From positions 1 through 64,000 of the forward strand of contig NZ_JAKGBZ010000012.1 in NCBI RefSeq assembly GCF_021556475.1: a stretch of 64,000 bases of DNA. Reading direction: 5' to 3'. Shown here one piece after another: positions 1-64,000 of the stretch. Each line of letters starts with the position of its first letter. Position 1 is the stretch's first letter. This DNA comes from Acidiphilium iwatense. GTDB lineage: Bacteria; Pseudomonadota; Alphaproteobacteria; Acetobacterales; Acetobacteraceae. The position numbers were made by a program, and so were the translations under genes. Under the pieces are notes generated by a model. It was not told the DNA's origin, ran no database searches, and worked only from the letters and a program-made list of their open reading frames with translations.

Positions 1-614
1 TGCCAGGCCATGATTTTAATCTCGATCGCTTTGATCTGCTGTTCTGCACTCTCGATCTGCGCGATGATCCCGTTCAAGGCGGCGTGCGCGAACGCCGGCA
101 ACGCGTCGCCGCAGGTTCGGAACATTTCGAACAACTGCGTCATGCCACCGGGTCCCTGGGAGGCGACCATGCCGAATTCGCCGAGATGGGCGCGCATCGC
201 ATTGGTCAGCATCACCTTCTGCCGCACCAACAACTCCCGTACCTTGTGCAAGGTCAGAACAGCCTGCTGCTCGGCCGTCTTGATCGGCACGAACCGCATC
301 GTCGGTCGTGTCACCGCCTCGCAAATTGCCGCGGCGTCCGCCGCATCGGTCTTACCCCGTTTCACATAAGGCTTGACGTAGGCAGGCGGCATCATCTTCA
401 CCGTATGCCCCATGGCTACAAGCTCGCGCCCCCAGTAATGTGCCGAACTACACGCTTCCATGCCGATCAGGCAGGCCGGCAACTTGCTGAAGAACGGTCT
501 CATGTCCGCTCGTCGCAACTGCCGGCGCACAATGACGCGCCCGTCCGCGGCAACCCCGTGAACCTGGAAGATGTTTTTCGCCAGATCCAGGCCAATCGTC
601 ACAATCCATTCCAT
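1..614 (-). CDS. IS110-family transposase, 3' end cut by window edge
   Basis: About 204 codons are visible, read leftwards from an ATG at 614, with no stop before position 1. The N-terminal RuvC-like DEDD domain is clear: Asp10 in the GLDLAK motif, Glu53 in LIGMEAC, and Asp90/Asp93 in KTDAADA. These are the four acidic residues that define the IS110/IS1111/IS621 transposases (usually about 340 aa). The C-terminal serine-containing domain should lie beyond the window. Such enzymes act with a structured bridge RNA made from a non-coding end of the element. The reading frame is intact over everything seen, so the element may be functional. It lies head-to-tail-end against a second IS110-type remnant. 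Confidence 0.9.
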   Translation of the reverse strand, partial: MEWIVTIGLDLAKNIFQVHGVAADGRVIVRRQLRRADMRPFFSKLPACLIGMEACSSAHYWGRELVAMGHTVKMMPPAYVKPYVKRGKTDAADAAAICEAVTRPTMRFVPIKTAEQQAVLTLHKVRELLVRQKVMLTNAMRAHLGEFGMVASQGPGGMTQLFEMFRTCGDALPAFAHAALNGIIAQIESAEQQIKAIEIKIMAW

Positions 615-735
615 GGATACACCCTCCTATGTTGACGGTTCGGCATCCTACCGCAGTTCGGCCGCAGCGAACGCCAGCGGTTGGGTGGGGGCGTTCCACA
701 CCATCAGAATTGGACGCGATTTTACAATTTACGCG
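615..735. mobile_element. Probable left end of the IS110-type element
   Basis: This non-coding stretch lies between the transposase start and the point (about 736) where recognisable coding sequence of another transposase begins. By position it should hold the element boundary. In IS110-group elements the upstream end carries the bridge RNA, in IS1111-group elements the downstream end does, so whether an RNA starts here cannot be decided from sequence alone. I see no terminal inverted repeat, as expected for the IS110 group. Confidence 0.4.
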
Positions 736-918
736 GCGCGCAACAAGGCAACCCCGCTCGCCTCATGGATCAACCGGCTGCTTGCCACGAAGCCGGCTCG
801 GGTCGTGGCGATTGCAGTCGCCAACAAGCTGGCGCGTATCGCCTGGACCTTGATCCACAGCGGCCAGAAATTCCTGGCTGCCAAGGCATGTGTACCAGTC
901 ACAGGCGCTGCGGCATAA
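736..918 (+). pseudogene. C-terminal remnant of an IS110/IS1111-type transposase
   Basis: About 60 codons in one frame end at a stop at 916-918. The stretch reading ASWINRLLATKPARV, followed by VAIAVANKLARIAWTL, matches the conserved C-terminal helix region of IS110/IS1111 transposases (typically ...ALANKxARxxWALL...). No start and no N-terminal domains are present. The homology stops near 736, where the neighbouring minus-strand IS110 end begins, so this older copy was probably interrupted by the newer element or by a deletion joining two elements. Confidence 0.65.
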
Positions 919-1199
919 TTGCCCAGTAGGGCCGGCGGTCAAAAAAAGGGTACGCGTTTGGTGAGGGCTGCAATGTCGTGATGACAAATCGGTCGAGCCG
1001 AGGATCGGGAAAGTCCAGGAAAGCCAGGTGCCTCCAAGCACGTTCCGCTGGTTGGATCCGGTCCGCGAATCTCATCAGGGCCGCAGCCATGAGAGCCGCT
1101 TCATTCAAGGCCGAACACATGGCTGCACCCGACCAAATGTCATCCCGAAAGAAAGCTCTTGCCAAAACGGCGCCGTCCACACATGGTATAATGCTGCGT
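919..1199. other. Non-coding stretch or unassigned relic
   Basis: Nothing recognisable is present. A minus-strand open frame (about 899-1180, 93 codons) runs through it and shows no family features I know. It overlaps the end of the transposase remnant and has no convincing ribosome binding site. It may be a relic of a gene broken by transposon activity or the trailer of the glutamate dehydrogenase gene. Confidence 0.3.
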
Positions 1200-4100
1200 T
1201 CAGGCCGTGACGCCCCGCAGGGCGCGTACGGCCACGATCATCGCCGCGAGGTCGGGCAGCAGTGCGACTTCGTGCGCCAGCGCCACGGCAGTCTCGGCCG
1301 GCCGGCCGATCGTGATGCGCAGATCTGCGGGGACACAGCCTCTGGTCAGGGTCGCCTCGACCAGATGGCTTTGCAATTCGTTGAGCTCATCCGCAAGCGA
1401 CGCGGTGGCGCGTGCCGCCCAGCCGCCGGTGTTGGGCACGGCGGCCAGCGAGCTGCGCAACGCATCGATCGCAAAACTCTCGCCGGTCCCGATCCAGGCC
1501 GTGCGGACCGTCTTGATCTTGCATTGATGCCGGTTCGCCAGCCGAACCACGATCGGCGCGACCAGCAGATCAGGCAACGCTTGGGTGAAACAGGCGAGTT
1601 CTGGAGGGATGCCCTGCTCGGTCATGATGCGTACCTCATCCGTCCGGCGTAGCCGGTCGTAGGCGGCTTCGGTAAGGGCGGCGAGACCGGGACGGAGGGC
1701 GGCCACCTCAGCACCGATCGCGCCGAGCGACGGGCCGGCGAGCAGGATTCGTGCGGTGGCTTCCTGCAACCGCCGCACCGCCTGCAACATGCCAAGCCGT
1801 AGGGCGGCCGGCACCGCCATGCCGAGGTCTTCGATCGTGCGGCAGCGTTCCGGCAGGTCGAACGCGGCGCGGGCGATCAGGGCCGCGAGCGCGATCGCCG
1901 GGGCATCCTGCCCGGATTCGGCACCGATCCGCCCGAACGCGGCCGCCCCCATCCGGTTGATCAATTCATTGGTGATCGCGGTGCCGATCAGTTCGCGTTT
2001 CAGCCGGTGGCGCTCGATATCGGCGCGGAACCGCGATTGCAGGGTCGCCGGAAAATATTCGACCAATGCGGCGTCGAGCGCCGGATCATCGACCAAAGGC
2101 GAGACATCGATCGCCGCACCGAGATAGAGCTTGGCATGGGCCATCAGCGTGCAGTGTTCGGGCCGCGTCAGCGCCTGGCCTGCGGCGGCACGCGCCGCCA
2201 TGGTGGATGCATCCGGCAACCCGGCTACGGCACGATCAAGAATGCGCGCCGCTTCCAACCGAGTCATCAGCGCGTTCTGCGCCGGCAGATCGGCCGCTCC
2301 GCCCAGCGCGTCGAGCGAAATCGCCTGGGATTGCTGGTGATTGTCGCACAGCACCAGTGCGGCCACCTCATCGGTCATCGAGCCGAGCAGATCGACCCGC
2401 TGATGCGCGGTCAGGCCGCCCGATTCGATGGCGCCAGCCAGCAAAATCTTGATATTGACCTCGTGGTCCGAGGTCGAGACACCCGCCGAATTGTCCAGCG
2501 CGTCAGTATTGATCAGCACGCCGGCCTGCGCCGCCTCAATCCGCCCGGCCTGGGTCACCGCGAGATTGGCCCCTTCGCCGATCACCCGCGCGCCGATCTG
2601 CCGTCCATCGACCCTGATGGCGTCGTTGGCCCGGTCGCCCGCGTCGGCCTGGGTCTCGGTGGCCGCTTTCACATAGGTGCCGATGCCGCCGAAATAGAGC
2701 AGATCGACTCGCATTGTCAGGATCGCCCGCAACACCCGGTCGGGTTCTTGGGGCTCCGGCTCAAGTCCCAGCATGGAAGCTACCTGCGGCGTGAGGGGAA
2801 TGGTCTTGGCCTGCCGCGGATAGACACCGCCGCCCGCGCTAATCCGGGCCGGATCGTAATCCGCCCAGGAAGAGCGTTTCAGCCCGAATAGCCGGCGGCG
2901 TTCCTCAAAGCTCGCCGCCGGATCGGGGTCGGGGTCGATGAACACGTGCCGATGGTCGAACGCGGCGAGCAGCTTGGTATGGTGGCTCACCAGCAGGCCG
3001 TTGCCGAACACGTCGCCCGACATGTCGCCCACGCCTGCGCAGGTGAAGTCCTGGCTCTGGATGTCGTGGCCCAGCTCGTCGAAATGCCGCGCGATGTTCA
3101 CCCAGGCGCCGCGCGCGGTGATGCCCATCGCCTTGTGATCGTACCCGACCGAGCCGCCCGAGGCGAAGGCATCGCCAAGCCAGAACCCGCGCGCCACCGC
3201 GATTTCATTCGCGATATCGCTGAAGGTCGCAGTGCCCTTGTCGGCGGCAACTACCAGATACGGATCGTCACCATCGCGCCGCATGATCCGCGCGGGCGGC
3301 TCCACCTCACCGCCTTTCAGATTGTCGGTGATGTCGAGCATGGCATTGATCAGCAGCCGATAGCAGGCGATGCCTTCGGCCATGAACGCCTCGCGATCGG
3401 CATTCGCATCGCCGGTGGGCGGGGGCGGGCATTTCAGAACGAAGCCGCCCTTCGCCCCGACCGGCACGATGACGACGTTCTTGACCATCTGGGCTTTCAT
3501 CAGACCGAGAATTTCGGTGCGGAAATCGTCGCGCCGGTCCGACCAGCGTATCCCGCCGCGCGCGATCATGCCGCCGCGCAGATGGCAGCCCTCCATCCGC
3601 GCGCCGTGTACCCATATCTCGACCATCGGGCGCGGCAGCGGCATGTCCCCGGCCTTGGCGCTGTCGATCTTGAGCGCGATGAGAGGGCTGGTCCGGTCGT
3701 AGAAATTGGTTCGCAGCACAGAGTCCAGCAGCAGGTAGAGCCGGCGCAGGATACGGTCTTCATCCGGGTTGGTGACATCGTCGAGCAGCCGGACCCAGCG
3801 GGCGGCCAGTTCGGCCTCGGCCGCCGAATCGCGCGGGCGGTCGGGATCGAAGCGGGTATGAAACAGCGTGATCAGCAGCCGCGCTGCCGCTGGGTGCGCG
3901 GCCAGCGCGCTTTCCACCGCGCCCTGGCTGAACGGGGCGCGGACCTGACGGCACCACTTGAACAAGGCGCGCAGCAGCCAGGTTTCGCGCCAGTCCAGCC
4001 CGGAGCGCAGGATCAGGCGGTTGAACCCGTCGATCTCGCAGCGCTGGTCCGATTCCGCCTCGATCGCGTCGAGAACCGCGCCACCGCGCCCGGCCAGATT

Positions 4101-5984
4101 GAACGGCGCGCCATCGGCGGTTTCCAGGGTCAGGCGTTGCAGCATCACCACGCCGCCGCGCGCGACCAAGCGGTAAGGCACCTCCTCGATCACGCGCAGC
4201 CCGAGGGTTTCGATCAGTGGTACGATATCCGAAAGCGGCACTGGTTCGTCGGCCCGGAACAGCTTTAGAACCACCCGATGCTCCGGCACCCCGAACGGCC
4301 GCGACAGCGCAAGCCGGAACCGGCCAGCCGCACGGGCCGCCGCGGCGGTTTCGATATCCTGCACCGCGATGGTTGCCGGCGTGACGGCGGCATAATCGTC
4401 GGGAAACGCGCTGCCCCAATCGGCAAGGGTTGCGGCAGCGTTCACGCCGCCCTGTTCCATGGTGAGCGCTTCGCGGAGCCGTTCCCGAAAGCTCCGCGCC
4501 GCCTCGGTCATGGCCGCTTCGAGGGCGGCGACATCGAGCGCCCGCGCCCGCGCCGGTTCGGCCGCGATGATGAAATGCACTCGTGCGAGCGGTCCGTCGC
4601 CCATTGAAATCGCGTATCCGGCGAGTTCGCCCGCGGTGGCGCGATTGATCATGGCAGCAAGGTTGAGCCGGAGCGTGGTATCGAACCGGTCGCGCGGGAC
4701 GAACACGATCGCGGAAAGATGCCGCCCGAACGGATCGCGCCGCACGAACAGGGCCAGTTCCGGGCGCACCTGCAGGCCCATCACCCGCATGGCGGCGGTG
4801 AGGATTTCTCCGGGCATGCCCTGGAACAAATCATCCCGCGGCCAGGTATCGAGAATATGGCGCAGGGCGCGGCCATCATGCCCGGCCGGATCGACGCCGG
4901 ACGCATGGAGAATGCGATCGACCTTGTCGCGCAGCATGGGGATGCTTCGTGGGTTGCGGTTATAGGAATCCGCAACGAACAGACCGGCAAACAACGTTAG
5001 CCCGATCGGCGCGCCCTCTGCACTGTGGCGTTTGACCACGACGACATCGTAGAGTTGCGCTCGATGGACGCGGCTGCGGCTGTCGGCCTTCGCCACCGCA
5101 ATATGATCGAACCGGCCCAGCGCCTCGTGCGCGATCACGCGCCAGGTTTCAGCGTCGCGCAGGACATCGAACACGATGTTGGCATGGTCGCGCAGCACAC
5201 CCAGCGACGGGGCCACCCCGGCCCGGCTGGCGGCTTCCGGCGAAAGGATGCTCAGGTCCGGCCCCATGCGGACATCGCGAATGCCGAGAAGGATGAAATT
5301 GTCCTGGCCGATCCAGTTCAGAAAATCGCGTTCAGAACCCTCGGGCATCGTTTCGATCGTCGCGTGCAGGGCCGTGCGCATGGGCTCGGTATCGGCCACA
5401 GCGGCCGACAAATCGGCCATCGCCAGCCTGAGGCTTCCAGCGATCGCGTCGATCCGCGCGGCATCGGCCTCCGGGCCGAAGGCGATCTGGATCATCGATT
5501 CAGGTTTGCCGGTGCCAATCGCCTGCAAAAGCCCGGCCCCGTCGCGGGTGACGGGCAACACGGGATGAATCAGGGCATGAACCGGCTGCTCGAAGGACTG
5601 GAGCACTGCGAGTGCGGACTCGACGAGAAAGGGCTTGTCGTCGTTGATCAGTTCCAGCACGGCATTCGCGTTGCCCCAGCCGGCCCCACTGCCACGCGGG
5701 TTAAACACCCGCAGACTATTGGTGCCGGGCTTGCGTTCCTGCGCAAAGGACCATAGCGAAAGCGACGCAGCGGCGATGTCCTCCACCGAGCGAGTCGCGA
5801 GATCGGTGGTTGCCATACCTGCCGTATATTGCAACAGAAAACGGCACGCCGCATCGCCCGCCGATCCCTGAAGGCTGCGCCGGATCGCGCCCGCGATCTG
5901 GCCGATCAGCGCATCGCGCCCCGGGCGTTGGCCGCCGATCTCGCTGTCACCTTGTATGCGGTCCGCTTGGGTCTTGATGGTCAT
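1200..5984 (-). CDS. gdhB: NAD-specific glutamate dehydrogenase, large (about 180 kDa) type
   Basis: 1594 aa, the usual length of the GdhB/GDH180 family. It oxidises L-glutamate to 2-oxoglutarate and ammonium with NAD, in the cytoplasm. The N-terminal half (ACT-like modules) has FLNWIGQDNFILLGIRD; the catalytic part has GGIRWSDRRDDF near residue 810, the lysine motif VGAKGGFV near 845, ADKGTATFSD near 915 and AGVGDMSGDVFGNG near 990. The frame stays open upstream to 6317, but those 111 codons do not look like the family. The ATG at 5984 has a GAGG ribosome binding site and gives the expected N-terminus (MTIKTQADR). It can consume glutamate from the hut pathway at the other end of the window. 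Gene symbol by family resemblance. Confidence 0.95.
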   Translation of the reverse strand: MTIKTQADRIQGDSEIGGQRPGRDALIGQIAGAIRRSLQGSAGDAACRFLLQYTAGMATTDLATRSVEDIAAASLSLWSFAQERKPGTNSLRVFNPRGSGAGWGNANAVLELINDDKPFLVESALAVLQSFEQPVHALIHPVLPVTRDGAGLLQAIGTGKPESMIQIAFGPEADAARIDAIAGSLRLAMADLSAAVADTEPMRTALHATIETMPEGSERDFLNWIGQDNFILLGIRDVRMGPDLSILSPEAASRAGVAPSLGVLRDHANIVFDVLRDAETWRVIAHEALGRFDHIAVAKADSRSRVHRAQLYDVVVVKRHSAEGAPIGLTLFAGLFVADSYNRNPRSIPMLRDKVDRILHASGVDPAGHDGRALRHILDTWPRDDLFQGMPGEILTAAMRVMGLQVRPELALFVRRDPFGRHLSAIVFVPRDRFDTTLRLNLAAMINRATAGELAGYAISMGDGPLARVHFIIAAEPARARALDVAALEAAMTEAARSFRERLREALTMEQGGVNAAATLADWGSAFPDDYAAVTPATIAVQDIETAAAARAAGRFRLALSRPFGVPEHRVVLKLFRADEPVPLSDIVPLIETLGLRVIEEVPYRLVARGGVVMLQRLTLETADGAPFNLAGRGGAVLDAIEAESDQRCEIDGFNRLILRSGLDWRETWLLRALFKWCRQVRAPFSQGAVESALAAHPAAARLLITLFHTRFDPDRPRDSAAEAELAARWVRLLDDVTNPDEDRILRRLYLLLDSVLRTNFYDRTSPLIALKIDSAKAGDMPLPRPMVEIWVHGARMEGCHLRGGMIARGGIRWSDRRDDFRTEILGLMKAQMVKNVVIVPVGAKGGFVLKCPPPPTGDANADREAFMAEGIACYRLLINAMLDITDNLKGGEVEPPARIMRRDGDDPYLVVAADKGTATFSDIANEIAVARGFWLGDAFASGGSVGYDHKAMGITARGAWVNIARHFDELGHDIQSQDFTCAGVGDMSGDVFGNGLLVSHHTKLLAAFDHRHVFIDPDPDPAASFEERRRLFGLKRSSWADYDPARISAGGGVYPRQAKTIPLTPQVASMLGLEPEPQEPDRVLRAILTMRVDLLYFGGIGTYVKAATETQADAGDRANDAIRVDGRQIGARVIGEGANLAVTQAGRIEAAQAGVLINTDALDNSAGVSTSDHEVNIKILLAGAIESGGLTAHQRVDLLGSMTDEVAALVLCDNHQQSQAISLDALGGAADLPAQNALMTRLEAARILDRAVAGLPDASTMAARAAAGQALTRPEHCTLMAHAKLYLGAAIDVSPLVDDPALDAALVEYFPATLQSRFRADIERHRLKRELIGTAITNELINRMGAAAFGRIGAESGQDAPAIALAALIARAAFDLPERCRTIEDLGMAVPAALRLGMLQAVRRLQEATARILLAGPSLGAIGAEVAALRPGLAALTEAAYDRLRRTDEVRIMTEQGIPPELACFTQALPDLLVAPIVVRLANRHQCKIKTVRTAWIGTGESFAIDALRSSLAAVPNTGGWAARATASLADELNELQSHLVEATLTRGCVPADLRITIGRPAETAVALAHEVALLPDLAAMIVAVRALRGVTA

Positions 5985-6320
5985 GGTGGCGTGCCTCGTC
6001 CTATGTCGGCAAATATCCGGGATACCGGTACTTCGCTGTGGCGTCTGCGTATCTATCAGGTCTGGGTGACAGCGCAGAGCCATCACAGGATCGTTATGTG
6101 ATCGATCAGTAATCCGGTAACGACACGGCGACGATGGTGCTCGGTTGTTGTTCCATGATCGGTGAACTGAACCATGCTGACCTTCCCTGCCGGCAGAACG
6201 CCCGCCTGATGTATTTAGAGCCATATGGCGTTTGACGGAATCGCGGAGCGATCCGGCAAAGCCATGAAATTGCTCGCCAAACAAAGAGATTGAGTGTGAT
6301 GAGCCTAAACTCATCATACC
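5985..6320. other. Intergenic region upstream of the glutamate dehydrogenase gene
   Basis: It holds the leader of the gdh gene and probably its promoter; I could not fix a -35/-10 pair. The gdh frame remains open through it, but the codons show no family similarity and there is a good start with a ribosome binding site at 5984. No other gene is seen. Confidence 0.5.
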
Positions 6321-7994
6321 CTAATCTTCCTCCATCCCGTCCTGGCGCAACCTGCTCGGCAGCAGCTCGCCCTTGCCCTCAAGCACGGGGTATGCCGCCG
6401 CCGCGACAAGGTGGGCGTTCACCCGCTTGAGGTCGCGCAGCGTGTCGAGATACAGCGAGCTGGTCTCGGCCATATCGACCCGCCCGGCCCGCAACCATTC
6501 GAAATGCACGGACGTGGCGTGAGCCTCGATATCCCGGAACGCCTCCTTCTCGGCGGCGAGCAGGCGGGCCGCGCGCGCATCCTCGGTCACGAACAAAGCC
6601 GCCGCCGTCCGCACGTTCGCGATCAATCGATCGATGACGCCGAGCAATTCGGCCTGACCCTCCCGTGGGAGAACCAGGCCGCGCTTGATCTTCTTGGCCG
6701 CGAGCCCGAGCAGGTTCCGGTCCACCACATCCCCGGCGTGTTCCATGTTCAGGGCGAAGGTCAGGATTTCCGCCACCCGGCGATGATCGGCCTCGGCCAT
6801 CGCCTCCGGGTCGAGCCCGGTAAGATAGGTCTTGATCGCGGTGTTGAGCGTGTCGAGCACGTTGTCGAGGTGCCTGGTCTCGGCGAGCTGCCGGCGATCG
6901 CCGCGCTCGAAAACGTCCCTGAGCCCGACCAGCATGGATTCCAGCACGTCCGCGAGCCGCAGCGCCTCGCGCGCCGCCCCGCCGAGTGCCACGACCGGCG
7001 TCTCGCGCGCCAGAGGATCGAGATACATCACCCGCGACGGATCGGCCGGATCGACCCGCGCCGGCAGCAGGCGCCGCAGCAGGACAGCATAGGGCGTCAG
7101 CAGCGGGAAGGACACCGCCGCCAGCACCAGATTGAACAGGGTGTGGAAATCGGCCACCGCGCGTGCGCCGTTCGGCTCGATCGCCGCCATCAGCCGCCCG
7201 ATATACGGCAGCAGAGCCAGCGCGACCGCGACGCCGATCACCCGGTTGAGCAGATTGCCGATCGGCAGCCGCCTGGCCGCCCTGTCGTCGCCGGCGCCGC
7301 TCTCCAGCACCGGGTTGAACGCGGTGCCCAGATTGGCACCCAGAACCAGCGCGAAAGCGGCGTCCGGTGGCACGGTGCCGTTCGCCGCGAAGGACATGAT
7401 CAGCAGAACGACGGCAACCGAAGAATGCGCGGCCCAGGTGAAAATCGCGGCAAGAACGACGTCCAGAACCGGCTGGGCCGCGACCGCGCCGAGCAGAAGA
7501 CGCAGGAAGGGCACGTTCTCATAGGGGGCGAGCACGCCCACGAACTGGTGCAGGGCCATCAGCACGAGACCAAGGCCGATCAGCACCCGGCCGAAGTCGC
7601 GCGGGCCCGCCGTCGCGCGGCGGAACAGCAGAACCCCGGCCAGGATCAGCGCCGGGGCGATCGCCGCCACGTCGAACGAAAGAACCTGCACGATCAGCGT
7701 GGTGCCGACATTGGCCCCCAGCATGACCGCGAGCGCCGGCACCAGGTCCACCAGCCCCTCCGCGACAAAGCCGGTCACCATCAGGCCGGTCGCGGTGCTG
7801 CTCTGCATGATGGCGGTGATGCCCATGCCGGCCAGAAAGGCGGTGAGCCGATTGCGCAGCGCGCCGCCGAGAAAGCCACGCAACCGGGCGCCGAACGCCC
7901 GCTGCACGCCGGTCTGCACCATGCGCACGCCCCAGAGCAGCAGCGCGACCGCCCCCGCGAGATCGAGAAATGTCAGCGTTACCGTCACTCGCAT
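6321..7994 (-). CDS. Na/Pi-cotransporter family protein with PhoU-like tail
   Basis: 557 aa inner-membrane protein of the NptA/YjbB type (PF02690 twice, then a PhoU-like helical domain). The signature QSSTATG is at about residues 64-70 and its second half-repeat AHSSVAVV lies in the other membrane half; LGANVGTT and LGANLGTA are the paired re-entrant loops. The C-terminal 200 residues are soluble and helical, as in PhoU-fused members. Substrate is phosphate export or uptake by family analogy. The likely start is the ATG at 7994, directly after a run of 13 G; an in-frame ATG at 8027 would put that run inside the coding sequence (MLRNCPAGGGGM), where slippage would change the frame. Runs leftwards towards gdh. 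Confidence 0.9.
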   Translation of the reverse strand: MRVTVTLTFLDLAGAVALLLWGVRMVQTGVQRAFGARLRGFLGGALRNRLTAFLAGMGITAIMQSSTATGLMVTGFVAEGLVDLVPALAVMLGANVGTTLIVQVLSFDVAAIAPALILAGVLLFRRATAGPRDFGRVLIGLGLVLMALHQFVGVLAPYENVPFLRLLLGAVAAQPVLDVVLAAIFTWAAHSSVAVVLLIMSFAANGTVPPDAAFALVLGANLGTAFNPVLESGAGDDRAARRLPIGNLLNRVIGVAVALALLPYIGRLMAAIEPNGARAVADFHTLFNLVLAAVSFPLLTPYAVLLRRLLPARVDPADPSRVMYLDPLARETPVVALGGAAREALRLADVLESMLVGLRDVFERGDRRQLAETRHLDNVLDTLNTAIKTYLTGLDPEAMAEADHRRVAEILTFALNMEHAGDVVDRNLLGLAAKKIKRGLVLPREGQAELLGVIDRLIANVRTAAALFVTEDARAARLLAAEKEAFRDIEAHATSVHFEWLRAGRVDMAETSSLYLDTLRDLKRVNAHLVAAAAYPVLEGKGELLPSRLRQDGMEED

Positions 7995-8007
7995 CCCCCC
8001 CCCCCCC
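7995..8007 (-). repeat. Homopolymer of 13 G directly before the transporter start
   Basis: Thirteen consecutive C on the plus strand, read as G13 on the coding strand, touch the ATG at 7994. The tract replaces or contains the Shine-Dalgarno region, and it lies in frame if translation starts at 8027. Tracts of this length are prone to slippage and also to sequencing error. Confidence 0.9.
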
Positions 8008-8241
8008 GCCGGGCAGTTCCGCAGCATTCAGTTCGATATGAGCCAATTTCGCAGCGGTCCAATGCGCCGGCAGCAGGCCAGCCCGCTTCACCCCAGGCCT
8101 GGATATGGCATCCATTTATGACAATTATGACAACACAAAAACGGGCTTCTGCCATGAAAAGAGGAGACGGATGGCGAAAATCTCTGGCATGATGGAATTG
8201 CGAACCCCTCTTTTGGCAGAGTCCGGCATCGGCTCCTGCCG

Positions 8242-9096
8242 GTGACGCCGTCTCTCACCGCGGGCCCCGTCGTCTTCGCCGCACTGCTCGCAGCAGCGGC
8301 GATGCATGCCGGCTGGAACGCTTTCCTCAAGGTGCGCCTCGAACCCATCCTGGCGATGACCCTGATCACCGCGGGCGCCGGCCTGATCGGCCTGCCGTTC
8401 ATGCTGATCCTCGGCCCCCCGAAGGCGGCGGCCTGGCCATGGCTGCTCGGTTCGATTGCACTTCATCTCGGCTACAATCTGGCGCTGACCGAAGCTTACC
8501 GGCGCGGGGAGATGAGCCAGATTTACCCGATCGCGCGGGGCGGCGTGCCCCTGCTGACCGCCTTGGCCTCGTTTGCCCTGGTCGCCGAGCCGATCGGTGC
8601 ACAGGCGACAATTGGCGTGGTGGTGCTCGGCCTGGGCGTGATCCTGCTGTCGCTGAGCGGACGATGGAATGTCGCGACCAATCGTGGCGCTATCGGCTTC
8701 GCGCTGCTCACCGCGCTGATCATTTCCTTCTATACCTTGACGGATGGAATCGGCGCGCGCGCCGCCGGAAATCCCAGCGCCTACGCCGCCACTTTGTTCG
8801 TCCTCGACGGATTGCCGCTGCCGATCATCGTCCTCTGGCGCCACGGCGCGTCCTCGTTCATGAAACTGCTGCGCCACACGCGCCAGGGGCTGGCGGGTGG
8901 TGCGATGTCGCTCGCCTCCTACTGGATCGCGATCTGGGCGATGACGGTGGCGCCGATCGCGGTCGTCGCCGCCTTGCGCGGCACCAGCGTGCTGTTTTCG
9001 GTCGCGATCGCCACTTTCGTCCTGAAAGAGCGGTTCCGGCCGGTCCGCTGCGTCGCCGCACTGCTCGTCATGGGCGGCATCCTGCTCATCCGCTAA
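8242..9096 (+). CDS. EamA/DMT-family transporter
   Basis: 284 aa integral membrane protein with about ten hydrophobic helices arranged as two EamA repeats (PF00892). The first opens with AAAAMHAGWNAFLKV, the second covers residues about 150-284 and ends with the typical GGILLIR helix. Drug/metabolite transporters of this size move amino acids, nucleotides or metabolites; the substrate cannot be read here. The start is GTG at 8242. It is followed after 20 nt by an isochorismatase-like hydrolase on the same strand, so the two are probably one operon. Confidence 0.85.
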   Translation: MTPSLTAGPVVFAALLAAAAMHAGWNAFLKVRLEPILAMTLITAGAGLIGLPFMLILGPPKAAAWPWLLGSIALHLGYNLALTEAYRRGEMSQIYPIARGGVPLLTALASFALVAEPIGAQATIGVVVLGLGVILLSLSGRWNVATNRGAIGFALLTALIISFYTLTDGIGARAAGNPSAYAATLFVLDGLPLPIIVLWRHGASSFMKLLRHTRQGLAGGAMSLASYWIAIWAMTVAPIAVVAALRGTSVLFSVAIATFVLKERFRPVRCVAALLVMGGILLIR

Positions 9097-9116
9097 CCCG
9101 TTCAGGGAAGAACCCG

Positions 9117-9812
9117 ATGTCCAACTGGAAAACCGCTTTCCGTTCGCTCTACTACCAGAACGCCCCGGAGCCGCCGGACCCGGCGCTCGGGCGCGACAAG
9201 GTCGCGCTGCTCGTCATCGACGTGCAGAACACCTATCTCGAACGCCCGGACATCGCGACGCTGCACGGCAGGGATCTCGACGCCTATCACGCGTGGGACG
9301 GATTTCACACGCGCATGCACGGCCTGGTCCTACCGACCATCGCGCGCCTCCTCGCGCGGTTCCGCGCCGGCGGGCTGGAGGTGCTCTTCGCCCGGATCGC
9401 CTGCCAGACCCTTGACGGGCGCGATCGCTCGCTCAGCCAGAAAATGCCGGGATGGAACAATCTCCTGCTGCCGCGCGACAGCGACGCCGCGCGGATCGTT
9501 CCGGCGATCGCGCCTGTGGGCGACGAGATCGTGGTCACCAAAACCACCGATTCCGCGCTGACCGGCACGAATCTGCGCCTCATCCTGCATAATCTCGGAG
9601 TCAGCCAGGTCATCTGCACCGGTATTTTCACCGACCAATGCGTTTCCTCGACGGTCCGCAGCCTCGCCGATGAGAGCTTCGAGGTCATCGTCATCGAGGA
9701 CGCCTGTGCCGCCGCGAGCGACGACCTTCACCGGAAGGAACTCGAGATCATCAACATGATCTACTGCCACGTCATGAGCGCCGACGAGCTTCTGGGCTAT
9801 CTGCCCGCGTAG
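9117..9812 (+). CDS. Isochorismatase-family cysteine hydrolase
   Basis: 231 aa. The family triad is complete: Asp35 in LLVIDVQNTY, Lys142 in VVTKTTDSAL and the nucleophile Cys175 in TDQCVSSTVR. The N-terminal extension (about 25 residues before the first strand) and an AFRSLYY motif resemble the ureidoacrylate/biuret-type amidohydrolase branch more than true isochorismatases. It probably hydrolyses a carbamoyl or amide compound; the substrate is not predictable. ATG at 9117 is chosen because the similarity begins there and the frame upstream lies inside the EamA gene. Likely cotranscribed with that transporter. Confidence 0.88.
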   Translation: MSNWKTAFRSLYYQNAPEPPDPALGRDKVALLVIDVQNTYLERPDIATLHGRDLDAYHAWDGFHTRMHGLVLPTIARLLARFRAGGLEVLFARIACQTLDGRDRSLSQKMPGWNNLLLPRDSDAARIVPAIAPVGDEIVVTKTTDSALTGTNLRLILHNLGVSQVICTGIFTDQCVSSTVRSLADESFEVIVIEDACAAASDDLHRKELEIINMIYCHVMSADELLGYLPA

Positions 9813-9837
9813 CTCCGGTTGGTTCCGGTGCCGTTCT

Positions 9838-11250
9838 TCACGGCAGGTTTTCCGGGACCGCCGAAGGCGCGTAACCCACCCCGCGGCGGCCGAGATAGAG
9901 GCCGTAATAGATAAGCCCGGCCACGAAAATCGCCACGACGGTCAGGATATCCTGATAGGTCTGCTCATAGAGCGTCACCGCCGAACCGATCAGGGCGATG
10001 AGCGGCGGGACCGGCCAGAACGGCATTCTGAACGGCGTCGCCTCGCCACGGGAGCGGACGCGATGGACGATCGCCGAAATCGCGACCAGCGCATACAGCA
10101 CGACGAGCAGAACCGACGTGAAGGTAACGACGCTGACCAGGGTGAACTGATAGGCGAGGATGGTGGCGCAGATGCCGACCAAAAGCGTTGCAACCCACGG
10201 TGAATGAAAACGCCGGCTCACTTTGCCCAACGCCCGGTTGACCGGCATCGGCCACGCCTGATCGCGGGCGCTGGCCCAGACGATTCGGGAAAACTGCAGC
10301 GTGATCGCGAGCGTCGCGTTGACGATCGCGGCGATCGCGCCGACGAGCACGAGGCTCGCGATCAGGGTCCCGAAAACCTGCTCGATCACCCAGGTCAGCG
10401 GCGTCTGCGACGCAAGATAGGCCTTGAGATCGGGCGCGCCGAAAACGCTGGCCACGAACGGGATGATTTCGAAAACCACCCCGACCGAGCAGGCGATGAT
10501 GACGGCACGGCCGATATTGGCTGCCGGCCCCTTGGTCTCCTCGGAAAAATTGATGGCGCTGTCATAGCCGTTGACCGAAAACAAGGCAGCCGCCAGGGCG
10601 GCCAGGATCGCGTCGACCGTCACCGGATGCAGTGCGCCGGAAGCCGTCGCGGTCTGGCCGACCAGCAGGACCGGGTGCAGCAGAATGCCGATCGGCTGGG
10701 TGACATGGATCAGGCCGCCGACGGTCATGAAGGTCAGCACGCCGATTTCGATGACGAGGAAGACGCTGACGAAAATCGCATTGGCGGTGATGCGGGCGAT
10801 CGCGAGCAGGGTGATCAGCGCCATGGCGATTGCTGAGGATATGTTTTCGGGAATCGCGGCGTCGAGCGCATGAAGATAGGTGCCGATCCCGATCGCGATG
10901 CTGGCCGGCAAAAAGATCGCCTGACCGATATAGTCGAGCAGGGCGAGGAAGCCGATCGGCCGGCCCAGAACTTTGGTGACGATCGAATACAACCCCCCGG
11001 CAACCGGGAAGACCGAGCCGAGTTCGCCCATGCACAGCGCGATATTGATCGCGACGAATCCCGCGAGCAGATAGGCGATAACGGCGCCCGAGCCGGCCGT
11101 GCTCAACACCACCGGCGCGATGACGAGCAGCGACGCCATCGGCGTGATGTCCGACAGCACCAGGGCTATGTTCTCGATGAGATTCAGGCCTCGGGCCAGT
11201 TCCTGAGGATACCCTGATTTTCCAGGATTGCTCCGGTTCGTTTCGAACAT
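9838..11250 (-). CDS. APC-superfamily amino acid permease
   Basis: 470 aa with about twelve transmembrane helices. The N-terminal region has ENIALVLSDITPMASLLVI, and VFPVAGGLYSIVTKVLGRPIG is the conserved helix 2-3 area of amino acid/polyamine/organocation permeases (PF13520 type). It imports or exchanges an amino acid or related solute across the inner membrane; the substrate is unknown. ATG 11250 has GGAG seven bases upstream. A TTG at 11262, behind its own AGGAGG, is an equally good start and adds four residues. It lies just downstream of, and codirectional with, the L-fucose genes, but nothing ties it to fucose. Confidence 0.85.
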   Translation of the reverse strand: MFETNRSNPGKSGYPQELARGLNLIENIALVLSDITPMASLLVIAPVVLSTAGSGAVIAYLLAGFVAINIALCMGELGSVFPVAGGLYSIVTKVLGRPIGFLALLDYIGQAIFLPASIAIGIGTYLHALDAAIPENISSAIAMALITLLAIARITANAIFVSVFLVIEIGVLTFMTVGGLIHVTQPIGILLHPVLLVGQTATASGALHPVTVDAILAALAAALFSVNGYDSAINFSEETKGPAANIGRAVIIACSVGVVFEIIPFVASVFGAPDLKAYLASQTPLTWVIEQVFGTLIASLVLVGAIAAIVNATLAITLQFSRIVWASARDQAWPMPVNRALGKVSRRFHSPWVATLLVGICATILAYQFTLVSVVTFTSVLLVVLYALVAISAIVHRVRSRGEATPFRMPFWPVPPLIALIGSAVTLYEQTYQDILTVVAIFVAGLIYYGLYLGRRGVGYAPSAVPENLP

Positions 11251-11396
11251 GTCCGGCTCCAAATCAACCTCCTCGGCCTTTGCAGAGCTGCGCGATAATC
11301 GGAATCAGTTCTTGAGCGTAGCATTTTCTGCGGCATCGTTCACCAGAAATAATCGGCGGCGCATCGCGGCAGAGACGGCCGCGCTATCGCGGAAAA

Positions 11397-12224
11397 TCAG
11401 TCGCCAAGCCCATAGAACCGCACGGCATTGCCGCCGAATACCAAAGCCTCGGCCTCGGGCAGTTCCTGCCGGACCAGCGCTTGCGCCGCCGCACGCCATG
11501 CCCCGTAATCGCCCGCGAGGGTGAGCACCGGCCAGTCGCTGCCCCAGATCAGCCGGTCCGGGCCGAAGGCGCGGATCGCGTGACGCGCATAGGGCGCGAT
11601 AGCGTCCAGCCTGGCATCGCCCGCCGCCTCGGTGACCAGCCCGGAGAGTTTGCACGCTATCCTTGTCTCGCCGGCCACGGCACCGATCGCGTCGGCCCAG
11701 GAAGCAAAGGCACCGTCCGCGATGTCGGGTTTCGCGCAATGGTCGATCGCCATGGCAAGACCGGGATGGCGCCGCGCCAGCGCCACGCAATGCGGCAGAT
11801 GCGCCGGCCGGATCAGCAGGTCGAGCGCGAGCCCAGCCTTCACCATCGCATCCAGCCCGCGCGCCACGTCGCCGCGCAAAATCCAGCCGGGATCGGCGAT
11901 GTCCTGGAGCATCGGTCGCAATCCCCTGAGCAGGGGATCGCGGGCCAGTGCGGCGATCCGCTTGGGCGCATCCCCTGCCGCGAGGTCGGTCCAACCGACG
12001 ACGCCGCGCACGAATCCATCCGAGTTTCTTGCAATCTCCAGGAGAAAATGCGTTTCCGCCTCGGTGGGTGCCGCCTGCACCAGCACCACGCCTTCGATTC
12101 CCGTGGCTACCTCACGCGCATCGGCGAGATCGTAATCGCGATGGATCGGCAAATCCGGCGTCAGCCAGCCATAATCGCCGCGCGCCACAAGCCAGAGATG
12201 CATATGCGCGTCGATGCGCATCAC
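11397..12224 (-). CDS. Amidohydrolase, probable L-fuconolactonase
   Basis: 275 aa TIM-barrel metal hydrolase of the PF04909 type. The N-terminal metal motif is DAHMHLW, AIDHCAKP is the mid-barrel metal/histidine motif, and LIWGSDWPV carries the conserved catalytic Asp. This pattern is that of the L-fuconolactonase / L-rhamnono-lactonase group, which opens the lactone formed by L-fucose dehydrogenase. The neighbours fit exactly: FucU, L-fucose dehydrogenase and L-fuconate dehydratase are on the same strand. It begins 1 nt after the FucU stop codon, so translation is probably coupled. ATG 12224 or the next in-frame ATG could be used. Confidence 0.85.
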   Translation of the reverse strand: MMRIDAHMHLWLVARGDYGWLTPDLPIHRDYDLADAREVATGIEGVVLVQAAPTEAETHFLLEIARNSDGFVRGVVGWTDLAAGDAPKRIAALARDPLLRGLRPMLQDIADPGWILRGDVARGLDAMVKAGLALDLLIRPAHLPHCVALARRHPGLAMAIDHCAKPDIADGAFASWADAIGAVAGETRIACKLSGLVTEAAGDARLDAIAPYARHAIRAFGPDRLIWGSDWPVLTLAGDYGAWRAAAQALVRQELPEAEALVFGGNAVRFYGLGD

Positions 12225-12225
12225 G

Positions 12226-12642
12226 TCATGCCCGGATCACGCCTTTCGTGACGATGACATTGGCATAAAGCCGCCGGTCACCGGTCTGCACGATCGCGAA
12301 CGCCTCGCGCGTCAGGCGGTAGAACTCATGGCGCTCGACGCTGCCCATTCCCGCCTCGCCCGCGATCATGCGAAATTCGGCCACCGCCGGGGGCACCGCG
12401 TCCGGGTCGCCCACCACCTGCATCGTGGTCAGCGGGTGGGCGATGAAATCGTCCACCGGCAGCACGCTCAGAATCGCGCGCAGCATGGCGCTGGCGTCGC
12501 AGCCCGGCAGCACCACCAGCCGGCGGGTGTTCGCGGTCGCCGGAAAATTCGCATCGACAATCGCAATGGCGTCACCATGCCCCATGGCGCGCAGCGCATG
12601 AAGCAGATCGGCGGTGAGCAGCGGATCGATCCCTAACAGCAT
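12226..12642 (-). CDS. fucU: L-fucose mutarotase (FucU/RbsD family)
   Basis: 138 aa, the normal size for FucU. It interconverts alpha- and beta-L-fucopyranose, feeding the dehydrogenase with the right anomer. Features: MLLGIDPLLTADLLHALRAMGHGD with the catalytic His22, DANFPA, and the C-terminal GDRRLYANVIVTKGV block with the conserved Tyr/Asn. A good ribosome binding site (GAGGGG, nine bases before ATG 12642) marks the start. Two perfect hairpins lie between it and the upstream dehydrogenase gene, so its expression may be set partly by RNA structure. Assignment to fucose rather than ribose rests on the neighbours. Confidence 0.9.
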   Translation of the reverse strand: MLLGIDPLLTADLLHALRAMGHGDAIAIVDANFPATANTRRLVVLPGCDASAMLRAILSVLPVDDFIAHPLTTMQVVGDPDAVPPAVAEFRMIAGEAGMGSVERHEFYRLTREAFAIVQTGDRRLYANVIVTKGVIRA

Positions 12643-12664
12643 TCAGTCATTCCCCTCATTTAGC

Positions 12665-12687
12665 GGTGATCGTCTGGGTCGATCACC
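12665..12687 (-). promoter_or_regulatory. Perfect inverted repeat in the fucU leader
   Basis: GGTGATCG and CGATCACC form an 8-bp perfect inverted repeat with a 7-nt loop, 22 bp upstream of the fucU start. It could be an operator or an RNA hairpin. Nothing in the sequence decides between these. Confidence 0.45.
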
Positions 12688-12716
12688 TCTACTCTGATTT
12701 TGGCGAGCAAGTTGGC

Positions 12717-14791
<2,075 letters not shown>

Positions 14792-14822
14792 CGGAAGCGT
14801 CCCCTCATCTGGTCACTGGATC

Positions 14823-14838
14823 AATGGCCGGACCAATG
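14823..14838. promoter_or_regulatory. Candidate GntR operator in the divergent fucose promoter
   Basis: GGCCGGACCA (14826-14835) lies between the fuconate dehydratase and GntR genes. Read on the other strand it is TGGTCCGGCC, which recurs exactly at 15712-15721 before the fucose-side ABC importer. The form TGGCCGGACCA is close to the TGGTnnnACCA pattern of FadR-like GntR proteins. Confidence 0.5.
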
Positions 14839-14900
14839 CTAAGCAACCAGTATCAAGCCATTTTGCGTCACGCAAGCCAGCCAGGAGGGCGAAACCAGGA

Positions 14901-15656
14901 ATGGCACTGGAACCGATCCGCAATCGCCGGATCTACAGCCAGATCGCGGATCAGATTCGCGACCTGATCGCGAGCGGCGTCTATAGGCCGGGCAGCTACC
15001 TGCCGCCGGAGCGCGATCTAGCCACCTCCCTGGGTGTCAGCCGGTCCTCGGTGCGCGAGGCGCTGATCGCGCTCGAAGTGCTCGGCCTCGTCGATGTCAG
15101 GGTGGGTGACGGGGTTCTGGTCCGCGCGATCCCGCCCGCCGAGGCGCAAGGCGATTCGCTGATGCGCCGGGTGATGCGCCTCACCCGTCCCGGCCCCGAT
15201 CCCGAATTGCCGGTCGCGCTCGATCTCGATGTCGAAATCCCGCCTTTCGCGCTGCTCCAGGCGCGCCGCCTGGTCGAACCCGAGGCCGCCGCCCTTGCCG
15301 CACGGCGCGCCACCTCGGCCGATATTGCGGCGATCGAAGCCGCCTTCGCCCAGAATGTCGCCGATAATCGCGCGCGCTCCACCACCCATCCCGGCGATCG
15401 GATGTTCCATATCCGCATTGCCCAGGCCAGCGGCAACGCTGCGTTCGAGCAGTTCATGATCGTGCTGCTCGGTCACGCCTATGGCGGCATGTTCCGCCGG
15501 CTGCAATCGCTTTACACAACCGCCGAGATGATCGCGAATTCAGAATCCCAGCACGCTGCCATCCTCGACTCGATCCGCGCCGGATCGGAGGCCGGCGCGC
15601 GCGACGCGATGATCGTCCATCTCGACATGGTGATCGATGTTTTTCTCCGCGAATAA
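14901..15656 (+). CDS. FadR/FCD-type GntR transcriptional regulator
   Basis: 251 aa. N-terminal winged helix: RRIYSQIADQIRDLIASG, then PPERDLATSLGVSRSSVREAL, the GntR signature, at about residues 35-55. The C-terminal half is an FCD effector domain with its metal-ligand pattern (R.LVEPEAAALAA near residue 120, FHIRIAQASGN near 170). It is divergent from the fuconate dehydratase gene and directly upstream of an ABC importer. It most likely represses both until an acid sugar such as fuconate or its keto-deoxy product binds. ATG 14901 is chosen for its AGGA ribosome binding site; the upstream open frame is in the promoter. Confidence 0.9.
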   Translation: MALEPIRNRRIYSQIADQIRDLIASGVYRPGSYLPPERDLATSLGVSRSSVREALIALEVLGLVDVRVGDGVLVRAIPPAEAQGDSLMRRVMRLTRPGPDPELPVALDLDVEIPPFALLQARRLVEPEAAALAARRATSADIAAIEAAFAQNVADNRARSTTHPGDRMFHIRIAQASGNAAFEQFMIVLLGHAYGGMFRRLQSLYTTAEMIANSESQHAAILDSIRAGSEAGARDAMIVHLDMVIDVFLRE

Positions 15657-15709
15657 TGCTATCGGTTTAGCTTGTCATGCCTGTCGTTTATTGGTAATTG
15701 AACCCAGCG

Positions 15710-15725
15710 AATGGTCCGGCCTTTA
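15710..15725. promoter_or_regulatory. Second copy of the candidate GntR operator
   Basis: TGGTCCGGCC at 15712-15721 repeats the ten bases found in the divergent fucose promoter (14826-14835, opposite strand). Flanking bases also agree, 13 of 15. It sits in the 175-bp gap between the regulator and the ABC ATPase, about 110 bp before the ATPase start. Confidence 0.5.
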
Positions 15726-15831
15726 GGCCAATTAGTCCGGTGCCGGAGGAAACAAAGATGAGGCGGCTTGTCCAAACGACCGCGCAGATTACTTTGCTCC
15801 TTGGCCGCCTTCAAACGCCGGACTCGCGCGC

Positions 15832-16593
15832 ATGACCATCCCTGCCCTCGAAGTCGCCGGCATCGACAAGCATTTCGGTGCGGTCGAGGTGCTGCGCGGC
15901 GTATCGATGCAGGTCGCTCCCGGCGAGGTGCTCGGCGTAGTCGGCGACAACGGCGCCGGCAAATCGACGCTGATGAAAGTGATTTCCGGCGTCCATCGGG
16001 CCGATGCCGGCACGATCCGGCTGGCCGGTGCCGAAGTCGCCTTCCGCACGCCGCGCGATGCGCGCAACGCCGGCATCGAGACGATCTATCAGGATCTCGC
16101 CTTGGCCGATCATCTCGATGTCGGCGCGAACATCTTTCTCGGCCGCGAGCCGGTGCGCCGCCTCGCCGGCCTGATTCCGATGCTTGACGAGGCGAAAATC
16201 CACGGCGAGGTCGCATCCCTCCTCGCCCGCATCGAAAGCCACATCCCCGATCCGTCGGCGCGGGTGCTCGACCTGTCCGGCGGGCAGCGCCAGGCGGTGG
16301 CGATCGCACGCGCCATCTACTGGAAGGCGAAAATCGTCATCATGGACGAACCCACCGCGGCGCTCGCGGTGATGGAGACCGAAAACGTCCTGAAAATGGC
16401 GCGGCAACTGGCGAGCGAGGGAATCGGCGTCTTGTTCATCGGTCATAACCTGGTCGAGATCCTGAAAGTCTGCGACCGGGTGATGGTCATGTATCGCGGT
16501 CGCGCGGTGTTCGACGCGCGATCGAACCAGACCTCGCAGACCGAACTGATCCGCTACATGACCGGCTATGCCGATGCGGAAACCAACAACTGA
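15832..16593 (+). CDS. Sugar ABC importer, ATP-binding protein (single domain)
   Basis: 253 aa. Walker A GDNGAGKST near residues 38-46, signature LSGGQRQ near 148, Walker B with IVIMDEPTAAL near 170, and a switch histidine in FIGHN. It carries one ABC domain, unlike RbsA/AraG with two, so it should act as a homodimer, as FrcA-type proteins do. It energises the periplasmic-binding-protein importer encoded by the next two genes. From its place beside the fucose enzymes and a shared operator motif, L-fucose is the best substrate guess. Confidence 0.9.
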   Translation: MTIPALEVAGIDKHFGAVEVLRGVSMQVAPGEVLGVVGDNGAGKSTLMKVISGVHRADAGTIRLAGAEVAFRTPRDARNAGIETIYQDLALADHLDVGANIFLGREPVRRLAGLIPMLDEAKIHGEVASLLARIESHIPDPSARVLDLSGGQRQAVAIARAIYWKAKIVIMDEPTAALAVMETENVLKMARQLASEGIGVLFIGHNLVEILKVCDRVMVMYRGRAVFDARSNQTSQTELIRYMTGYADAETNN

Positions 16594-16607
16594 AAAGGGA
16601 GAGACTC

Positions 16608-17642
16608 ATGCTAACGACACGTTTGATGCTTGCCGGTCTCGGCGCCGCGGCGCTGACCGCCGGCGCGGCACTCACCGCGCCCCAGGCCGATGCCGCGACA
16701 CCGAGCGCCACCGTCGCCGCGCTGGCGACGCCGGCCAAACCCGCGAAGCATTATCATTTCGAGTTGATCACCAAATCCAACGCATCGCCCTACTGGCTCG
16801 CGGTGCGCGACGGCGCCGACGCGGCGGCGAAGAAATTCGGCGTCACGGTGAATTTCGAAGCGCCCGCCAGCGGCCTTGACCTCGCCGGCCAGATCGCGAT
16901 GGTCAATAACGCGGTGACCGCCGGCACCGACGGCATCATCCTCGCCGCGCAGAACCCGCAGGCGCTGCTCAAGCCGGTCAAATCCGCCCTCGCCCATCGC
17001 ATCCCGGTGGTGACGGTGGATTCCGGCCTGTCGCCCAACATCGCCGATTGCTTCCTCGCCACCTCGAATGTCGGCGCCGCCTCGGCACTCGCGAAATATA
17101 CCGCCGAACACCTGATGAACCGCAAGGGCCAATATGCGATCGTCGATTTCAACCACACCGCCTCCACCGGCATCGCGCGGCCCAAGGGATTCATGCTCGG
17201 GATGAAATCCTATTCCGCCATCAAGCGGATGGGGCCGATCCAGTATTCGCAGAACAGCGTCAGCAAGGGGCTGCGCATCGCGACCACCATGCTGACCCAA
17301 TATCCGCATCTCGACGTGATTTTCGGCGCCAACGACCGTGCCGCTCTCGGCCCGGCCGAGGCGGTGCAGCGCGCCCACGCGAAGGTGAAGGTCGTCGGGT
17401 TCGATGCCGATCTCGGCGAGATCGCCTATGTCAAATCGGGAATCATCCAGGCGTCGATCCTGCAATCGCCCTACGACATGGGCTATTACGCGGTCGTCGC
17501 GATGCTCGACAAGCTCGCCGGAAAAACCCTGCCGAAGCGCATCAATACGCCGTACTTTCTGCTGACTCCGAAAAATCTGAGCAGCGCGAAAGCGACGGCG
17601 GCGATCCGCCAATACGCGCCAAACTATAAGCCGGGCAGCTGA
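16608..17642 (+). CDS. Periplasmic sugar-binding protein (ribose/RbsB type)
   Basis: 344 aa. An N-terminal signal peptide (LAGLGAAALTAGAALTA, cleavage near residue 29 after ADA) is followed by a peripla_BP_4 type fold: ELITKSNASPYWLAVRDGAD at the start of domain 1, DGIILAAQNPQAL, TVDSGL, and FGANDRAALGPAEAVQ at the second sugar contact. It captures a sugar in the periplasm and delivers it to the permease. A ribosome binding site (GGGAGA) precedes ATG 16608. It is in an operon with the ATPase (14 nt gap) and the permease (17 nt gap). Confidence 0.92.
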   Translation: MLTTRLMLAGLGAAALTAGAALTAPQADAATPSATVAALATPAKPAKHYHFELITKSNASPYWLAVRDGADAAAKKFGVTVNFEAPASGLDLAGQIAMVNNAVTAGTDGIILAAQNPQALLKPVKSALAHRIPVVTVDSGLSPNIADCFLATSNVGAASALAKYTAEHLMNRKGQYAIVDFNHTASTGIARPKGFMLGMKSYSAIKRMGPIQYSQNSVSKGLRIATTMLTQYPHLDVIFGANDRAALGPAEAVQRAHAKVKVVGFDADLGEIAYVKSGIIQASILQSPYDMGYYAVVAMLDKLAGKTLPKRINTPYFLLTPKNLSSAKATAAIRQYAPNYKPGS

Positions 17643-17659
17643 CCGGAGCAAAGCGGACG

Positions 17660-18649
17660 ATGGATCAGCAAACCCAGCCCCTCATCCAGGTCGAGACGAT
17701 TCCGCGCGGCCGGGCGCTGCTTCGCTTCGTCCGCCAGCTCGCCTTCGCGCTGATCAGCATCGCGGTCCTGGTCGTCGTCTTCGGCTTCCTCAATCCGCGC
17801 TTCCTCAGCCCGGTCAACTGGTTCCATATCGCCCAGCAGGTCGCGGTAATCGCCATCCTCGCGATCGCCCAGACCTTTATCATCGCGACGGCGGGGATCG
17901 ACATCTCGCAAGGCTCCGTCGTCGCCTTATCCTCGATGATCTGCGCCATCGTGATCGTCGATACCCATCTCGGCATCGTTCTAGGCATTCTACTCACCCT
18001 GCTGCTCGGCGCGCTGGTGGGCGCGATCATCGGCGGTTCGGTCGTCGTGCTCGGCGTGCCGCCCTTCATCGCGACGCTGGGGATGCTGGCGATCGCGCTC
18101 GGCGCCGCCCTGCTCACCACCAACGGCACGCCGGTCTTCGGCCTGCCGGAAAGCTTCCAGAACATCGCGCAGGGCACCATCGCGGGATTTCCCAATATGG
18201 GCTGGATCGCGATCGTGCTCGCGCTGATCTCGGCGTTCGTTCTCAATAAAACCCGGTTCGGCCGCTACACCCTGGCGATCGGCAGCAACCCCGAAGCGGC
18301 GCGCCGGGTCGGCATCAACGTGCCGCGCCATCTGATGCTGATCTACATCCTCGGCGGCGTCATCTCGTCGCTCGCGGGTATCGTCTATCTCGCCTACACC
18401 GCCGCCGCGCAGCCGACATCGGGGGCCAATTACGAACTCTACGCCATCGCCGCGGTGGTAATCGGCGGCGGCTCGCTGTTCGGCGGCGTCGGCACCATCC
18501 TGGGCAGCGTGCTCGGTGCTTTGCTCATGACCATCCTGAAGAACGGCACCCAGCTCGCCGGCATTTCCTCCTATGTCGAACAGGTCATCCTTGGCATCGT
18601 CGTGATCGGCGCGGTCTATATCGACAATCTGCGTCGCCGCCTGCGTTAG
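17660..18649 (+). CDS. Sugar ABC importer, permease (RbsC type)
   Basis: 329 aa with about nine or ten membrane helices. The conserved cytoplasmic coupling region reads GRYTLAIGSNPEAARRVGINV, near residue 210, the usual RbsC/FrcC motif. It probably acts as a homodimer with the ATPase and binding protein just upstream. Last gene of the fucose-side transport operon. Its stop overlaps by 4 bp the end of the convergent YihY pseudogene. Confidence 0.92.
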   Translation: MDQQTQPLIQVETIPRGRALLRFVRQLAFALISIAVLVVVFGFLNPRFLSPVNWFHIAQQVAVIAILAIAQTFIIATAGIDISQGSVVALSSMICAIVIVDTHLGIVLGILLTLLLGALVGAIIGGSVVVLGVPPFIATLGMLAIALGAALLTTNGTPVFGLPESFQNIAQGTIAGFPNMGWIAIVLALISAFVLNKTRFGRYTLAIGSNPEAARRVGINVPRHLMLIYILGGVISSLAGIVYLAYTAAAQPTSGANYELYAIAAVVIGGGSLFGGVGTILGSVLGALLMTILKNGTQLAGISSYVEQVILGIVVIGAVYIDNLRRRLR

Positions 18650-19586
18650 CGAGCAACCGTGCCGGCATCCCCCGCCCCCCGTTGGCCCATCGGTAACGGG
18701 ACGCCAACCACGGTATCCTGCCGCGCTTTCCGCTCGGATTCGCCGTTGATCTCGGCCCCGAACAGCACAACGAACGCCGACAACCACATCCAGGTCAGCA
18801 GAATCCCCAGCGCACCCAATACGCCGTAGGTCGTGTTGTAACTGTCGAAGTGATAAACATAGACGGTGAACAGGACCGAACCGATAATCCACAAAATCGT
18901 GGCCGCGATCGTGCCGGACGAAGTCCATTTCCATTCCGGTTCGTCCCCGTCCGGCCCGTAGCGGTAGATCAGCGCCAGCATTCCGATGACGAACACGATC
19001 AGAATCGGCCATTCGACGACCAGACCGATCCAGCGCGCCGGACCGAGCGCACCCGCTCCGTTCAGCATCACAGGCAGGCCTGCGACGAGCGCCAGGGCGA
19101 TCAACCCGCCGACGATAACCACGACGGCCAGCAGCAGGGCGGTTGCGTTGAACCAGATGAATCCCCGTCGCTCCGGCTGATCGTAGGCGATGCCGAGCGC
19201 CGTCATCATGCCGCTCATCCCGCGCATGCTGCTCCAGAGCGCGATCACGATGCCAACAACCGCACCAAAGCCCAGGCTCCCGCGCGGCGCGGTGACGAAT
19301 TGGTGCGGTTGTTGGCGATCAGTGTCGAGGTCGAGGGCGGAAGCACGCCGGACAGCGACTGCACGATTTTCGTCACCTCCGCCGGGTTTCCGACCAGACC
19401 ATAGACCGAAATAAGCGCGGCCAGAGCGGGGAACAGCGCCAGCAGCACGTAATAGGTCACCCCGCCCGCAACGAGCGACAGGTTCTTCTTGCCGGTTTCC
19501 TTCCAGGCCCGGCCCAGGATATCCATCCAACCGCGCACCGGGATCTGCCACGGCGCATCCGCTTCGTGCCCGCGGTCTCGCCGCAT
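18646..19586 (-). pseudogene. YihY/BrkB-family membrane protein, frameshifted
   Basis: The N-terminal part (MRRDRGHEADAPW, then GWMDILGRAWKETGKKNLSLVAGGVTYYVLL split over the usual first helix) reads in one frame from ATG 19586. The rest (PHQFVTAPRGSLGFGAV, then the remaining helices to the stop at 18646) continues in another. The switch lies near 19295-19315, where one frame gives TLIANNRTNSS and the other QQPHQFVTAPRG. Joined together they make a normal YihY protein of about 310 aa. A single-base indel is the simplest cause; a sequencing error is possible. A good AGGGAG precedes the start. Confidence 0.8.
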
Positions 19587-19811
19587 CCTGTTCAACTCCC
19601 TTCGATGAAGGCCACCATAGTGCAATGCGGCTTCGCGCCGGATGGACATACCCATAAATCTTGGTTCATCGGGTGGCCGTCGAGTGGTTTCAGGTCGAGG
19701 AACCGGCTGCAACCCCAATCACATTCGATTTTTTCCCCCAATCGGGGTCATTGCCAGGCTCTCGCCGCCAAAGGCCGCTGGGGCACGATCCTGTTGGATG
19801 TGCGTCTGCGA

Positions 19812-20717
19812 TTATCCCGTCGCGCTGCGCAACGCCTCGATCGCATCGCGGCGGGGCAGCGAGGGCTGCGCGCCCGATATCGTCGCCGCCAGCGCGCCCG
19901 CGGCGTTGCCATCGGCGACCGCCTCACCCACCGAAACACCCCGTTCGATCGCCGCGGCAAAAGCACCGGCGAAAGCATCGCCGCAAGCGGTGGTATCCAC
20001 CACATCAATCCGGTGTCCCGGCACACGCCCTTGCTCGCCGCCCGCGCACCAGACGGCGCCGGCAGCGCCCAGTGTGATCACCGCCCCCCGCCGCCCTTCG
20101 GCAAGTCGGCGCGCCGCATCGGAAGAATTGCCCTCGGAGACCGCAATGCCCAGCAACTCCGCCGCCTCGGTCTCGTTGACCAGCACGATGTCGGCGACAG
20201 CGAGCAGCCGCGCGCGCGTCCCGGCATCGAGCCCCGCGATCGGCGAGACGTTCAAAATCACCACCCCGCCGACGGCGCGCACCCGCATCGCGGCGGCAAG
20301 AACGGTCTCGACCGGGATTTCGAGCTGCATCAGAAGCACCGAACCGGACGGCACATCGCCGACCAGATCGGCCGGCGCAAAACCATGATTGGCACCCGGC
20401 ACCACGATGATCCGGTTCTGCCCGCCCGCCTCAACGATGACGAACGCAACCCCGGTCGGCGCCGCGACCCGTCTTGTCGTGCCGAGATCGATTCTCTCGG
20501 CAACAAGCGCCGCGACAAGCTGGTCTCCATAGGCGTCGTCGCCGATGCAGCCGGCGAAACCGACCTCGGCTCCGGCCCGCCGCGCGGCCACCGCCTGGTT
20601 GGCACCCTTGCCGCCCGGATAGAGCGCATAATCGCGGCCGATAATCGTCTCGCCAGCATCCGGCGCGCGGGATGTGCGCACCACGATATCCATGTTGGCG
20701 CTGCCGGCGACGATCAT
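19812..20717 (-). CDS. Ribokinase / PfkB-family carbohydrate kinase
   Basis: 301 aa. Substrate-site motif GGKGANQAVAA at residues 35-45, and the anion hole with catalytic base in DTTACGDAFAG (Asp247). The usual sequence here is DTTGAGD; the Ala-Cys change keeps the Asp and Gly. The start (MIVAGSANMDIVVRT) is typical for RbsK. It phosphorylates a sugar, perhaps ribose or another pentose, in the cytoplasm. Last gene of the eight-gene minus-strand run; its ATG overlaps the LacI stop by 4 bp. Confidence 0.88.
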   Translation of the reverse strand: MIVAGSANMDIVVRTSRAPDAGETIIGRDYALYPGGKGANQAVAARRAGAEVGFAGCIGDDAYGDQLVAALVAERIDLGTTRRVAAPTGVAFVIVEAGGQNRIIVVPGANHGFAPADLVGDVPSGSVLLMQLEIPVETVLAAAMRVRAVGGVVILNVSPIAGLDAGTRARLLAVADIVLVNETEAAELLGIAVSEGNSSDAARRLAEGRRGAVITLGAAGAVWCAGGEQGRVPGHRIDVVDTTACGDAFAGAFAAAIERGVSVGEAVADGNAAGALAATISGAQPSLPRRDAIEALRSATG

Positions 20718-21709
20718 GCCGCCCGCGCCGTATGTTGCCTCGTGGTCCCACGTTCGACGACTTCGACCGGCAGCAGATGATGCTGCGCTGGTCCGTCCCG
20801 CCCGGCGATGCGGTCCAGCAAAGCTGCCACCGCACGGTCACCGAGTTCGGCCACCGGCTGGCGGATCGTGGTCAGCGGCGGCTCGGTCAGCGCCGCCCAG
20901 GGAATGTCGTCGAACCCGATCAGCGACACCGCGCCCGGCACCGCGCAGCCAAGGCCGCGCAGCACCCGAAGCGCCCCGATCGCGACGACGTCGTTGGCCG
21001 CCACGACGACATCGATCCGCGGATCGGCAAGCACGGCGGCGGCAGACTCCGGCAGGTCCAATGTGAACATCACCTCCTGCCGCCAGACGATTTCGAGTCC
21101 TTCGGCATGATCGAGAAATCCAGCGCACCGGCTCTGCGCGCTGGGCGAGGTTGCCGGGCCGGCCAGCAGCCCGATCCGCCGATGGCCGAGCCTTTGCACC
21201 AACGCCGCCACCGCCGCGCCTCCGGCATAGTGATCGGCGCTGATACTGTCATAGGCGATCAGCGCCGGGCTCGGCCGGTCGAGCACCACGGCCGGGCGCG
21301 TGGGCAGGCGCGTCGGTGCGATGCCGCCGGGAATCCAGATGATCCCGTCGGCGCGTTCCTCCAACGCAGCCAGCGCCTCGGCTTCCTCGGCCGGATCGGC
21401 GCGGCTGCTCGCGAACACGATCGCATGGCCGCGCGCCCAGGCGCTTTCGGTCACCGCCTGCGCCAGCAACGGGAAAAACGGATTGGCGAGATCGGGCAGC
21501 AGCAGCCCGATCGCATGGTGCCGCCCGGTGCGCAGCGCGCGCGCCGAAGGGCTCATGCGATAATCGAGCGCCGCCAGCGCGCGTTCCACCTTCGCCCTGG
21601 TTGCGGCGGCGACCGGCTTGGTGTCGTTCAGCACGAAGGAGACGGTCGCGGTCGAAACGCCGGCGCGTTCGGCAACGTCCCGCAAGGTCGGCCCACGCGA
21701 TTTCGTCAT
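20714..21709 (-). CDS. LacI-family transcriptional regulator
   Basis: 331 aa. Helix-turn-helix and hinge: PTLRDVAERAGVSTATVSFV at residues 7-26, then RMSPSARALRTGR. The C-terminal periplasmic-binding-protein-like domain should bind a sugar effector (LLLPDLANPFFPLLAQ, DISADHYAGG region). It starts 3 nt after the ATPase stop and overlaps the ribokinase start, so it is cotranscribed with the importer and probably autoregulated. Confidence 0.92.
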   Translation of the reverse strand: MTKSRGPTLRDVAERAGVSTATVSFVLNDTKPVAAATRAKVERALAALDYRMSPSARALRTGRHHAIGLLLPDLANPFFPLLAQAVTESAWARGHAIVFASSRADPAEEAEALAALEERADGIIWIPGGIAPTRLPTRPAVVLDRPSPALIAYDSISADHYAGGAAVAALVQRLGHRRIGLLAGPATSPSAQSRCAGFLDHAEGLEIVWRQEVMFTLDLPESAAAVLADPRIDVVVAANDVVAIGALRVLRGLGCAVPGAVSLIGFDDIPWAALTEPPLTTIRQPVAELGDRAVAALLDRIAGRDGPAQHHLLPVEVVERGTTRQHTARAA

Positions 21710-21712
21710 TCC

Positions 21713-22462
21713 CTAACCCTCGGCGCCGGCGATCGCCGCGACAATCCGGGTCCGATCGACCTCCCTGGTGCGCCACCGGGCGATGGTGCGGCCCCTTCGC
21801 ATCACCCACACACTGTCGGAAATCCGCATCACCTGCTCCAGATCGTGGCTGATCACGAGCTGCGCCACACCCTCGCCGCGCAGCCGGCCGATCAGCGCCT
21901 CCACCGCTCCGCGCTCGCGCACGCCCAGCGCCGCCGTCGGCTCGTCCATGATGACCAGTGCGGAACCCCAGCTCGCCGCACGGCCGATCGCGATCGACTG
22001 CCGCTGCCCACCGGACAGCCGCCGCACCTTGGCGCGCACCGGCGGCATGTTGACCAGCAGCCGTTCCAGCTTCGCCTCGGTCTCCGCGATCATCCGCCGC
22101 CGGTCGAGCCAGCGGAACGGCCCGATTCCGTGCTCGACCTCGCGGTTGAGATACATGTTCTGCCAGACCGTCAAATCCTCGACCAGCGCAAGGTCCTGGT
22201 ACACCGTCTCGATACCCAGTGCCCGCGCCTCGGTCGGCGATGCGAAGCCGATCGGCGCGCCCTTGAACGCGATCGCGCCGCCATCCGGCGGATAAACCCC
22301 GGTAATGCAGCGAATCAGCGTCGACTTGCCCGCTCCGTTATCGCCCACCAGAGCCGTCACCTCGCCGGCTGGGCAGATCAGTTCGGCGCCGACCAGCGCA
22401 TCCACCGCGCCGAAGGATTTGCGCAGGCCGCGAACCTCCAGAACCGGCATCGCCTCGCTCAT
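21713..22462 (-). CDS. Sugar ABC importer, ATP-binding protein (single domain)
   Basis: 249 aa. Walker A GDNGAGKSTLI near residue 40, signature LSGGQRQSIAIGRA near 150, Walker B with ALVIMDEPTAALG near 170. Like the 15832 protein it has only one ABC module. The two are close in layout (VYQDLALVEDL here against IYQDLALADHL there), so they are likely paralogues. ATG overlaps the permease stop by 4 bp. Confidence 0.9.
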   Translation of the reverse strand: MSEAMPVLEVRGLRKSFGAVDALVGAELICPAGEVTALVGDNGAGKSTLIRCITGVYPPDGGAIAFKGAPIGFASPTEARALGIETVYQDLALVEDLTVWQNMYLNREVEHGIGPFRWLDRRRMIAETEAKLERLLVNMPPVRAKVRRLSGGQRQSIAIGRAASWGSALVIMDEPTAALGVRERGAVEALIGRLRGEGVAQLVISHDLEQVMRISDSVWVMRRGRTIARWRTREVDRTRIVAAIAGAEG

Positions 22463-23436
22463 CGCTGCAACCTGCTGAGCACCGCCGCCGCGATCACCAC
22501 GATCCCCACCGCCATCGGCTGATAGAATTCGGAAACCTGCAGCAGGGTAAATCCGTTCAACAGCGTGGTCAGCACCAGCGCGCCGGCCACCGTGCCCAGC
22601 ACCGCCGCGCGCCCGCCGAACAGGCTGCTGCCGCCCAGCACCACCGAGGCGATCGAGCTGAGCAACTGCGAAGTCTGCAGCGACGGATCGGAACCACCGG
22701 TGCGCGCGACCAGCAAGATCGCCGCAAGCCCCACCAACGCGCCGTTGATCACATACACCGCGATCCGCATCCGATCGACCGGAATCCCCATGTTGCGCGC
22801 GGCATCCCGGTTGCCGCCGGTCGCCAGAACATGGGTGCCGAACGCGGTGCGGGTGAACAGAAAATGCGCGGCGAGCGCGATGACGATCGCAATCAGGTAG
22901 AAATACCGGATCGGCCCGATCGAACCCAACGCGAGCGCCTGCAGGAACGGGCTGCTGACGCTGAACGACTGGCCGTCGCTAACGATCAGCGCCACACCGT
23001 TCATCACGCCCAGCATCCCCAGCGTCGCGATGAAATCGTTCACCCGCAGCTTGGCGATGATCAACCCATTGACCACGCCGACGATCATCCCCGCGGCGAT
23101 CGCCGCAACGATTGCCGCCGGAATCCCGAACCCACCGGTATAGACCAGGCCGAACACCACCGCCGCCCAGGGCAGATTGGCGGCGATCGACAGATCGATC
23201 CCGGCGGTCACGATCGCGAATTGCTGCGCCGTCGCCAGCACCACCAGAATCGAGGCCGAAACCAGCAGATCGCTGATATTGCCCCATGTCAGGAAGAACG
23301 GCGTCAGCAGAGAAAACGCGACGCCGATCACCAGCAGCCCGATCACCGCCGCGTTATCGCCCCAGAATCCCGGATCGCGCAGCACGGCTTCTATTCCTGC
23401 CGGCACCCGCGATGCCGCGGCCCCGGCGGGCATCAT
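22459..23436 (-). CDS. Sugar ABC importer, permease (RbsC type)
   Basis: About 325 aa with nine or ten membrane helices. The coupling-loop region THVLATGGNRDAARNMGIPVDR is the RbsC-type motif, and FSVSSPFLQAL precedes it. The open frame reaches upstream to 23523, but that part overlaps the binding-protein gene and is Arg-rich and unlike the family, so ATG 23436 (or 23433) is preferred. It works with the binding protein just upstream and the ATPase just downstream. Confidence 0.9.
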   Translation of the reverse strand: MMPAGAAASRVPAGIEAVLRDPGFWGDNAAVIGLLVIGVAFSLLTPFFLTWGNISDLLVSASILVVLATAQQFAIVTAGIDLSIAANLPWAAVVFGLVYTGGFGIPAAIVAAIAAGMIVGVVNGLIIAKLRVNDFIATLGMLGVMNGVALIVSDGQSFSVSSPFLQALALGSIGPIRYFYLIAIVIALAAHFLFTRTAFGTHVLATGGNRDAARNMGIPVDRMRIAVYVINGALVGLAAILLVARTGGSDPSLQTSQLLSSIASVVLGGSSLFGGRAAVLGTVAGALVLTTLLNGFTLLQVSEFYQPMAVGIVVIAAAVLSRLQR

Positions 23437-23452
23437 GTCTTTCGGCACGGTA

Positions 23453-24466
23453 TTACGGCGCGCCGAACGGATCGTTGAACGCGAAGAACGGGCGCGGGAA
23501 CGCCTTGAGCGCGCGCGCCGCATTCTGCGGCGTGATCAGCTTGATCGGCGAGGTGATATGCGCCGGAATCGGCTGCTTCCGCGCCAGTCTTTCGCAAGCC
23601 TGCACCGCCATCTCGCCTTCCGCGTAGGGGTATTGCGAGACGGTTCCAGCCAGTTTGCCCGACTTCACTGCACCCAGCGCTTCCTTCACACCGTCGATGC
23701 TGACGACGCGGATCGTCCTGGTCTTGCCCGTGTTGGCGATCGCCTGCGCCGCACCCAGCCCCATCTCGTCATTGGCGGCGAAAATACCGTTCAGATCATG
23801 ATGCACGCGCAGCATTGCCTCGGCATCGGTCAGCGCCCGGCTGCGCTCGTAATCGGCGGCCTCCGCCTGCACCACGGTCAGCTTGCCCGCCGTCGTCTTA
23901 CGGAACGCGGTCTCGCGATTGATCCCGTTCTGTTCGCCCGGAATCCCTTCCAGAATCGCAACCTTGCCCTTGTCATGCAACAGTTTCAACATGTAGTTCG
24001 CGGCGATCTGGCCGGCATGGTAATTGTCCGAACCGATGAAGCTGGTGATCTTGAGCCCCGCCGCGGCCACCGCCTTCGGATCGAGCCCGGTATCGAGGTT
24101 GATGATCGGGATGTTTTTGCGCGACACCGAAATCAGCGGCGTGATGATATTCGTCGCGTTCACCGGCACCACGCCGAAACAGGTGAAATTCTCGTTCGCC
24201 ATGGTGGAAATCTTGGCGTTCTCGCCGATCGAATCGGTCTCGCTCGATCCCGCCTGCACGCTCACCGGCACGTGGAGCTTCTTGCCTTCGGCGACCGCGC
24301 CGTCGCGCAGCGCCCGCCAATACGGATTGCCGAAATCGCGCACCACGATGGCGACGCGCGCCTTGCCAGCGGCGGCATGAGCCGCCGGAACCGGCACGGC
24401 CGCGAACAGGCCGACAACCCCCGCCGAAGCCAGGCCGGCCAGTACCCGGCGCAATGAACGATTCAT
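23453..24466 (-). CDS. Periplasmic sugar-binding protein (ribose/RbsB type)
   Basis: 337 aa. Signal peptide LAGLASAGVVGLFAAVPVP with a cleavage site after AHAA, then a peripla_BP_4 type fold: VVRDFGNPYWRALRDGA, INLDTGLDP, FIGSDNYHAGQIAA and GIFAANDEMGLGAAQAI, all typical ligand-contact regions. It begins the transport part of the operon; upstream lies a 116-bp gap with two palindromes. Ligand not readable; the companion OtnK and LtnD enzymes point to a tetronate or related sugar acid/sugar. Confidence 0.92.
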   Translation of the reverse strand: MNRSLRRVLAGLASAGVVGLFAAVPVPAAHAAAGKARVAIVVRDFGNPYWRALRDGAVAEGKKLHVPVSVQAGSSETDSIGENAKISTMANENFTCFGVVPVNATNIITPLISVSRKNIPIINLDTGLDPKAVAAAGLKITSFIGSDNYHAGQIAANYMLKLLHDKGKVAILEGIPGEQNGINRETAFRKTTAGKLTVVQAEAADYERSRALTDAEAMLRVHHDLNGIFAANDEMGLGAAQAIANTGKTRTIRVVSIDGVKEALGAVKSGKLAGTVSQYPYAEGEMAVQACERLARKQPIPAHITSPIKLITPQNAARALKAFPRPFFAFNDPFGAP

Positions 24467-24481
24467 CGTCTCCTCCTTGAT

Positions 24482-24516
24482 ATTTGCAAATTTCCCTGAC
24501 GCAACCCGATCGGGTT
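24482..24516. promoter_or_regulatory. Two palindromes before the second sugar importer
   Basis: ATTTGCAAAT (24482-24491) and AACCCGATCGGGTT (24503-24516) are perfect palindromes 11 bp apart, 16-50 bp upstream of the binding-protein start. The 14-bp palindrome has the size and symmetry of a LacI-family operator and is the best candidate site for one of the two LacI proteins in this run. Confidence 0.5.
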
Positions 24517-24582
24517 AATCGATTTATATCGTCGCGCGATTCACCTGTAAAGCAATTTTCCCGCCTTGTCGGGAGTCGATAG

Positions 24583-25848
24583 TCAGCGCATCATCGCCAG
24601 CGCGCGCGTGAAAAAATCGCGTCCACCGAAATTGCCCGATTTCAACGCGAACAGCATCACCTCGCCGCCCACGCCGCGCAGCAGCGGCACGCCGGGCGCG
24701 ATCTCGGCGCCGATCCGCAGCGCCGCGACGCCAAGCCGGTCGATCACCGCACCCGATGTCTCGCCGCCGGCGACGATCAACCGCCTGACGCCGCGCGCCA
24801 CCAAACCAGCGGCAATTTCGGCCAAACCCCCTTCGATCCGCGCACCCACCGCCTCGCCATGCGCCGATTTCAGAGCCGCCACCCCGTCCGGCGCTTCACT
24901 GCTCGCGAGCAGCACCGGCCCATCCCCAAGCTTCGCCACGGCCCAGGCGACGGTCTCGGCAACACAAGCATCGCTTCCGATCAGCCTGCTAACATCGAGG
25001 CGCCGCACCGGAATCCTCCCATCCACCGCCGCGATCTGGTCCAGCGTCGCCGCCGAGCAGCTTCCGGCGATGATCGCCGCCGAACCCCCGACATCAGGCC
25101 AGGCTTCATCCGCAGCGCCATGCACCACAAGCCCAGCCGCGATCGCGGCGCGCGCCAGGCCGAGCCCGAGCCCCGAGGCTCCGGCCGAAACCTTCATCCC
25201 GAACGCCACTTCGCCGAGTGCCGTCAGATGCCGCTCGGCAACCGCATCGATAATCGCCGCGCGATATCCTTCGCCGACAAGCGCTAACAGGGATTCAGCG
25301 ATCGCCGCCGCACCGTCTTCGACCACATCGAGCGGCACCAGCCCGACCCGACCCACGCTTTGCCGCACCAGCACCCGCACCAGATCGGAATCGCGCATCG
25401 GGTTGAGCGGATGGTCCTTCAGCGGGCTCTCATGCAGCGGCCGACTGCCGACAAACAGATGCCCCTGGAACACCGTCCGCCCGGTCTCGGGAAACGCCGG
25501 TGTCACCGGCACGATAGCAGCGCCGCACGCACCCGCCAGCGCCTCGGTCACCGGCCCGATATTGCCGGCATCGGTCGAATCGAAGGTCGAGCAGATCTTG
25601 AACATCACATGCGCTGCACCGCGCCCGCGCAGCCAGTCCGCTGCCGCCAAAACCCGCGCCACCGCCTCACCCGGCGGCACCGAACGCGTTTTCAGCGCAA
25701 CCACGACCGCATCGACCTCGGGCAACACAAATCCCTCGCGCGGCAAGCCGATCGTCTGCACGACGCGCAGCCCCTGCCGTGCCAGTGTATTCGCGAGATC
25801 CGACGCACCCGTGTAATCGTCGGCGATGCAGCCGAGAACGAGTTTCAT
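24583..25848 (-). CDS. Four-carbon acid sugar kinase, OtnK-like
   Basis: 421 aa, full length for the DUF1537 family (PF07005 plus PF17042). The N-terminal domain starts with GCIADDYTGASDLANTLARQG, whose DDxTGA is the sugar-acid site. The C-terminal nucleotide domain has VAGGETSGAVIDRLGV near residue 355. OtnK enzymes phosphorylate 3-oxo-tetronate after an LtnD-type dehydrogenase has oxidised a tetronate. The LtnD homologue is directly upstream with a 5-nt gap. The expected aldolase (OtnC) and isomerase (OtnI) are not in the window. Confidence 0.88.
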   Translation of the reverse strand: MKLVLGCIADDYTGASDLANTLARQGLRVVQTIGLPREGFVLPEVDAVVVALKTRSVPPGEAVARVLAAADWLRGRGAAHVMFKICSTFDSTDAGNIGPVTEALAGACGAAIVPVTPAFPETGRTVFQGHLFVGSRPLHESPLKDHPLNPMRDSDLVRVLVRQSVGRVGLVPLDVVEDGAAAIAESLLALVGEGYRAAIIDAVAERHLTALGEVAFGMKVSAGASGLGLGLARAAIAAGLVVHGAADEAWPDVGGSAAIIAGSCSAATLDQIAAVDGRIPVRRLDVSRLIGSDACVAETVAWAVAKLGDGPVLLASSEAPDGVAALKSAHGEAVGARIEGGLAEIAAGLVARGVRRLIVAGGETSGAVIDRLGVAALRIGAEIAPGVPLLRGVGGEVMLFALKSGNFGGRDFFTRALAMMR

Positions 25849-25853
25849 CCGGC

Positions 25854-26777
25854 TCAGCTCCCCGGCAAGGAAATATCGGCGATGCGCGCGAACAGTTTCG
25901 CCACGGCGGCATCATCCTCGCGCGCCATCCCGGCGGACGCCGTCATCAGGAACAATTGCAGTGCCGAGCCCGCCATCGGTACCGGCAGCGGCGTTGCGCG
26001 CGCCATATCGAGCACGATGCCGAGATCCTTGGTGAAAATATTCACCGCACTGCGCGGCGCATAATCGGCATCCAGAATATGCGGCACCCGGTTCTCGAAC
26101 ATCCAACTATTACCGGCCGATCCGGTGATCACCTCATAAACCCGGCGCAGATCCAGCCCCATCGACGCGGCGAACGCGACCGCCTCGCACGCCGCCGCGA
26201 TATGCACCCCCGCCAGCAACTGGTTGACCATCTTGAAGCCGGCGCCAATTCCCGCCTCGTCGCCCAATTCGTGCAGCGTGCCCGCCATCGCCTTCAGCGC
26301 CGGCCGTGCCGCGTCGAACGCCGTCTTGCTGCCCGATGCAAGAATCGTCAGCCTGCCCTCCGCGGCGCGCGCCGCCCCGCCGCTGATCGGCGCATCCAGA
26401 TAATGCCGCCCGCTGCCTTCAAGTTTCGCCGCAAGACCGCGCACCGCATCCGGCGCCATCGTGGCGCAGGAAATGAACACCGCCCCCGGCGGCATCACGC
26501 CGGCGCATCCATCAGCCCCGAACAGGATCGCTTCCGTCTGCGCCGCATTCACCACCACACTGACAACGGCTCCCGCACCCCGCGCCGCCTCGGCGGCCGA
26601 CGCGGCGACCTCTCCGCCGATCCCGGCAAGCGGCGCCGCATTCTCCGCGATCACGTCGAAACCGGCCACATCAAAGCCCGCACGCATTAGCGCCGACGCC
26701 ATGCCGAACCCCATCGAGCCCAGTCCGATCACCGCGATGCGCGGCCGCGCGGTCTTGGTCTTCCGCTTTATCGTCAT
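25854..26777 (-). CDS. NAD-dependent L-threonate dehydrogenase-like (LtnD, beta-hydroxyacid dehydrogenase)
   Basis: 307 aa. Rossmann motif GLGSMGFGMA near residues 18-27, the substrate block DAPISGGAARAAEGRLT near 123, catalytic lysine in GFKMVNQLLAG near 180. This is the 3-hydroxyisobutyrate / tartronate semialdehyde / threonate dehydrogenase family. Pairing with OtnK makes an LtnD role (oxidation of a C4 sugar acid at C2) the best guess. ATG overlaps the LacI stop by 4 bp. Confidence 0.86.
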   Translation of the reverse strand: MTIKRKTKTARPRIAVIGLGSMGFGMASALMRAGFDVAGFDVIAENAAPLAGIGGEVAASAAEAARGAGAVVSVVVNAAQTEAILFGADGCAGVMPPGAVFISCATMAPDAVRGLAAKLEGSGRHYLDAPISGGAARAAEGRLTILASGSKTAFDAARPALKAMAGTLHELGDEAGIGAGFKMVNQLLAGVHIAAACEAVAFAASMGLDLRRVYEVITGSAGNSWMFENRVPHILDADYAPRSAVNIFTKDLGIVLDMARATPLPVPMAGSALQLFLMTASAGMAREDDAAVAKLFARIADISLPGS

Positions 26778-27823
26778 GTGCTCTCCCGCACTTCCAGCCT
26801 GAAGCCGACATCGAACCGCCGCCGCCCCGGACGCTCGCCCGCGATGCGCGCAAGCAAAAGCTCGGCGGCACGCCGCCCGATCAGCTTGCGCGGCGAAATA
26901 ATCGTCGTCAGCGCGGGCGTGACCAGCGCGCTCATCGGCAGTCCATTGAATCCCGCGATCGCGATGCGGCCCGGCACCGCGATTCCATCGCGCTGCGCGC
27001 GCAATATCGCCCCCACCGCCATTTCGTCATTGGCGAAAAACAGCGCATCGATCACGGGCCGCATCGCCAGCACATCGCCGAGCGCCCGCCAGCCGATGTC
27101 CTGGCCGACACCGCCGGAATAATCGAACAGAACGTCCTCCGCTCCACCCACCTCAAGAATCCGGCGATGCATCCCCTCATAGCGCTGGCACGCGCGATAA
27201 TCGTCGCGCACCCGCACCCCGACAAACCCGATCCGCCGATAACCGCGCGTCAGCAAATGCTCCGCCATCGCCGCCCCCGCACGGTAATGCGACAGCCCGA
27301 CATTCATGTCGATGCAGCGCGCGCCATGCTCCATGAACTCGACCACCGGCACGCCGGCATTCCGCAGCAGAGTCGCGGTACGTGGCAAATGGCGCAATCC
27401 GGCGATCAGCATTCCGGGCGGTGCCCAGCCGAGCAATGTCGCCACCAGCGCCGCCTCGCGATCGAGATCGTAATCGGTGCTGCCCAGCAGCATCTGATAC
27501 CCGCGTGTCTCGATCGTTTCCTGAATTCCCTCGATCACCTCGACGAACACCACGTTGGACAGCGACGGCACGATCACCGGGATAACGCCGGTTTTCGCCG
27601 AAGCGAGCGCGCCGGCCATCCGGTTCGGCACATAGCCGAGTGTGTCGATCGCGGCGCGGATGCGCGCGCGCAGCGCGTCAGAAACGCTCTCGGGGCGGTT
27701 GATCGCGCGCGACACGGTAATCGGCGCAACCTCCGCCGCCGCCGCGACATCGCTCAGCGTGACCGCGCCGCGCCCCGCGCGCTTCGCGGCCCGCGCGCGC
27801 GCCGTTGGGGAGGGTTTATCCAT
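26774..27823 (-). CDS. LacI-family transcriptional regulator
   Basis: About 349 aa. The helix-turn-helix VTLSDVAAAAEVAPITVSRA is preceded by a basic tail (ARARAAKRAGRG). The effector domain has IVPSLSNVVFVEVIEGI and FFANDEMAVGAILRAQ, giving a GntR/GntK-like LacI subgroup. It heads the minus-strand run. Divergent from it, 331 bp away, is a dehydrogenase pair; the gap contains a perfect 11-bp inverted repeat that may be its operator. ATG 27823 is preferred to 27856, which has no ribosome binding site. Confidence 0.9.
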   Translation of the reverse strand: MDKPSPTARARAAKRAGRGAVTLSDVAAAAEVAPITVSRAINRPESVSDALRARIRAAIDTLGYVPNRMAGALASAKTGVIPVIVPSLSNVVFVEVIEGIQETIETRGYQMLLGSTDYDLDREAALVATLLGWAPPGMLIAGLRHLPRTATLLRNAGVPVVEFMEHGARCIDMNVGLSHYRAGAAMAEHLLTRGYRRIGFVGVRVRDDYRACQRYEGMHRRILEVGGAEDVLFDYSGGVGQDIGWRALGDVLAMRPVIDALFFANDEMAVGAILRAQRDGIAVPGRIAIAGFNGLPMSALVTPALTTIISPRKLIGRRAAELLLARIAGERPGRRRFDVGFRLEVREST

Positions 27824-27860
27824 GGGTGACGGCTCACTCCTGGCTCGGCCGCTCATATCC

Positions 27861-27914
27861 CGATTCGGACGTTCGTCAGTATTGGCAAAGGCATCCTACG
27901 AACGTCCGAAATCG
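27861..27914. promoter_or_regulatory. Perfect inverted repeat in the divergent LacI promoter
   Basis: CGGACGTTCGT (27866-27876) and ACGAACGTCCG (27898-27908) match over 11 of 11 bp around a 21-bp spacer, and the symmetry continues outwards with CGATT and AATCG. It lies 43 bp upstream of the LacI start. Two half-sites two helical turns apart suggest a regulator site rather than a terminator. Confidence 0.5.
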
Positions 27915-27940
27915 ATCAGGACACTAGCAAGCATTTGATT

Positions 27941-28015
27941 CTAGTGTGGTTTATGGTTCTGAAATTCTAAAACCGCTCCCTCAGGCACGTCGGAATTTCA
28001 AAACCACCACACTAG
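27941..28015. mobile_element. 75-bp inverted-repeat element, probable IS-end remnant or MITE
   Basis: Left arm CTAGTGTGGT...GGTTCTGAAATTC and right arm, read in reverse, CTAGTGTGGTGGTTTTGAAATTC agree at 22 of 23 positions apart from a 4-nt insertion (TTAT) in the left arm. Only 25 nt lie between them. Both tips are CTAG. A further half-copy, ACACTAG, is at 27921-27927. It looks like both terminal repeats of an IS630-like element with no interior. Confidence 0.5.
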
Positions 28016-28154
28016 CCGGTTTTTTCAATGTCGCGCTTCGGAAGTATCGCGAATTTTCCTCCACCGCGCAAGATGGTAGCGCTGTCAAACCCTGGTTGCG
28101 CGACCACAGACCTGCCTCTATACCGGCCGCACCAATCGCCCGGAGGACACCATC

Positions 28155-29051
28155 ATGACCACGGAAAAAATCGGCTTCATCGGCGTGGGCCTGATGGGTC
28201 ATGGCATGGCGAAAAACATCGTCGCGGCGGGATATCCCACCACCATCCTCGGTCACCGCAACCGCAAACCCGTCGAAGACCTGCTCGGACGCGGCGCCAC
28301 CGAGGCTAGGTCGGCAAAAGTCCTGGCGGAAGCTTCGGATATCGTGTTCCTCTGCGTCACCGGCAGCGAACAGGTGGTCTCCGTCATCGAAGGCGAAAAC
28401 GGCCTCGCCGCCGCCGGCAAACCGCTTCTCATCGTCGATTGCTCGACCTCCGATCCATCCGTCACCACCCGCCTCGCGGCCGATCTCGCCGCAAAAAAAA
28501 TCACCCTGATCGACGCCCCGCTCAGCCGCACCCCGAAAGACGCTTGGGACGGCACGCTCGATGTCATGATCGGCGGCGATCCAGCCGATGTCGCGCGCGT
28601 CCGCCCGATCATCGAACGTTTCGCGCAGCGCATCGTTCCTACCGGCCCCACCGGCACCGGCCACACCATGAAGCTGCTCAACAATTTCCTGGCACTCGGC
28701 TATGGCGCGCTCTATGCCGAGGCGCTGATGCTCGGCGCCAAATCCGGCCTCAAGGCCGAGGTGTTCGATCAGGTCATTCGTGGCGGCAGGATGGATTGCG
28801 GATTTTACCAGACATTTTTCAAATACGTGCTCGACCGCGACCGCGACGCCCATAAATTTTCGCTCCGCAACGCGCTGAAGGACACCAGCTACCTGGCGGC
28901 CTTCGCGCAGGCATCTTGTGCCGCGAACCCTATCGCCGCCGCCGTGCGCAATTCCTATGCGCTGGCGGTCGGCACCGGCCATGGCGACGATTACGTGCCG
29001 ATGCTGTCCGATGTCGTCGCGAAACTCAACGGTATCGAGACCGCATCATGA
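28155..29051 (+). CDS. Beta-hydroxyacid dehydrogenase (3-hydroxyisobutyrate/tartronate-semialdehyde type)
   Basis: 298 aa. Rossmann motif GFIGVGLMGHGMAKN at residues 7-21, substrate block DAPLSRTPKDAWDG near 122, catalytic lysine in HTMKLLNNFLALG near 172. The usual second-block glycines (SGG) are replaced by SRT, which is unusual and may change substrate choice. NAD(P)-dependent oxidation or reduction of a hydroxyacid. ATG 28155 has GGAGG nine bases before it. It overlaps the next SDR gene by 4 bp (ATGA), so the two act as a pair. Divergent from a LacI gene. Confidence 0.87.
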   Translation: MTTEKIGFIGVGLMGHGMAKNIVAAGYPTTILGHRNRKPVEDLLGRGATEARSAKVLAEASDIVFLCVTGSEQVVSVIEGENGLAAAGKPLLIVDCSTSDPSVTTRLAADLAAKKITLIDAPLSRTPKDAWDGTLDVMIGGDPADVARVRPIIERFAQRIVPTGPTGTGHTMKLLNNFLALGYGALYAEALMLGAKSGLKAEVFDQVIRGGRMDCGFYQTFFKYVLDRDRDAHKFSLRNALKDTSYLAAFAQASCAANPIAAAVRNSYALAVGTGHGDDYVPMLSDVVAKLNGIETAS

Positions 29052-29797
29052 CCGACACCGCCCGCTTCGATGCCAAAATCGCCGTCGTCACTGGCGGCGC
29101 CGCCGGAATCGGGCTCGCGGTCACCGCCCGGATCGTCGCCGAAGCCGGCCGTGTCGCGATCTGGGACCGCGATCAGTCACAAATCGATGCGGCAAAAGCG
29201 AGATTCGGGGCAAAAATCCTCGGCATCGCCGTCGATGTCGCCGACTGGGACGCGGTCGAGCAGGCGGCGTCGCGCACCGCCGCCAGCTTCGGCGGCATCG
29301 ACATCCTGGTCGCGAGCGCCGGCATCACCGGCCCGAACGCCACGACCTGGACCTATCCGGTCGCGGACTGGCACCGGGTGATCGCGGTCAATCTCAACGG
29401 CGTGTTCCACTGCAACCGGGCGGTGGTGCCGTTCATGATGCAGCGCAAGGATGGCCGCATCGTCAACATCGCCTCGATCGCCGGCAAGGAAGGCAATCCG
29501 AACGCGCCGGCCTATAGCGCATCGAAAGCGGCGGTGATCGGCCTGACCAAATCGCTCGGCAAGGAATTGGCCAGAACCGGAATCACGGTCAACTGCGTCA
29601 CCCCCGCCGCCGTGCGCACCGCGATTTTCGAGCAGATGACCCAGGAGCATATCGACTTCATGCTGTCGAAAATCCCGATGGGCAGGTTCGGCACCATCGA
29701 CGAAATCGCCGCCCTGATCTGCTGGCTGGCCTCCGAGGAATGCTCGTTCACCACCGGCGGCGTCTTCGATATTTCGGGCGGCCGGGCGACCTACTGA
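29048..29797 (+). CDS. SDR-family oxidoreductase
   Basis: 249 aa. Cofactor motif TGGAAGIG at residues 15-22, ASAG at 89-92 in place of the usual NNAG, catalytic Ser143, Tyr156 and Lys160 in YSASK. It ends with the classical DISGGRATY tail. Sequence style (GFGGID, PNAPAYSASKAAVIGLTKSLGKEL) is that of 2-keto-3-deoxy-L-fuconate / L-rhamnonate dehydrogenases and FabG-like sugar dehydrogenases. It could supply the step after L-fuconate dehydratase, but it is coupled to the hydroxyacid dehydrogenase, so a role in the second sugar pathway is just as likely. Confidence 0.82.
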   Translation: MTDTARFDAKIAVVTGGAAGIGLAVTARIVAEAGRVAIWDRDQSQIDAAKARFGAKILGIAVDVADWDAVEQAASRTAASFGGIDILVASAGITGPNATTWTYPVADWHRVIAVNLNGVFHCNRAVVPFMMQRKDGRIVNIASIAGKEGNPNAPAYSASKAAVIGLTKSLGKELARTGITVNCVTPAAVRTAIFEQMTQEHIDFMLSKIPMGRFGTIDEIAALICWLASEECSFTTGGVFDISGGRATY

Positions 29798-29807
29798 CCA
29801 CCCACTA

Positions 29808-30386
29808 TCACGCCTCGGCGGCGGTGCGTGCGGCGGCGCGCTCGCGCGCGGCGGCGACCAGCGGCCCGTTCTCGTCATAGGCATGGCACGAATTGAGCAG
29901 CGCCGTCGGAATATCCCATCTGTCCTCGGTCTCGCCGCCCTCGCGCGCCGCCTTGTGGGCGCGCACGCTGAACATGGTCTGGATCGCCACGGTCGCCACC
30001 TGCTGCAGCAATTCGCGCAGATGGGTGCAGCCCTGGGTGCCGCCGACGCGCTCCATCGCCCCCTTGAGGAAGCCGCGCCCGATGGTCAGCCCTTCGAGCC
30101 GGGCGAAATTCGGCGCGACACCAGGGCAGATCGCATGCGGCGTCGCGTCCATCGCAGCCTCCGCCCCGCGCACCGTCAGTCCCTGATCGACGGTGACGCG
30201 CAGCGACATTCCATGGAGCGGCTCGCCGGCGCCGATCCGCCCGCGATCGCGGTTGGCGAAACCATAGGTTTTCGTGTCGGTCAGCCGCGCCTCGATATCG
30301 AGCATCCCGTCCTTGCGCAGATAGCCGCGCAGCGCGATGTCTCGCAGATGCAGGAGTTCGCGGGAGTCGGCGGGGCTGAGCGGCAT
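29808..30386 (-). CDS. DUF2889 domain protein
   Basis: 192 aa, nearly all one DUF2889 (PF11136) domain: RGYLRKDGMLDIEARLTDTK near residues 20-39, GEPLHGMSLRVTVD near 54, and GCTHLRELL near 118, which carries the conserved Cys-Thr-His. The function of the family is unknown; members often sit near catabolic genes for phenolic or other aromatic compounds. It converges on the SDR gene and diverges from an MFS exporter across 170 bp. Confidence 0.88.
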   Translation of the reverse strand: MPLSPADSRELLHLRDIALRGYLRKDGMLDIEARLTDTKTYGFANRDRGRIGAGEPLHGMSLRVTVDQGLTVRGAEAAMDATPHAICPGVAPNFARLEGLTIGRGFLKGAMERVGGTQGCTHLRELLQQVATVAIQTMFSVRAHKAAREGGETEDRWDIPTALLNSCHAYDENGPLVAAARERAAARTAAEA

Positions 30387-30556
30387 GTCGCAGTCTTTCG
30401 TGATGAAGAATATTTACGCATACGTTAAGTCACCAAGCCACCCGGTGCAAATCCGCCCCCCATGCATGTCAGCCTTGCTGCGCCATATTTATAGCTGTCA
30501 AGCGGTTGCCCGATCACACGCGCGGGACGATCATCGGGCGATTGGAACCGGACTTC

Positions 30557-32005
30557 ATGGAATATACCCATCAGCAGCGGCTTCAGGTCATCAGCGGGAT
30601 CATCCTGTGCATGCTGCTCGCCGCGATCGACCAGACCGTGGTGATCCCGGCGGTACCGGCGATCGCCGCCGATCTGCACGGCTTCTCGCATGTTTCCTGG
30701 GTGGTCACCGCCTATCTCCTCACCTCGACCGCGACCACCCCGCTCTACGGCCGCCTGTCCGATCAGTTCGGCCGCCGAAAAACCCTGATCCCCTCGATCG
30801 TTTTGTTCGTCATTGCCTCCTGCGTCTGCGCCCTCGCCCAAACCCTGCCGCAACTGATCGCGGGGCGCGCGCTTCAGGGTGTCGGCGGCGGTGGTTTGCT
30901 CGCGATTTCCCAGGCCGCGATCGCCGACGTGGTTTCGCCGCGCGAACGCGGCAAATACCAGGGCTACATGGCCGGCACCTGGGGTGTCGCCTCCACCGCC
31001 GGGCCGGTCGTGGGCGGCTGGGTCACCGATCATCTTTCCTGGCACTGGATCTTCTGGTTCAACCTGCCGCTCGGCATCGCCGCCCTGGTACTCAGCCAGA
31101 TCGGCCTGCGCCAGTTGCGCGTGGTGAAACGCGACGGGCGGATCGACTATCCCGGCGCCGCGCTGCTCACCGGCGCGGTCACCGCCTTCCTGCTCGGCCT
31201 GTCCTGGGGCGGCCACACCTATCCCTGGATTTCTGCTCCGGTCCTCGGCGTATTTCTCGGAGGCGCTGCCCTGATCGGCCTCCTCTGGCAATGGGAACGT
31301 CGCGTGCCGATGCCGCTTCTGCCGATGCGGCTGTTCGCGTCCGGTTCGTTCAACCGGCTGGTCGCGATCGGGTTTTTCATCGCGCTGGTGATGTTCTCGG
31401 CGATTTTTCTGCTTCCCTTGCTGTTCCAACTGGTGTTCCGAGCCAACGCCGCGCAATCGGGCTGGGACATCATGCCCTTCCTGATCGCGACCACGATCGG
31501 CTCCTACACCGCCGGCCAATGGGCGCGGCGGATCGGGCGTACGCGCGGGCTGCTGCTCGGCGGCCTCGCCGCCACCACCGCCGGTTTTCTGCTCCTCGGC
31601 CTGCTGCCGGCGACCACGCCGCTGCCTCTGGTGGTGCTGACCTGCTTTGCCGTGGGTGTGGGCATCGGGTTCGTTCTGCCGTCCAGCCTGGTCGCCATCC
31701 AGAACGCTGCGTCGCGCGCCGATGTCGGCGCCGCGACCGCGACTTTGCTTCTGCTGCGCGCGATGGGCGGCGCGTTTGGTGCCACTCTCGCCGGCGCCGT
31801 CCTGGCGCTCCGGCTAGGCAGCGGAATCAACGCTCTCGGCCGCGCGCGCGGCGCCGCCGCCAATCCGGCCCTCCCCGCCGCGTTTCACCTCGCCTTCCTG
31901 ATCGCCGCCGGTTTCGCCGGACTCGCCCTGGTCATCGGCCTCAAGGTGGAGGATGTCCTGCTGCGCGAAACCCTGGAACCGGAACCCGAACTCATCGGCC
32001 ATTGA
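30557..32005 (+). CDS. MFS multidrug exporter, DHA2 (EmrB/QacA) type
   Basis: 482 aa with about fourteen predicted helices. Helix-1 motif LAAIDQTVVIPAVPAI, motif A GRLSDQFGRRK near residue 75, motif C GTWGVASTAGPVVGGW near 145. These are the DHA2 drug:proton antiporter signatures. It exports hydrophobic compounds across the inner membrane with proton uptake. ATG 30557 is preferred; a TTG at 30506 would add 17 residues that resemble nothing in the family. Confidence 0.92.
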   Translation: MEYTHQQRLQVISGIILCMLLAAIDQTVVIPAVPAIAADLHGFSHVSWVVTAYLLTSTATTPLYGRLSDQFGRRKTLIPSIVLFVIASCVCALAQTLPQLIAGRALQGVGGGGLLAISQAAIADVVSPRERGKYQGYMAGTWGVASTAGPVVGGWVTDHLSWHWIFWFNLPLGIAALVLSQIGLRQLRVVKRDGRIDYPGAALLTGAVTAFLLGLSWGGHTYPWISAPVLGVFLGGAALIGLLWQWERRVPMPLLPMRLFASGSFNRLVAIGFFIALVMFSAIFLLPLLFQLVFRANAAQSGWDIMPFLIATTIGSYTAGQWARRIGRTRGLLLGGLAATTAGFLLLGLLPATTPLPLVVLTCFAVGVGIGFVLPSSLVAIQNAASRADVGAATATLLLLRAMGGAFGATLAGAVLALRLGSGINALGRARGAAANPALPAAFHLAFLIAAGFAGLALVIGLKVEDVLLRETLEPEPELIGH

Positions 32006-32050
32006 CGCTGCATATTTTTGCGCGTTTCACTCCCGGCCAGGAGCAAGACA

Positions 32051-32668
32051 ATGGCGTTGCCGATCGGAGCCCGCACCAATATCGACGAGGAATTGACGCG
32101 CCTGAAGCGCGGCGTCGCCCGCAAGCTCGTCTATGCCGGCCTCGCCGACGTGCTGCTGCTATGGGGTGCGATTTTTCTGTTCAACGACGCGGTGATCAGC
32201 TTCCTCAGCCCGTTCGATTTTCTCACCTGGGCGTCCGGGCTCTGCGGGCTCTTCGGCACCTGGGCGATCACTCAGGTCCGCGCGCGCGCGCCTGCCCATG
32301 CCGAGAACGCACGCCGCCTGTTCTGGAGCTTCGTCGTGTTCTGCGCCGAACTGATGATCTGGCAGGCGCTCGGCATTCCGACCCCGATCGCCGGTCTTTC
32401 GCTCGCTCAGCAGAATGCCGGGGTAGTGTTCCAACTGACCTTCAACATGATGGGATTGGTCATTCTCGGCATCTGGGTGGGATGGGAAATGATCGCGCTC
32501 GGTTGCGGCGTATCGGCGATCATCACCGCCGATTACCTGCTCGGCCCGGCCGATCTGTTCATCGGAACCTCGATCCTGCTCACTGCCCTTGCCCTGCTCG
32601 CTGCCGGGTTCTGGATGCGCGTCTCCGCGCGCGATATCAGCGCCGATCCGTTCGCGATCAGTAGATAA
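32051..32668 (+). CDS. Small integral membrane protein, function unknown
   Basis: 205 aa with six hydrophobic segments (for example LADVLLLWGAIFLF, FWSFVVFCAELMIW, GLVILGIWVGWEMIALG, TSILLTALALLAAGF). The N-terminal 25 residues are charged and cytoplasmic (TNIDEELTRLKRGVARK). I do not recognise the family. AGGAG nine bases before ATG 32051 supports the start. 45 bp downstream of the MFS gene, so probably in its operon. Its stop abuts the stop of the convergent next gene. Confidence 0.7.
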   Translation: MALPIGARTNIDEELTRLKRGVARKLVYAGLADVLLLWGAIFLFNDAVISFLSPFDFLTWASGLCGLFGTWAITQVRARAPAHAENARRLFWSFVVFCAELMIWQALGIPTPIAGLSLAQQNAGVVFQLTFNMMGLVILGIWVGWEMIALGCGVSAIITADYLLGPADLFIGTSILLTALALLAAGFWMRVSARDISADPFAISR

Positions 32669-33088
32669 TCAATCCAATCTTGGTTCGATTCGTCGCGGCG
32701 GTGGCGGCGATGAAGACCGGGACGGCGGCGCCGAAGGCCGCGACCGGCCCAGAGGCTCGCGCGCAGCCTCCGGCGCGGGCGGAATCGCCAGCGGCGGCTG
32801 GGTATCCGGCTCGCGCGCATAGCGCGGTGCCGACGCGCGCGGCAGCGGGTCGTAGGGCGATTCGTCGATCGCAACGCCGCGCAGCGGTTCGGGCAGGCGC
32901 ATCGTGAGAATGCGCAACTCCTCCTGCACCGCGTCCAACTGCGTCTCGATCGCCTCGAGCCGCGATTTCACTCCGAATACCGAGAACGGCATCGCCAGCA
33001 GCGCCAGCGCATAGAGCAGCGCGACCAGAAGCAGCACGAGGCCGAGCCACGCGGGCATCCAATCCGGCAGGGAGAACGGCAAGGTCAT
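32669..33088 (-). CDS. Single-pass membrane protein with Pro-rich tail, unknown
   Basis: 139 aa. One N-terminal transmembrane segment (LGLVLLLVALLYALALLAMP), a short coiled coil (KSRLEAIETQLDAVQEELRIL) and a disordered Pro/Arg/Ser-rich C-terminus. The layout resembles small scaffold or envelope proteins, but no family is recognised. The open frame continues upstream to 33247, but ATG 33088 gives a natural membrane anchor. Divergent from the fhs gene. Confidence 0.6.
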   Translation of the reverse strand: MTLPFSLPDWMPAWLGLVLLLVALLYALALLAMPFSVFGVKSRLEAIETQLDAVQEELRILTMRLPEPLRGVAIDESPYDPLPRASAPRYAREPDTQPPLAIPPAPEAAREPLGRSRPSAPPSRSSSPPPPRRIEPRLD

Positions 33089-33182
33089 GGACCTATCTAC
33101 CGGCCCCGGCACCCGGCAGGCAAGCCTTGCGTTTCGACTGCCGCAGTGGACATAACATGCCGGCCAAACGGGGGGAGTGTTC

Positions 33183-34853
33183 ATGGCTTCCGATCTCGAC
33201 ATCGCGCGCGCCGCGAAACTGCGTCCCATCGCGGAGATCGCCGCCACCGCCGGTATCCCCCCTGGCTCGCTGATCCCCTATGGCCACCACAAGGGTAAGA
33301 TCGATTTCCGCTTCATCGAGAGCCTGCGCGACCGGCCGGACGGTGCGCTTGTCCTGGTCGCCGGCATCAGCCCCACCCCGGCCGGCGAAGGCAAGACCAC
33401 CACCACGATCGGCCTGGCCGACGCGCTGCGCGAAGCGGGCGCGCGCACGATGATCGCGCTGCGCGAACCGAGCCTCGGCCCCTGTTTCGGCCAGAAGGGC
33501 GGCGCCACCGGCGGCGGCCATGCGCAGGTCGCGCCGATGGACGAGATCAACCTGCATTTCACCGGGGACTTCCACGCGATCACCAGTGCGAACAACCTGC
33601 TCGGCGCGATGCTCGACAATCATCTCTACTGGGGCAATGCACTGGGGATCGACCCGCGCCGCATCCAGCATCGCCGGTCGATCGACATCAACGACCGCAG
33701 CCTGCGCGACGCGGTGATCGGCCTCGGCGGCGTCGCGCACGGCATCCCGCGCGAGGACGGGTTCGACATCACCGTCGCCTCGGAAGTCATGGCGATTTTC
33801 TGCCTCGCGCGCGACCTGGATGATCTTCAGGCGCGGCTCGCCCGCATGATCGTCGCCGAACGGCGGGATGGTTCCGCGATCACCCCTGCCGACCTCAATG
33901 CGGTGGGCGCGATGGCGGCCCTGCTGCGCGACGCGCTGCAGCCCAATCTGGTGCAGACCCTGGCCGGAACCCCCGCTCTGGTGCATGGCGGACCGTTCGC
34001 CAATATCGCTCATGGCTGCAACTCGGTGATGGCGACCAGGACGGCGCTGAAACTCGCCGATATCGTCATCACCGAAGCCGGATTCGGCGCCGATCTCGGC
34101 GGCGAGAAATTCCTCGACATCAAGTGCCGCCAGGCCGGTCTGGCGCCGTCCTGCGTGGTGGTGGTCGCGACCATCCGGGCGCTGAAAATGCATGGCGGCG
34201 TCGCCAAGGCGGATCTCGGGGCGGAAAACCCGCGCGCCGTCACCGCGGGGGCGGACAATCTGCGCCGCCATGTCGCGGCGATGCGCGCCTTCGGCCTGCC
34301 GGCGATCGTCGCGGTCAACGGTTTTCTCTCCGACACCGAAGCCGAGCGCGAAGCCCTGAATGAAGCCCTGGAACCGGATGAAATCGCGCCGATTTTCTGC
34401 ACCCATTGGGCCGATGGCGCGGACGGTGCCGACGGGCTGGCCGAAACCGTGCTCGCCACGATTGCGGCAAAATCCGCGCGATTCGCGCCGCTCTATCCCC
34501 ACACCATGCCGATTGCCGAAAAACTTCGCACCGTGGTCCGGCGCGCCTATGGCGGCGATGACATCGTGTTATCGCCCAAAGCGGCGAAACAGATCGCGCG
34601 CATCGAGCAGCGTGGTTTTTCTCATTTGCCGGTTTGCATAGCAAAAACCCAGTACAGCTTCACCGCCGACCCCAATTTGCGCGGCGCGCCCAGCGGTTTC
34701 ACCATCCCGATCCGCGATATCCGGCTTTCCGCCGGTGCCGGCTTCGTGGTGGCGCTGGCCGGCGACATTCTGACCATGCCCGGCCTGCCGCGCGTGCCCG
34801 CCGCCGAAGCCATCGGCCTCGACGCCGCGGGCGAGATCAGCGGGCTTTTCTAA
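33183..34853 (+). CDS. fhs: Formate-tetrahydrofolate ligase
   Basis: 556 aa, the family length. It makes 10-formyl-tetrahydrofolate from formate, THF and ATP in the cytoplasm. P-loop [11 protein letters not shown] at residues 65-75, [18 protein letters not shown] near 98-115, [11 protein letters not shown] near 126, and the C-terminal [16 protein letters not shown] block. ATG 33183 is chosen over GTG 33177 because GGAG lies five bases before it. It gives the cell a way to recycle formate, including that released by HutG. A perfect parS site lies 25 bp after the stop. Confidence 0.96.
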
Positions 34854-34877
34854 CATTAGGTTAGTAATACTGCCATA

Positions 34878-34893
34878 TGTTTCACGTGAAACA
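34878..34893. promoter_or_regulatory. parS: parS chromosome-partition site (ParB-binding)
   Basis: TGTTTCACGTGAAACA, a perfect 16-bp palindrome, is identical to the parS consensus bound by ParB proteins. It lies in the gap after fhs, over the end of the Hint-domain pseudogene. Such sites cluster near replication origins of chromosomes and some large plasmids; parA/parB and origin genes are not in the window. Confidence 0.85.
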
Positions 34894-35196
34894 AAGGACC
34901 GGTTTGATACCTTTTTTGACCGGATAGACCCGCTTGGCGGCGAGGGTGATTCGCACCGATTTGGAGCCGCGCAGCAGGCTGGCGGGAATGCGACCCTAGG
35001 TTTCACGGAATGTCTGCGCGAAATCGGGGTGGAGCAGCAGTGCCGCTCCGCCATTCTCGAAGGCGTCGCGATTGCCGGTTTCCAGATAGGATTCGGCCGG
35101 CGTGCCCTCGGCATAAAGGATCGCGTGGTGGGGGAGTTCGATGTGGTAATAGGTGACCGCATGGCGCTCGACCTGACGAATCGTTTTGACATCCGC
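34882..35196 (-). pseudogene. Hint-domain protein, C-terminal remnant with in-frame stop
   Basis: Sixty-six codons (VTYYHIELPHHAILYAEG, then ESYLETGNRDAFENGGAA split over the domain end) match the C-terminal part of the Hint-domain proteins common in Acetobacteraceae (HIELxxHxxLxAEGxxxESYLDTGNRxxFxNG). There is a stop (TAA) just upstream, so the N-terminus is lost. An in-frame TAG at 34996-34998 is followed by 38 further sensible codons (GRIPASLLRGSKSVRITLAA) to a TGA at 34882. The upstream truncation and the internal TAG both mark decay. Confidence 0.65.
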
Positions 35197-35199
35197 TTA

Positions 35200-35646
35200 C
35201 GAGATCTATGATTCCTTGCCTTGGAATACCCCTCTTGCGCCCCGGCTCACGATCCAGATTCCCATCATATGATTTTTGACGCGCTCCGGGAGAATTCCGC
35301 CACCCATACTCGCATCGGGTCTATTCACGGCAGTTCGTGCCTCATTATCCGATTCGCGGCGCGTCCGGGCCAATCGTGACGCCGTCATCCTCAATCCGAA
35401 GGAGCCGATTGCCCGTTCACGCATGGGAAATATCGGTAAAAATTCGAGAAAATCGGGAATCCGATTTGCCCCAAGGAAAGTGATGCGGTGATGGCGTGAG
35501 GCCCTGGCGGCCGGCTCGCCTGGCGGATTGGTTCTCACCCGAGATGAGTTGGTATATTATCGTCCCTTCACAAAGACCAATCATCCCGTGAGGCTCGTCG
35601 ATTACGCCAATCCCGCGAGACGAGAAACGGGTAACATGGGGGTATC
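35200..35646. other. Intergenic region without recognised gene
   Basis: Short open frames occur on both strands (for example 35206-35538 minus) but show no family features. The stretch probably holds the promoter of the nitrilase-like gene (GGGGGT lies just before its ATG) and decayed sequence continuing from the Hint remnant. Confidence 0.4.
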
Positions 35647-36459
35647 ATGACCGACATCGCGGTTTGCGTCGTACGGGTTCCCAAGGCCAGCTATCATGCC
35701 CAAGGCGGCTACAGCGCCGGGGATCTGGGCCAGCTTGTCGATCAAGCCAATAGCTTCATGGGCCGGCTGGTGAACCAGGCTCAGGGGCTGCACATGGTCG
35801 TCGCGCCCGAATATTTTTTCAGTCCGGTCGGGCCGATCGGCAGGCTGCGAAACCTGGGATCGCAGCCGATGACCAGAACCGAGAAGCATGACCTCTATGG
35901 CGATCTCGAGAAAGTCTCGCGCCGGGCCGGGAGCACCATCATCGTCGCCGGCTCGATTTTCTATCGCAAGGGCAATGGCGCCGGTGCGCGGGGGCTGAAT
36001 GTCTGCCCCGTGCTGCGGCGCGGCAAGATCATCTACAAATACTACAAGAAATTCGACGATGGCGTTCTCGGCAAGAACGATCCCGCCGCGACCTATGACC
36101 ACAAGGATACCAAGCCCTATTTCAAAACCGGAGGAGTCCGGTTCGGCATCGAAGTGTGCGGCGATCACACGAATAACGGGAACAACCTGGCATCCTGGCT
36201 TGCCACGAACCCGCGCACGATCGACGTCCAGTTGCTGATTTCCGACGGCAACGCGCCGTTCGCGCCGAACATGGCCGCGCGGGTCGGCGGCTATTTCATT
36301 CATTGCGATCTCAATGGAGAAGCGGACGCGGCGGTACGCGTCTATACCACCGCCGGCACCTGGCAACAGGCGAGCCGCACCACCGTCGATCCGCGCATCA
36401 TCGTCGATTCAGGGCTTCCGGGCGTGGAACTGCGTTTCTTTTTGCTGAGGAATGTCTGA
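35647..36459 (+). CDS. Carbon-nitrogen hydrolase (nitrilase superfamily) protein
   Basis: 270 aa. The Glu-Lys-Cys triad is present: Glu55 in VVAPEYFF, Lys134/135 in KYYKKFDDG and Cys171 in FGIEVCGDHTN. That identifies the nitrilase/cyanide hydratase/amidase superfamily. The EVCGDH motif and loops such as SRRAGSTIIVAGSIFYR differ from the common NIT or amidase branches, so the substrate is open. It stands alone, followed by a strong bidirectional terminator. Confidence 0.8.
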   Translation: MTDIAVCVVRVPKASYHAQGGYSAGDLGQLVDQANSFMGRLVNQAQGLHMVVAPEYFFSPVGPIGRLRNLGSQPMTRTEKHDLYGDLEKVSRRAGSTIIVAGSIFYRKGNGAGARGLNVCPVLRRGKIIYKYYKKFDDGVLGKNDPAATYDHKDTKPYFKTGGVRFGIEVCGDHTNNGNNLASWLATNPRTIDVQLLISDGNAPFAPNMAARVGGYFIHCDLNGEADAAVRVYTTAGTWQQASRTTVDPRIIVDSGLPGVELRFFLLRNV

Positions 36460-36471
36460 AGGAGGCAAACG

Positions 36472-36501
36472 AAAATCGCCGGCATTCATGCCGGCGATTT
36501 T
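36472..36501. terminator. Bidirectional intrinsic terminator
   Basis: A 13-bp perfect stem (AAAATCGCCGGCA / TGCCGGCGATTTT) with a TTCA loop has A-run and T-run ends on both sides. It lies 12 bp after the nitrilase-like stop and 21 bp beyond the end of the convergent pntB, serving both. Confidence 0.9.
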
Positions 36502-36521
36502 GTGGGTGGTGCGGAGAAAAA

Positions 36522-37937
36522 TTATCTGCCGAGCGACTGGGCGATTTCCTCGGTCATTTTCTTCGCATCGCCGAACAGCATCATCGTGTTGTCGCGGAAG
36601 AACAGCTCGTTATCGACGCCGGCGTAGCCCGACGCCATTGAGCGCTTGACGAACAGCACGGTTTTCGCCTTGTCCACCTCCAGGATCGGCATGCCGTAGA
36701 TCGGCGAGGCGGAGTTGGTCTTCGCCGCCGGGTTGGTCACGTCGTTCGCGCCGATGACATAGACGACATCGGCGGTGGAGAACTCGTTGTTGATGACTTC
36801 GAGTTCGAACACCTCGTCATACGGCACGTTGGCCTCGGCCAGCAGCACGTTCATGTGGCCGGGCATCCGCCCGGCGACCGGGTGAATGGCGTATTTGACC
36901 TCGACGCCTTCTTCCTTCAGCAGATCGGCCATTTCGCGCAGCGCGTGCTGCGCCTGCGCCACCGCCATGCCGTAGCCGGGCACGATGATGACTTTCGACG
37001 CGTTGCTCATGATGAAGGCGGCATCCTCGGCGGAGCCGGATTTGACCGAGCGATCGCCAGTGACGCCGGCCGGTCCGGCGGTGCTGCTGTCGGTGCCGAA
37101 GCCGCCGAGCAGCACGTTGACGATCGAGCGGTTCATGCCCTTGCACATGATGTAGGACAGGATGGCGCCCGAGGAGCCGACCAGTGCGCCGGTGACGATC
37201 AGCGCGATGTTACTGATGGTGAAGCCGATGCCCGCCGCGGCCCAGCCGGAATAGGAGTTCAGCATCGAGATCACCACCGGCATGTCCGCCCCGCCAATCG
37301 GGATGATGAGCAGAATGCCGAGTGCCAGCGCCAGGGCCGCGATGATCCAGAACAGCACCTGCGCGCCGCCGGAAGCGACGAAGGCGACGATCAGGATGAA
37401 AATGAGAATCCCGAGCCCGAGATTGAGCTTGTGCTGGCCGGGAAAGCTGATGGGCGCGCCGCTCATCAGCGCCTGGAGCTTGGCGAAGGCGATGACCGCG
37501 CCGGTGAAGGTGATCGCGCCGATCGACAGGCCGATCGACATTTCGATCAGGCTTTCGACGTGCAGATGGCCGGGCGTGCCGATGCCGAAACTCTGCGGCG
37601 CGTTCAGCGCGGACGCCGCGACGAACACCGCCCCGAGCCCGACCAGCGAGTGGAACGCGGCGACCAGTTGCGGCAGCGCCGTCATGTTGACGCGCTGGGC
37701 GACCACCGCGCCGACCGCGCCGCCGATGATGAGGCCAAGAACGATCAGCCCGACGCCGGACAGAAGCATGCCGGGATGGCTGAAGGTGGCGAGGATGGCG
37801 ATGGCCATGCCGGCCATGCCCATCAGATTGCCGCGCCGCGAGGTGGTCGGGTGGGACAGGCCACGCAATGCCAGGATGAACAGGACGGCGGAGACCAGGT
37901 AGGCGAGCGTGATGCCCGGTTCGGTTGCGTAATTCAT
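36522..37937 (-). CDS. pntB: NAD(P) transhydrogenase subunit beta
   Basis: 471 aa. N-terminal half with about nine membrane helices (domain II) and a C-terminal NADP(H)-binding domain III: VIIVPGYGMAVAQAQHALRE near residue 315, AGRMPGHMNVLLAEANVPY near 355, EFSTADVVYVIGANDVTNPAAK near 385. It couples proton entry to hydride transfer from NADH to NADP. Third gene of the pntAA-pntAB-pntB operon. Confidence 0.97.
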   Translation of the reverse strand: MNYATEPGITLAYLVSAVLFILALRGLSHPTTSRRGNLMGMAGMAIAILATFSHPGMLLSGVGLIVLGLIIGGAVGAVVAQRVNMTALPQLVAAFHSLVGLGAVFVAASALNAPQSFGIGTPGHLHVESLIEMSIGLSIGAITFTGAVIAFAKLQALMSGAPISFPGQHKLNLGLGILIFILIVAFVASGGAQVLFWIIAALALALGILLIIPIGGADMPVVISMLNSYSGWAAAGIGFTISNIALIVTGALVGSSGAILSYIMCKGMNRSIVNVLLGGFGTDSSTAGPAGVTGDRSVKSGSAEDAAFIMSNASKVIIVPGYGMAVAQAQHALREMADLLKEEGVEVKYAIHPVAGRMPGHMNVLLAEANVPYDEVFELEVINNEFSTADVVYVIGANDVTNPAAKTNSASPIYGMPILEVDKAKTVLFVKRSMASGYAGVDNELFFRDNTMMLFGDAKKMTEEIAQSLGR

Positions 37938-37952
37938 GTGTGTGAGCCGCCC

Positions 37953-38348
37953 TTACTTCGTCTTTTTCTTGAACATCGACAGCATGCGCTGGGTGACCAG
38001 GAACCCGCCGAAAATATTCACGCTGACCAGCGTGACCGCGATGAACCCGAAGGCGTGGGCAGCGAAGTCGCCGTGCAGCCCGGTCGCCAGCATGGCGCCG
38101 ACGATGATGACCGAGGAAATCGCGTTGGTGACGGCGAGCAGCGGCGAATGCAGCGCGGGGGTGACGCTCCAGATCACGTAATAGCCGACGAATACCGCCA
38201 TCACGAAAATCGCGAACAGGTCGATCAGCGGAGCGCCGTGCGGCGCGTGAGCGGCCGCCTGGGCGGCGAAGCCGGCGGCGTTCTGCGCGAGCACCGCGGC
38301 TTTATGGGCAAGGCTCGCCGCCTGGCCCGCGAGGTCTGCTGGGGTCAT
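37953..38348 (-). CDS. pntAB: NAD(P) transhydrogenase subunit alpha part 2 (membrane)
   Basis: 131 aa with three to four transmembrane helices: IDLFAIFVMAVFVGYYVIW, HSPLLAVTNAISSVIIVGA, FIAVTLVSVNIFGGFLVTQRML. The HSPLLAVTNAISS motif is invariant in this subunit. Split alpha subunits (PntAA plus PntAB) are the alphaproteobacterial form. It forms the proton channel with PntB. Gap of 15 nt to pntB. Confidence 0.95.
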   Translation of the reverse strand: MTPADLAGQAASLAHKAAVLAQNAAGFAAQAAAHAPHGAPLIDLFAIFVMAVFVGYYVIWSVTPALHSPLLAVTNAISSVIIVGAMLATGLHGDFAAHAFGFIAVTLVSVNIFGGFLVTQRMLSMFKKKTK

Positions 38349-38361
38349 GCTGAGGGTCCTC

Positions 38362-39501
38362 TCACGCCGCCGCTTGTGGCTGGAAATTCGGGTGGATGAC
38401 GGCGCCCGCCCTGGTCAGCAGCACGCCCTTGACGATGTCGTCCTCGGCCGGGAGTTTTGGCGCCCGCGCATCCATGTCCCAGAAACTGCTCAGAAAGGTC
38501 AGCAGGTTGCGGGCATAGAGGCTGCTTGCCGCCACGCCGATGCGCGCCGGCCAGTTGCGGTAGCCGAGCACGGCGACGCCGTTTTCGGTGACGATGCGTT
38601 CGCCCGGCACGGTGGCCGCGCAATTGCCGCCGGCATCGGCCGCGATATCGACGATCACGCTGCCCATGCGCATCGCGGCGACCGCCTCGGCGGTGACGAT
38701 GGTGGGCGCGCGGCGGCCCTGCACCAGAGCGGTGCAGATGACGATGTCGTTCTTGGCGACGGTTTCGGCGATCAGCGCGGCCTGCTTGGCGCGGAACTCG
38801 GCGCTCATTTCGCGGGCGTAGGCGCCGGTCTGGCTCGCACTTTCCTCATCCTCGACGCCGATGAAGGAGGCACCGAGGGATTTGATTTCCTCCTTGGCGG
38901 CGGGGCGCACATCGGTCGCCGAGACGATGGCGCCGAGCCGGCGCGCCGTGGCGATCGCCTGCAAGCCGGCCACGCCGGCGCCGACGACGAAGACGCGCGC
39001 GGGCGGCACCGTGCCGGCGGCTGTCATCATCATCGCGAAGCCGCGCGGGAAGGCTTCCGCCGCCTCGATCACCGCGCGATAGCCGGCGAGATTCGCCTGG
39101 CTGGACAGAACGTCCATCGACTGGGCGCGGGTGATCCGCGGCAACAGCTCCATCGAACACGCATCGATCCCGGCCTTGGCGAGATCGGCCACCAGATCGG
39201 GGTTGGCGAGCGGCGCCAGCGTGCCGACCAGCAGGGCGCCGCGCGGGATGGCGGCGATGGTCGCCGGATCCGGCGGCTGGACGGTGAACACCACGCCCGC
39301 GCCGGCGAGTGCGGTGGCGGCATCGGGCGCGATTTCGGCGCCGGCTTCGCGGAACGCCGCATCGGCGATCGCGGCCGCCTCGCCCGCGCCGGACTCGACA
39401 GCCACGGTGAGGCCGAGCGCTGTGAGTTTTTTCACCGAATCGGGCACCGCGGCAACCCTGGTTTCGCCCGGCAGACGCTCCTTCAACACGGCTAGACGCA
39501 T
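38362..39501 (-). CDS. pntAA: NAD(P) transhydrogenase subunit alpha part 1 (NAD-binding)
   Basis: 379 aa soluble domain I. N-terminus MRLAVLKERLPGETRVA; the RQD-loop equivalent reads ISRAQSMDVLSSQANLAGY with an Arg-Ala-Gln variant visible as TRAQSMD; NAD-binding GAGVAGLQAIATARRLGA near residue 170. It binds NAD(H). The frame remains open to 39552, but ATG 39501 gives the exact family start. First gene of the operon. Confidence 0.96.
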   Translation of the reverse strand: MRLAVLKERLPGETRVAAVPDSVKKLTALGLTVAVESGAGEAAAIADAAFREAGAEIAPDAATALAGAGVVFTVQPPDPATIAAIPRGALLVGTLAPLANPDLVADLAKAGIDACSMELLPRITRAQSMDVLSSQANLAGYRAVIEAAEAFPRGFAMMMTAAGTVPPARVFVVGAGVAGLQAIATARRLGAIVSATDVRPAAKEEIKSLGASFIGVEDEESASQTGAYAREMSAEFRAKQAALIAETVAKNDIVICTALVQGRRAPTIVTAEAVAAMRMGSVIVDIAADAGGNCAATVPGERIVTENGVAVLGYRNWPARIGVAASSLYARNLLTFLSSFWDMDARAPKLPAEDDIVKGVLLTRAGAVIHPNFQPQAAA

Positions 39502-39883
39502 CCTATCGTATCCCTTCCCTTCGAACCTTGCGGCGGACGGATGTATCGCCATCCGCTCGATGTGTCGAATATTGTGGCGTCCCCCTTCCGCACGACATAA
39601 AATGCCATGCTCCGGTGGTATACAAAGTTATCTCGCACCATGAGCGGGGCGCGGTGTCAAGACGGTATCGCGCGCAGGGCTGGTGTGGCGGAGTTGCGCA
39701 AGGTTCCGGCGATCCGAAGGATCGCGGGAAACGCAACGGAGGTGGCAGCGCGCAAACCGGAAGGATACCAGCGGCCCGACAAAGATTGAACGAATCAGTT
39801 ATTCAGGCCGCTGGTATAAAAGCTCGTCTCGACAGCGCGCGACGCATCCACCACAATGGGCGGAACATTTCATGGAGCGACGC
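39502..39883. other. Divergent intergenic region pntAA / clpP-like
   Basis: About 380 bp without a supported gene. Both genes must have promoters here; I could not define a convincing -35/-10 pair. Short open frames on the plus strand are unsupported. Confidence 0.45.
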
Positions 39884-40537
39884 ATGATACGCGATGACCG
39901 GAACTGGACCGAAGCGCGCGACGATGAGGAAGAACCGGAGACGGAAACGCCGGAGACCGCGAAGCAGGAGCCGAAGGCGCCGGCCAGCGAGCTGGAGAAC
40001 CGACTGTTCAAGCAGCGCAAGGTGCTGATTTTCGGCGAAATCAACGACCGGGTGGCGCGCGCGGTGACCGGCCAGCTGCTCGCCTTATCGGGTGCCGACG
40101 ATGCGCCGATCGACGTATTCGTCAATTCGCCGGGCGGGCATGTCGAGAGCGGTGATACGATCCACGACGTGATCCGCTTCGTCGATGCGACCTCGCCGGT
40201 GCGGATGATCGGCACCGGCTGGGTGGCGAGCGCGGGGGCGCTGATTTTCCTGGCGGGCCACAAGGATCGGCGGTTCTGCCTGCCGAATACGCGGTTTCTG
40301 CTGCACCAGCCGATGGGCGGGGTGCGCGGGCCTGCCACCGATATCGATATCGAGGCTCGGGAAATCATCAAGATGCGCGAGCGGATCAACCGGATCATCG
40401 CGCGCGAGACCGGCCAGAGCTATGAGCGGGTCGAGCGCGATACCGACCGCAACTACTGGATGAGTGCCGACGAGGCGATCACCTACGGCATGGTGGCGAA
40501 AGTGGTCACCAGCGCGACGGCGCTCGACGCGGGCTGA
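39884..40537 (+). CDS. ClpP-family serine protease
   Basis: 217 aa with an acidic N-terminal extension (residues 8-35, EEEPETETPET type) not found in canonical ClpP. Catalytic triad: Ser116 in TGWVASAGALIF, His141 in LLHQPMGG, Asp in ERDTDRNYWMSADEA (near 186). It should form a barrel peptidase working with a Clp ATPase, or act alone. The acidic leader suggests a specialised paralogue. ATG 39884 has GGAG seven bases before it; a second in-frame ATG at 39872 is less likely. Its last 110 bp are copied, imperfectly, at 42724-42835. Confidence 0.88.
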   Translation: MIRDDRNWTEARDDEEEPETETPETAKQEPKAPASELENRLFKQRKVLIFGEINDRVARAVTGQLLALSGADDAPIDVFVNSPGGHVESGDTIHDVIRFVDATSPVRMIGTGWVASAGALIFLAGHKDRRFCLPNTRFLLHQPMGGVRGPATDIDIEAREIIKMRERINRIIARETGQSYERVERDTDRNYWMSADEAITYGMVAKVVTSATALDAG

Positions 40538-40541
40538 GCGC
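40432..40541. repeat. Direct repeat copy A: 3' end of the clpP-like gene
   Basis: The final 110 bp of the clpP-like gene, including its stop, match 42724-42835 at roughly 90 percent. The two copies bracket the b561/sigma/anti-sigma genes in the same orientation. Confidence 0.85.
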
Positions 40542-40705
40542 GGGATTCACGGCGAAAACATAACAGGACATCAGCCGCGACCGGCCGGTTTTCGGCGTGC
40601 CGGTCGCCGGGCGGAATAATCCGGGCAATGCGGCGTCAAAGTCAGGGACGGTGATGCGTCAACCTGACCTGCTGCGCACGCATCATGAATTGGCCGGGGG
40701 ATATC

Positions 40706-41386
40706 ATGCCACGCTACACGCTTGTGGCGATCATCCTGCACTGGATCATCGCATTCGACATCATACTGCTCGTTGTCCTGGGCGTCGTCATGGTTCAGCT
40801 CCCGATGTCGCTCGAGACCAGATTCGCTCTGTTCCAGCTTCACAAATCGATCGGGATCACCGTTCTGTTTCTGGTATTGCTGCGGATTGCCTGGCGCATC
40901 TTTCATCCGGCACCGCCTTTGCCGGCGCGAATCCCGCGCGCGCAACGGCTCGCGGCGCATGGTATGCATTACCTGCTTTACGCGCTGATGTTCTGGATTC
41001 CCCTGACCGGCTGGCTGGTGCTTTCGGTCTCCAGCCTGAAATTGCCGTTCCGGCTCTACGGCATCGTCGATTGGCCGGACCTGCCCGTGTTCGGCCTGCT
41101 GAAGCGCGGGCATGCGGCGGAAAGCGCAGTGGCGGTTCTCCACGTCTATGGCGCATGGATCATCGTCGCCGCCGTGGGACTTCACGTGCTTGCGGCGCTT
41201 CGCCATCAATTCGTCGAGCGCGACGAGGTCTTGCAGCGGATGCTGCCGGCATGGCCCGTGCTGAAACGGACGACGGATCGCCCGGCCGTGCCGGAGCCCG
41301 ATGCGGCGGCATCGATTGATCCCCGGTGCCATAGAGAGTTCGGCAAGCCACCTTCCGACGGAAGCGCCCATGCAAAACGGCAATGA
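40706..41386 (+). CDS. Cytochrome b561-family protein
   Basis: 226 aa with four membrane helices. Conserved haem histidines: ILHWII in helix 1, LHKSIG in helix 2, GMHYLLYALM before helix 3 and VLHVYGAWIIVAAVGLHVLAAL in helix 4. This di-haem b-type layout is that of bacterial YceJ/CybB proteins that pass electrons to or from the quinone pool or a periplasmic partner. GGGGGA five bases before ATG 40706 supports the start. Its last 17 bp overlap the sigma-factor gene, so the three genes are one unit. Confidence 0.88.
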   Translation: MPRYTLVAIILHWIIAFDIILLVVLGVVMVQLPMSLETRFALFQLHKSIGITVLFLVLLRIAWRIFHPAPPLPARIPRAQRLAAHGMHYLLYALMFWIPLTGWLVLSVSSLKLPFRLYGIVDWPDLPVFGLLKRGHAAESAVAVLHVYGAWIIVAAVGLHVLAALRHQFVERDEVLQRMLPAWPVLKRTTDRPAVPEPDAAASIDPRCHREFGKPPSDGSAHAKRQ

Positions 41387-41918
41387 TCCAGACGATTCCG
41401 CAGCCTGCCGCGACGGGCTTCGCGATCTGGAAGCCTGCATTCCCGCGTTGCGGCGCTATGCGCGCCTGCTGCTCAAAAGCCAGCAGGATGCCGACGACCT
41501 GGTGCATGACAGCCTGGTTCTGGCACTCGGCCGGCTTCACACGCTGCAGGAGGAATCGCGGATGCGCCCCTGGCTGTTCGCCATTATCCATAACCTGTTC
41601 GTCAGCCGAATGAGGCGGCGGCAGCGACAGGGCGAGACGGTTCCCCTCGAGCTGATCGATGAGGAGAAAATGAGCATCACGGCGGTTCAGGAAGAGGGGT
41701 TGCGGCAACGCGACGTCTTGCGGGAGCTGGAGAAGCTGCCCGAAGATCAGCGGCTGGTGATCGTTCTGGTCAGCGTGGAGGAACTTTCCTACGCCGAGGT
41801 CGGACAGGTGCTCGGCATTCCGATCGGTACGGTGATGTCGCGACTGTCGCGGGGACGGGAGCGGCTCAGACAGGCGATGAACGGCGAGGAGCGCCCCACG
41901 CTTCGGAGAGTGAAATGA
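41370..41918 (+). CDS. ECF-type RNA polymerase sigma factor
   Basis: 182 aa. Region 2: IPALRRYARLLLKSQQDADDLVHDSLVLALGR split over residues 24-55, with the DADDLVHD core. Region 4: KLPEDQRLVIVLVSVEELSYAEVGQVLGIP with GTVMSRLSRGRERLRQA as the helix-turn-helix near 145-165. No region 3, so an extracytoplasmic-function sigma. ATG 41370 has GGAAG seven bases upstream. It overlaps b561 upstream and its anti-sigma downstream (ATGA). Confidence 0.93.
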   Translation: MQNGNDPDDSAACRDGLRDLEACIPALRRYARLLLKSQQDADDLVHDSLVLALGRLHTLQEESRMRPWLFAIIHNLFVSRMRRRQRQGETVPLELIDEEKMSITAVQEEGLRQRDVLRELEKLPEDQRLVIVLVSVEELSYAEVGQVLGIPIGTVMSRLSRGRERLRQAMNGEERPTLRRVK

Positions 41919-42700
41919 ACGAGATCGAACGCGCGATCACTGAAGATGAGCTCCATGCCTTCGTGGACGGCCAACTGGACTCGGCGCGGCGCCCTGCGCT
42001 CGAGCGCCATCTCGAGCAGGACCAATCGGCCGCGAAGCGGGTTGCCGCATACAAGATGCAGCGCGCCGCCTTGCGCGCGGCCCTGGCCGATCATTTGGCC
42101 GAACCGATACCGCCGCTGCTCGATCCGCGCAGATTGATGAAGCTGCGCGAGGCCCGGCGCCGTATCGCTTGGCAGATGGCCGCCGCGATCCTTTTCGCGT
42201 TTCTGGCCGGAAGCGGCGCGGGCTGGCTGGTGCGCGGGCGATTGCCAGATGGTTCGCCGGCGGGCATCCCCGCTTTGGCGCAGGAGGCGCTGATCATTCA
42301 CGCGGTCTACGCCACGGATCGCGGTCCGCCAGCCGAATCCGGCGCGGCACGGCAAAACGCGATCTACCAATGGCTGTCGAGCGAGCTGAAGCATCCGCTC
42401 ATCATGGTGAATTTGACCGCCATCGGCTATCGTTTCGTCGGCGGCAGGCTGGCCGCGACCGACCATGGACCGGCCGCGATGCTGCTCTACGAGGACGCCG
42501 GCGGCACCAGGCTCACCGTCTTCGTTCGGCCGATGCCCGACCGGAAACGGGATACCAGGACCGTCCATGTCGGGGCAGGCGATGTCGACGGATATGCGTG
42601 GATCTGCGACGGGCTGGGATATGCCGTGCTCGCCACGGCACCAACGAAGGATCTTCACGATATCGCGGTCATGGTGCGCCACCAGGTGGACCCGACCTGA
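41915..42700 (+). CDS. Membrane anti-sigma factor
   Basis: 261 aa. An N-terminal sigma-binding helical domain (ITEDELHAFVDGQLDSARR) lacks the HxxxCxxC zinc motif. One transmembrane helix, MAAAILFAFLAGSGAGWLV, is near residues 87-105, and the rest is a periplasmic sensor domain. This is the usual design of transmembrane anti-sigma proteins that hold their ECF partner until a signal comes. Translation is coupled to the sigma gene. With b561 in the same unit, a redox signal is plausible. Confidence 0.88.
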   Translation: MNEIERAITEDELHAFVDGQLDSARRPALERHLEQDQSAAKRVAAYKMQRAALRAALADHLAEPIPPLLDPRRLMKLREARRRIAWQMAAAILFAFLAGSGAGWLVRGRLPDGSPAGIPALAQEALIIHAVYATDRGPPAESGAARQNAIYQWLSSELKHPLIMVNLTAIGYRFVGGRLAATDHGPAAMLLYEDAGGTRLTVFVRPMPDRKRDTRTVHVGAGDVDGYAWICDGLGYAVLATAPTKDLHDIAVMVRHQVDPT

Positions 42701-42723
42701 GAGTCAGCCAAGCCACGCATGCC

Positions 42724-42835
42724 CGAGCACGACACCGACCGCAACTACTGGATGGGCGCGGACGAGGCGATCGCGCCTACGGCATGGTCGCGAAAGTGGT
42801 CACCAGCGCGAAGGCGCTCGACGCGGGCTGAGCGC
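42724..42835 (+). pseudogene. Direct repeat copy B: duplicated, frameshifted tail of the clpP-like gene
   Basis: It matches the last 110 bp of the clpP-like gene with about ten substitutions and a 2-bp insertion (GATCGCGCC against GATCACC) that breaks the frame. The stop and the next few bases are shared. No upstream part of clpP is present, so this is not a second gene but a copied 3' end. Confidence 0.85.
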
Positions 42836-42855
42836 CCGCCCGCCGGGCCGGCTGG

Positions 42856-45165
42856 TCAGGCGGCGCGAACCCGGCCGCCGCTGCCGTCCAGCTTGAAGAC
42901 GCGCACCGGGATGGATTTCGCGGCGGGAACCTTGCTGCCTTCCGCGTGATGCCACAGGGGGATCAGCGCGTTTGCCTCGGGGTAGTAGGCGCCGACGCAG
43001 CCATCGGGAATGTCGTAAGCGGTGACGCGAAAGCCGGTCATTTCGCGGGTCCGGTCGTCGGCGACGGTGGCGAGGCCGACGGTTTCGCCGTCCACCAGGT
43101 CGAGCCGCGCGATGTCGTTGCCGTTCATCAGCACCACCATGCGGGTGCCCTTGATGCCGCGAAACCGGTCGTTATAGCCGTAGATCGTGGTGTTAAACTG
43201 ATCGTTGCTGCGCATCGTCATCATCATCAGCACGTCGGTGCCTTTTTCGGGCATGTCCGGGTCTTCGGCGAGACTTTGCGGGTCGATGAAATGGGCGCGC
43301 TTGGTGTCGGTGTTCCAGATGCGCTGGCGTGCCGGGATGGCGCGGTAAAATCCGCCGGGCTCCCACATCCGGGTTTCCATGTTCTCGAAATCGGGATAGA
43401 TCGCGCTGATTTCGGTGCGGATCAGCGCGTAGTCGCCGACCCAGGCGTCCCAGTCGATGCGCGGGTTGGGATCGAGCGCCGCCTTGGCGATTTCGGCGAC
43501 GATTTTCGGCTCCGACAACAGATGCGCGCTGGCCGGCGGGCGCACGCCGCGCGAGCCGTGGACGCAGGCGGTGCTGTCTTCGACCGAGACCGCCTGATCG
43601 CCGGTGGCCTGGCGGTCTTTTTCGATCCGGCCGAGACAGGGCAGGAGATAGGAAATCTCGCCATGAACCAGATGGCTGCGGTTCAGCTTGGTGGCGACGT
43701 TCACCGTGAGGCGCATCCCGCTCCAGGCGGCTTCCATCGCCTCGCGCTCGGGCACCGCGCGCACGAAATTGCCGCCGAGCATCAGGAAAGCCTTGATTTT
43801 TCCGGCGATGATCGCTTCGCAGGCTTCGACTGTGTTCAGGCCGGCGTTGCGCGGCGGCTCGAAGCCGTAGCGTTCGGCGTATTTGTCGAGCGGGACCAGT
43901 TCGGGTTTTTCGCTGATGCCCATGGTGCGCTGGCCCTGCACGTTGGAATGGCCGCGCACCGGGCAGATGCCCGCGCCGATTTTGCCGATATTGCCGCGCA
44001 GGAGCAGAAGATTGACGAGCATCTGGACGCCTTCGACGCCTTCGCGATGCTGGGTGATCCCCATGCCGTAGACCACCATGGTTTTCTGCGCGCGGCCATA
44101 GACGGCGGCGGTCGCTTCCATCGCGTTGCGCGACAGGCCGGACCTCGCCTCCAGGGTTTGCCAGGAGATTTTGCGTGCCGCTTCGGCGAAAGCGTCGAAC
44201 CCATCGGTCTGTTCGGCGATGAACCCGTGATCGAGGAGCCCGACGCGGCCGGAATTGCGCGCCGCGTCGTCGGCGGCGATCAGCGCCTTTGAAATTCCCA
44301 TGACCGCCGCGATATCGCCGCCGAGCCTGACCTGATGGTATTGCGTGCTGATCGGGGTGGGCGAGGTCACTAACATCTCGGTCGGCGATTGCGGGTTGGT
44401 GAAGCTCAGCAGCCCCGGCTCGCGGATCGGGTTGAAGGTGATGATCGGCACGCCGCGGCGATGCGCATCCTGCAGCGGATGCAGGGCGCGCGGCGAGTTC
44501 GAGCCGGGATTCTGCCCGAAGAAGATGATGCAGTCGGTTTTTTCCATGTCCTCGAGCGTGGTGGTGCCGACCGGAACGCCGATGCTCTGCGTCAGCCCGA
44601 CCGACGTGCTTTCGTGGCACATGTTGGAACTGTCGGGCAGGTTGTTGGTGCCGTAAAGCCTTGCCGCGAGCGCGTAGATGAAGGAGGTTTCGAGCGAGGC
44701 CCGGCCGGAAGAATACCAGACCGTTTCGTCCGGCTGCATCGCGCGCAATTCGCGGCCGATTTCCTCGAAGGCCGATTGCCAGGACACCGGAAGATATTTG
44801 TCGGTCGCCGCATCCCATCGCATCGGCTGGGTCAGTCGGCCCTGCTGCTCCAGATCGTAATCGGACCAGCGGCGCAATGCGTCCACCGTATGCTTGGCAA
44901 AAAACTCGGGCGTGGTGCGCCGGCTGGTGATTTCCCACGCGGTCGCCTTGGCGCCGTTTTCACAATATTCGAAGGCATGGGGCTTGGCCGGTTTCGGCCA
45001 GGCGCAACTGACGCACGCGAAGCCATCCGGCTTGTTCTGCGCCATCAGGATTTTCGCGCCGTCGAGCGGGATGCGCTCGCGCAGCAGGATCTCGGCGAGC
45101 GATTTCATCGAGCCCCAACCGCCGGCGGGCGAGGTGTAGCGTATGATTCTCGGCTTGCGTTTCAT
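42856..45165 (-). CDS. FdhF/YdeP-type molybdopterin oxidoreductase
   Basis: 769 aa, full YdeP length. N-terminal paired cysteines in FACVSCAWPKPAK; the Mo-bis-MGD domain has SSNMCHESTSVGL (near residue 182), FFGQNPGSNSPR, GICPVRGHSNVQGQRTMGI, and a C-terminal molydop-binding domain starting near 640. YdeP of E. coli is an acid-resistance protein without a settled substrate; formate dehydrogenase activity is not proven for the family. Stands alone, divergent from a PRC-barrel gene. Confidence 0.93.
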   Translation of the reverse strand: MKRKPRIIRYTSPAGGWGSMKSLAEILLRERIPLDGAKILMAQNKPDGFACVSCAWPKPAKPHAFEYCENGAKATAWEITSRRTTPEFFAKHTVDALRRWSDYDLEQQGRLTQPMRWDAATDKYLPVSWQSAFEEIGRELRAMQPDETVWYSSGRASLETSFIYALAARLYGTNNLPDSSNMCHESTSVGLTQSIGVPVGTTTLEDMEKTDCIIFFGQNPGSNSPRALHPLQDAHRRGVPIITFNPIREPGLLSFTNPQSPTEMLVTSPTPISTQYHQVRLGGDIAAVMGISKALIAADDAARNSGRVGLLDHGFIAEQTDGFDAFAEAARKISWQTLEARSGLSRNAMEATAAVYGRAQKTMVVYGMGITQHREGVEGVQMLVNLLLLRGNIGKIGAGICPVRGHSNVQGQRTMGISEKPELVPLDKYAERYGFEPPRNAGLNTVEACEAIIAGKIKAFLMLGGNFVRAVPEREAMEAAWSGMRLTVNVATKLNRSHLVHGEISYLLPCLGRIEKDRQATGDQAVSVEDSTACVHGSRGVRPPASAHLLSEPKIVAEIAKAALDPNPRIDWDAWVGDYALIRTEISAIYPDFENMETRMWEPGGFYRAIPARQRIWNTDTKRAHFIDPQSLAEDPDMPEKGTDVLMMMTMRSNDQFNTTIYGYNDRFRGIKGTRMVVLMNGNDIARLDLVDGETVGLATVADDRTREMTGFRVTAYDIPDGCVGAYYPEANALIPLWHHAEGSKVPAAKSIPVRVFKLDGSGGRVRAA

Positions 45166-45333
45166 CCCAGATGTCTCCTGCGCAATGGTATAGATGCTAT
45201 CTTGGGTGAATGGTGCGGGATAGTCACGATCATAACCATAGTTTCATCTGCGGGAGCATCGAAATTCGGCTGCCGGCGACTGAGATAGGGTGAGTTGGCG
45301 GCAACCCCCAACGAACCAACGAAGGAAACGCAG

Positions 45334-45756
45334 ATGAGCAGCTTCGATCCCACCACGCCGCCGCGAACTGGCACGACGGCCGGCGACATGTCGCTGAGCG
45401 AAACGCCGAGCATGATCGCCGCCAGCAAGGTGAACGGCACCAATGTCTATAACCAACTGGGCGACTCGATCGGCTCGATCTATGACCTGATGATCGACAA
45501 GCGCAGCGGCCGGGTGCAGTACGCAATCATGTCGTTCGGCGGTTTTCTCGGCCTGGGCGAGCATTATCACCCGTTGCCGTGGCAATTGCTGAAATACGAC
45601 GAACGGCAAGGCGGCTACATCGTCAATCTCGACCGCGACCGGCTGGAGCGGGGCCCGGCCTATGCCACCAGCGCGACACCCGACTGGTCGAACGGAATCT
45701 ATGGCCACGAAGTCGACCAATACTATGGGATTACGCCAGGAACCGCGGATCGGTAG
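45334..45756 (+). CDS. PRC-barrel domain protein
   Basis: 140 aa. One PRC-barrel (PF05239): NGTNVYNQLGDSIGSIYDLM followed by KRSGRVQYAIMSFGGFLGLG, then YHPLPWQLLKYDERQGGYIV. PRC-barrel proteins of this size are induced by stress in many alphaproteobacteria; the molecular role is unclear. ATG 45334 follows GAAGGAAA. Divergent from ydeP. Confidence 0.9.
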   Translation: MSSFDPTTPPRTGTTAGDMSLSETPSMIAASKVNGTNVYNQLGDSIGSIYDLMIDKRSGRVQYAIMSFGGFLGLGEHYHPLPWQLLKYDERQGGYIVNLDRDRLERGPAYATSATPDWSNGIYGHEVDQYYGITPGTADR

Positions 45757-45782
45757 GCGGCATTACTTCGGGAGCGCGGATT

Positions 45783-46091
45783 TCAGGAGCCGGATTTATT
45801 GTCCTTCCTGGTCCGCGCCGCCTGTTTCGCGCTTGCCTGACTCTCCGTCCTGGGGCGTGACGCAGCGGCTTTGCCGCCGGTTTTTCCGCCCTTGCGCGAT
45901 GCGGCATGGCTTTCCGGCTTGCCGACGCCGGAGCCGCTTTTATTGCCGCCCCCGCTTTCCTTGTTGACCGTGGCCCAGGCCCGGCGTTCCGCTTCCGGCG
46001 CGGCGACGCCACGACTTTCGTAGCTCTCCTCGATATGGTCGGCCTTGCGTTTCTGTTTGTCGGTATAGGCGGATTTGTCGCCGCGCGGCAT
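45783..46091 (-). CDS. Small basic, Lys/Gly/Ser-rich protein
   Basis: 102 aa. The N-terminal half (RGDKSAYTDKQKRKADHIEE followed by SYESRGVAAPEAERRAWATVN) matches small proteins often labelled plasmid stabilisation protein; the C-terminus is a disordered KSGSGVGK / RKGGKTGGKAA stretch. Function unknown; stress or DNA association is a guess. AAGGAGG five bases before ATG 46091 is the best ribosome binding site in the area. Confidence 0.75.
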   Translation of the reverse strand: MPRGDKSAYTDKQKRKADHIEESYESRGVAAPEAERRAWATVNKESGGGNKSGSGVGKPESHAASRKGGKTGGKAAASRPRTESQASAKQAARTRKDNKSGS

Positions 46092-46269
46092 GGCATCCTC
46101 CTTGGATTGACTATCGCTTGATGATGGTCCGGGGCGGCGCGGATTGCCTTTCATTCGTTTGTCCCGCCGATGAACAATGGGCAATTTGCCTGGAACGGCC
46201 TTGAGAATGCCCGCCGCCGCCCAGAGATTCCCAAACCCGTGACCCCACGCCCTGACAAGGAGAATGACC

Positions 46270-46353
46270 ATGGCCATCGAGCGGCTCTGGAAAGCCAAAC
46301 CGGACATCTTCAACGTCCAGCCCAACCATCACATGCTGGGACTAAACACCTAG
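46270..46353 (+). pseudogene. 5' fragment of an unrecognised gene
   Basis: Twenty-seven codons (AIERLWKAKPDIFNVQ...) begin at ATG 46270 with a good AAGGAG site and end at TAG 46351. It runs straight into a PfpI fragment that lacks its own N-terminus. The ribosome binding site suggests it is the true start of a gene whose body was deleted. I do not recognise the family. Confidence 0.4.
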
Positions 46354-46363
46354 CCGATGCGAA

Positions 46364-46906
46364 ACCCAGGAGTTCGACGCGCTGATGCTGCCGGGCGGTG
46401 TCGCCAATCCCGATCAGTTGCGCACGCTGTCGAAGGCGGTCGCGTTCGTCGAGCATTTCGCGAAGCAGAGAAAGCCGATCGCGGTGGTTTGCCATGGTCC
46501 GTGGACATTGATCGAGGCCGACGCGGTGCGTGGCCGCACCATGACCTCCTGGCCGTCGCTGCAGACCGATCTGCGCAATGCCGGCGCCCATTGGGTCGAT
46601 CAGGCTACGGTATGCACACATCTCTTTGCGGCAAAGAATCAACCCGAAAAAATTTCGCCGAAGCCAGATTAAAGTACATGATCTGAAGTGCTCATAATAG
46701 AGAACACATAACGGGATCAAATCGGAATATCGGTTACAATCCGTTGATTTACATACATTTTATGAAATGTGTGAATCCCGTAGGTCGATCAGGAGGTGGT
46801 GACCGACGGCAACATGGTGTCGTCGCGCAAGCCGGACGATCTGCCGGCTTTCAACAAAGCCTTCATCGCCCTTCTGGAACAGTCGGGCGCGCGGCATGCG
46901 ACTTGA
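46364..46906 (+). pseudogene. PfpI/DJ-1-type intracellular protease, truncated and interrupted
   Basis: The first part (EFDALMLPGGVANPDQLRTL, AVVCHGPWTLIEADAV, with nucleophile Cys in VCHGP) is clear. The frame is broken at NAGAHWVDQ near 46603 and resumes at [20 protein letters not shown] at 46785, ending at TGA 46904. Between lies a 178-bp insertion flanked by an 11-bp direct repeat. The N-terminal 60 or so residues are missing, so the gene was already decayed or was deleted separately. Confidence 0.85.
46594..46793. mobile_element. MITE-like 178-bp insertion with 11-bp target duplication
   Basis: GGTCGATCAGG occurs at 46594-46604 and 46783-46793, on either side of an AT-rich insert. The insert ends carry inverted repeats: TACGGTATGCACACAT at 46606 and, read from the other end, TACGGGATTCACACAT from 46782, 14 of 16 identical. 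It encodes nothing. The 11-bp duplication suits IS4-group transposases. Confidence 0.75.
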
Positions 46907-47031
46907 GCGCGGTTGGAACAAAGGCCTGAAATCCATGAGATTTTCCGTTTTTATTGTCGAAGCCAAATGTTTCCGAAGCCTCGACTTGAAACGACTCTCC
47001 ACGATGTCACCCGCCGCATAGGTATTTCCGT

Positions 47032-47262
47032 TTGGTCAAAGGAGTGACGTGTGCCGCGATCGACGGCATCGCCGCCGAAGCGAAGGAGGTGATGAGCGAT
47101 ATCGCCGATCCGAGCGTGCTCGATGTCGGGATGGCCTCGTCCGCGCAGGCGGTCGAGCATTACGAGATCAGCCGGTACGGCACGCTGATCGCGCTGGCCA
47201 GGCGTTGGGCCACACCGACTGCGTGAGCCTGTTCCAGCAGACCCTGGAAGAGGAAAAAGCGG
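47032..47262 (+). pseudogene. YciE/YciF-type ferritin-like protein (DUF892), fragment
   Basis: KGVTCAAIDGIAAEAKEVMS and QAVEHYEISRYGTLIALA are conserved DUF892 blocks. A frameshift near 47205 moves the reading to HTDCVSLFQQTLEEEKAA. The N-terminal 60 residues and the last helix are missing; the sequence runs directly into the alcohol dehydrogenase fragment. A broken stress gene. Confidence 0.8.
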
Positions 47263-47266
47263 CCGG

Positions 47267-48238
47267 ATTCTGGGGCACGAAAACTTCGGCCGGGTGATCG
47301 AAATTGGCAGCGCGGTCGATCGGGTGAAGGTAGGCGACTGGGTATGCCTGCCGTTCAATATCGGTTGCGGGTTCTGCGAGAATTGCGAGCGCGGGCTGAC
47401 CGGCTTCTGCCTCACCTGCAATCCGGGAACCGCCGGCGCGGCCTATGGGTTTGCCGGCATGGGTCCGTACAGCGGCGGTCAGGCGGAGTTGCTGCGGGTG
47501 CCGTATGGCGATTTCAACTGTTTGGTGCTGCCGAAGGACACCGAGGAGAAACAGCTCGACTATGTGATGCTCAGCGATATCTGGCCGACCGGCTGGCACG
47601 CGACCGAGCTTTCCGGGCTGAAGCCGGGCGAGTCGATCGTGATCTATGGCGCCGGACCGGTCGGATTGATAGCAGCGTATTCGGCGATGGTCAAAGGCGC
47701 GTCGCAGGTGATGGTGGTCGACCGGCACCCCGATCGGCTGAAGCTTGTCGAGCAGATCGGCGCCATCCCGATCGATGATTCCGACGAGCAGGCCGTCGAG
47801 AAGGTTCTGCAGCAGACCAATGGCGCGGGGGCCGACCGGGGCTGCGAATGCGTCGGCTATCAGTGTCACGATCATCACGGGCGTGAATGCAATCACCTGA
47901 CGATGAACGCACTGGTGGAGTCGGTGCGCGCCAGCGGCGGGATCGGGGTGGTCGGCGTGTTCGTGCCGAGCGATCCGAAAGCGCCGACCAAGCTGGAACA
48001 GAGCGGCAAGATGGCGTTCGATTTCGGCAAGTTCTGGTTCAAGGGCCAGAAGCTCGGCACCGGACAGGCCAACGTGAAAGCCTATAATCGCTATCTGGCC
48101 CGATCGATCGAGCGGAATCGGGCCAAGCCGTCATTCCTGATCTCGCACGAATTGCCGTTGAGCGAGGCGCCGACCGCCTACAAGCATTTCGACAACCGCG
48201 ATGACGGCTGGACCAAGGTGGTTCTCAGAGCGGCGTGA
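47267..48238 (+). pseudogene. Zn-dependent dehydrogenase (glutathione-independent formaldehyde dehydrogenase type), N-terminally truncated
   Basis: About 323 codons remain of a protein of some 385. Structural zinc cysteines are present in CGFCENCERGLTGFC, and the NAD motif is IYGAGPVGLIAAYSAM near 47640. The first 65 residues, including the catalytic-zinc Cys, are missing; homology starts at ILGHENFG, right at the junction with the DUF892 fragment. An open frame from GTG 47294 exists, but the product could not be a normal enzyme. Confidence 0.85.
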
Positions 48239-48317
48239 TCTACGATCCATCCCCTCCTGCCGCCGGTGAGTTCGTACCTCGCCGGCGGTACCTCATCTTT
48301 GTCCGAAGGAGCGGGGA

Positions 48318-48358
48318 TGTCATATGACAAGCGTGATCGACTGAAAGTCAATCACGCT
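48318..48358 (-). terminator. Palindrome and 13-bp hairpin after the NUDIX gene
   Basis: AGCGTGATCGACT and AGTCAATCACGCT pair with one mismatch around a 3-nt loop (48330-48358), immediately after the NUDIX stop. Next to it TGTCATATGACA (48318-48329) is a perfect palindrome. The hairpin is a likely terminator; the palindrome may be a separate protein site. Confidence 0.55.
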
Positions 48359-48982
48359 CTATGACTCACGCCAGCGCTGCTCGCGCAGCACGGGCACCGG
48401 CCCCAGGGCGATCCGTTCCGTCGCGCCGAGCGCCAGCCATTGCCGCGCATGCCCGAGCACGGCACGCGTTACGAAGGCAAGATCGAGTTCGAGCGCCTCC
48501 TCGATCCCGTAATAGCGGAGTTCTTTGAGTTCGCCCGAGCCGGCGATCGTGCCGGTGACACGAATTGCCGGAACGGTGAAGAAAAACGCATCGAACCGCA
48601 CCGGCGAGGCGGGCGGCGTGATCGCGCGATAGATATAGTCGAGCGCGTCCAGACGGGGCGGCACGCCCAGGGAAAGCCCCGTCTCCTCATGCAGTTCACG
48701 CGTACCCGCGATTGCGAGCGCCCTGGCGAGTCCCGCGCCAACATGCAACCGAAGGCGGTCGAATACATGTGGAGAAAGCTCGCTCTCCGCCGGAGCGGAC
48801 GTGTCGCCGGGATCGACAGCGCCTCCGGGAAACACGAGCCGATTCGGCATGAAGCGGTGGTTTGCGCTCCGCCTTCCCATCAGAACCTCCGCGCCGGCCG
48901 CACCGCCGCGCAACACGAGCAGGCTCGCGGCGGAACGAGGCGTGACGGGCGCGATTCCGGCGGTATGGTGGGCAATGGTCAC
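48359..48982 (-). CDS. NUDIX hydrolase
   Basis: 207 aa. The Nudix box reads GTRELHEETGLSLG (near residues 93-106), with the REx2EE core; NRLVFPGGAVDPGD precedes it. It resembles the CoA-pyrophosphatase-like/NUDT7-8-19 alphaproteobacterial group (RSAASLLVLRGG, ANHRFMPNRLVFPGG, HARQWLALGATERIALG). It hydrolyses a nucleoside diphosphate linked to another moiety; substrate unknown. Separate from the operon upstream. Confidence 0.9.
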   Translation of the reverse strand: MTIAHHTAGIAPVTPRSAASLLVLRGGAAGAEVLMGRRSANHRFMPNRLVFPGGAVDPGDTSAPAESELSPHVFDRLRLHVGAGLARALAIAGTRELHEETGLSLGVPPRLDALDYIYRAITPPASPVRFDAFFFTVPAIRVTGTIAGSGELKELRYYGIEEALELDLAFVTRAVLGHARQWLALGATERIALGPVPVLREQRWRES

Positions 48983-49012
48983 GACTGAATCCGGTTCGTT
49001 CCGGTTGCCGCT

Positions 49013-50515
49013 TCACATGGACCGCAGGCTGACCGGTGCCGCCTGACGCGCGGGCAATTCAACTTCGCCGAACAGCGAGCGAACCCGCCGCGCTTCAGTG
49101 TCCGCATGGGGAAACAAATAGGCACAGGCGAGATAGATGGCGAGATTTGCCAGCAGCGCAACGAACCCCGATGTCACGCCCCAGAGCGGTCCGATGAATT
49201 CGGGATATTGCAGCGTGAGAGCGACCGCGAGAACGAACCCGACGATCGTACCCGCATAGGCACCCTGCCTATTCCCCCTCATCCAGAAAATGCCGAGGAA
49301 TTGCGGAACGGCGAGCTGGATGATCCCCTGGTAGCCGATCACCGCGACATTGAAGAGCTGGGGCAGTTTCAGCGTCGCGATCCACGCTCCGAGCAGCGTG
49401 ATCGCGATCATGCTGATCTTCGCGATCACCACTTTCGATGTCTCGCTAAGCTCGACGTAGTTGCCGAAAATGTCATTGGCGACCTGCGCGCCGGTGGATT
49501 GGATGTTGCCGTCGATATTGCCCATGGTCGATGCAAGGATGACGATTCCAGCAACCGAGAGCAGAACCAGACCGCCGGCTTGCTGATTCACGATGAACCA
49601 GATCGCATCGGGCGATTTGGTGACGGCGGGAAGATTTGCCGCAAGCATCGAGAGAACGATCAGCGCGCCGGCGAAGAAGAAGGAGATCGGCGCGGCGATG
49701 GCTGCCGCTTTCTTCATCGCATCGACGCTGTTGGCGGTGAACAGCCGAACGAAAATGCCGGGCCAGCACCAGCCCCCGAGCGCGCCGGTGAAGATCAGCG
49801 CAAAGAGATAGAGCGGCCCCTGTTTCGAGTGCTCGCCGGGAATTTCGAAAAGTCCCGCGTGAAGAGCGGCGAAGGAGGTGCCTTGCGAGAGCAGCAGCCA
49901 GCCGATCAATCCAAGGATCAGCAGCGTTCCGCCGATATAGGATACGACACCCTGCACCATGTCCGAGATAACGACGCCGCGCATGCCCATCTGCACGGTC
50001 CAGAATTGGCGGACGACGATCAGCACCACACCGAGAATGACGGCCACGGTGAAATCGATCCTCTTCAGCGCCATATAGTAGAACAGCATGCCCAGTGCCT
50101 TCATTCCAAGAATGATCCAGGGAAACTGGGAAACGATGCCGATGACGCCGATCAACAGGCGAATGTTCTTCGTCCCGTATCGGAGTGCGAAGAGGTCGGG
50201 TTGCGTGTATAGATTGAAACGCTTGCCCCAGAGCCAGACCCGGTTCGAGATCGCATACATCGCAACGATCGTGAGCAGGCTGTAGAGCAGAAGATAGAAG
50301 CTCAGCACGCCGGCCTGGACCGCAAGACCGCCGAAAGCGATGAAGATCGCGCCTGGATACCACGTGTTGAGAAACGACATCGACTGAAAGAACGCGCCGA
50401 AGGAACGGCCGCCGACCGCATACTCCGCGAAATTTTTGTCCTTCCTGTAGGAGAGCTGAAGGTAGATCACCACGACGGCGAAAAATGCCGCAAGGCCACC
50501 AAAGGTCACCAGCAT
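49013..50515 (-). CDS. Sodium:solute symporter (SSS family)
   Basis: 500 aa with about thirteen helices: NFAEYAVGGRSFGAFFQSMS near residues 28-47 (the SSS helix-1 region), TQPDLFALRYG near 104, ASTMGNIDGNIQSTGAQVANDIF near 325 (Na-binding helix 8). It imports an organic solute with sodium. A DUF3311-like small membrane protein and an M20 peptidase lie upstream on the same strand, so it may import a peptide or N-acyl amino acid that the peptidase cleaves. Confidence 0.92.
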   Translation of the reverse strand: MLVTFGGLAAFFAVVVIYLQLSYRKDKNFAEYAVGGRSFGAFFQSMSFLNTWYPGAIFIAFGGLAVQAGVLSFYLLLYSLLTIVAMYAISNRVWLWGKRFNLYTQPDLFALRYGTKNIRLLIGVIGIVSQFPWIILGMKALGMLFYYMALKRIDFTVAVILGVVLIVVRQFWTVQMGMRGVVISDMVQGVVSYIGGTLLILGLIGWLLLSQGTSFAALHAGLFEIPGEHSKQGPLYLFALIFTGALGGWCWPGIFVRLFTANSVDAMKKAAAIAAPISFFFAGALIVLSMLAANLPAVTKSPDAIWFIVNQQAGGLVLLSVAGIVILASTMGNIDGNIQSTGAQVANDIFGNYVELSETSKVVIAKISMIAITLLGAWIATLKLPQLFNVAVIGYQGIIQLAVPQFLGIFWMRGNRQGAYAGTIVGFVLAVALTLQYPEFIGPLWGVTSGFVALLANLAIYLACAYLFPHADTEARRVRSLFGEVELPARQAAPVSLRSM

Positions 50516-50558
50516 CGGGACATTTCCTTTTTCAATTCCTTCTGCGTCCGATGGATTT

Positions 50559-50774
50559 TCACGCGCTCATCCGATACGCGGCGAGGATGCTCAATGTCAC
50601 GAACAACCCGGCGAATAGAAAATATCCGACCGAAAGCGGCAGATTGGGCAGAGGACCGCGACCGCTGAAGGCAAGGTAGATCGGCGGAAAGCAGCAGACG
50701 ATGAAATCGAATGCAAACCAGATCTTGATCGCGGTGGGCAGCGACCGTCTCAGCTCGGCTTCTTCCTCGATCAT
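50559..50774 (-). CDS. Small membrane protein, DUF3311-like
   Basis: About 71 aa with two membrane helices (WFAFDFIVCCFPPIYLAF and GYFLFAGLFVTLSILAAY). DUF3311 proteins of this size commonly stand directly before an SSS symporter, as here, and may be its accessory subunit. ATG 50774 is behind GAGG; ATG 50786 is an alternative. Between the peptidase and the symporter on the same strand. Confidence 0.7.
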   Translation of the reverse strand: MIEEEAELRRSLPTAIKIWFAFDFIVCCFPPIYLAFSGRGPLPNLPLSVGYFLFAGLFVTLSILAAYRMSA

Positions 50775-50821
50775 CCTGATCCTCATGTCGTTGACGTTCT
50801 GGGAAAAGTGGGGCGGAATAA

Positions 50822-52114
50822 CTAACGCGATTCGGCGGATTCGAGACCGCACCATTCGGCGATGAAGAGAGCCATCGTCTTGGTGATCCGTTCGACGGAA
50901 GGCAGGCTGACGCTTTCGTCGGCCGCATGGATGCTGCGTGCGATCGGCCCGTAGCAGAGTGCCGGAACCTGATCGTAAAGCGCATAGACGCGCGTATCGA
51001 GGTAGCCGGCCGTCATGAAACTCTCGAGCGGTTTGCCGATGACCGTTTCATGCGCGCGGTCCAGAACCGCCTCGGCCTCCGATCCGGGCTGGAGAACATA
51101 GCCTTCGGAATAGAACCCGCCGAATGTCACCCGCGGCGGATTATTGGCCAGGAACCGATCAGAGCGCGCGAAATCGGCAACGCATTCGGCGATCTCGCGG
51201 GCGGCTTCCGCTGCGGTGATGCCGGGATAGATCGAGATGCGGCAACTGATCCGGCACCAGCTCGGCACCGACGAAGCCCAATCCCCGCCTTGGATTTTTC
51301 CGAGATTCAGGTTGATCGGATGGGGCTCATTCTCGAAATGAGGCCGTCCGGTTTTTTGGGCGTTCCAATCCGCTTCGATCGCCCGAAGCGCCGCCACGAC
51401 GCGATAGGCTGCGTCGATCGCGTTGGTACCGTCGGACATTTCCCGCACATGCGCGGGCACGCCGCGGACTTCGACATCGAACCACAGAACACCGACATTC
51501 GCGCGGACGAGTTTTTCGTCCTCCGGTTCGGGAATCAGAACCGCATCGGCCTTGTATCCGCGAAGATGGGTCATCAAGGCGCCGTTGCCGGTCGATTCCT
51601 CTTCGACGACGGATTGCACGTAAACCGTTGCCGCGGGCTGAAGCCCTGCCCGGCGCAGAGCATCGAGCGCAAAGATATTCGCTGCGTGTCCGGCTTTCAT
51701 GTCGCCGCTCCCGCGGCCAAACAACCAATCGCCCTCGATAACCGGGTCAAACGGTGGAGTGCGCCACATGTCCGATGGGCCGGTGGGGACGACATCGACA
51801 TGGGCTTGGAGGATCAGGGACCGTCCGGTCTCCCGGCGGGGACGATGAATGCCGACGACGATCGGCGCGGTGGAATGCTGGTCCGAGAACGGCGCACCGC
51901 CGACATGCCGCCCAATCGCATCGGGCTCCATCGCGAACCGATCCATCGCATAGCCTCGGTCCCGCAGCGCGCCAAAGACGAAATCCTGGATCGTGTGCTC
52001 ATTGCCGCGCGTCGAGGGGAAACGGATGAGCGATTTGGTGAATTCAATCTGCTCCGCAAACCCGGCATCGACCGAAGCGACGATGTGTCTCGCGAGTTCC
52101 CGATCCAATGCCAT
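50822..52114 (-). CDS. M20-family metallopeptidase (ArgE/DapE type)
   Basis: 430 aa. Metal site 1 in LILQAHVDVVPTG, metal bridge in FGRGSGDMKAGHAAN, catalytic Glu pair in VVEEESTGNGAL. It removes an acyl or amino group from an N-acylated amino acid or dipeptide using two zincs. The open frame reaches 52222, but ATG 52114 gives the family start. Operon: peptidase, small membrane protein, symporter. Divergent from IclR. Confidence 0.9.
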   Translation of the reverse strand: MALDRELARHIVASVDAGFAEQIEFTKSLIRFPSTRGNEHTIQDFVFGALRDRGYAMDRFAMEPDAIGRHVGGAPFSDQHSTAPIVVGIHRPRRETGRSLILQAHVDVVPTGPSDMWRTPPFDPVIEGDWLFGRGSGDMKAGHAANIFALDALRRAGLQPAATVYVQSVVEEESTGNGALMTHLRGYKADAVLIPEPEDEKLVRANVGVLWFDVEVRGVPAHVREMSDGTNAIDAAYRVVAALRAIEADWNAQKTGRPHFENEPHPINLNLGKIQGGDWASSVPSWCRISCRISIYPGITAAEAAREIAECVADFARSDRFLANNPPRVTFGGFYSEGYVLQPGSEAEAVLDRAHETVIGKPLESFMTAGYLDTRVYALYDQVPALCYGPIARSIHAADESVSLPSVERITKTMALFIAEWCGLESAESR

Positions 52115-52216
52115 TCCAAACGATCCCTCATTCTCGGCGTTCACGGCTAGAACGCTTCGCCCGACCTGCTTTTGGCTCGGCTGTTGATCGGAACCATAAG
52201 GAGTGCCGCAAAGATA

Positions 52217-52252
52217 TGTCAACTAATAATATGTTGTGTCAATAGATGACAC
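52217..52252. promoter_or_regulatory. Candidate IclR operator
   Basis: GTGTCA-ATAGA-TGACAC (52236-52252) is a perfect 6-bp inverted repeat, and TGTCAACTA (52217-52225) with TAGATGACA (52243-52251) gives a wider symmetry with one mismatch. It lies in the 154-bp divergent promoter between the peptidase and IclR genes. Confidence 0.5.
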
Positions 52253-52268
52253 GATATATAATCGAAGC

Positions 52269-53051
52269 ATGAAAAACTCCGACCAGACGAAGCCGAACGT
52301 GCCACTCGTCCGAGCGGTGGAGCGGGCGATTCGCCTGTTGCGCGCCTTCAGTCCGGCGAAGCCGCGCCTGACGCTGAGCGAACTCGCCCGGTTGACTGAC
52401 CTGGATAAGGGAACCGCCCGGCGTCTTCTGCAGACTTTGACTTTGAACGGTCTCGTTGAGCACGACGGGGAAACGCTGCGCTATGCATTGTCGGCGGCGG
52501 TGCTCGAACTCGGCGCCGCGGTCGAGACCGGGCGGGAACTCCGCAACGTCGCGGCACCGCAACTCGCCAGGGTCGCGACGAACACCGGCTGCACCACGTT
52601 TCTCTGGGTTTATCGCGAAGGAATGGCGCTTTGCATCGAGCGCGTGCGATCCGGCGATTTCAGCATCGATGTCGCCTGGACCAATGTCGGCAGCAGGACG
52701 ACGCTGAATTGCGGTGCCGGCCCGCGCGCGCTTCTGGCCTTCATCTCGCCGGAGGAGCGGCGAGATGCGCTATCGGGCGATCTCACGAAGCGGACGCCGC
52801 TCAGTCAGGTCGATCCGGAGATTCTCACGGCCGAATCCGAGCGTATTCGCGGTCAGGGCTGGGAGCTCGCCATCGACGATTTCGTGCTCGGGCTCGCGGG
52901 ACTCGGGGTACCGGTTTTCGACCGCGATGGTCAATTGCTAGGCACGATCAGCATTACCACCCTGACGCCCCGTCTCGCCGGTGCGGAAGAATCGAGATGC
53001 CTTGAGCTTCTCGTTGCCGCCGCGAAGGAAATCGGCGCCGTCATGCGGTGA
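52269..53051 (+). CDS. IclR-family transcriptional regulator
   Basis: 260 aa. Winged helix: LVRAVERAIRLLRAFSPAKP, then LTLSELARLTDLDKGTARRLLQTL near residues 35-58. C-terminal effector domain with CIERV, LLAFISPEERRDAL and GVPVFDRDGQLLGTISI. It presumably controls the divergent peptidase/symporter operon. ATG 52269 is preferred; a GTG at 52236 falls inside the palindrome. Confidence 0.93.
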   Translation: MKNSDQTKPNVPLVRAVERAIRLLRAFSPAKPRLTLSELARLTDLDKGTARRLLQTLTLNGLVEHDGETLRYALSAAVLELGAAVETGRELRNVAAPQLARVATNTGCTTFLWVYREGMALCIERVRSGDFSIDVAWTNVGSRTTLNCGAGPRALLAFISPEERRDALSGDLTKRTPLSQVDPEILTAESERIRGQGWELAIDDFVLGLAGLGVPVFDRDGQLLGTISITTLTPRLAGAEESRCLELLVAAAKEIGAVMR

Positions 53052-53429
53052 ACCGGCGATTGCTGGTCGGGTCGGGATTTCGGGCGTGATACGGAGACCC
53101 GCCCGGATGTAATCGGGGCAAAACCTGGGGAAGCGGCGATATTTGGCTTGCGCCGACGCGGCTGCGTACGATTCAGTGATTTCATGTCACCGCCCGCCGA
53201 TCTGTCCGACCTATCCCGTGCCGAACTGGAAGCATTGCTGGTGGAACTGCTGGGCGATGTGTCTGAGCTGAAGTGGGGTTGTGGCGGCGCAGCGTGACCA
53301 GATCACACGGTTGAAGGGCCTGAAAGGCCGTCCGTGGATCAAGCCGGGCGGCACGGCTCGTTCGATCCTTTTTCAAAGCACCAATTGTCGCCTATATTAC
53401 CGACTGATGAGTAAAATAATCGAGTGGGA
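53052..53429 (+). pseudogene. Gene-poor gap with a transposase N-terminal fragment (53184-53364)
   Basis: From ATG 53184, [20 protein letters not shown] is followed, after a frameshift near 53275, by [23 protein letters not shown]. This is the N-terminal leucine-zipper-like region of IS66-related transposases. The rest of the element is gone. The remaining bases show nothing coding. Confidence 0.6.
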
Positions 53430-54617
53430 ATGAAACACATGACAAAACGAAAGCCGGGACGCCTGTTCTTCGCCAATCCGGGACCGACCAACATCCCCGA
53501 TTCCGTGCTGCGCGCGATGAATCAAGCGACCGTCGATTTCATGGCCGATGATTTTCTGGACGTCTATGATGCCGCCATCGCCGGCCTGAAGCGCCTGCTG
53601 TTCACCGCGGGCGAGGTGTTCATCTACACCGCGAGCGGCCACGGCGCCTGGGAAGCGACGCTGCAAAACCTCTTCTGCTCGGGCGACCGTATTTTGATGC
53701 CCGATTGCGGCTATTTCTCCCGGACCTGGGGGGCGATGGCCAAGAATCTCGACCTTGCCGTCGAAATGCCGGAAACCGACTGGCGACGTGGTCCCGACAT
53801 CGCGGCGATCGCCGATCGCCTCGCCGCCGACAAATCCCATGCAATCAAGGCCGTTTGCATCGTCCATAACGAAACCTCGACCGGCGTTAGTCTGCCGCTT
53901 CCCGAAATCCGCGCCGCGATCGATGCGGCGAATCATCCTGCCTTGTTCCTCGTCGATTCCATCTCCTCGTTCGGCTCGCTGGAATTCCGCATGGCGGATT
54001 GGGGAATCGACGCCGTGGTCGGTGGCAGCCAGAAAGGCCTGATGCTGCCGGCGGGTCTGGCATTCACCGCGGTCGGCGAAAAAGCCCTGCAAGCGCATGG
54101 CCGCGCGACCCTCCCGCGCTTTTATTTCGACTGGACGAAAATGCGCGCCCGCCGGCATCGCAGCTTCACCGGCACCGTGCCGATCGCTCCGTTCTATGGC
54201 ATGCGCGAGGCGGTGCGGCTGATCGAAGCGGAAGGGATCGAACAGGTCTGGCGCCGCCATCATCGTCTTGCGGAAGCCACACGCCGGGCCGTGTCGGTCT
54301 GGAGCGGCAATGAAGGCGTCGCTTTCTTCTGCGCCGATCCGAAGCGCCGGTCGGATTCAGTGACCGCGGTGAAAATGCCCGATGGCCACGATGCCGAAGC
54401 GGTGCGCGCGATCGCCTATGATCGTTTCAACGTCTCGCTCGGCAGCGGGCTCGATCCGCTCGGCGGCAAGGTTTTTCGCATCGGTCATATGGGCGATCTC
54501 AACGAGCCGATGCTGCTCGGCACGCTCGGCGTGGTGGAAATGTCGCTTCGCCTCGCCGATATTCCCCATGCAAGCGGCGGGGTGGATTCGGCGATCGACT
54601 ACCTCGCCACCGCCTGA
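53430..54617 (+). CDS. Class V aminotransferase (alanine/serine-glyoxylate type)
   Basis: 395 aa PLP enzyme. NPGPTNIP at residues 17-24, the PLP lysine is Lys202 in VVGGSQKGLMLPAGL, Asp176 in LFLVDSISSFG, and SFTGTVPIAPFYGMREA. These fit the SGAT/AGAT branch (fold type I), which also includes pyridoxamine- and (S)-ureidoglycine-glyoxylate aminotransferases. Transfers an amino group to glyoxylate. The last 19 bp overlap the end of the convergent NCS1 gene. Confidence 0.9.
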   Translation: MKHMTKRKPGRLFFANPGPTNIPDSVLRAMNQATVDFMADDFLDVYDAAIAGLKRLLFTAGEVFIYTASGHGAWEATLQNLFCSGDRILMPDCGYFSRTWGAMAKNLDLAVEMPETDWRRGPDIAAIADRLAADKSHAIKAVCIVHNETSTGVSLPLPEIRAAIDAANHPALFLVDSISSFGSLEFRMADWGIDAVVGGSQKGLMLPAGLAFTAVGEKALQAHGRATLPRFYFDWTKMRARRHRSFTGTVPIAPFYGMREAVRLIEAEGIEQVWRRHHRLAEATRRAVSVWSGNEGVAFFCADPKRRSDSVTAVKMPDGHDAEAVRAIAYDRFNVSLGSGLDPLGGKVFRIGHMGDLNEPMLLGTLGVVEMSLRLADIPHASGGVDSAIDYLATA

Positions 54618-55975
54618 ATCCGCATCCGCCGGTTCGCCAGAATATACAGGACCGACGGCACGATCAGCCCGAGAATCCAACTGATATCGGCACCGCCGAG
54701 AGCCTTGGCGATCGGCCCTTCGTAGAGATCGGCATTCATGAACGGGATCTCGACCAGAATGCCGATCCCGTAGATCGCCATGGTGCGCCAGTTGATCGTG
54801 CCGTAAACCCCCGCAGGATCGTAGATCGCGTCGATGTCGTAGCTGCCGCGCCGCACCAGATAGAAATCGGTCAGATTGATCGCCGTCCATGGCACGAACA
54901 CATAGAGCAGCAAGAGCAAGAAATTCGTCATCGCGCCGACGAAATTGCCGCTTGCGGAAATCGCCAGCGCACTGCCGATGATCGCGGCGAGTGCTCCGAC
55001 CCCGATCCGCAGCGCCATGCCGTTCGCCAGAACCTTGCGGGTCAACCCGTTTTCTCCGGCCGAGGTCAGAATGGTCGCAGCCGACATCGCCGATCCATAC
55101 AGGTTGAGCACATTCGCCGCCGTGATGCCGAGCAGAATCACCAGCAGCATCAGCCAGCGCCAGGACGAACCGAGCAGCCCGGCGAAATATAGCGTCGTAT
55201 CGGCATTTGCCGCCTTGCTCGCGATCAGCCCGGCCACCAGCCCCAGCGCCATCATCCAGATCGAGGCGAGCACCGAGCCGAGATAGGTATAGGCCGAACT
55301 CGACAGAAACGAGGTTTTTGCCGGCAGATAGCGCGAATAGTCGGCGACATAAGGTGCGTAGGTGATCTGCCATGTCGCGAAAATCGAAATACCGAGCACG
55401 ATCATCGCGACCGGCGCCGGCTTGCCGGCCGCCAGGACCGAGCGGTGATAGTCGCCGATCAGAACGACCGTAACGATCGCGAATACCAGCAGAAACAACA
55501 GCGCCACGATGCGTTCGTAGCGATGGATCAGATCGTAGCCGAAAATCAGCAGAACGAAGGCGGCGATATCGGCAATGACGATGCCCAGCGCGGGAGGGAC
55601 GCCGAGCAATGCGCTCGCCGCCTCGCCGCCGAGAATGGCGCTCAGGGTGAAGAAGCCCAGATACAGGATGATCACCAGAAACACCGGCAGGTTCGCGCCG
55701 AGCACGCCGAACTGCGCGCGGGACTGGATCATTTGCGGAATGCCGAGTTTGGGTCCCTGCGCCGCGTGATAGGCCATGAAGACGCCGCCGAGCACATTGC
55801 CGAGCACGATGGCGACCATCCCCGAGGCAAGCCCCAGCCCCAGCGATCCGGCGACCAGCCCGGTCGCCACCGTCGTCATCTGCATATTGGCGGAAAACCA
55901 CAGCGTGAACAGCGAAGCCGGACGGCCGTGGCGTTCGGTTTCGGGAATTCGATCGATGGCGCGTCGTTCAAACAT
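54599..55975 (-). CDS. NCS1-family permease (cytosine/purine type), hut-linked
   Basis: 458 aa with about twelve helices. LFSANMQMTTVATG-type helix 1 (WFSANMQMTTVATGLVAGS), GIPQMIQSRAQFGVLGANLP near residue 80 (the CodB-type loop), LPAKTSFLSSSAYTYLGSV, and NLTDFYLVRRGSYDID. It imports a nitrogenous heterocycle with H+ or Na+. It lies 89 bp downstream of hutF on the same strand, so urocanate or a related imidazole is a reasonable inferred substrate. ATG 55975 follows AAGGA. Confidence 0.88.
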   Translation of the reverse strand: MFERRAIDRIPETERHGRPASLFTLWFSANMQMTTVATGLVAGSLGLGLASGMVAIVLGNVLGGVFMAYHAAQGPKLGIPQMIQSRAQFGVLGANLPVFLVIILYLGFFTLSAILGGEAASALLGVPPALGIVIADIAAFVLLIFGYDLIHRYERIVALLFLLVFAIVTVVLIGDYHRSVLAAGKPAPVAMIVLGISIFATWQITYAPYVADYSRYLPAKTSFLSSSAYTYLGSVLASIWMMALGLVAGLIASKAANADTTLYFAGLLGSSWRWLMLLVILLGITAANVLNLYGSAMSAATILTSAGENGLTRKVLANGMALRIGVGALAAIIGSALAISASGNFVGAMTNFLLLLLYVFVPWTAINLTDFYLVRRGSYDIDAIYDPAGVYGTINWRTMAIYGIGILVEIPFMNADLYEGPIAKALGGADISWILGLIVPSVLYILANRRMRIQAVAR

Positions 55976-56064
55976 CGGGTTGAGTCCTTTACGATTCGGC
56001 AACGCTATCAAGCACGATGACGCGCTGCACCGTCAATATCTATTTGCATGTCTATGCAATCCGG

Positions 56065-57429
56065 TCACAGCGCGGCGGCGAGCCGGCGCAACACGGGCCG
56101 GAACCGCGCCACCGCCGCCTCGCGGGCGACGTGCCGCCCCTGCTCCACGACAACGCGCCCGGCGGCATAGACCCGATCGATGAGCTTCGAGCCGCCGACG
56201 AATACAAACTGATCGAGCCAGAATCCCGGCGGCAGAGCGGCAAGATCGGTACCGTCGCGATCGAGCACGACGATATCCGCCCGCGCTCCCGGCGCGATCG
56301 CGCCGACAGGCAGATTCAGCGCCTGCGCACCGCCGCGCAGCGCGCCCGCATATAGTGCCGTGCCCGCCGAACCGTTCGGGCTCAGCACCACCCGGCGCCG
56401 GTCGCGCAGGCGTTGCGACCCGTCGAGCTGACGAAGCTCCGCCGCCGCATCGATGCGGATCAATGAATCGCTGCCGATTCCGAACCGTCCGCCGGATTCG
56501 AGAAACCGCGCGCCGTCGAAAATACCGTCGCCCAGATCGGCTTCGGTGAGCGGACAGAGCCCGGCGACCGCGCCCGACCGCGCCATCGCTTCGGTTTCGG
56601 ACGCCCCCATATGCGTCGCATGGATCAGGCACCACCGCGCATCGACCCCGGCATGGTCCAGCAGCCACTCGACCGGCCGCGCGCCGAGAGCGGCGACGCA
56701 GTCATCCACCTCCGCCACCTGTTCCGCCGCATGACAATGGATCGGCCCGGCGGGAAACAGCGCCGCGATCCGCGCGACATCCTCGGGGCGCGCGGCGCGC
56801 AGCGAATGTGGCGCCACACCAAGCGCCGCACCGGGCATTTCGGACCTGAGCATCGACGCCGTTTCCTCATGCAACCGGCAGAACCCGTCGATATCGTTGA
56901 TGAATCGCCGCTGCCCCGGCTCGGCGACACGCCCGATTCCGCCCGCGCTGTAGAGGCACGGCAGCAGGGTGAGCCCAATTCCGCTCGCCCGCGCTGCCGC
57001 GACGATCCGCCCGGCAAGTTCCACCCGGTTGGCATAGGGTGTGCCATCCTTGTCGTGGTGCAGATAATGGAACTCGGCAACCGCAGTGAATCCCGCTTCG
57101 AGCATCTCGACATAGGCCATGGCGGTAACCGCTTCGATCTCGTCGGGATCGAATTCGTTGGCGGTCCGGTACATCACATGCCGCCAGGACCAGAAATCCT
57201 CACCGGGGCGCTGGCCTCGCTCGGCCAGACCGGCCATCGCCCGCTGAAATCCGTGACTGTGCAGATTGGGCAATCCCGGCAGGGCAATTCCCGGCACGGC
57301 TTCGCTTCCTGCCGGAGAAACCCCGGTCTCGACCTCGGCAATCCGTCCCGCATCGTCGATCGCGACGGCGACATTCTCGCGCCAGTCTCCATCAAGCCAC
57401 GCCCAGGCAAACCAGAGCCTCCGCACCAT
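56065..57429 (-). CDS. hutF: Formimidoylglutamate deiminase
   Basis: 454 aa amidohydrolase. His57/His59 in NLHSHGFQRA, PIHCHAAEQVAEVDDC near residue 225, IHATHM near 255, and IGSDSLIRIDAAAELR near 305 (metal Asp). Hydrolyses N-formimidoyl-L-glutamate to N-formyl-L-glutamate and ammonia, the fourth step of the five-step hut route. ATG 57429 has GGAAGGAA upstream; the longer open frame crosses the operator. Divergent from hutI. Confidence 0.94.
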   Translation of the reverse strand: MVRRLWFAWAWLDGDWRENVAVAIDDAGRIAEVETGVSPAGSEAVPGIALPGLPNLHSHGFQRAMAGLAERGQRPGEDFWSWRHVMYRTANEFDPDEIEAVTAMAYVEMLEAGFTAVAEFHYLHHDKDGTPYANRVELAGRIVAAARASGIGLTLLPCLYSAGGIGRVAEPGQRRFINDIDGFCRLHEETASMLRSEMPGAALGVAPHSLRAARPEDVARIAALFPAGPIHCHAAEQVAEVDDCVAALGARPVEWLLDHAGVDARWCLIHATHMGASETEAMARSGAVAGLCPLTEADLGDGIFDGARFLESGGRFGIGSDSLIRIDAAAELRQLDGSQRLRDRRRVVLSPNGSAGTALYAGALRGGAQALNLPVGAIAPGARADIVVLDRDGTDLAALPPGFWLDQFVFVGGSKLIDRVYAAGRVVVEQGRHVAREAAVARFRPVLRRLAAAL

Positions 57430-57472
57430 GTCCGCTTTCCTTCCCGCACCCGGTTGATTATCCGTCGGGTTC

Positions 57473-57488
57473 AGTTGTATATACAACT
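57473..57488. promoter_or_regulatory. HutC operator in the divergent hutF/hutI promoter
   Basis: AGTTGTATATACAACT is a perfect 16-bp palindrome. Its core TTGTATATACAA matches the known HutC box of proteobacteria. It lies 44 bp before hutF and 27 bp before hutI, and so can control both transcripts. The HutC gene is at the end of the plus-strand operon. Confidence 0.8.
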
Positions 57489-57514
57489 CACGCGACGCTG
57501 TCAGGAGGAAAAAT

Positions 57515-58723
57515 TTGGAGTGCGATCGTTTGTGGACCAACGCCCGAATCGCCACCTGCGCGCCGGGCCGGGCCGGGCTCGGCATGATCGGCGACGGCGC
57601 AATCGCCACGGCGAACGGGCGCATCGTCTGGTGCGGCAGCCGCGCCGAGCAGCCGGCCGGACTTGTCGCCGGCGATACGATCGACTGCGCCGGACGCCTG
57701 ATCACGCCGGGATTGATCGACTGCCACACCCATCTGATCTTCGCCGGCGATCGTTCCGGCGAATTCGCGCGCCGTCTGGCTGGCGAGACCTATGCGGAGA
57801 TCGCGCGCGGCGGCGGCGGCATCGTGGCGAGCATGCGCGCCACCCGTGCTGCGACCGAAGCCGAACTGAAAAACTCCGCCGCGAAACGCCTGTCCGCCTG
57901 GAAGGCCGAAGGCGTCACCACCATTGAAATCAAATCCGGCTACGGGCTCGACGAGGCGACCGAACTCCGCATGCTCGCGGCCGCGCGCGCGCTGGAAGCC
58001 GAAGCGGCCATGCGCGTCCGCGCGACCTATCTCGGCGCCCACGCGATCCCGCCCGACCTCACCCGCGAAGCCTATCTCGGGTTGATCTGCGACCGCATGA
58101 TCCCGCGTATCGCCGAGCAAAGCCTCGCCGATGCGGTCGACGGGTTTTGCGAATCCATTGCCTTCGCACCCGATGAGATCGCGCGCGTGTTCACTGCCGC
58201 CCAGGCCCATGGCCTGAAGGTGAAGCTGCACGCGGACCAGTTGAGCGATCTCGGCGGCGCCGCCCTCGCCGCGCGATTCGCCGCCCTGTCCGCCGATCAT
58301 CTCGAATACGCCAGCGCCTCCGGCATCGCGACGATGGCAAGCGCCAACACCATCGCGGTCCTGCTGCCCGGCGCCTATTACGTTCTCCGCGAGACCAGAA
58401 TGCCGCCAGTCGATGCGATGCGCAGCACAGGCTGCGCGATCGCCATCGGCAGCGATTGCAATCCCGGCACCTCGCCGATCCTCTCGCTGCGTCTGTCCGC
58501 CCATATGGCCTGCGTGTTTTTCGGTCTTACGCTCGAGGAAGCCTGGCTTGGCATCACGCGCAACGCCGCCATGGCCCTTGGCGTCTCCGCCGAAACCGGC
58601 ACGATCGAAGCAGGCAAATCCTGCGACCTCGCAATCTGGGACGAAGACGATCCAGCCTCGGTCCTAGGGTGGATCGGCCCCGCTCCCCTGCATCGGCGCA
58701 TCTTGAAAGGTTTCGACGCATGA
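57515..58723 (+). CDS. hutI: Imidazolonepropionase
   Basis: 402 aa. Metal motif [15 protein letters not shown] with His71 and His73, [38 protein letters not shown], and SDCNPGTSP near residue 315. Opens 4-imidazolone-5-propionate to N-formimidoyl-L-glutamate. The start is TTG at 57515, with AGGAGG six bases before it, and no in-frame ATG fits. Overlaps hutH by 4 bp. Confidence 0.94.
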
Positions 58724-60258
58724 TCGTTCTAACGCCAGGCCAAATGCGCTATGCGGATTGGCGCGCCATCCTTGAAGGCGAAGCCGTCTCGCTCGATCCG
58801 TCCTGCCGCGCTTCCGTCGAAGCCGGCGCGGCGGCGGTGGCACGCATCGTCGCGCGCGACGATGCGGTCTACGGCATCAATACCGGCTTCGGACGGCTCG
58901 CCTCCACCCGGATCGACCGCGCCGATCTTGCCCAATTGCAGCGCAATCTCGTGCTGTCGCACGCATGCGGCGTCGGCAATCCCCTCCCTGCGCCGGTCGT
59001 TCGCCTGATCATCGCGCTGAAGGCGACGAGTCTTGCACATGGCGCCTCCGGCGTGCGCTCCGAAACGCTCGATGCGCTGATGGCGCTGCTCGATCACGAC
59101 ATAATGCCGGTCATCCCCGCGCAAGGCTCGGTCGGCGCGTCCGGTGATCTCGCACCGCTCGCCCATCTGACATGCGGTCTGTTAGGGATCGGCGATGTGG
59201 TCGCGCGCGGCGTGCGCAAACCCGCCGCTCAGGCGCTGAACGAAGCCGGCCTCGCGCCCATCGTTCTCGGTCCGAAGGAAGGATTGGCCCTCCTCAACGG
59301 CACCCAGGTTTCGACTGGCATCGCACTCGCCGGGTTGTTTCGCGCAAAGCATCTCTGCGACAGCGCATTGATCACCGGCGCGCTCAGCACCGATGCCGCG
59401 CGCGGCTCGGATGCGCCGTTCGATGCACGCATCCACACCCTGCGCGGCCATGCCGGACAGATCGCGGTGGCTCGCCTTCTGCGCGACTACATGACCGGAA
59501 GTAACATTCGCGACTCTCATCGCATCGGCGATCCGCGCGTGCAGGACCCGTATTGCCTGCGCTGCCAGCCGCAGGTGATGGGCGCGGTATTCGACCTGCT
59601 CGCCAATGTCGCGCGCACGCTGACGATCGAGGCGAATGGCGTATCCGACAACCCACTGATTTTCGCAGACCAGAACGAGGTGATTTCCGGCGGCAATTTT
59701 CACGCCGAACCGATCGCCTTCGCCGCCGATATCCTGGCTCTCGCCATCGCCGAAGCCGGCTCGATCGCCGAGCGCCGCATCGCACTCCTGGTCGATCCCG
59801 CCCATTCCGGCCTGCCGGCGTTTCTGACGCCAAATCCGGGGCTGAATTCCGGCTACATGATCGCCCATGTCACCGCCGCCGCGCTCACCGCGGAAAATCG
59901 CATGTTGGCACATCCCGCCAGCGTCGATTCCATTCCGACCTCCGCCAACCAGGAAGATCACGTCTCGATGGCGACGCACGGCGCGCTGCGCACGCTGCGC
60001 ATGGCGGACAATCTCGCCGCGATTCTCGGCATCGAATATCTGCTTGCCAGCCAGGGTCTCGATTGCCTGGCACCGTTGCAAACCAGCCAAACCCTCGCGC
60101 GCGCTCACGCCTTGCTGCGCGCCGATGTGCCGAAACTGGAGGACGACCGGCTCGCAGCCCCCGATATCGCTGCCGCCCAGGCACTGATCGAGAGAGGTGC
60201 GCTGGTCCGGGCGGTCGCCGGCGATTCCGTTATCGATCTGGAGCGCGATTTCCGATGA
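58720..60258 (+). CDS. hutH: Histidine ammonia-lyase
   Basis: 512 aa, full length. The MIO cofactor is made from Ala140-Ser141-Gly142 in [25 protein letters not shown] at 51-61 carries the catalytic Tyr51. Converts L-histidine to trans-urocanate and ammonia, in the cytoplasm, as a tetramer. Its ATG overlaps the hutI stop (ATGA), and its stop overlaps hutG (ATGA), so the operon is tightly coupled. Confidence 0.97.
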
Positions 60259-61100
60259 CCGGCACCGATTTCATCACGGTCCGCCCAGGAAACTCCCGGC
60301 TGATCCTGAGTCTGCCGCATACCGGCACCGATATCCCGGACGATCTCGCGCCGCGTTTCGTCTCGCGCTGGCAAACGCTCGCCGACGCCGATTGGTGGCT
60401 CGAAAAACTCTACGATTTTGCTGAAGACCGCGACGTCACCATCATCCGCACCACGATGTCGCGCAGCGTGATCGACGTCAATCGCGTTCCCAGCGGCGTC
60501 TCGCTCTATCCCGGTATGGCGACCACCTCGCTCTGCCCGCTCACCGATTTCGATGGAGCGCCGCTCTACAATGAGGGCCAGGAACCGGACGACGCGGAAA
60601 TCGCCCGCCGCCGCGTGCGCTATTTCGAACCGTATCACGCGATACTGGCGCGCGAGATCGCCCGCCTTCGCGATTCCCACGACCAGATCGTGCTGTTCGA
60701 CGCCCATTCGATCCGCTCGCGGATTCCGCGCCTGTTCGACGGCCTGCTCCCGGTCTGCAATATCGGCACGAATGGCGGCGTCACTGCTTCGCCCGCGCTG
60801 GTCGCCGAAATCGTCGCTCTCTGCGCCGCCAGTCCGTTCGATCACATCGTGAACGGGCGTTTCAAGGGCGGCTACATCACCAGGCACTATGCCGCGCCGG
60901 AAGCCGGCGTTCACACCGTGCAGCTCGAACTCGCCTGCCGCGCCTATATCGACGAACCCGAAGACGCCATCACCGAATCCAACTGGCCGCCGCCCTATTC
61001 TTCAGACCGCGCCAGTACAATTCGCGACCTGCTCATCCCCATCATCGGCGCCTGTCTCGATTTCCCGATCGTCCGCCGACCCGGAGACACATCATGCTGA
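60255..61100 (+). CDS. hutG: N-formylglutamate deformylase
   Basis: 281 aa (PF05013). [12 protein letters not shown] at the start, [45 protein letters not shown] (metal and catalytic His) and [13 protein letters not shown]. Splits N-formyl-L-glutamate into glutamate and formate, the last step. Overlaps hutH by 4 bp and hutU by 7 bp. Confidence 0.94.
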
Positions 61101-62764
61101 CCCGAATCGACAATGCCCGCACCATCCGCGCGCCGCACGGCAACATTCTGAGCGCCAAATCCTGGCTCACCGAAGCGCCGCTGCGCATGTTGATGAATAA
61201 TCTCGACCCCGATGTCGCCGAACGTCCCGAGGAACTCATCGTCTATGGCGGAATCGGCCGTGCGGCACGCGACTGGGAGAGCTACGACCGTATCACCGCC
61301 GCGCTCAAATCGCTCGAAGCCGACCAGACGCTGCTCGTCCAGTCAGGCAAACCGGTCGGCATCTTCCGCACTCATGCGGATGCGCCGCGCGTGCTGATCG
61401 CCAATTCGAATCTGGTGCCGCACTGGGCGACTTGGGACCATTTCAACGAACTAGATCGCAAAGGCCTGATGATGTACGGCCAGATGACGGCCGGGTCCTG
61501 GATCTATATCGGCTCGCAGGGCATCGTTCAGGGCACCTACGAAACCTTCGTCGAAGCCGGCCGCCAGCATTATGACGGCGATCTTTCGGGCCGCTGGATA
61601 CTAACCGGCGGCCTGGGCGGCATGGGCGGCGCTCAGCCACTCGCCGCGACCATGGCCGGCGCCTCGATGCTCGCCGTCGAATGCTCGCCCTCGCGCATCG
61701 AAATGCGCCTGCGCACCCGCTATCTCGACGTTCAGGCCAGCACGCTCGATGAAGCGCTATCGATCATAAGCCACGCCACGAAGAGCAAAAAGCCGGTCTC
61801 GGTCGGCCTGCTCGGCAATGCCGCCGAAATTTTTCCTGACCTTCTCGCGCGCGGCGTGCGGCCCGACATGGTCACCGATCAGACCTCGGCGCATGATCCG
61901 GTCAATGGCTATCTTCCCGCCGGCTGGACCGTCGCCGAATGGGAAGACCGCCGCGTCCGCGATCCACGCGGCACCGCCGAAGCCGCCAAACAATCCATGG
62001 CCGCGCAGGTCCGCGCCATGCTCGGCTTCTGGCGGAACAAAATCCCGGTGCTCGACTACGGCAACAATATCCGCGCCATGGCGCAGGATGTCGGCGTCGC
62101 CGACGCGTTCGATTTTCCGGGTTTCGTGCCCGCCTATATCCGCCCGCTCTTCTGCCGGGGCATCGGGCCATTCCGCTGGGCGGCCCTGTCCGGCAATCCC
62201 GAGGATATCTACCGCACCGACGCCAAGGTGAAGGAACTCATCCCGGACAATCCCCATCTGCACCACTGGCTCGATCTCGCACGCGAACGCATCGCCTTCC
62301 AGGGGCTGCCCGCGCGAATCTGCTGGGTCGGCCTGGGCGATCGCCATCGCCTCGGGCTCGCCTTCAACGAAATGGTGGCGAGCGGCGAATTGTCGGCGCC
62401 AATCGTAATCGGCCGCGATCATCTCGATTCCGGTTCGGTTGCGAGTCCCAATCGCGAAACCGAGGCGATGCGTGACGGATCGGATGCAGTCTCGGACTGG
62501 CCGTTGCTCAACGCGCTGCTCAACTGCGCCTCGGGCGCGACCTGGGTGTCGCTTCATCATGGCGGCGGTGTCGGCATGGGATATTCGCAGCACGCCGGCA
62601 TGGTCATCGTCGCCGACGGCACCGAAGCGGCGGCGCAGCGCCTCGCCCGCGTGCTCTGGAACGATCCCGCCACCGGGGTCATGCGCCACGCCGATGCCGG
62701 TTACGATACCGCGATCGACTGCGCCCGCACCCACGCACTCGACCTGCCCTTCCTCACGCGGTGA
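61094..62764 (+). CDS. hutU: Urocanate hydratase
   Basis: 556 aa. NAD-binding [18 protein letters not shown] near residue 175, the catalytic region [18 protein letters not shown] near 405, and [15 protein letters not shown] near 485. Adds water to urocanate to give 4-imidazolone-5-propionate, using tightly bound NAD as electrophile. The final gene of the plus-strand hut operon; its last 11 bp overlap the convergent hutC. Confidence 0.97.
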
Positions 62765-63521
62765 TCACCGTCGAAGCCCGGCTGCCCAGGCTGTAGCGCG
62801 AGCCTGGGTAGATGAACTCGCTTTGCGTCGCGGAAATGCCGTTGCTCCAGGTGCGGCGCAGCAGCACCAGGCAAGCGGCATCGTCCGCCGGCCCGAACTC
62901 GAGCAGTGCGCGCACCGCCGGCGCCGGCGTCGCCGCATAGGCGGTGTGCTCGATCTCGGTCGCCGGGCCGAGGCGCAGCAGATAACGCGCCGTGGTTTCC
63001 CGCGAAAAATCGGCATTGAGATAATCGGGCGCGAATTTCGGCGAAACGAAACGGTCCTCGAGCTGCACCGGCACATCGTCCTCGAAATGCAGCACTGTGG
63101 AATGAAAGATTTTCGCACCCGGCCGCAGCTCGAACCCGATCGCCTGGGTCGGCGTCGCCCGCACCGCTTCCAGCGCGATCAGTCGCATCCGATGAGTGTG
63201 CCCGCGCGCCGTGATATCCTCGGCGATGTCGTGGATTCGCAAAAATTCCTGGCGCGGCCTGCGCTCGGCGGCGAAGGTCCCGACCCCCTGAATCCGCGAA
63301 ACCACGCCTTCCGTCGACAATTCCCGCAAAGCGCGATGCACCGTCATGCGCGAAACGCCGAAATGCGCGGTCAGTTCGTGCTCCGATGGCAGGCGCGCGC
63401 CCGCGCCCCAATCGCCGGCTGCGACGCGCGCGGCGATATTGCGTTTGACCTGCTCGTAGAGCGGACGGGGCTTTCCGAATGCCGGATCGGTTACATTATC
63501 GGTCATCTGACCGGCGATCAT
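62754..63521 (-). CDS. hutC: HutC, GntR-type repressor of histidine utilisation
   Basis: 255 aa. Winged helix [14 protein letters not shown], then [22 protein letters not shown] near residues 44-65. UTRA effector domain with [20 protein letters not shown]. Such repressors are released by urocanate. It is convergent with hutU and separate from the operon it should control. ATG 63521 or the later ATG 63506 may be the start; neither has a strong ribosome binding site. Confidence 0.9.
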
Positions 63522-63554
63522 ATCGGCGACAATCGCCGCCGTCCAATATTCCGA

Positions 63555-64000
63555 TCAGAAAACCTCGGAAAATCGATCCGGTATCCGCCATAATCTCGGC
63601 CCCTGAATCGACAGATCGATGCGATAGGTTTCGCTCTCGCGGCCGATGCGGCTCGCGATAACCGCATCCAGGCAGGCGCGCATCTCTTGTGTCGCTTCGT
63701 CCGCGGGGATGTCGCTCAGCCGCCCGGCGGCGCCGAAGCCCTCGAACATGCGCAGCCAGTCTTCATCGCTCAATCGCTGATGGCCTGCCTGATCCGGGTG
63801 CGACCAGGGCTGGCTGCGCGAACGGTGCAGCCGGCGTATCCCGGCATCGCGATCGAAATAGCGCAGATGAAACATGTAAAGACCGTCGAACACGGTATCG
63901 GATGGCATGCAATGAAATCCCGGAGACCAGTCCAGCGGTCCCCGCGTCAGTGCCGGCTTGCACATCGGGCTGTGAAACCAGGCATAGCGGCGCTGGTTCA
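63555..64000 (-). CDS. Probable glycosyltransferase (family 2-like), 5' end beyond the window
   Basis: The last 148 or so codons of a protein entering from the right edge. YAWFHSPMCKPALTRGPLDW, GLYMFHLRYFDRDAGIRRL and LSDEDWLRMFEGFG resemble the C-terminal part of Glyco_tranf_2_4-type proteins (conserved Lys followed by PGFH and YLFHLR). The N-terminal catalytic part is not seen, so the call is tentative. Confidence 0.5.
   Translation of the reverse strand, partial: NQRRYAWFHSPMCKPALTRGPLDWSPGFHCMPSDTVFDGLYMFHLRYFDRDAGIRRLHRSRSQPWSHPDQAGHQRLSDEDWLRMFEGFGAAGRLSDIPADEATQEMRACLDAVIASRIGRESETYRIDLSIQGPRLWRIPDRFSEVF

What the first reader, a model, noticed from the sequence alone, without database searches (positions are those of the whole stretch)
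34878..34893. Exact parS partition site next to fhs
TGTTTCACGTGAAACA is a perfect 16-bp palindrome, identical to the known ParB-binding consensus. Such a match is not expected by chance in GC-rich DNA. It suggests the window lies near the replication origin of a chromosome or chromid, although no parA/parB or dnaA is present.
Basis: partly seen in the sequence, partly recalled or inferred. Interest (0 to 1): 0.75.

Follow-up and report, generated by a model that had tools for sequence, protein, structure and literature searches.

The report
Scattered parS sites in shared repeat
A bacterial chromosome-partition sequence normally kept near the replication origin occurs here in fourteen perfect copies spread over at least a quarter of the genome, each inside the same roughly 70-base element, a possible natural exception to a rule about chromosome segregation.

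Summary
The 16-mer is where stated and is a perfect parS, but it does not by itself mark an origin. The host, a draft Acidiphilium genome (4.16 Mb), holds 14 exact copies on 11 contigs; 12 congeners hold 0-3. Packed as tightly as the contigs allow, the 14 span at least 987 kb, 24% of the assembly; genes beside them map widely over two relatives' long contigs, often by one side only. All 15 copies with at most one mismatch have AT-rich arms in fixed register, about 70 bp in all. Among 14 dispersed copies the pairwise difference is 0.9% in the core, 41-50% in the arms, 70-74% outside. Searches that could see changed cores found none in the host beyond the one-mismatch copy (partial sensitivity). 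Eight or nine of 13 non-coding copies lie between convergent genes. ParB keeps the parS-type residues R173 and G201. Best reading: dispersed composite ParB sites under selection in part of one genus. ParB binding is inferred and the role is a guess; spread as a small mobile repeat remains possible.

The parts
34878..34893 (.). parS core TGTTTCACGTGAAACA, perfect 16-bp palindrome
   Evidence: exact, single in window; 14 exact in genome
34848..34877 (+). left (B-type) arm of the composite element; majority sequence over 15 copies AACTAAAAGTTAGTCATAATAACTGTCCTT; the window copy is diverged and contains the fhs stop codon
   Evidence: leave-one-out score of both arms of the window copy 34.7 bits (other orientation 11.6); alignable arm at the G003 fhs-linked site
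34894..34916 (+). right (A-type) arm; majority sequence over 15 copies AAGGAACCAGACCGGACCTAATT
33177..34853 (+). fhs, formate-tetrahydrofolate ligase, 558 aa, reads toward the element; its stop codon lies inside the left arm
34882..35196 (-). 3' remnant of a Hint-domain gene with an in-frame stop, reading toward the element; its frame ends at a TGA inside parS
   Evidence: PF13403 E 2.7e-9 for the 66-aa piece

Best explanation
The window holds one member of a dispersed family of composite ParB sites: a perfect parS core flanked on each side by a conserved 20-30 bp arm, about 70 bp in all, placed mostly in the short gaps between convergent genes. SHOWN by sequence: 14 exact cores, arms in register, a near-invariant core against variable arms, no copy with a strongly changed core found in the host, two of the dispersed sites present at matching places in other species, and one canonical ParB with parS-type specificity residues. 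INFERRED: the chromosomal ParB loads on each copy as on any parS and slides into neighbouring DNA, making many small ParB zones; the arms carry a second contact (an accessory DNA-binding protein, or help from AT-rich DNA shape). The likeliest use is chromosome organisation or ParB/SMC loading away from the centromere, the rsmG-parAB site staying the centromere. Copies arose by duplication of the ~70-bp unit and were kept because the core works.
For: 14 exact copies against 0 for the control. Arms in register in 15 of 15 host copies, leave-one-out scores 14.9 to 63.0 bits in the chosen orientation; random-window 99th percentile -20. Pairwise difference core 0.009, arms 0.41 and 0.50, outside 0.70 and 0.74, n = 14 dispersed copies including C57. 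A sequence model gave 32 matches in the host: both strands of the 15 known places and of one weak place, 21 bits. A pattern of arms with free core gave 9 places, 8 of them known copies (7 exact, C57), 1 unrelated, control 2; it recovers 8 of 15 known copies. An A-arm pattern gave 12 places, 8 of them known copies, control 6. Matching sites: fhs-linked in G003; beside the thiE-like gene in G003 and G007, not in G008. ParB: ParB_N, HTH_ParB, ParB_C, best solved relative Caulobacter ParB, R173 and G201 kept. The bases that would be the loop of an RNA hairpin are ACGT in 14 of 16 aligned copies and ACGC in two, which suits a DNA site.
Against: No binding data. In Caulobacter an extra parS cluster is tolerated mainly within ~500 kb of the native one, with a smaller zone near the terminus, and disfavoured mid-arm (PMC5815017, section 20), so 14 live sites would be unexpected. 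The arms could be relics of a small mobile element. The host is a draft, so true positions are unknown. Copies were first found by their core; the controls are partial (one search scored 120 of 382 first-look candidates; one search recovers 8 of 15). The core is not always exact: C57 and a G006 site share one changed base and L167 has two symmetric changes. Arms are not universal: the exact parS on G001 C90 scores -37.5, and paired rsmG-region copies in four congeners look armless.
Confidence: 0.62

Rival explanations
1. A MITE- or REP-like small mobile repeat whose body happens to contain parS, or that gains from carrying it as SGI1 does. Its ends are imperfect inverted repeats (AAAAGTTAGTC / GACCTAATTTT in copy C102a) and it settles at gene ends.
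For: A shared ~70-bp unit at unrelated loci, imperfect end symmetry; mostly convergent placement; 14 exact parS in one species against 0-3 in 12 congeners. SGI1 precedent: PMC10954446 (abstract).
Against: A passenger core should decay with the arms; it does not, and decayed-core copies were not found in the host (partial). No target duplication seen by eye. In PdxA (C46) the host protein is only 4 residues longer than G008's at the site. The C102a element had no match in the plasmid collection and the left-arm-plus-core pattern none in viral contigs.
Confidence: 0.2
2. An ordinary but large origin-centred parS cluster; in this species all contigs with sites lie near the origin.
For: The minimum span, 24%, is only slightly over the 20% ori domain quoted in PMC7022226 (passages). 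Gene order in the genus is scrambled, so relatives' positions are weak evidence. fhs is 0.36-0.62 Mb from dnaA in three relatives.
Against: Genes beside the sites map to about 0.01, 0.23, 0.31, 0.54, 0.80, 1.58, 1.59, 1.81, 2.0, 3.0, 3.16, 3.2, 3.37, 3.5 and 3.58 Mb on the 3.75-Mb contig of G008, many by one side or only kilobases away, and three tested genes spread over 1.1 Mb of G011.
Confidence: 0.1
3. A bidirectional transcription terminator: the palindrome acts as an RNA hairpin between convergent genes.
For: Convergent placement and stop codons within or next to the arms; 5 of 8 folded copies have z below -2; 1 of 8 consensus pairs has a both-sided change, in one sequence; L167 keeps the palindrome through paired changes.
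Against: No U-run directly follows the hairpin, the T-rich end being some 20 bases on; covariation term +0.08 and loop bases nearly as conserved as the stem; window copy z -0.42; the one Rfam match in window 33000-36500 is far below its cut-off and lies elsewhere.
Confidence: 0.06

Closest known systems
Chromosomal parS of ParABS systems (Caulobacter, Bacillus, Pseudomonas)
   Same: Identical 16-bp sequence; a canonical ParA/ParB pair next to an rsmG that carries a parS in its coding sequence
   Different: Most known parS lie in the ori domain (PMC7022226, passages; PMC5815017, section 20), and I know of no shared flanking arms (recalled); here 14 perfect copies are dispersed and share arms
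Dispersed parS and half-parS sites of Pseudomonas aeruginosa
   Same: ParB sites outside the origin region (PMC4368675, abstract; PMC7022226, passages)
   Different: There the six dispersed parS differ by more than one base from the palindrome, and others are half-sites; here they are perfect and in a common element
Noc and its NBS sites (Bacillus subtilis)
   Same: A ParB-family protein with 16-bp palindromic sites (PMC7383237, passages; wide scatter of NBS recalled)
   Different: The canonical ParB keeps R173/G201 and the sites are parS, not NBS; the five other ParB_N proteins were not examined
SGI1 parS-like repeats
   Same: parS-like sites carried by a mobile unit that uses another replicon's ParABS (PMC10954446, abstract)
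   Different: SGI1 is an integrative element with two such sites for a plasmid ParB; here a ~70-bp repeat with the chromosomal parS

Membership tests
chromosomal parS site | match to TGTTTCACGTGAAACA | tested here: met
   exact
chromosomal parS site | cognate ParB with parS-type specificity (R173, G201) in the genome | tested here: met
   residue roles from PMC7383237 passages. Of Q162, G170, K171, S172, R173, N178, G201, R204 seven are kept; G170 is Ala
chromosomal parS site | bound by ParB in vivo | not testable with these tools
   needs ChIP-seq
chromosomal parS site | clustered in the origin domain (usual, not strictly defining) | tested here: inconclusive
   minimum span 987 kb if on one replicon; wide spread in relatives' gene order; host genome not closed
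MITE / REP-like mobile repeat | terminal inverted repeats with target-site duplication | tested here: inconclusive
   ends imperfectly symmetric, no duplication seen by eye in the copies
MITE / REP-like mobile repeat | clean insertion relative to an empty site | tested here: inconclusive
   the one dispersed site that aligns straight through, PdxA, is 4 codons longer than in G008, not ~70 bp; other sites could not be aligned across
intrinsic terminator | GC-rich hairpin directly followed by a U-run | tested here: not met
Noc/NBS | Noc-type specificity residues (Q173, K179, K184, R201) | tested here: not met
   canonical ParB has R, M, N, G at these places

The most novel reading that the evidence does not exclude
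One clade of Acidiphilium uses its chromosomal ParB as a genome-wide organiser: composite sites (parS plus arms bound by a second, unidentified protein) set between convergent genes load ParB at many places round the chromosome, giving Noc-like or insulator-like zones without a Noc protein and against the rule that parS stays near the origin.
Probability: 0.3. Interest if true: 0.82.

Novelty: new variant of a known kind. Interest (0 to 1): 0.6.

Why it matters
parS placement is thought to be tightly limited because ParB and SMC loaded far from the origin upset segregation. A free-living bacterium with 14 perfect, apparently selected parS copies over at least a quarter of its genome would be a natural test of that rule, and the conserved arms would point to an unknown partner or a new layer of ParB loading. 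It also warns that one exact parS in a contig does not show that the contig is near an origin.

Tried and rejected
Origin marking by GC skew: 100 sampled 20-kb stretches of G008 give a noisy cumulative skew, lowest near 3.0 Mb (at parAB) and highest near 1.3 Mb; too weak to use.

Synteny breakpoints at the sites: 5 of 5 informative convergent site junctions were breaks against G008, but so were 14 of 18 other convergent junctions, so no claim.

A fourth species for the thiE-side site: G001 contig C81 carries an element there with core TATTTCACGTGAAATA, but that stretch is 95% identical to G007 over 1.6 kb while the G001 and window fhs proteins are 77% alike, so it may be transferred or mis-binned DNA; not counted.

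RNA hairpin or terminator: see rivals. Known regulator motifs in the arms: looked at by eye only; several B arms read GTTA-N7-TAAC, not tested.

ParB residue numbering: a first try read the residues at wrong offsets (discarded); the numbers used come from the G170-K171-S172-R173 run named in PMC7383237 laid on the alignments.

Literature: nine searches; their listings showed no report of dispersed parS-bearing repeats or of parS in Acidiphilium. Only open-licence papers are held; the 2007 parS survey (Livny et al.) is not.

Rows left out: model R1 was built from 16 elements (14 dispersed host copies, one of G003, one of G006); rsmG copies, the G003 fhs-linked site, G007 C34 and the armless G001 C90 site were not in it. 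Of the relatives' sites, 10 were scored for arms, 9 positive; the paired rsmG-region copies of G001, G004, G008, G010 and both G009 sites were not scored.

Full report
OBSERVATION. The palindrome is at window 34878-34893 and is unique in the window even at 3 mismatches; shuffled sequence gives 0.03 matches on average. The window lies on contig C24 of G000, a 4.16-Mb, 156-contig draft, 99.93% complete. A scan of the named species genomes with left arm plus core hit two records: Acidiphilium sp. PA, whose contig length equals that of G003 C34, and Acidiphilium sp. 37-60-79, whose match position fits G001 C81. G001 and G003 are listed as the host's genus, so the genus is Acidiphilium. The host itself may be left out of that collection.

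COPY NUMBER. G000 has 14 exact copies on 11 contigs, one with 1 mismatch (C57) and one with 2 (C76); the control is 0. Twelve congeners have 0-3 exact copies; G001, G004, G008 and G010 have a pair 36 or 40 bp apart. The canonical parA-parB pair is on C146 next to rsmG, whose coding sequence holds one of the 14. DnaA is on C72, which has no exact copy.

ARMS. Aligned on the core, 15 of 15 copies (14 exact, the rsmG one included, and C57) share arms in fixed register from about -30 to +38; the majority sequence is AACTAAAAGTTAGTCATAATAACTGTCCTT - parS - AAGGAACCAGACCGGACCTAATT. Leave-one-out scores, against all other oriented sites including relatives, run from 14.9 to 63.0. Random windows, scored with a host-only matrix, have a 99th percentile of -20; their maximum, 73, is above most real copies, presumably because windows holding a copy were drawn from the same loci. 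Arms are 37% G+C in a window of 64%. Of 10 relatives' sites scored, 9 were positive; the exact parS on G001 C90 has no arms (-37.5). By eye, the rsmG copies of G000, G003, G006 and G007 have A-type arms on both sides, those of G011 and G012 on one, and the paired copies of G001, G004, G008 and G010 none.

SELECTION. Among the 14 dispersed host copies (13 exact and C57) the pairwise difference is 0.009 in the core, 0.27 in the four bases on each side, 0.41 and 0.50 in the arms, 0.70 and 0.74 outside. Because copies were first found by their core, three searches test for changed cores. A sequence-only model gave 32 matches in G000: both strands of the 15 known places and of one weak place on C92 (21 bits); 120 of 382 first-look candidates were scored. 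It did find an element with a two-mismatch core in G001 (47 bits; core read) and one more in G007 (38 bits, core not read). A pattern of arms with 16 free bases found 9 places at up to 3 mismatches: 8 known copies and one unrelated, control 2, so it recovers 8 of 15. An A-arm pattern found 12 places, 8 of them known copies, control 6.

POSITION. The 11 contigs sum to 1,256,992 bases, so the 14 sites span at least 987,129 bases, 23.7% of the assembly, if they are on one replicon. Against 100 sampled stretches of the 3.75-Mb contig of G008, genes near the sites map from 0.01 to 3.58 Mb, many by one side or some kilobases away; the window's own 20 kb gave only weak hits and fhs was placed by protein search. 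Gene order is scrambled: the two C80 sites, 64 kb apart in G000, map near 0.54 and 2.0 Mb, and the two sides of the C131 site near 0.31 and 2.47 Mb. In G011 the rsmG parS is at 3.49, dnaA 2.84, SecF (C131) 2.54, fhs 2.23 and the C102a neighbour 1.46 Mb on a 3.64-Mb contig.

GENE CONTEXT. With a home-made ORF caller, eight copies lie between convergent genes, 5-41 bp from the left stop and 12-111 bp from the right one (C73a, C73b, C79, C80a, C102a, C131, C135, C57); 12 of these 16 flanking genes were put to Pfam and all 12 matched. The window copy is a ninth if the Hint remnant is counted. Two I read as tandem (C80b, C102b), one divergent (C1), one unclear (C124), two are in coding sequence (rsmG, and PdxA on C46). 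The automatic pass labelled the window and C124 tandem and C80b convergent. Background, site junctions included: 52 of 257 junctions convergent; P of 8 or 9 of 13 is 0.0013 or 0.00018 by junction count, 0.017 or 0.0037 weighted by intergenic length. In PdxA the host protein is 4 residues longer than G008's at the site.

OTHER SPECIES. G003 has an exact parS 0.9 kb after its fhs stop, beyond an extra predicted gene, with alignable arms. Scans of about 4.7 kb around fhs in G001 and G004-G009 found no element. The thiE-side copy (C80b) has counterparts in G003 and G007 and none at that place in G008. In 27 genomes outside the genus the listed model hits reach at most 26 bits (list cut). The C102a element had no match in plasmids, the left-arm-plus-core pattern none in viral contigs.

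PARB. The 292-aa protein has ParB_N, HTH_ParB and ParB_C and best matches Caulobacter ParB (6t1f, 7bm8). R173 and G201, described as absolutely conserved in ParB and changed in Noc (PMC7383237, passages), are both kept, as in the ten congeners aligned. G170 is Ala in the host. The other five ParB_N proteins (open frames 681-805 aa) were not studied.

VERDICT. It is one of a family of dispersed composite sites rather than an origin mark. ParB binding is likely from sequence; role and means of spread are open. Known parallels differ: P. aeruginosa has dispersed but degenerate parS (PMC4368675, abstract); S. coelicolor and L. innocua have 22 near the origin (PMC5815017, section 20).

Noticed in passing
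window about 27858-28019; L024:2109-2269, L026:11863-12024, L031:9348-9510, L034:10578-10743: A second interspersed repeat of about 160 bp, 73-88% alike between copies; one copy overlaps the rsmG-parA gap of the host.
   Followed up: no
window 34882-35196, minus strand: Remnant of a Hint-domain (PF13403) gene with an in-frame stop; its frame ends inside parS.
   Followed up: partly
window 35647-36456, plus strand: A 270-aa ORF with no Pfam match at E 0.001.
   Followed up: no
G000 C139, C112, C68, C86, C82: Five long ParB_N-domain proteins (open frames 681-805 aa) beside the canonical ParB, perhaps plasmid-borne.
   Followed up: no
G008:C6 and G011:C18: parAB lies about 0.74 and 0.65 Mb from dnaA in two long Acidiphilium contigs (wrap-round assumed for G008), unusual if dnaA marks the origin.
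   Followed up: partly
G004 contigs C5, C33, C39, C47, C56: Five one-mismatch parS matches in a congener that the element model did not report at E 0.1, so apparently without arms.
   Followed up: no
   Followed up: no
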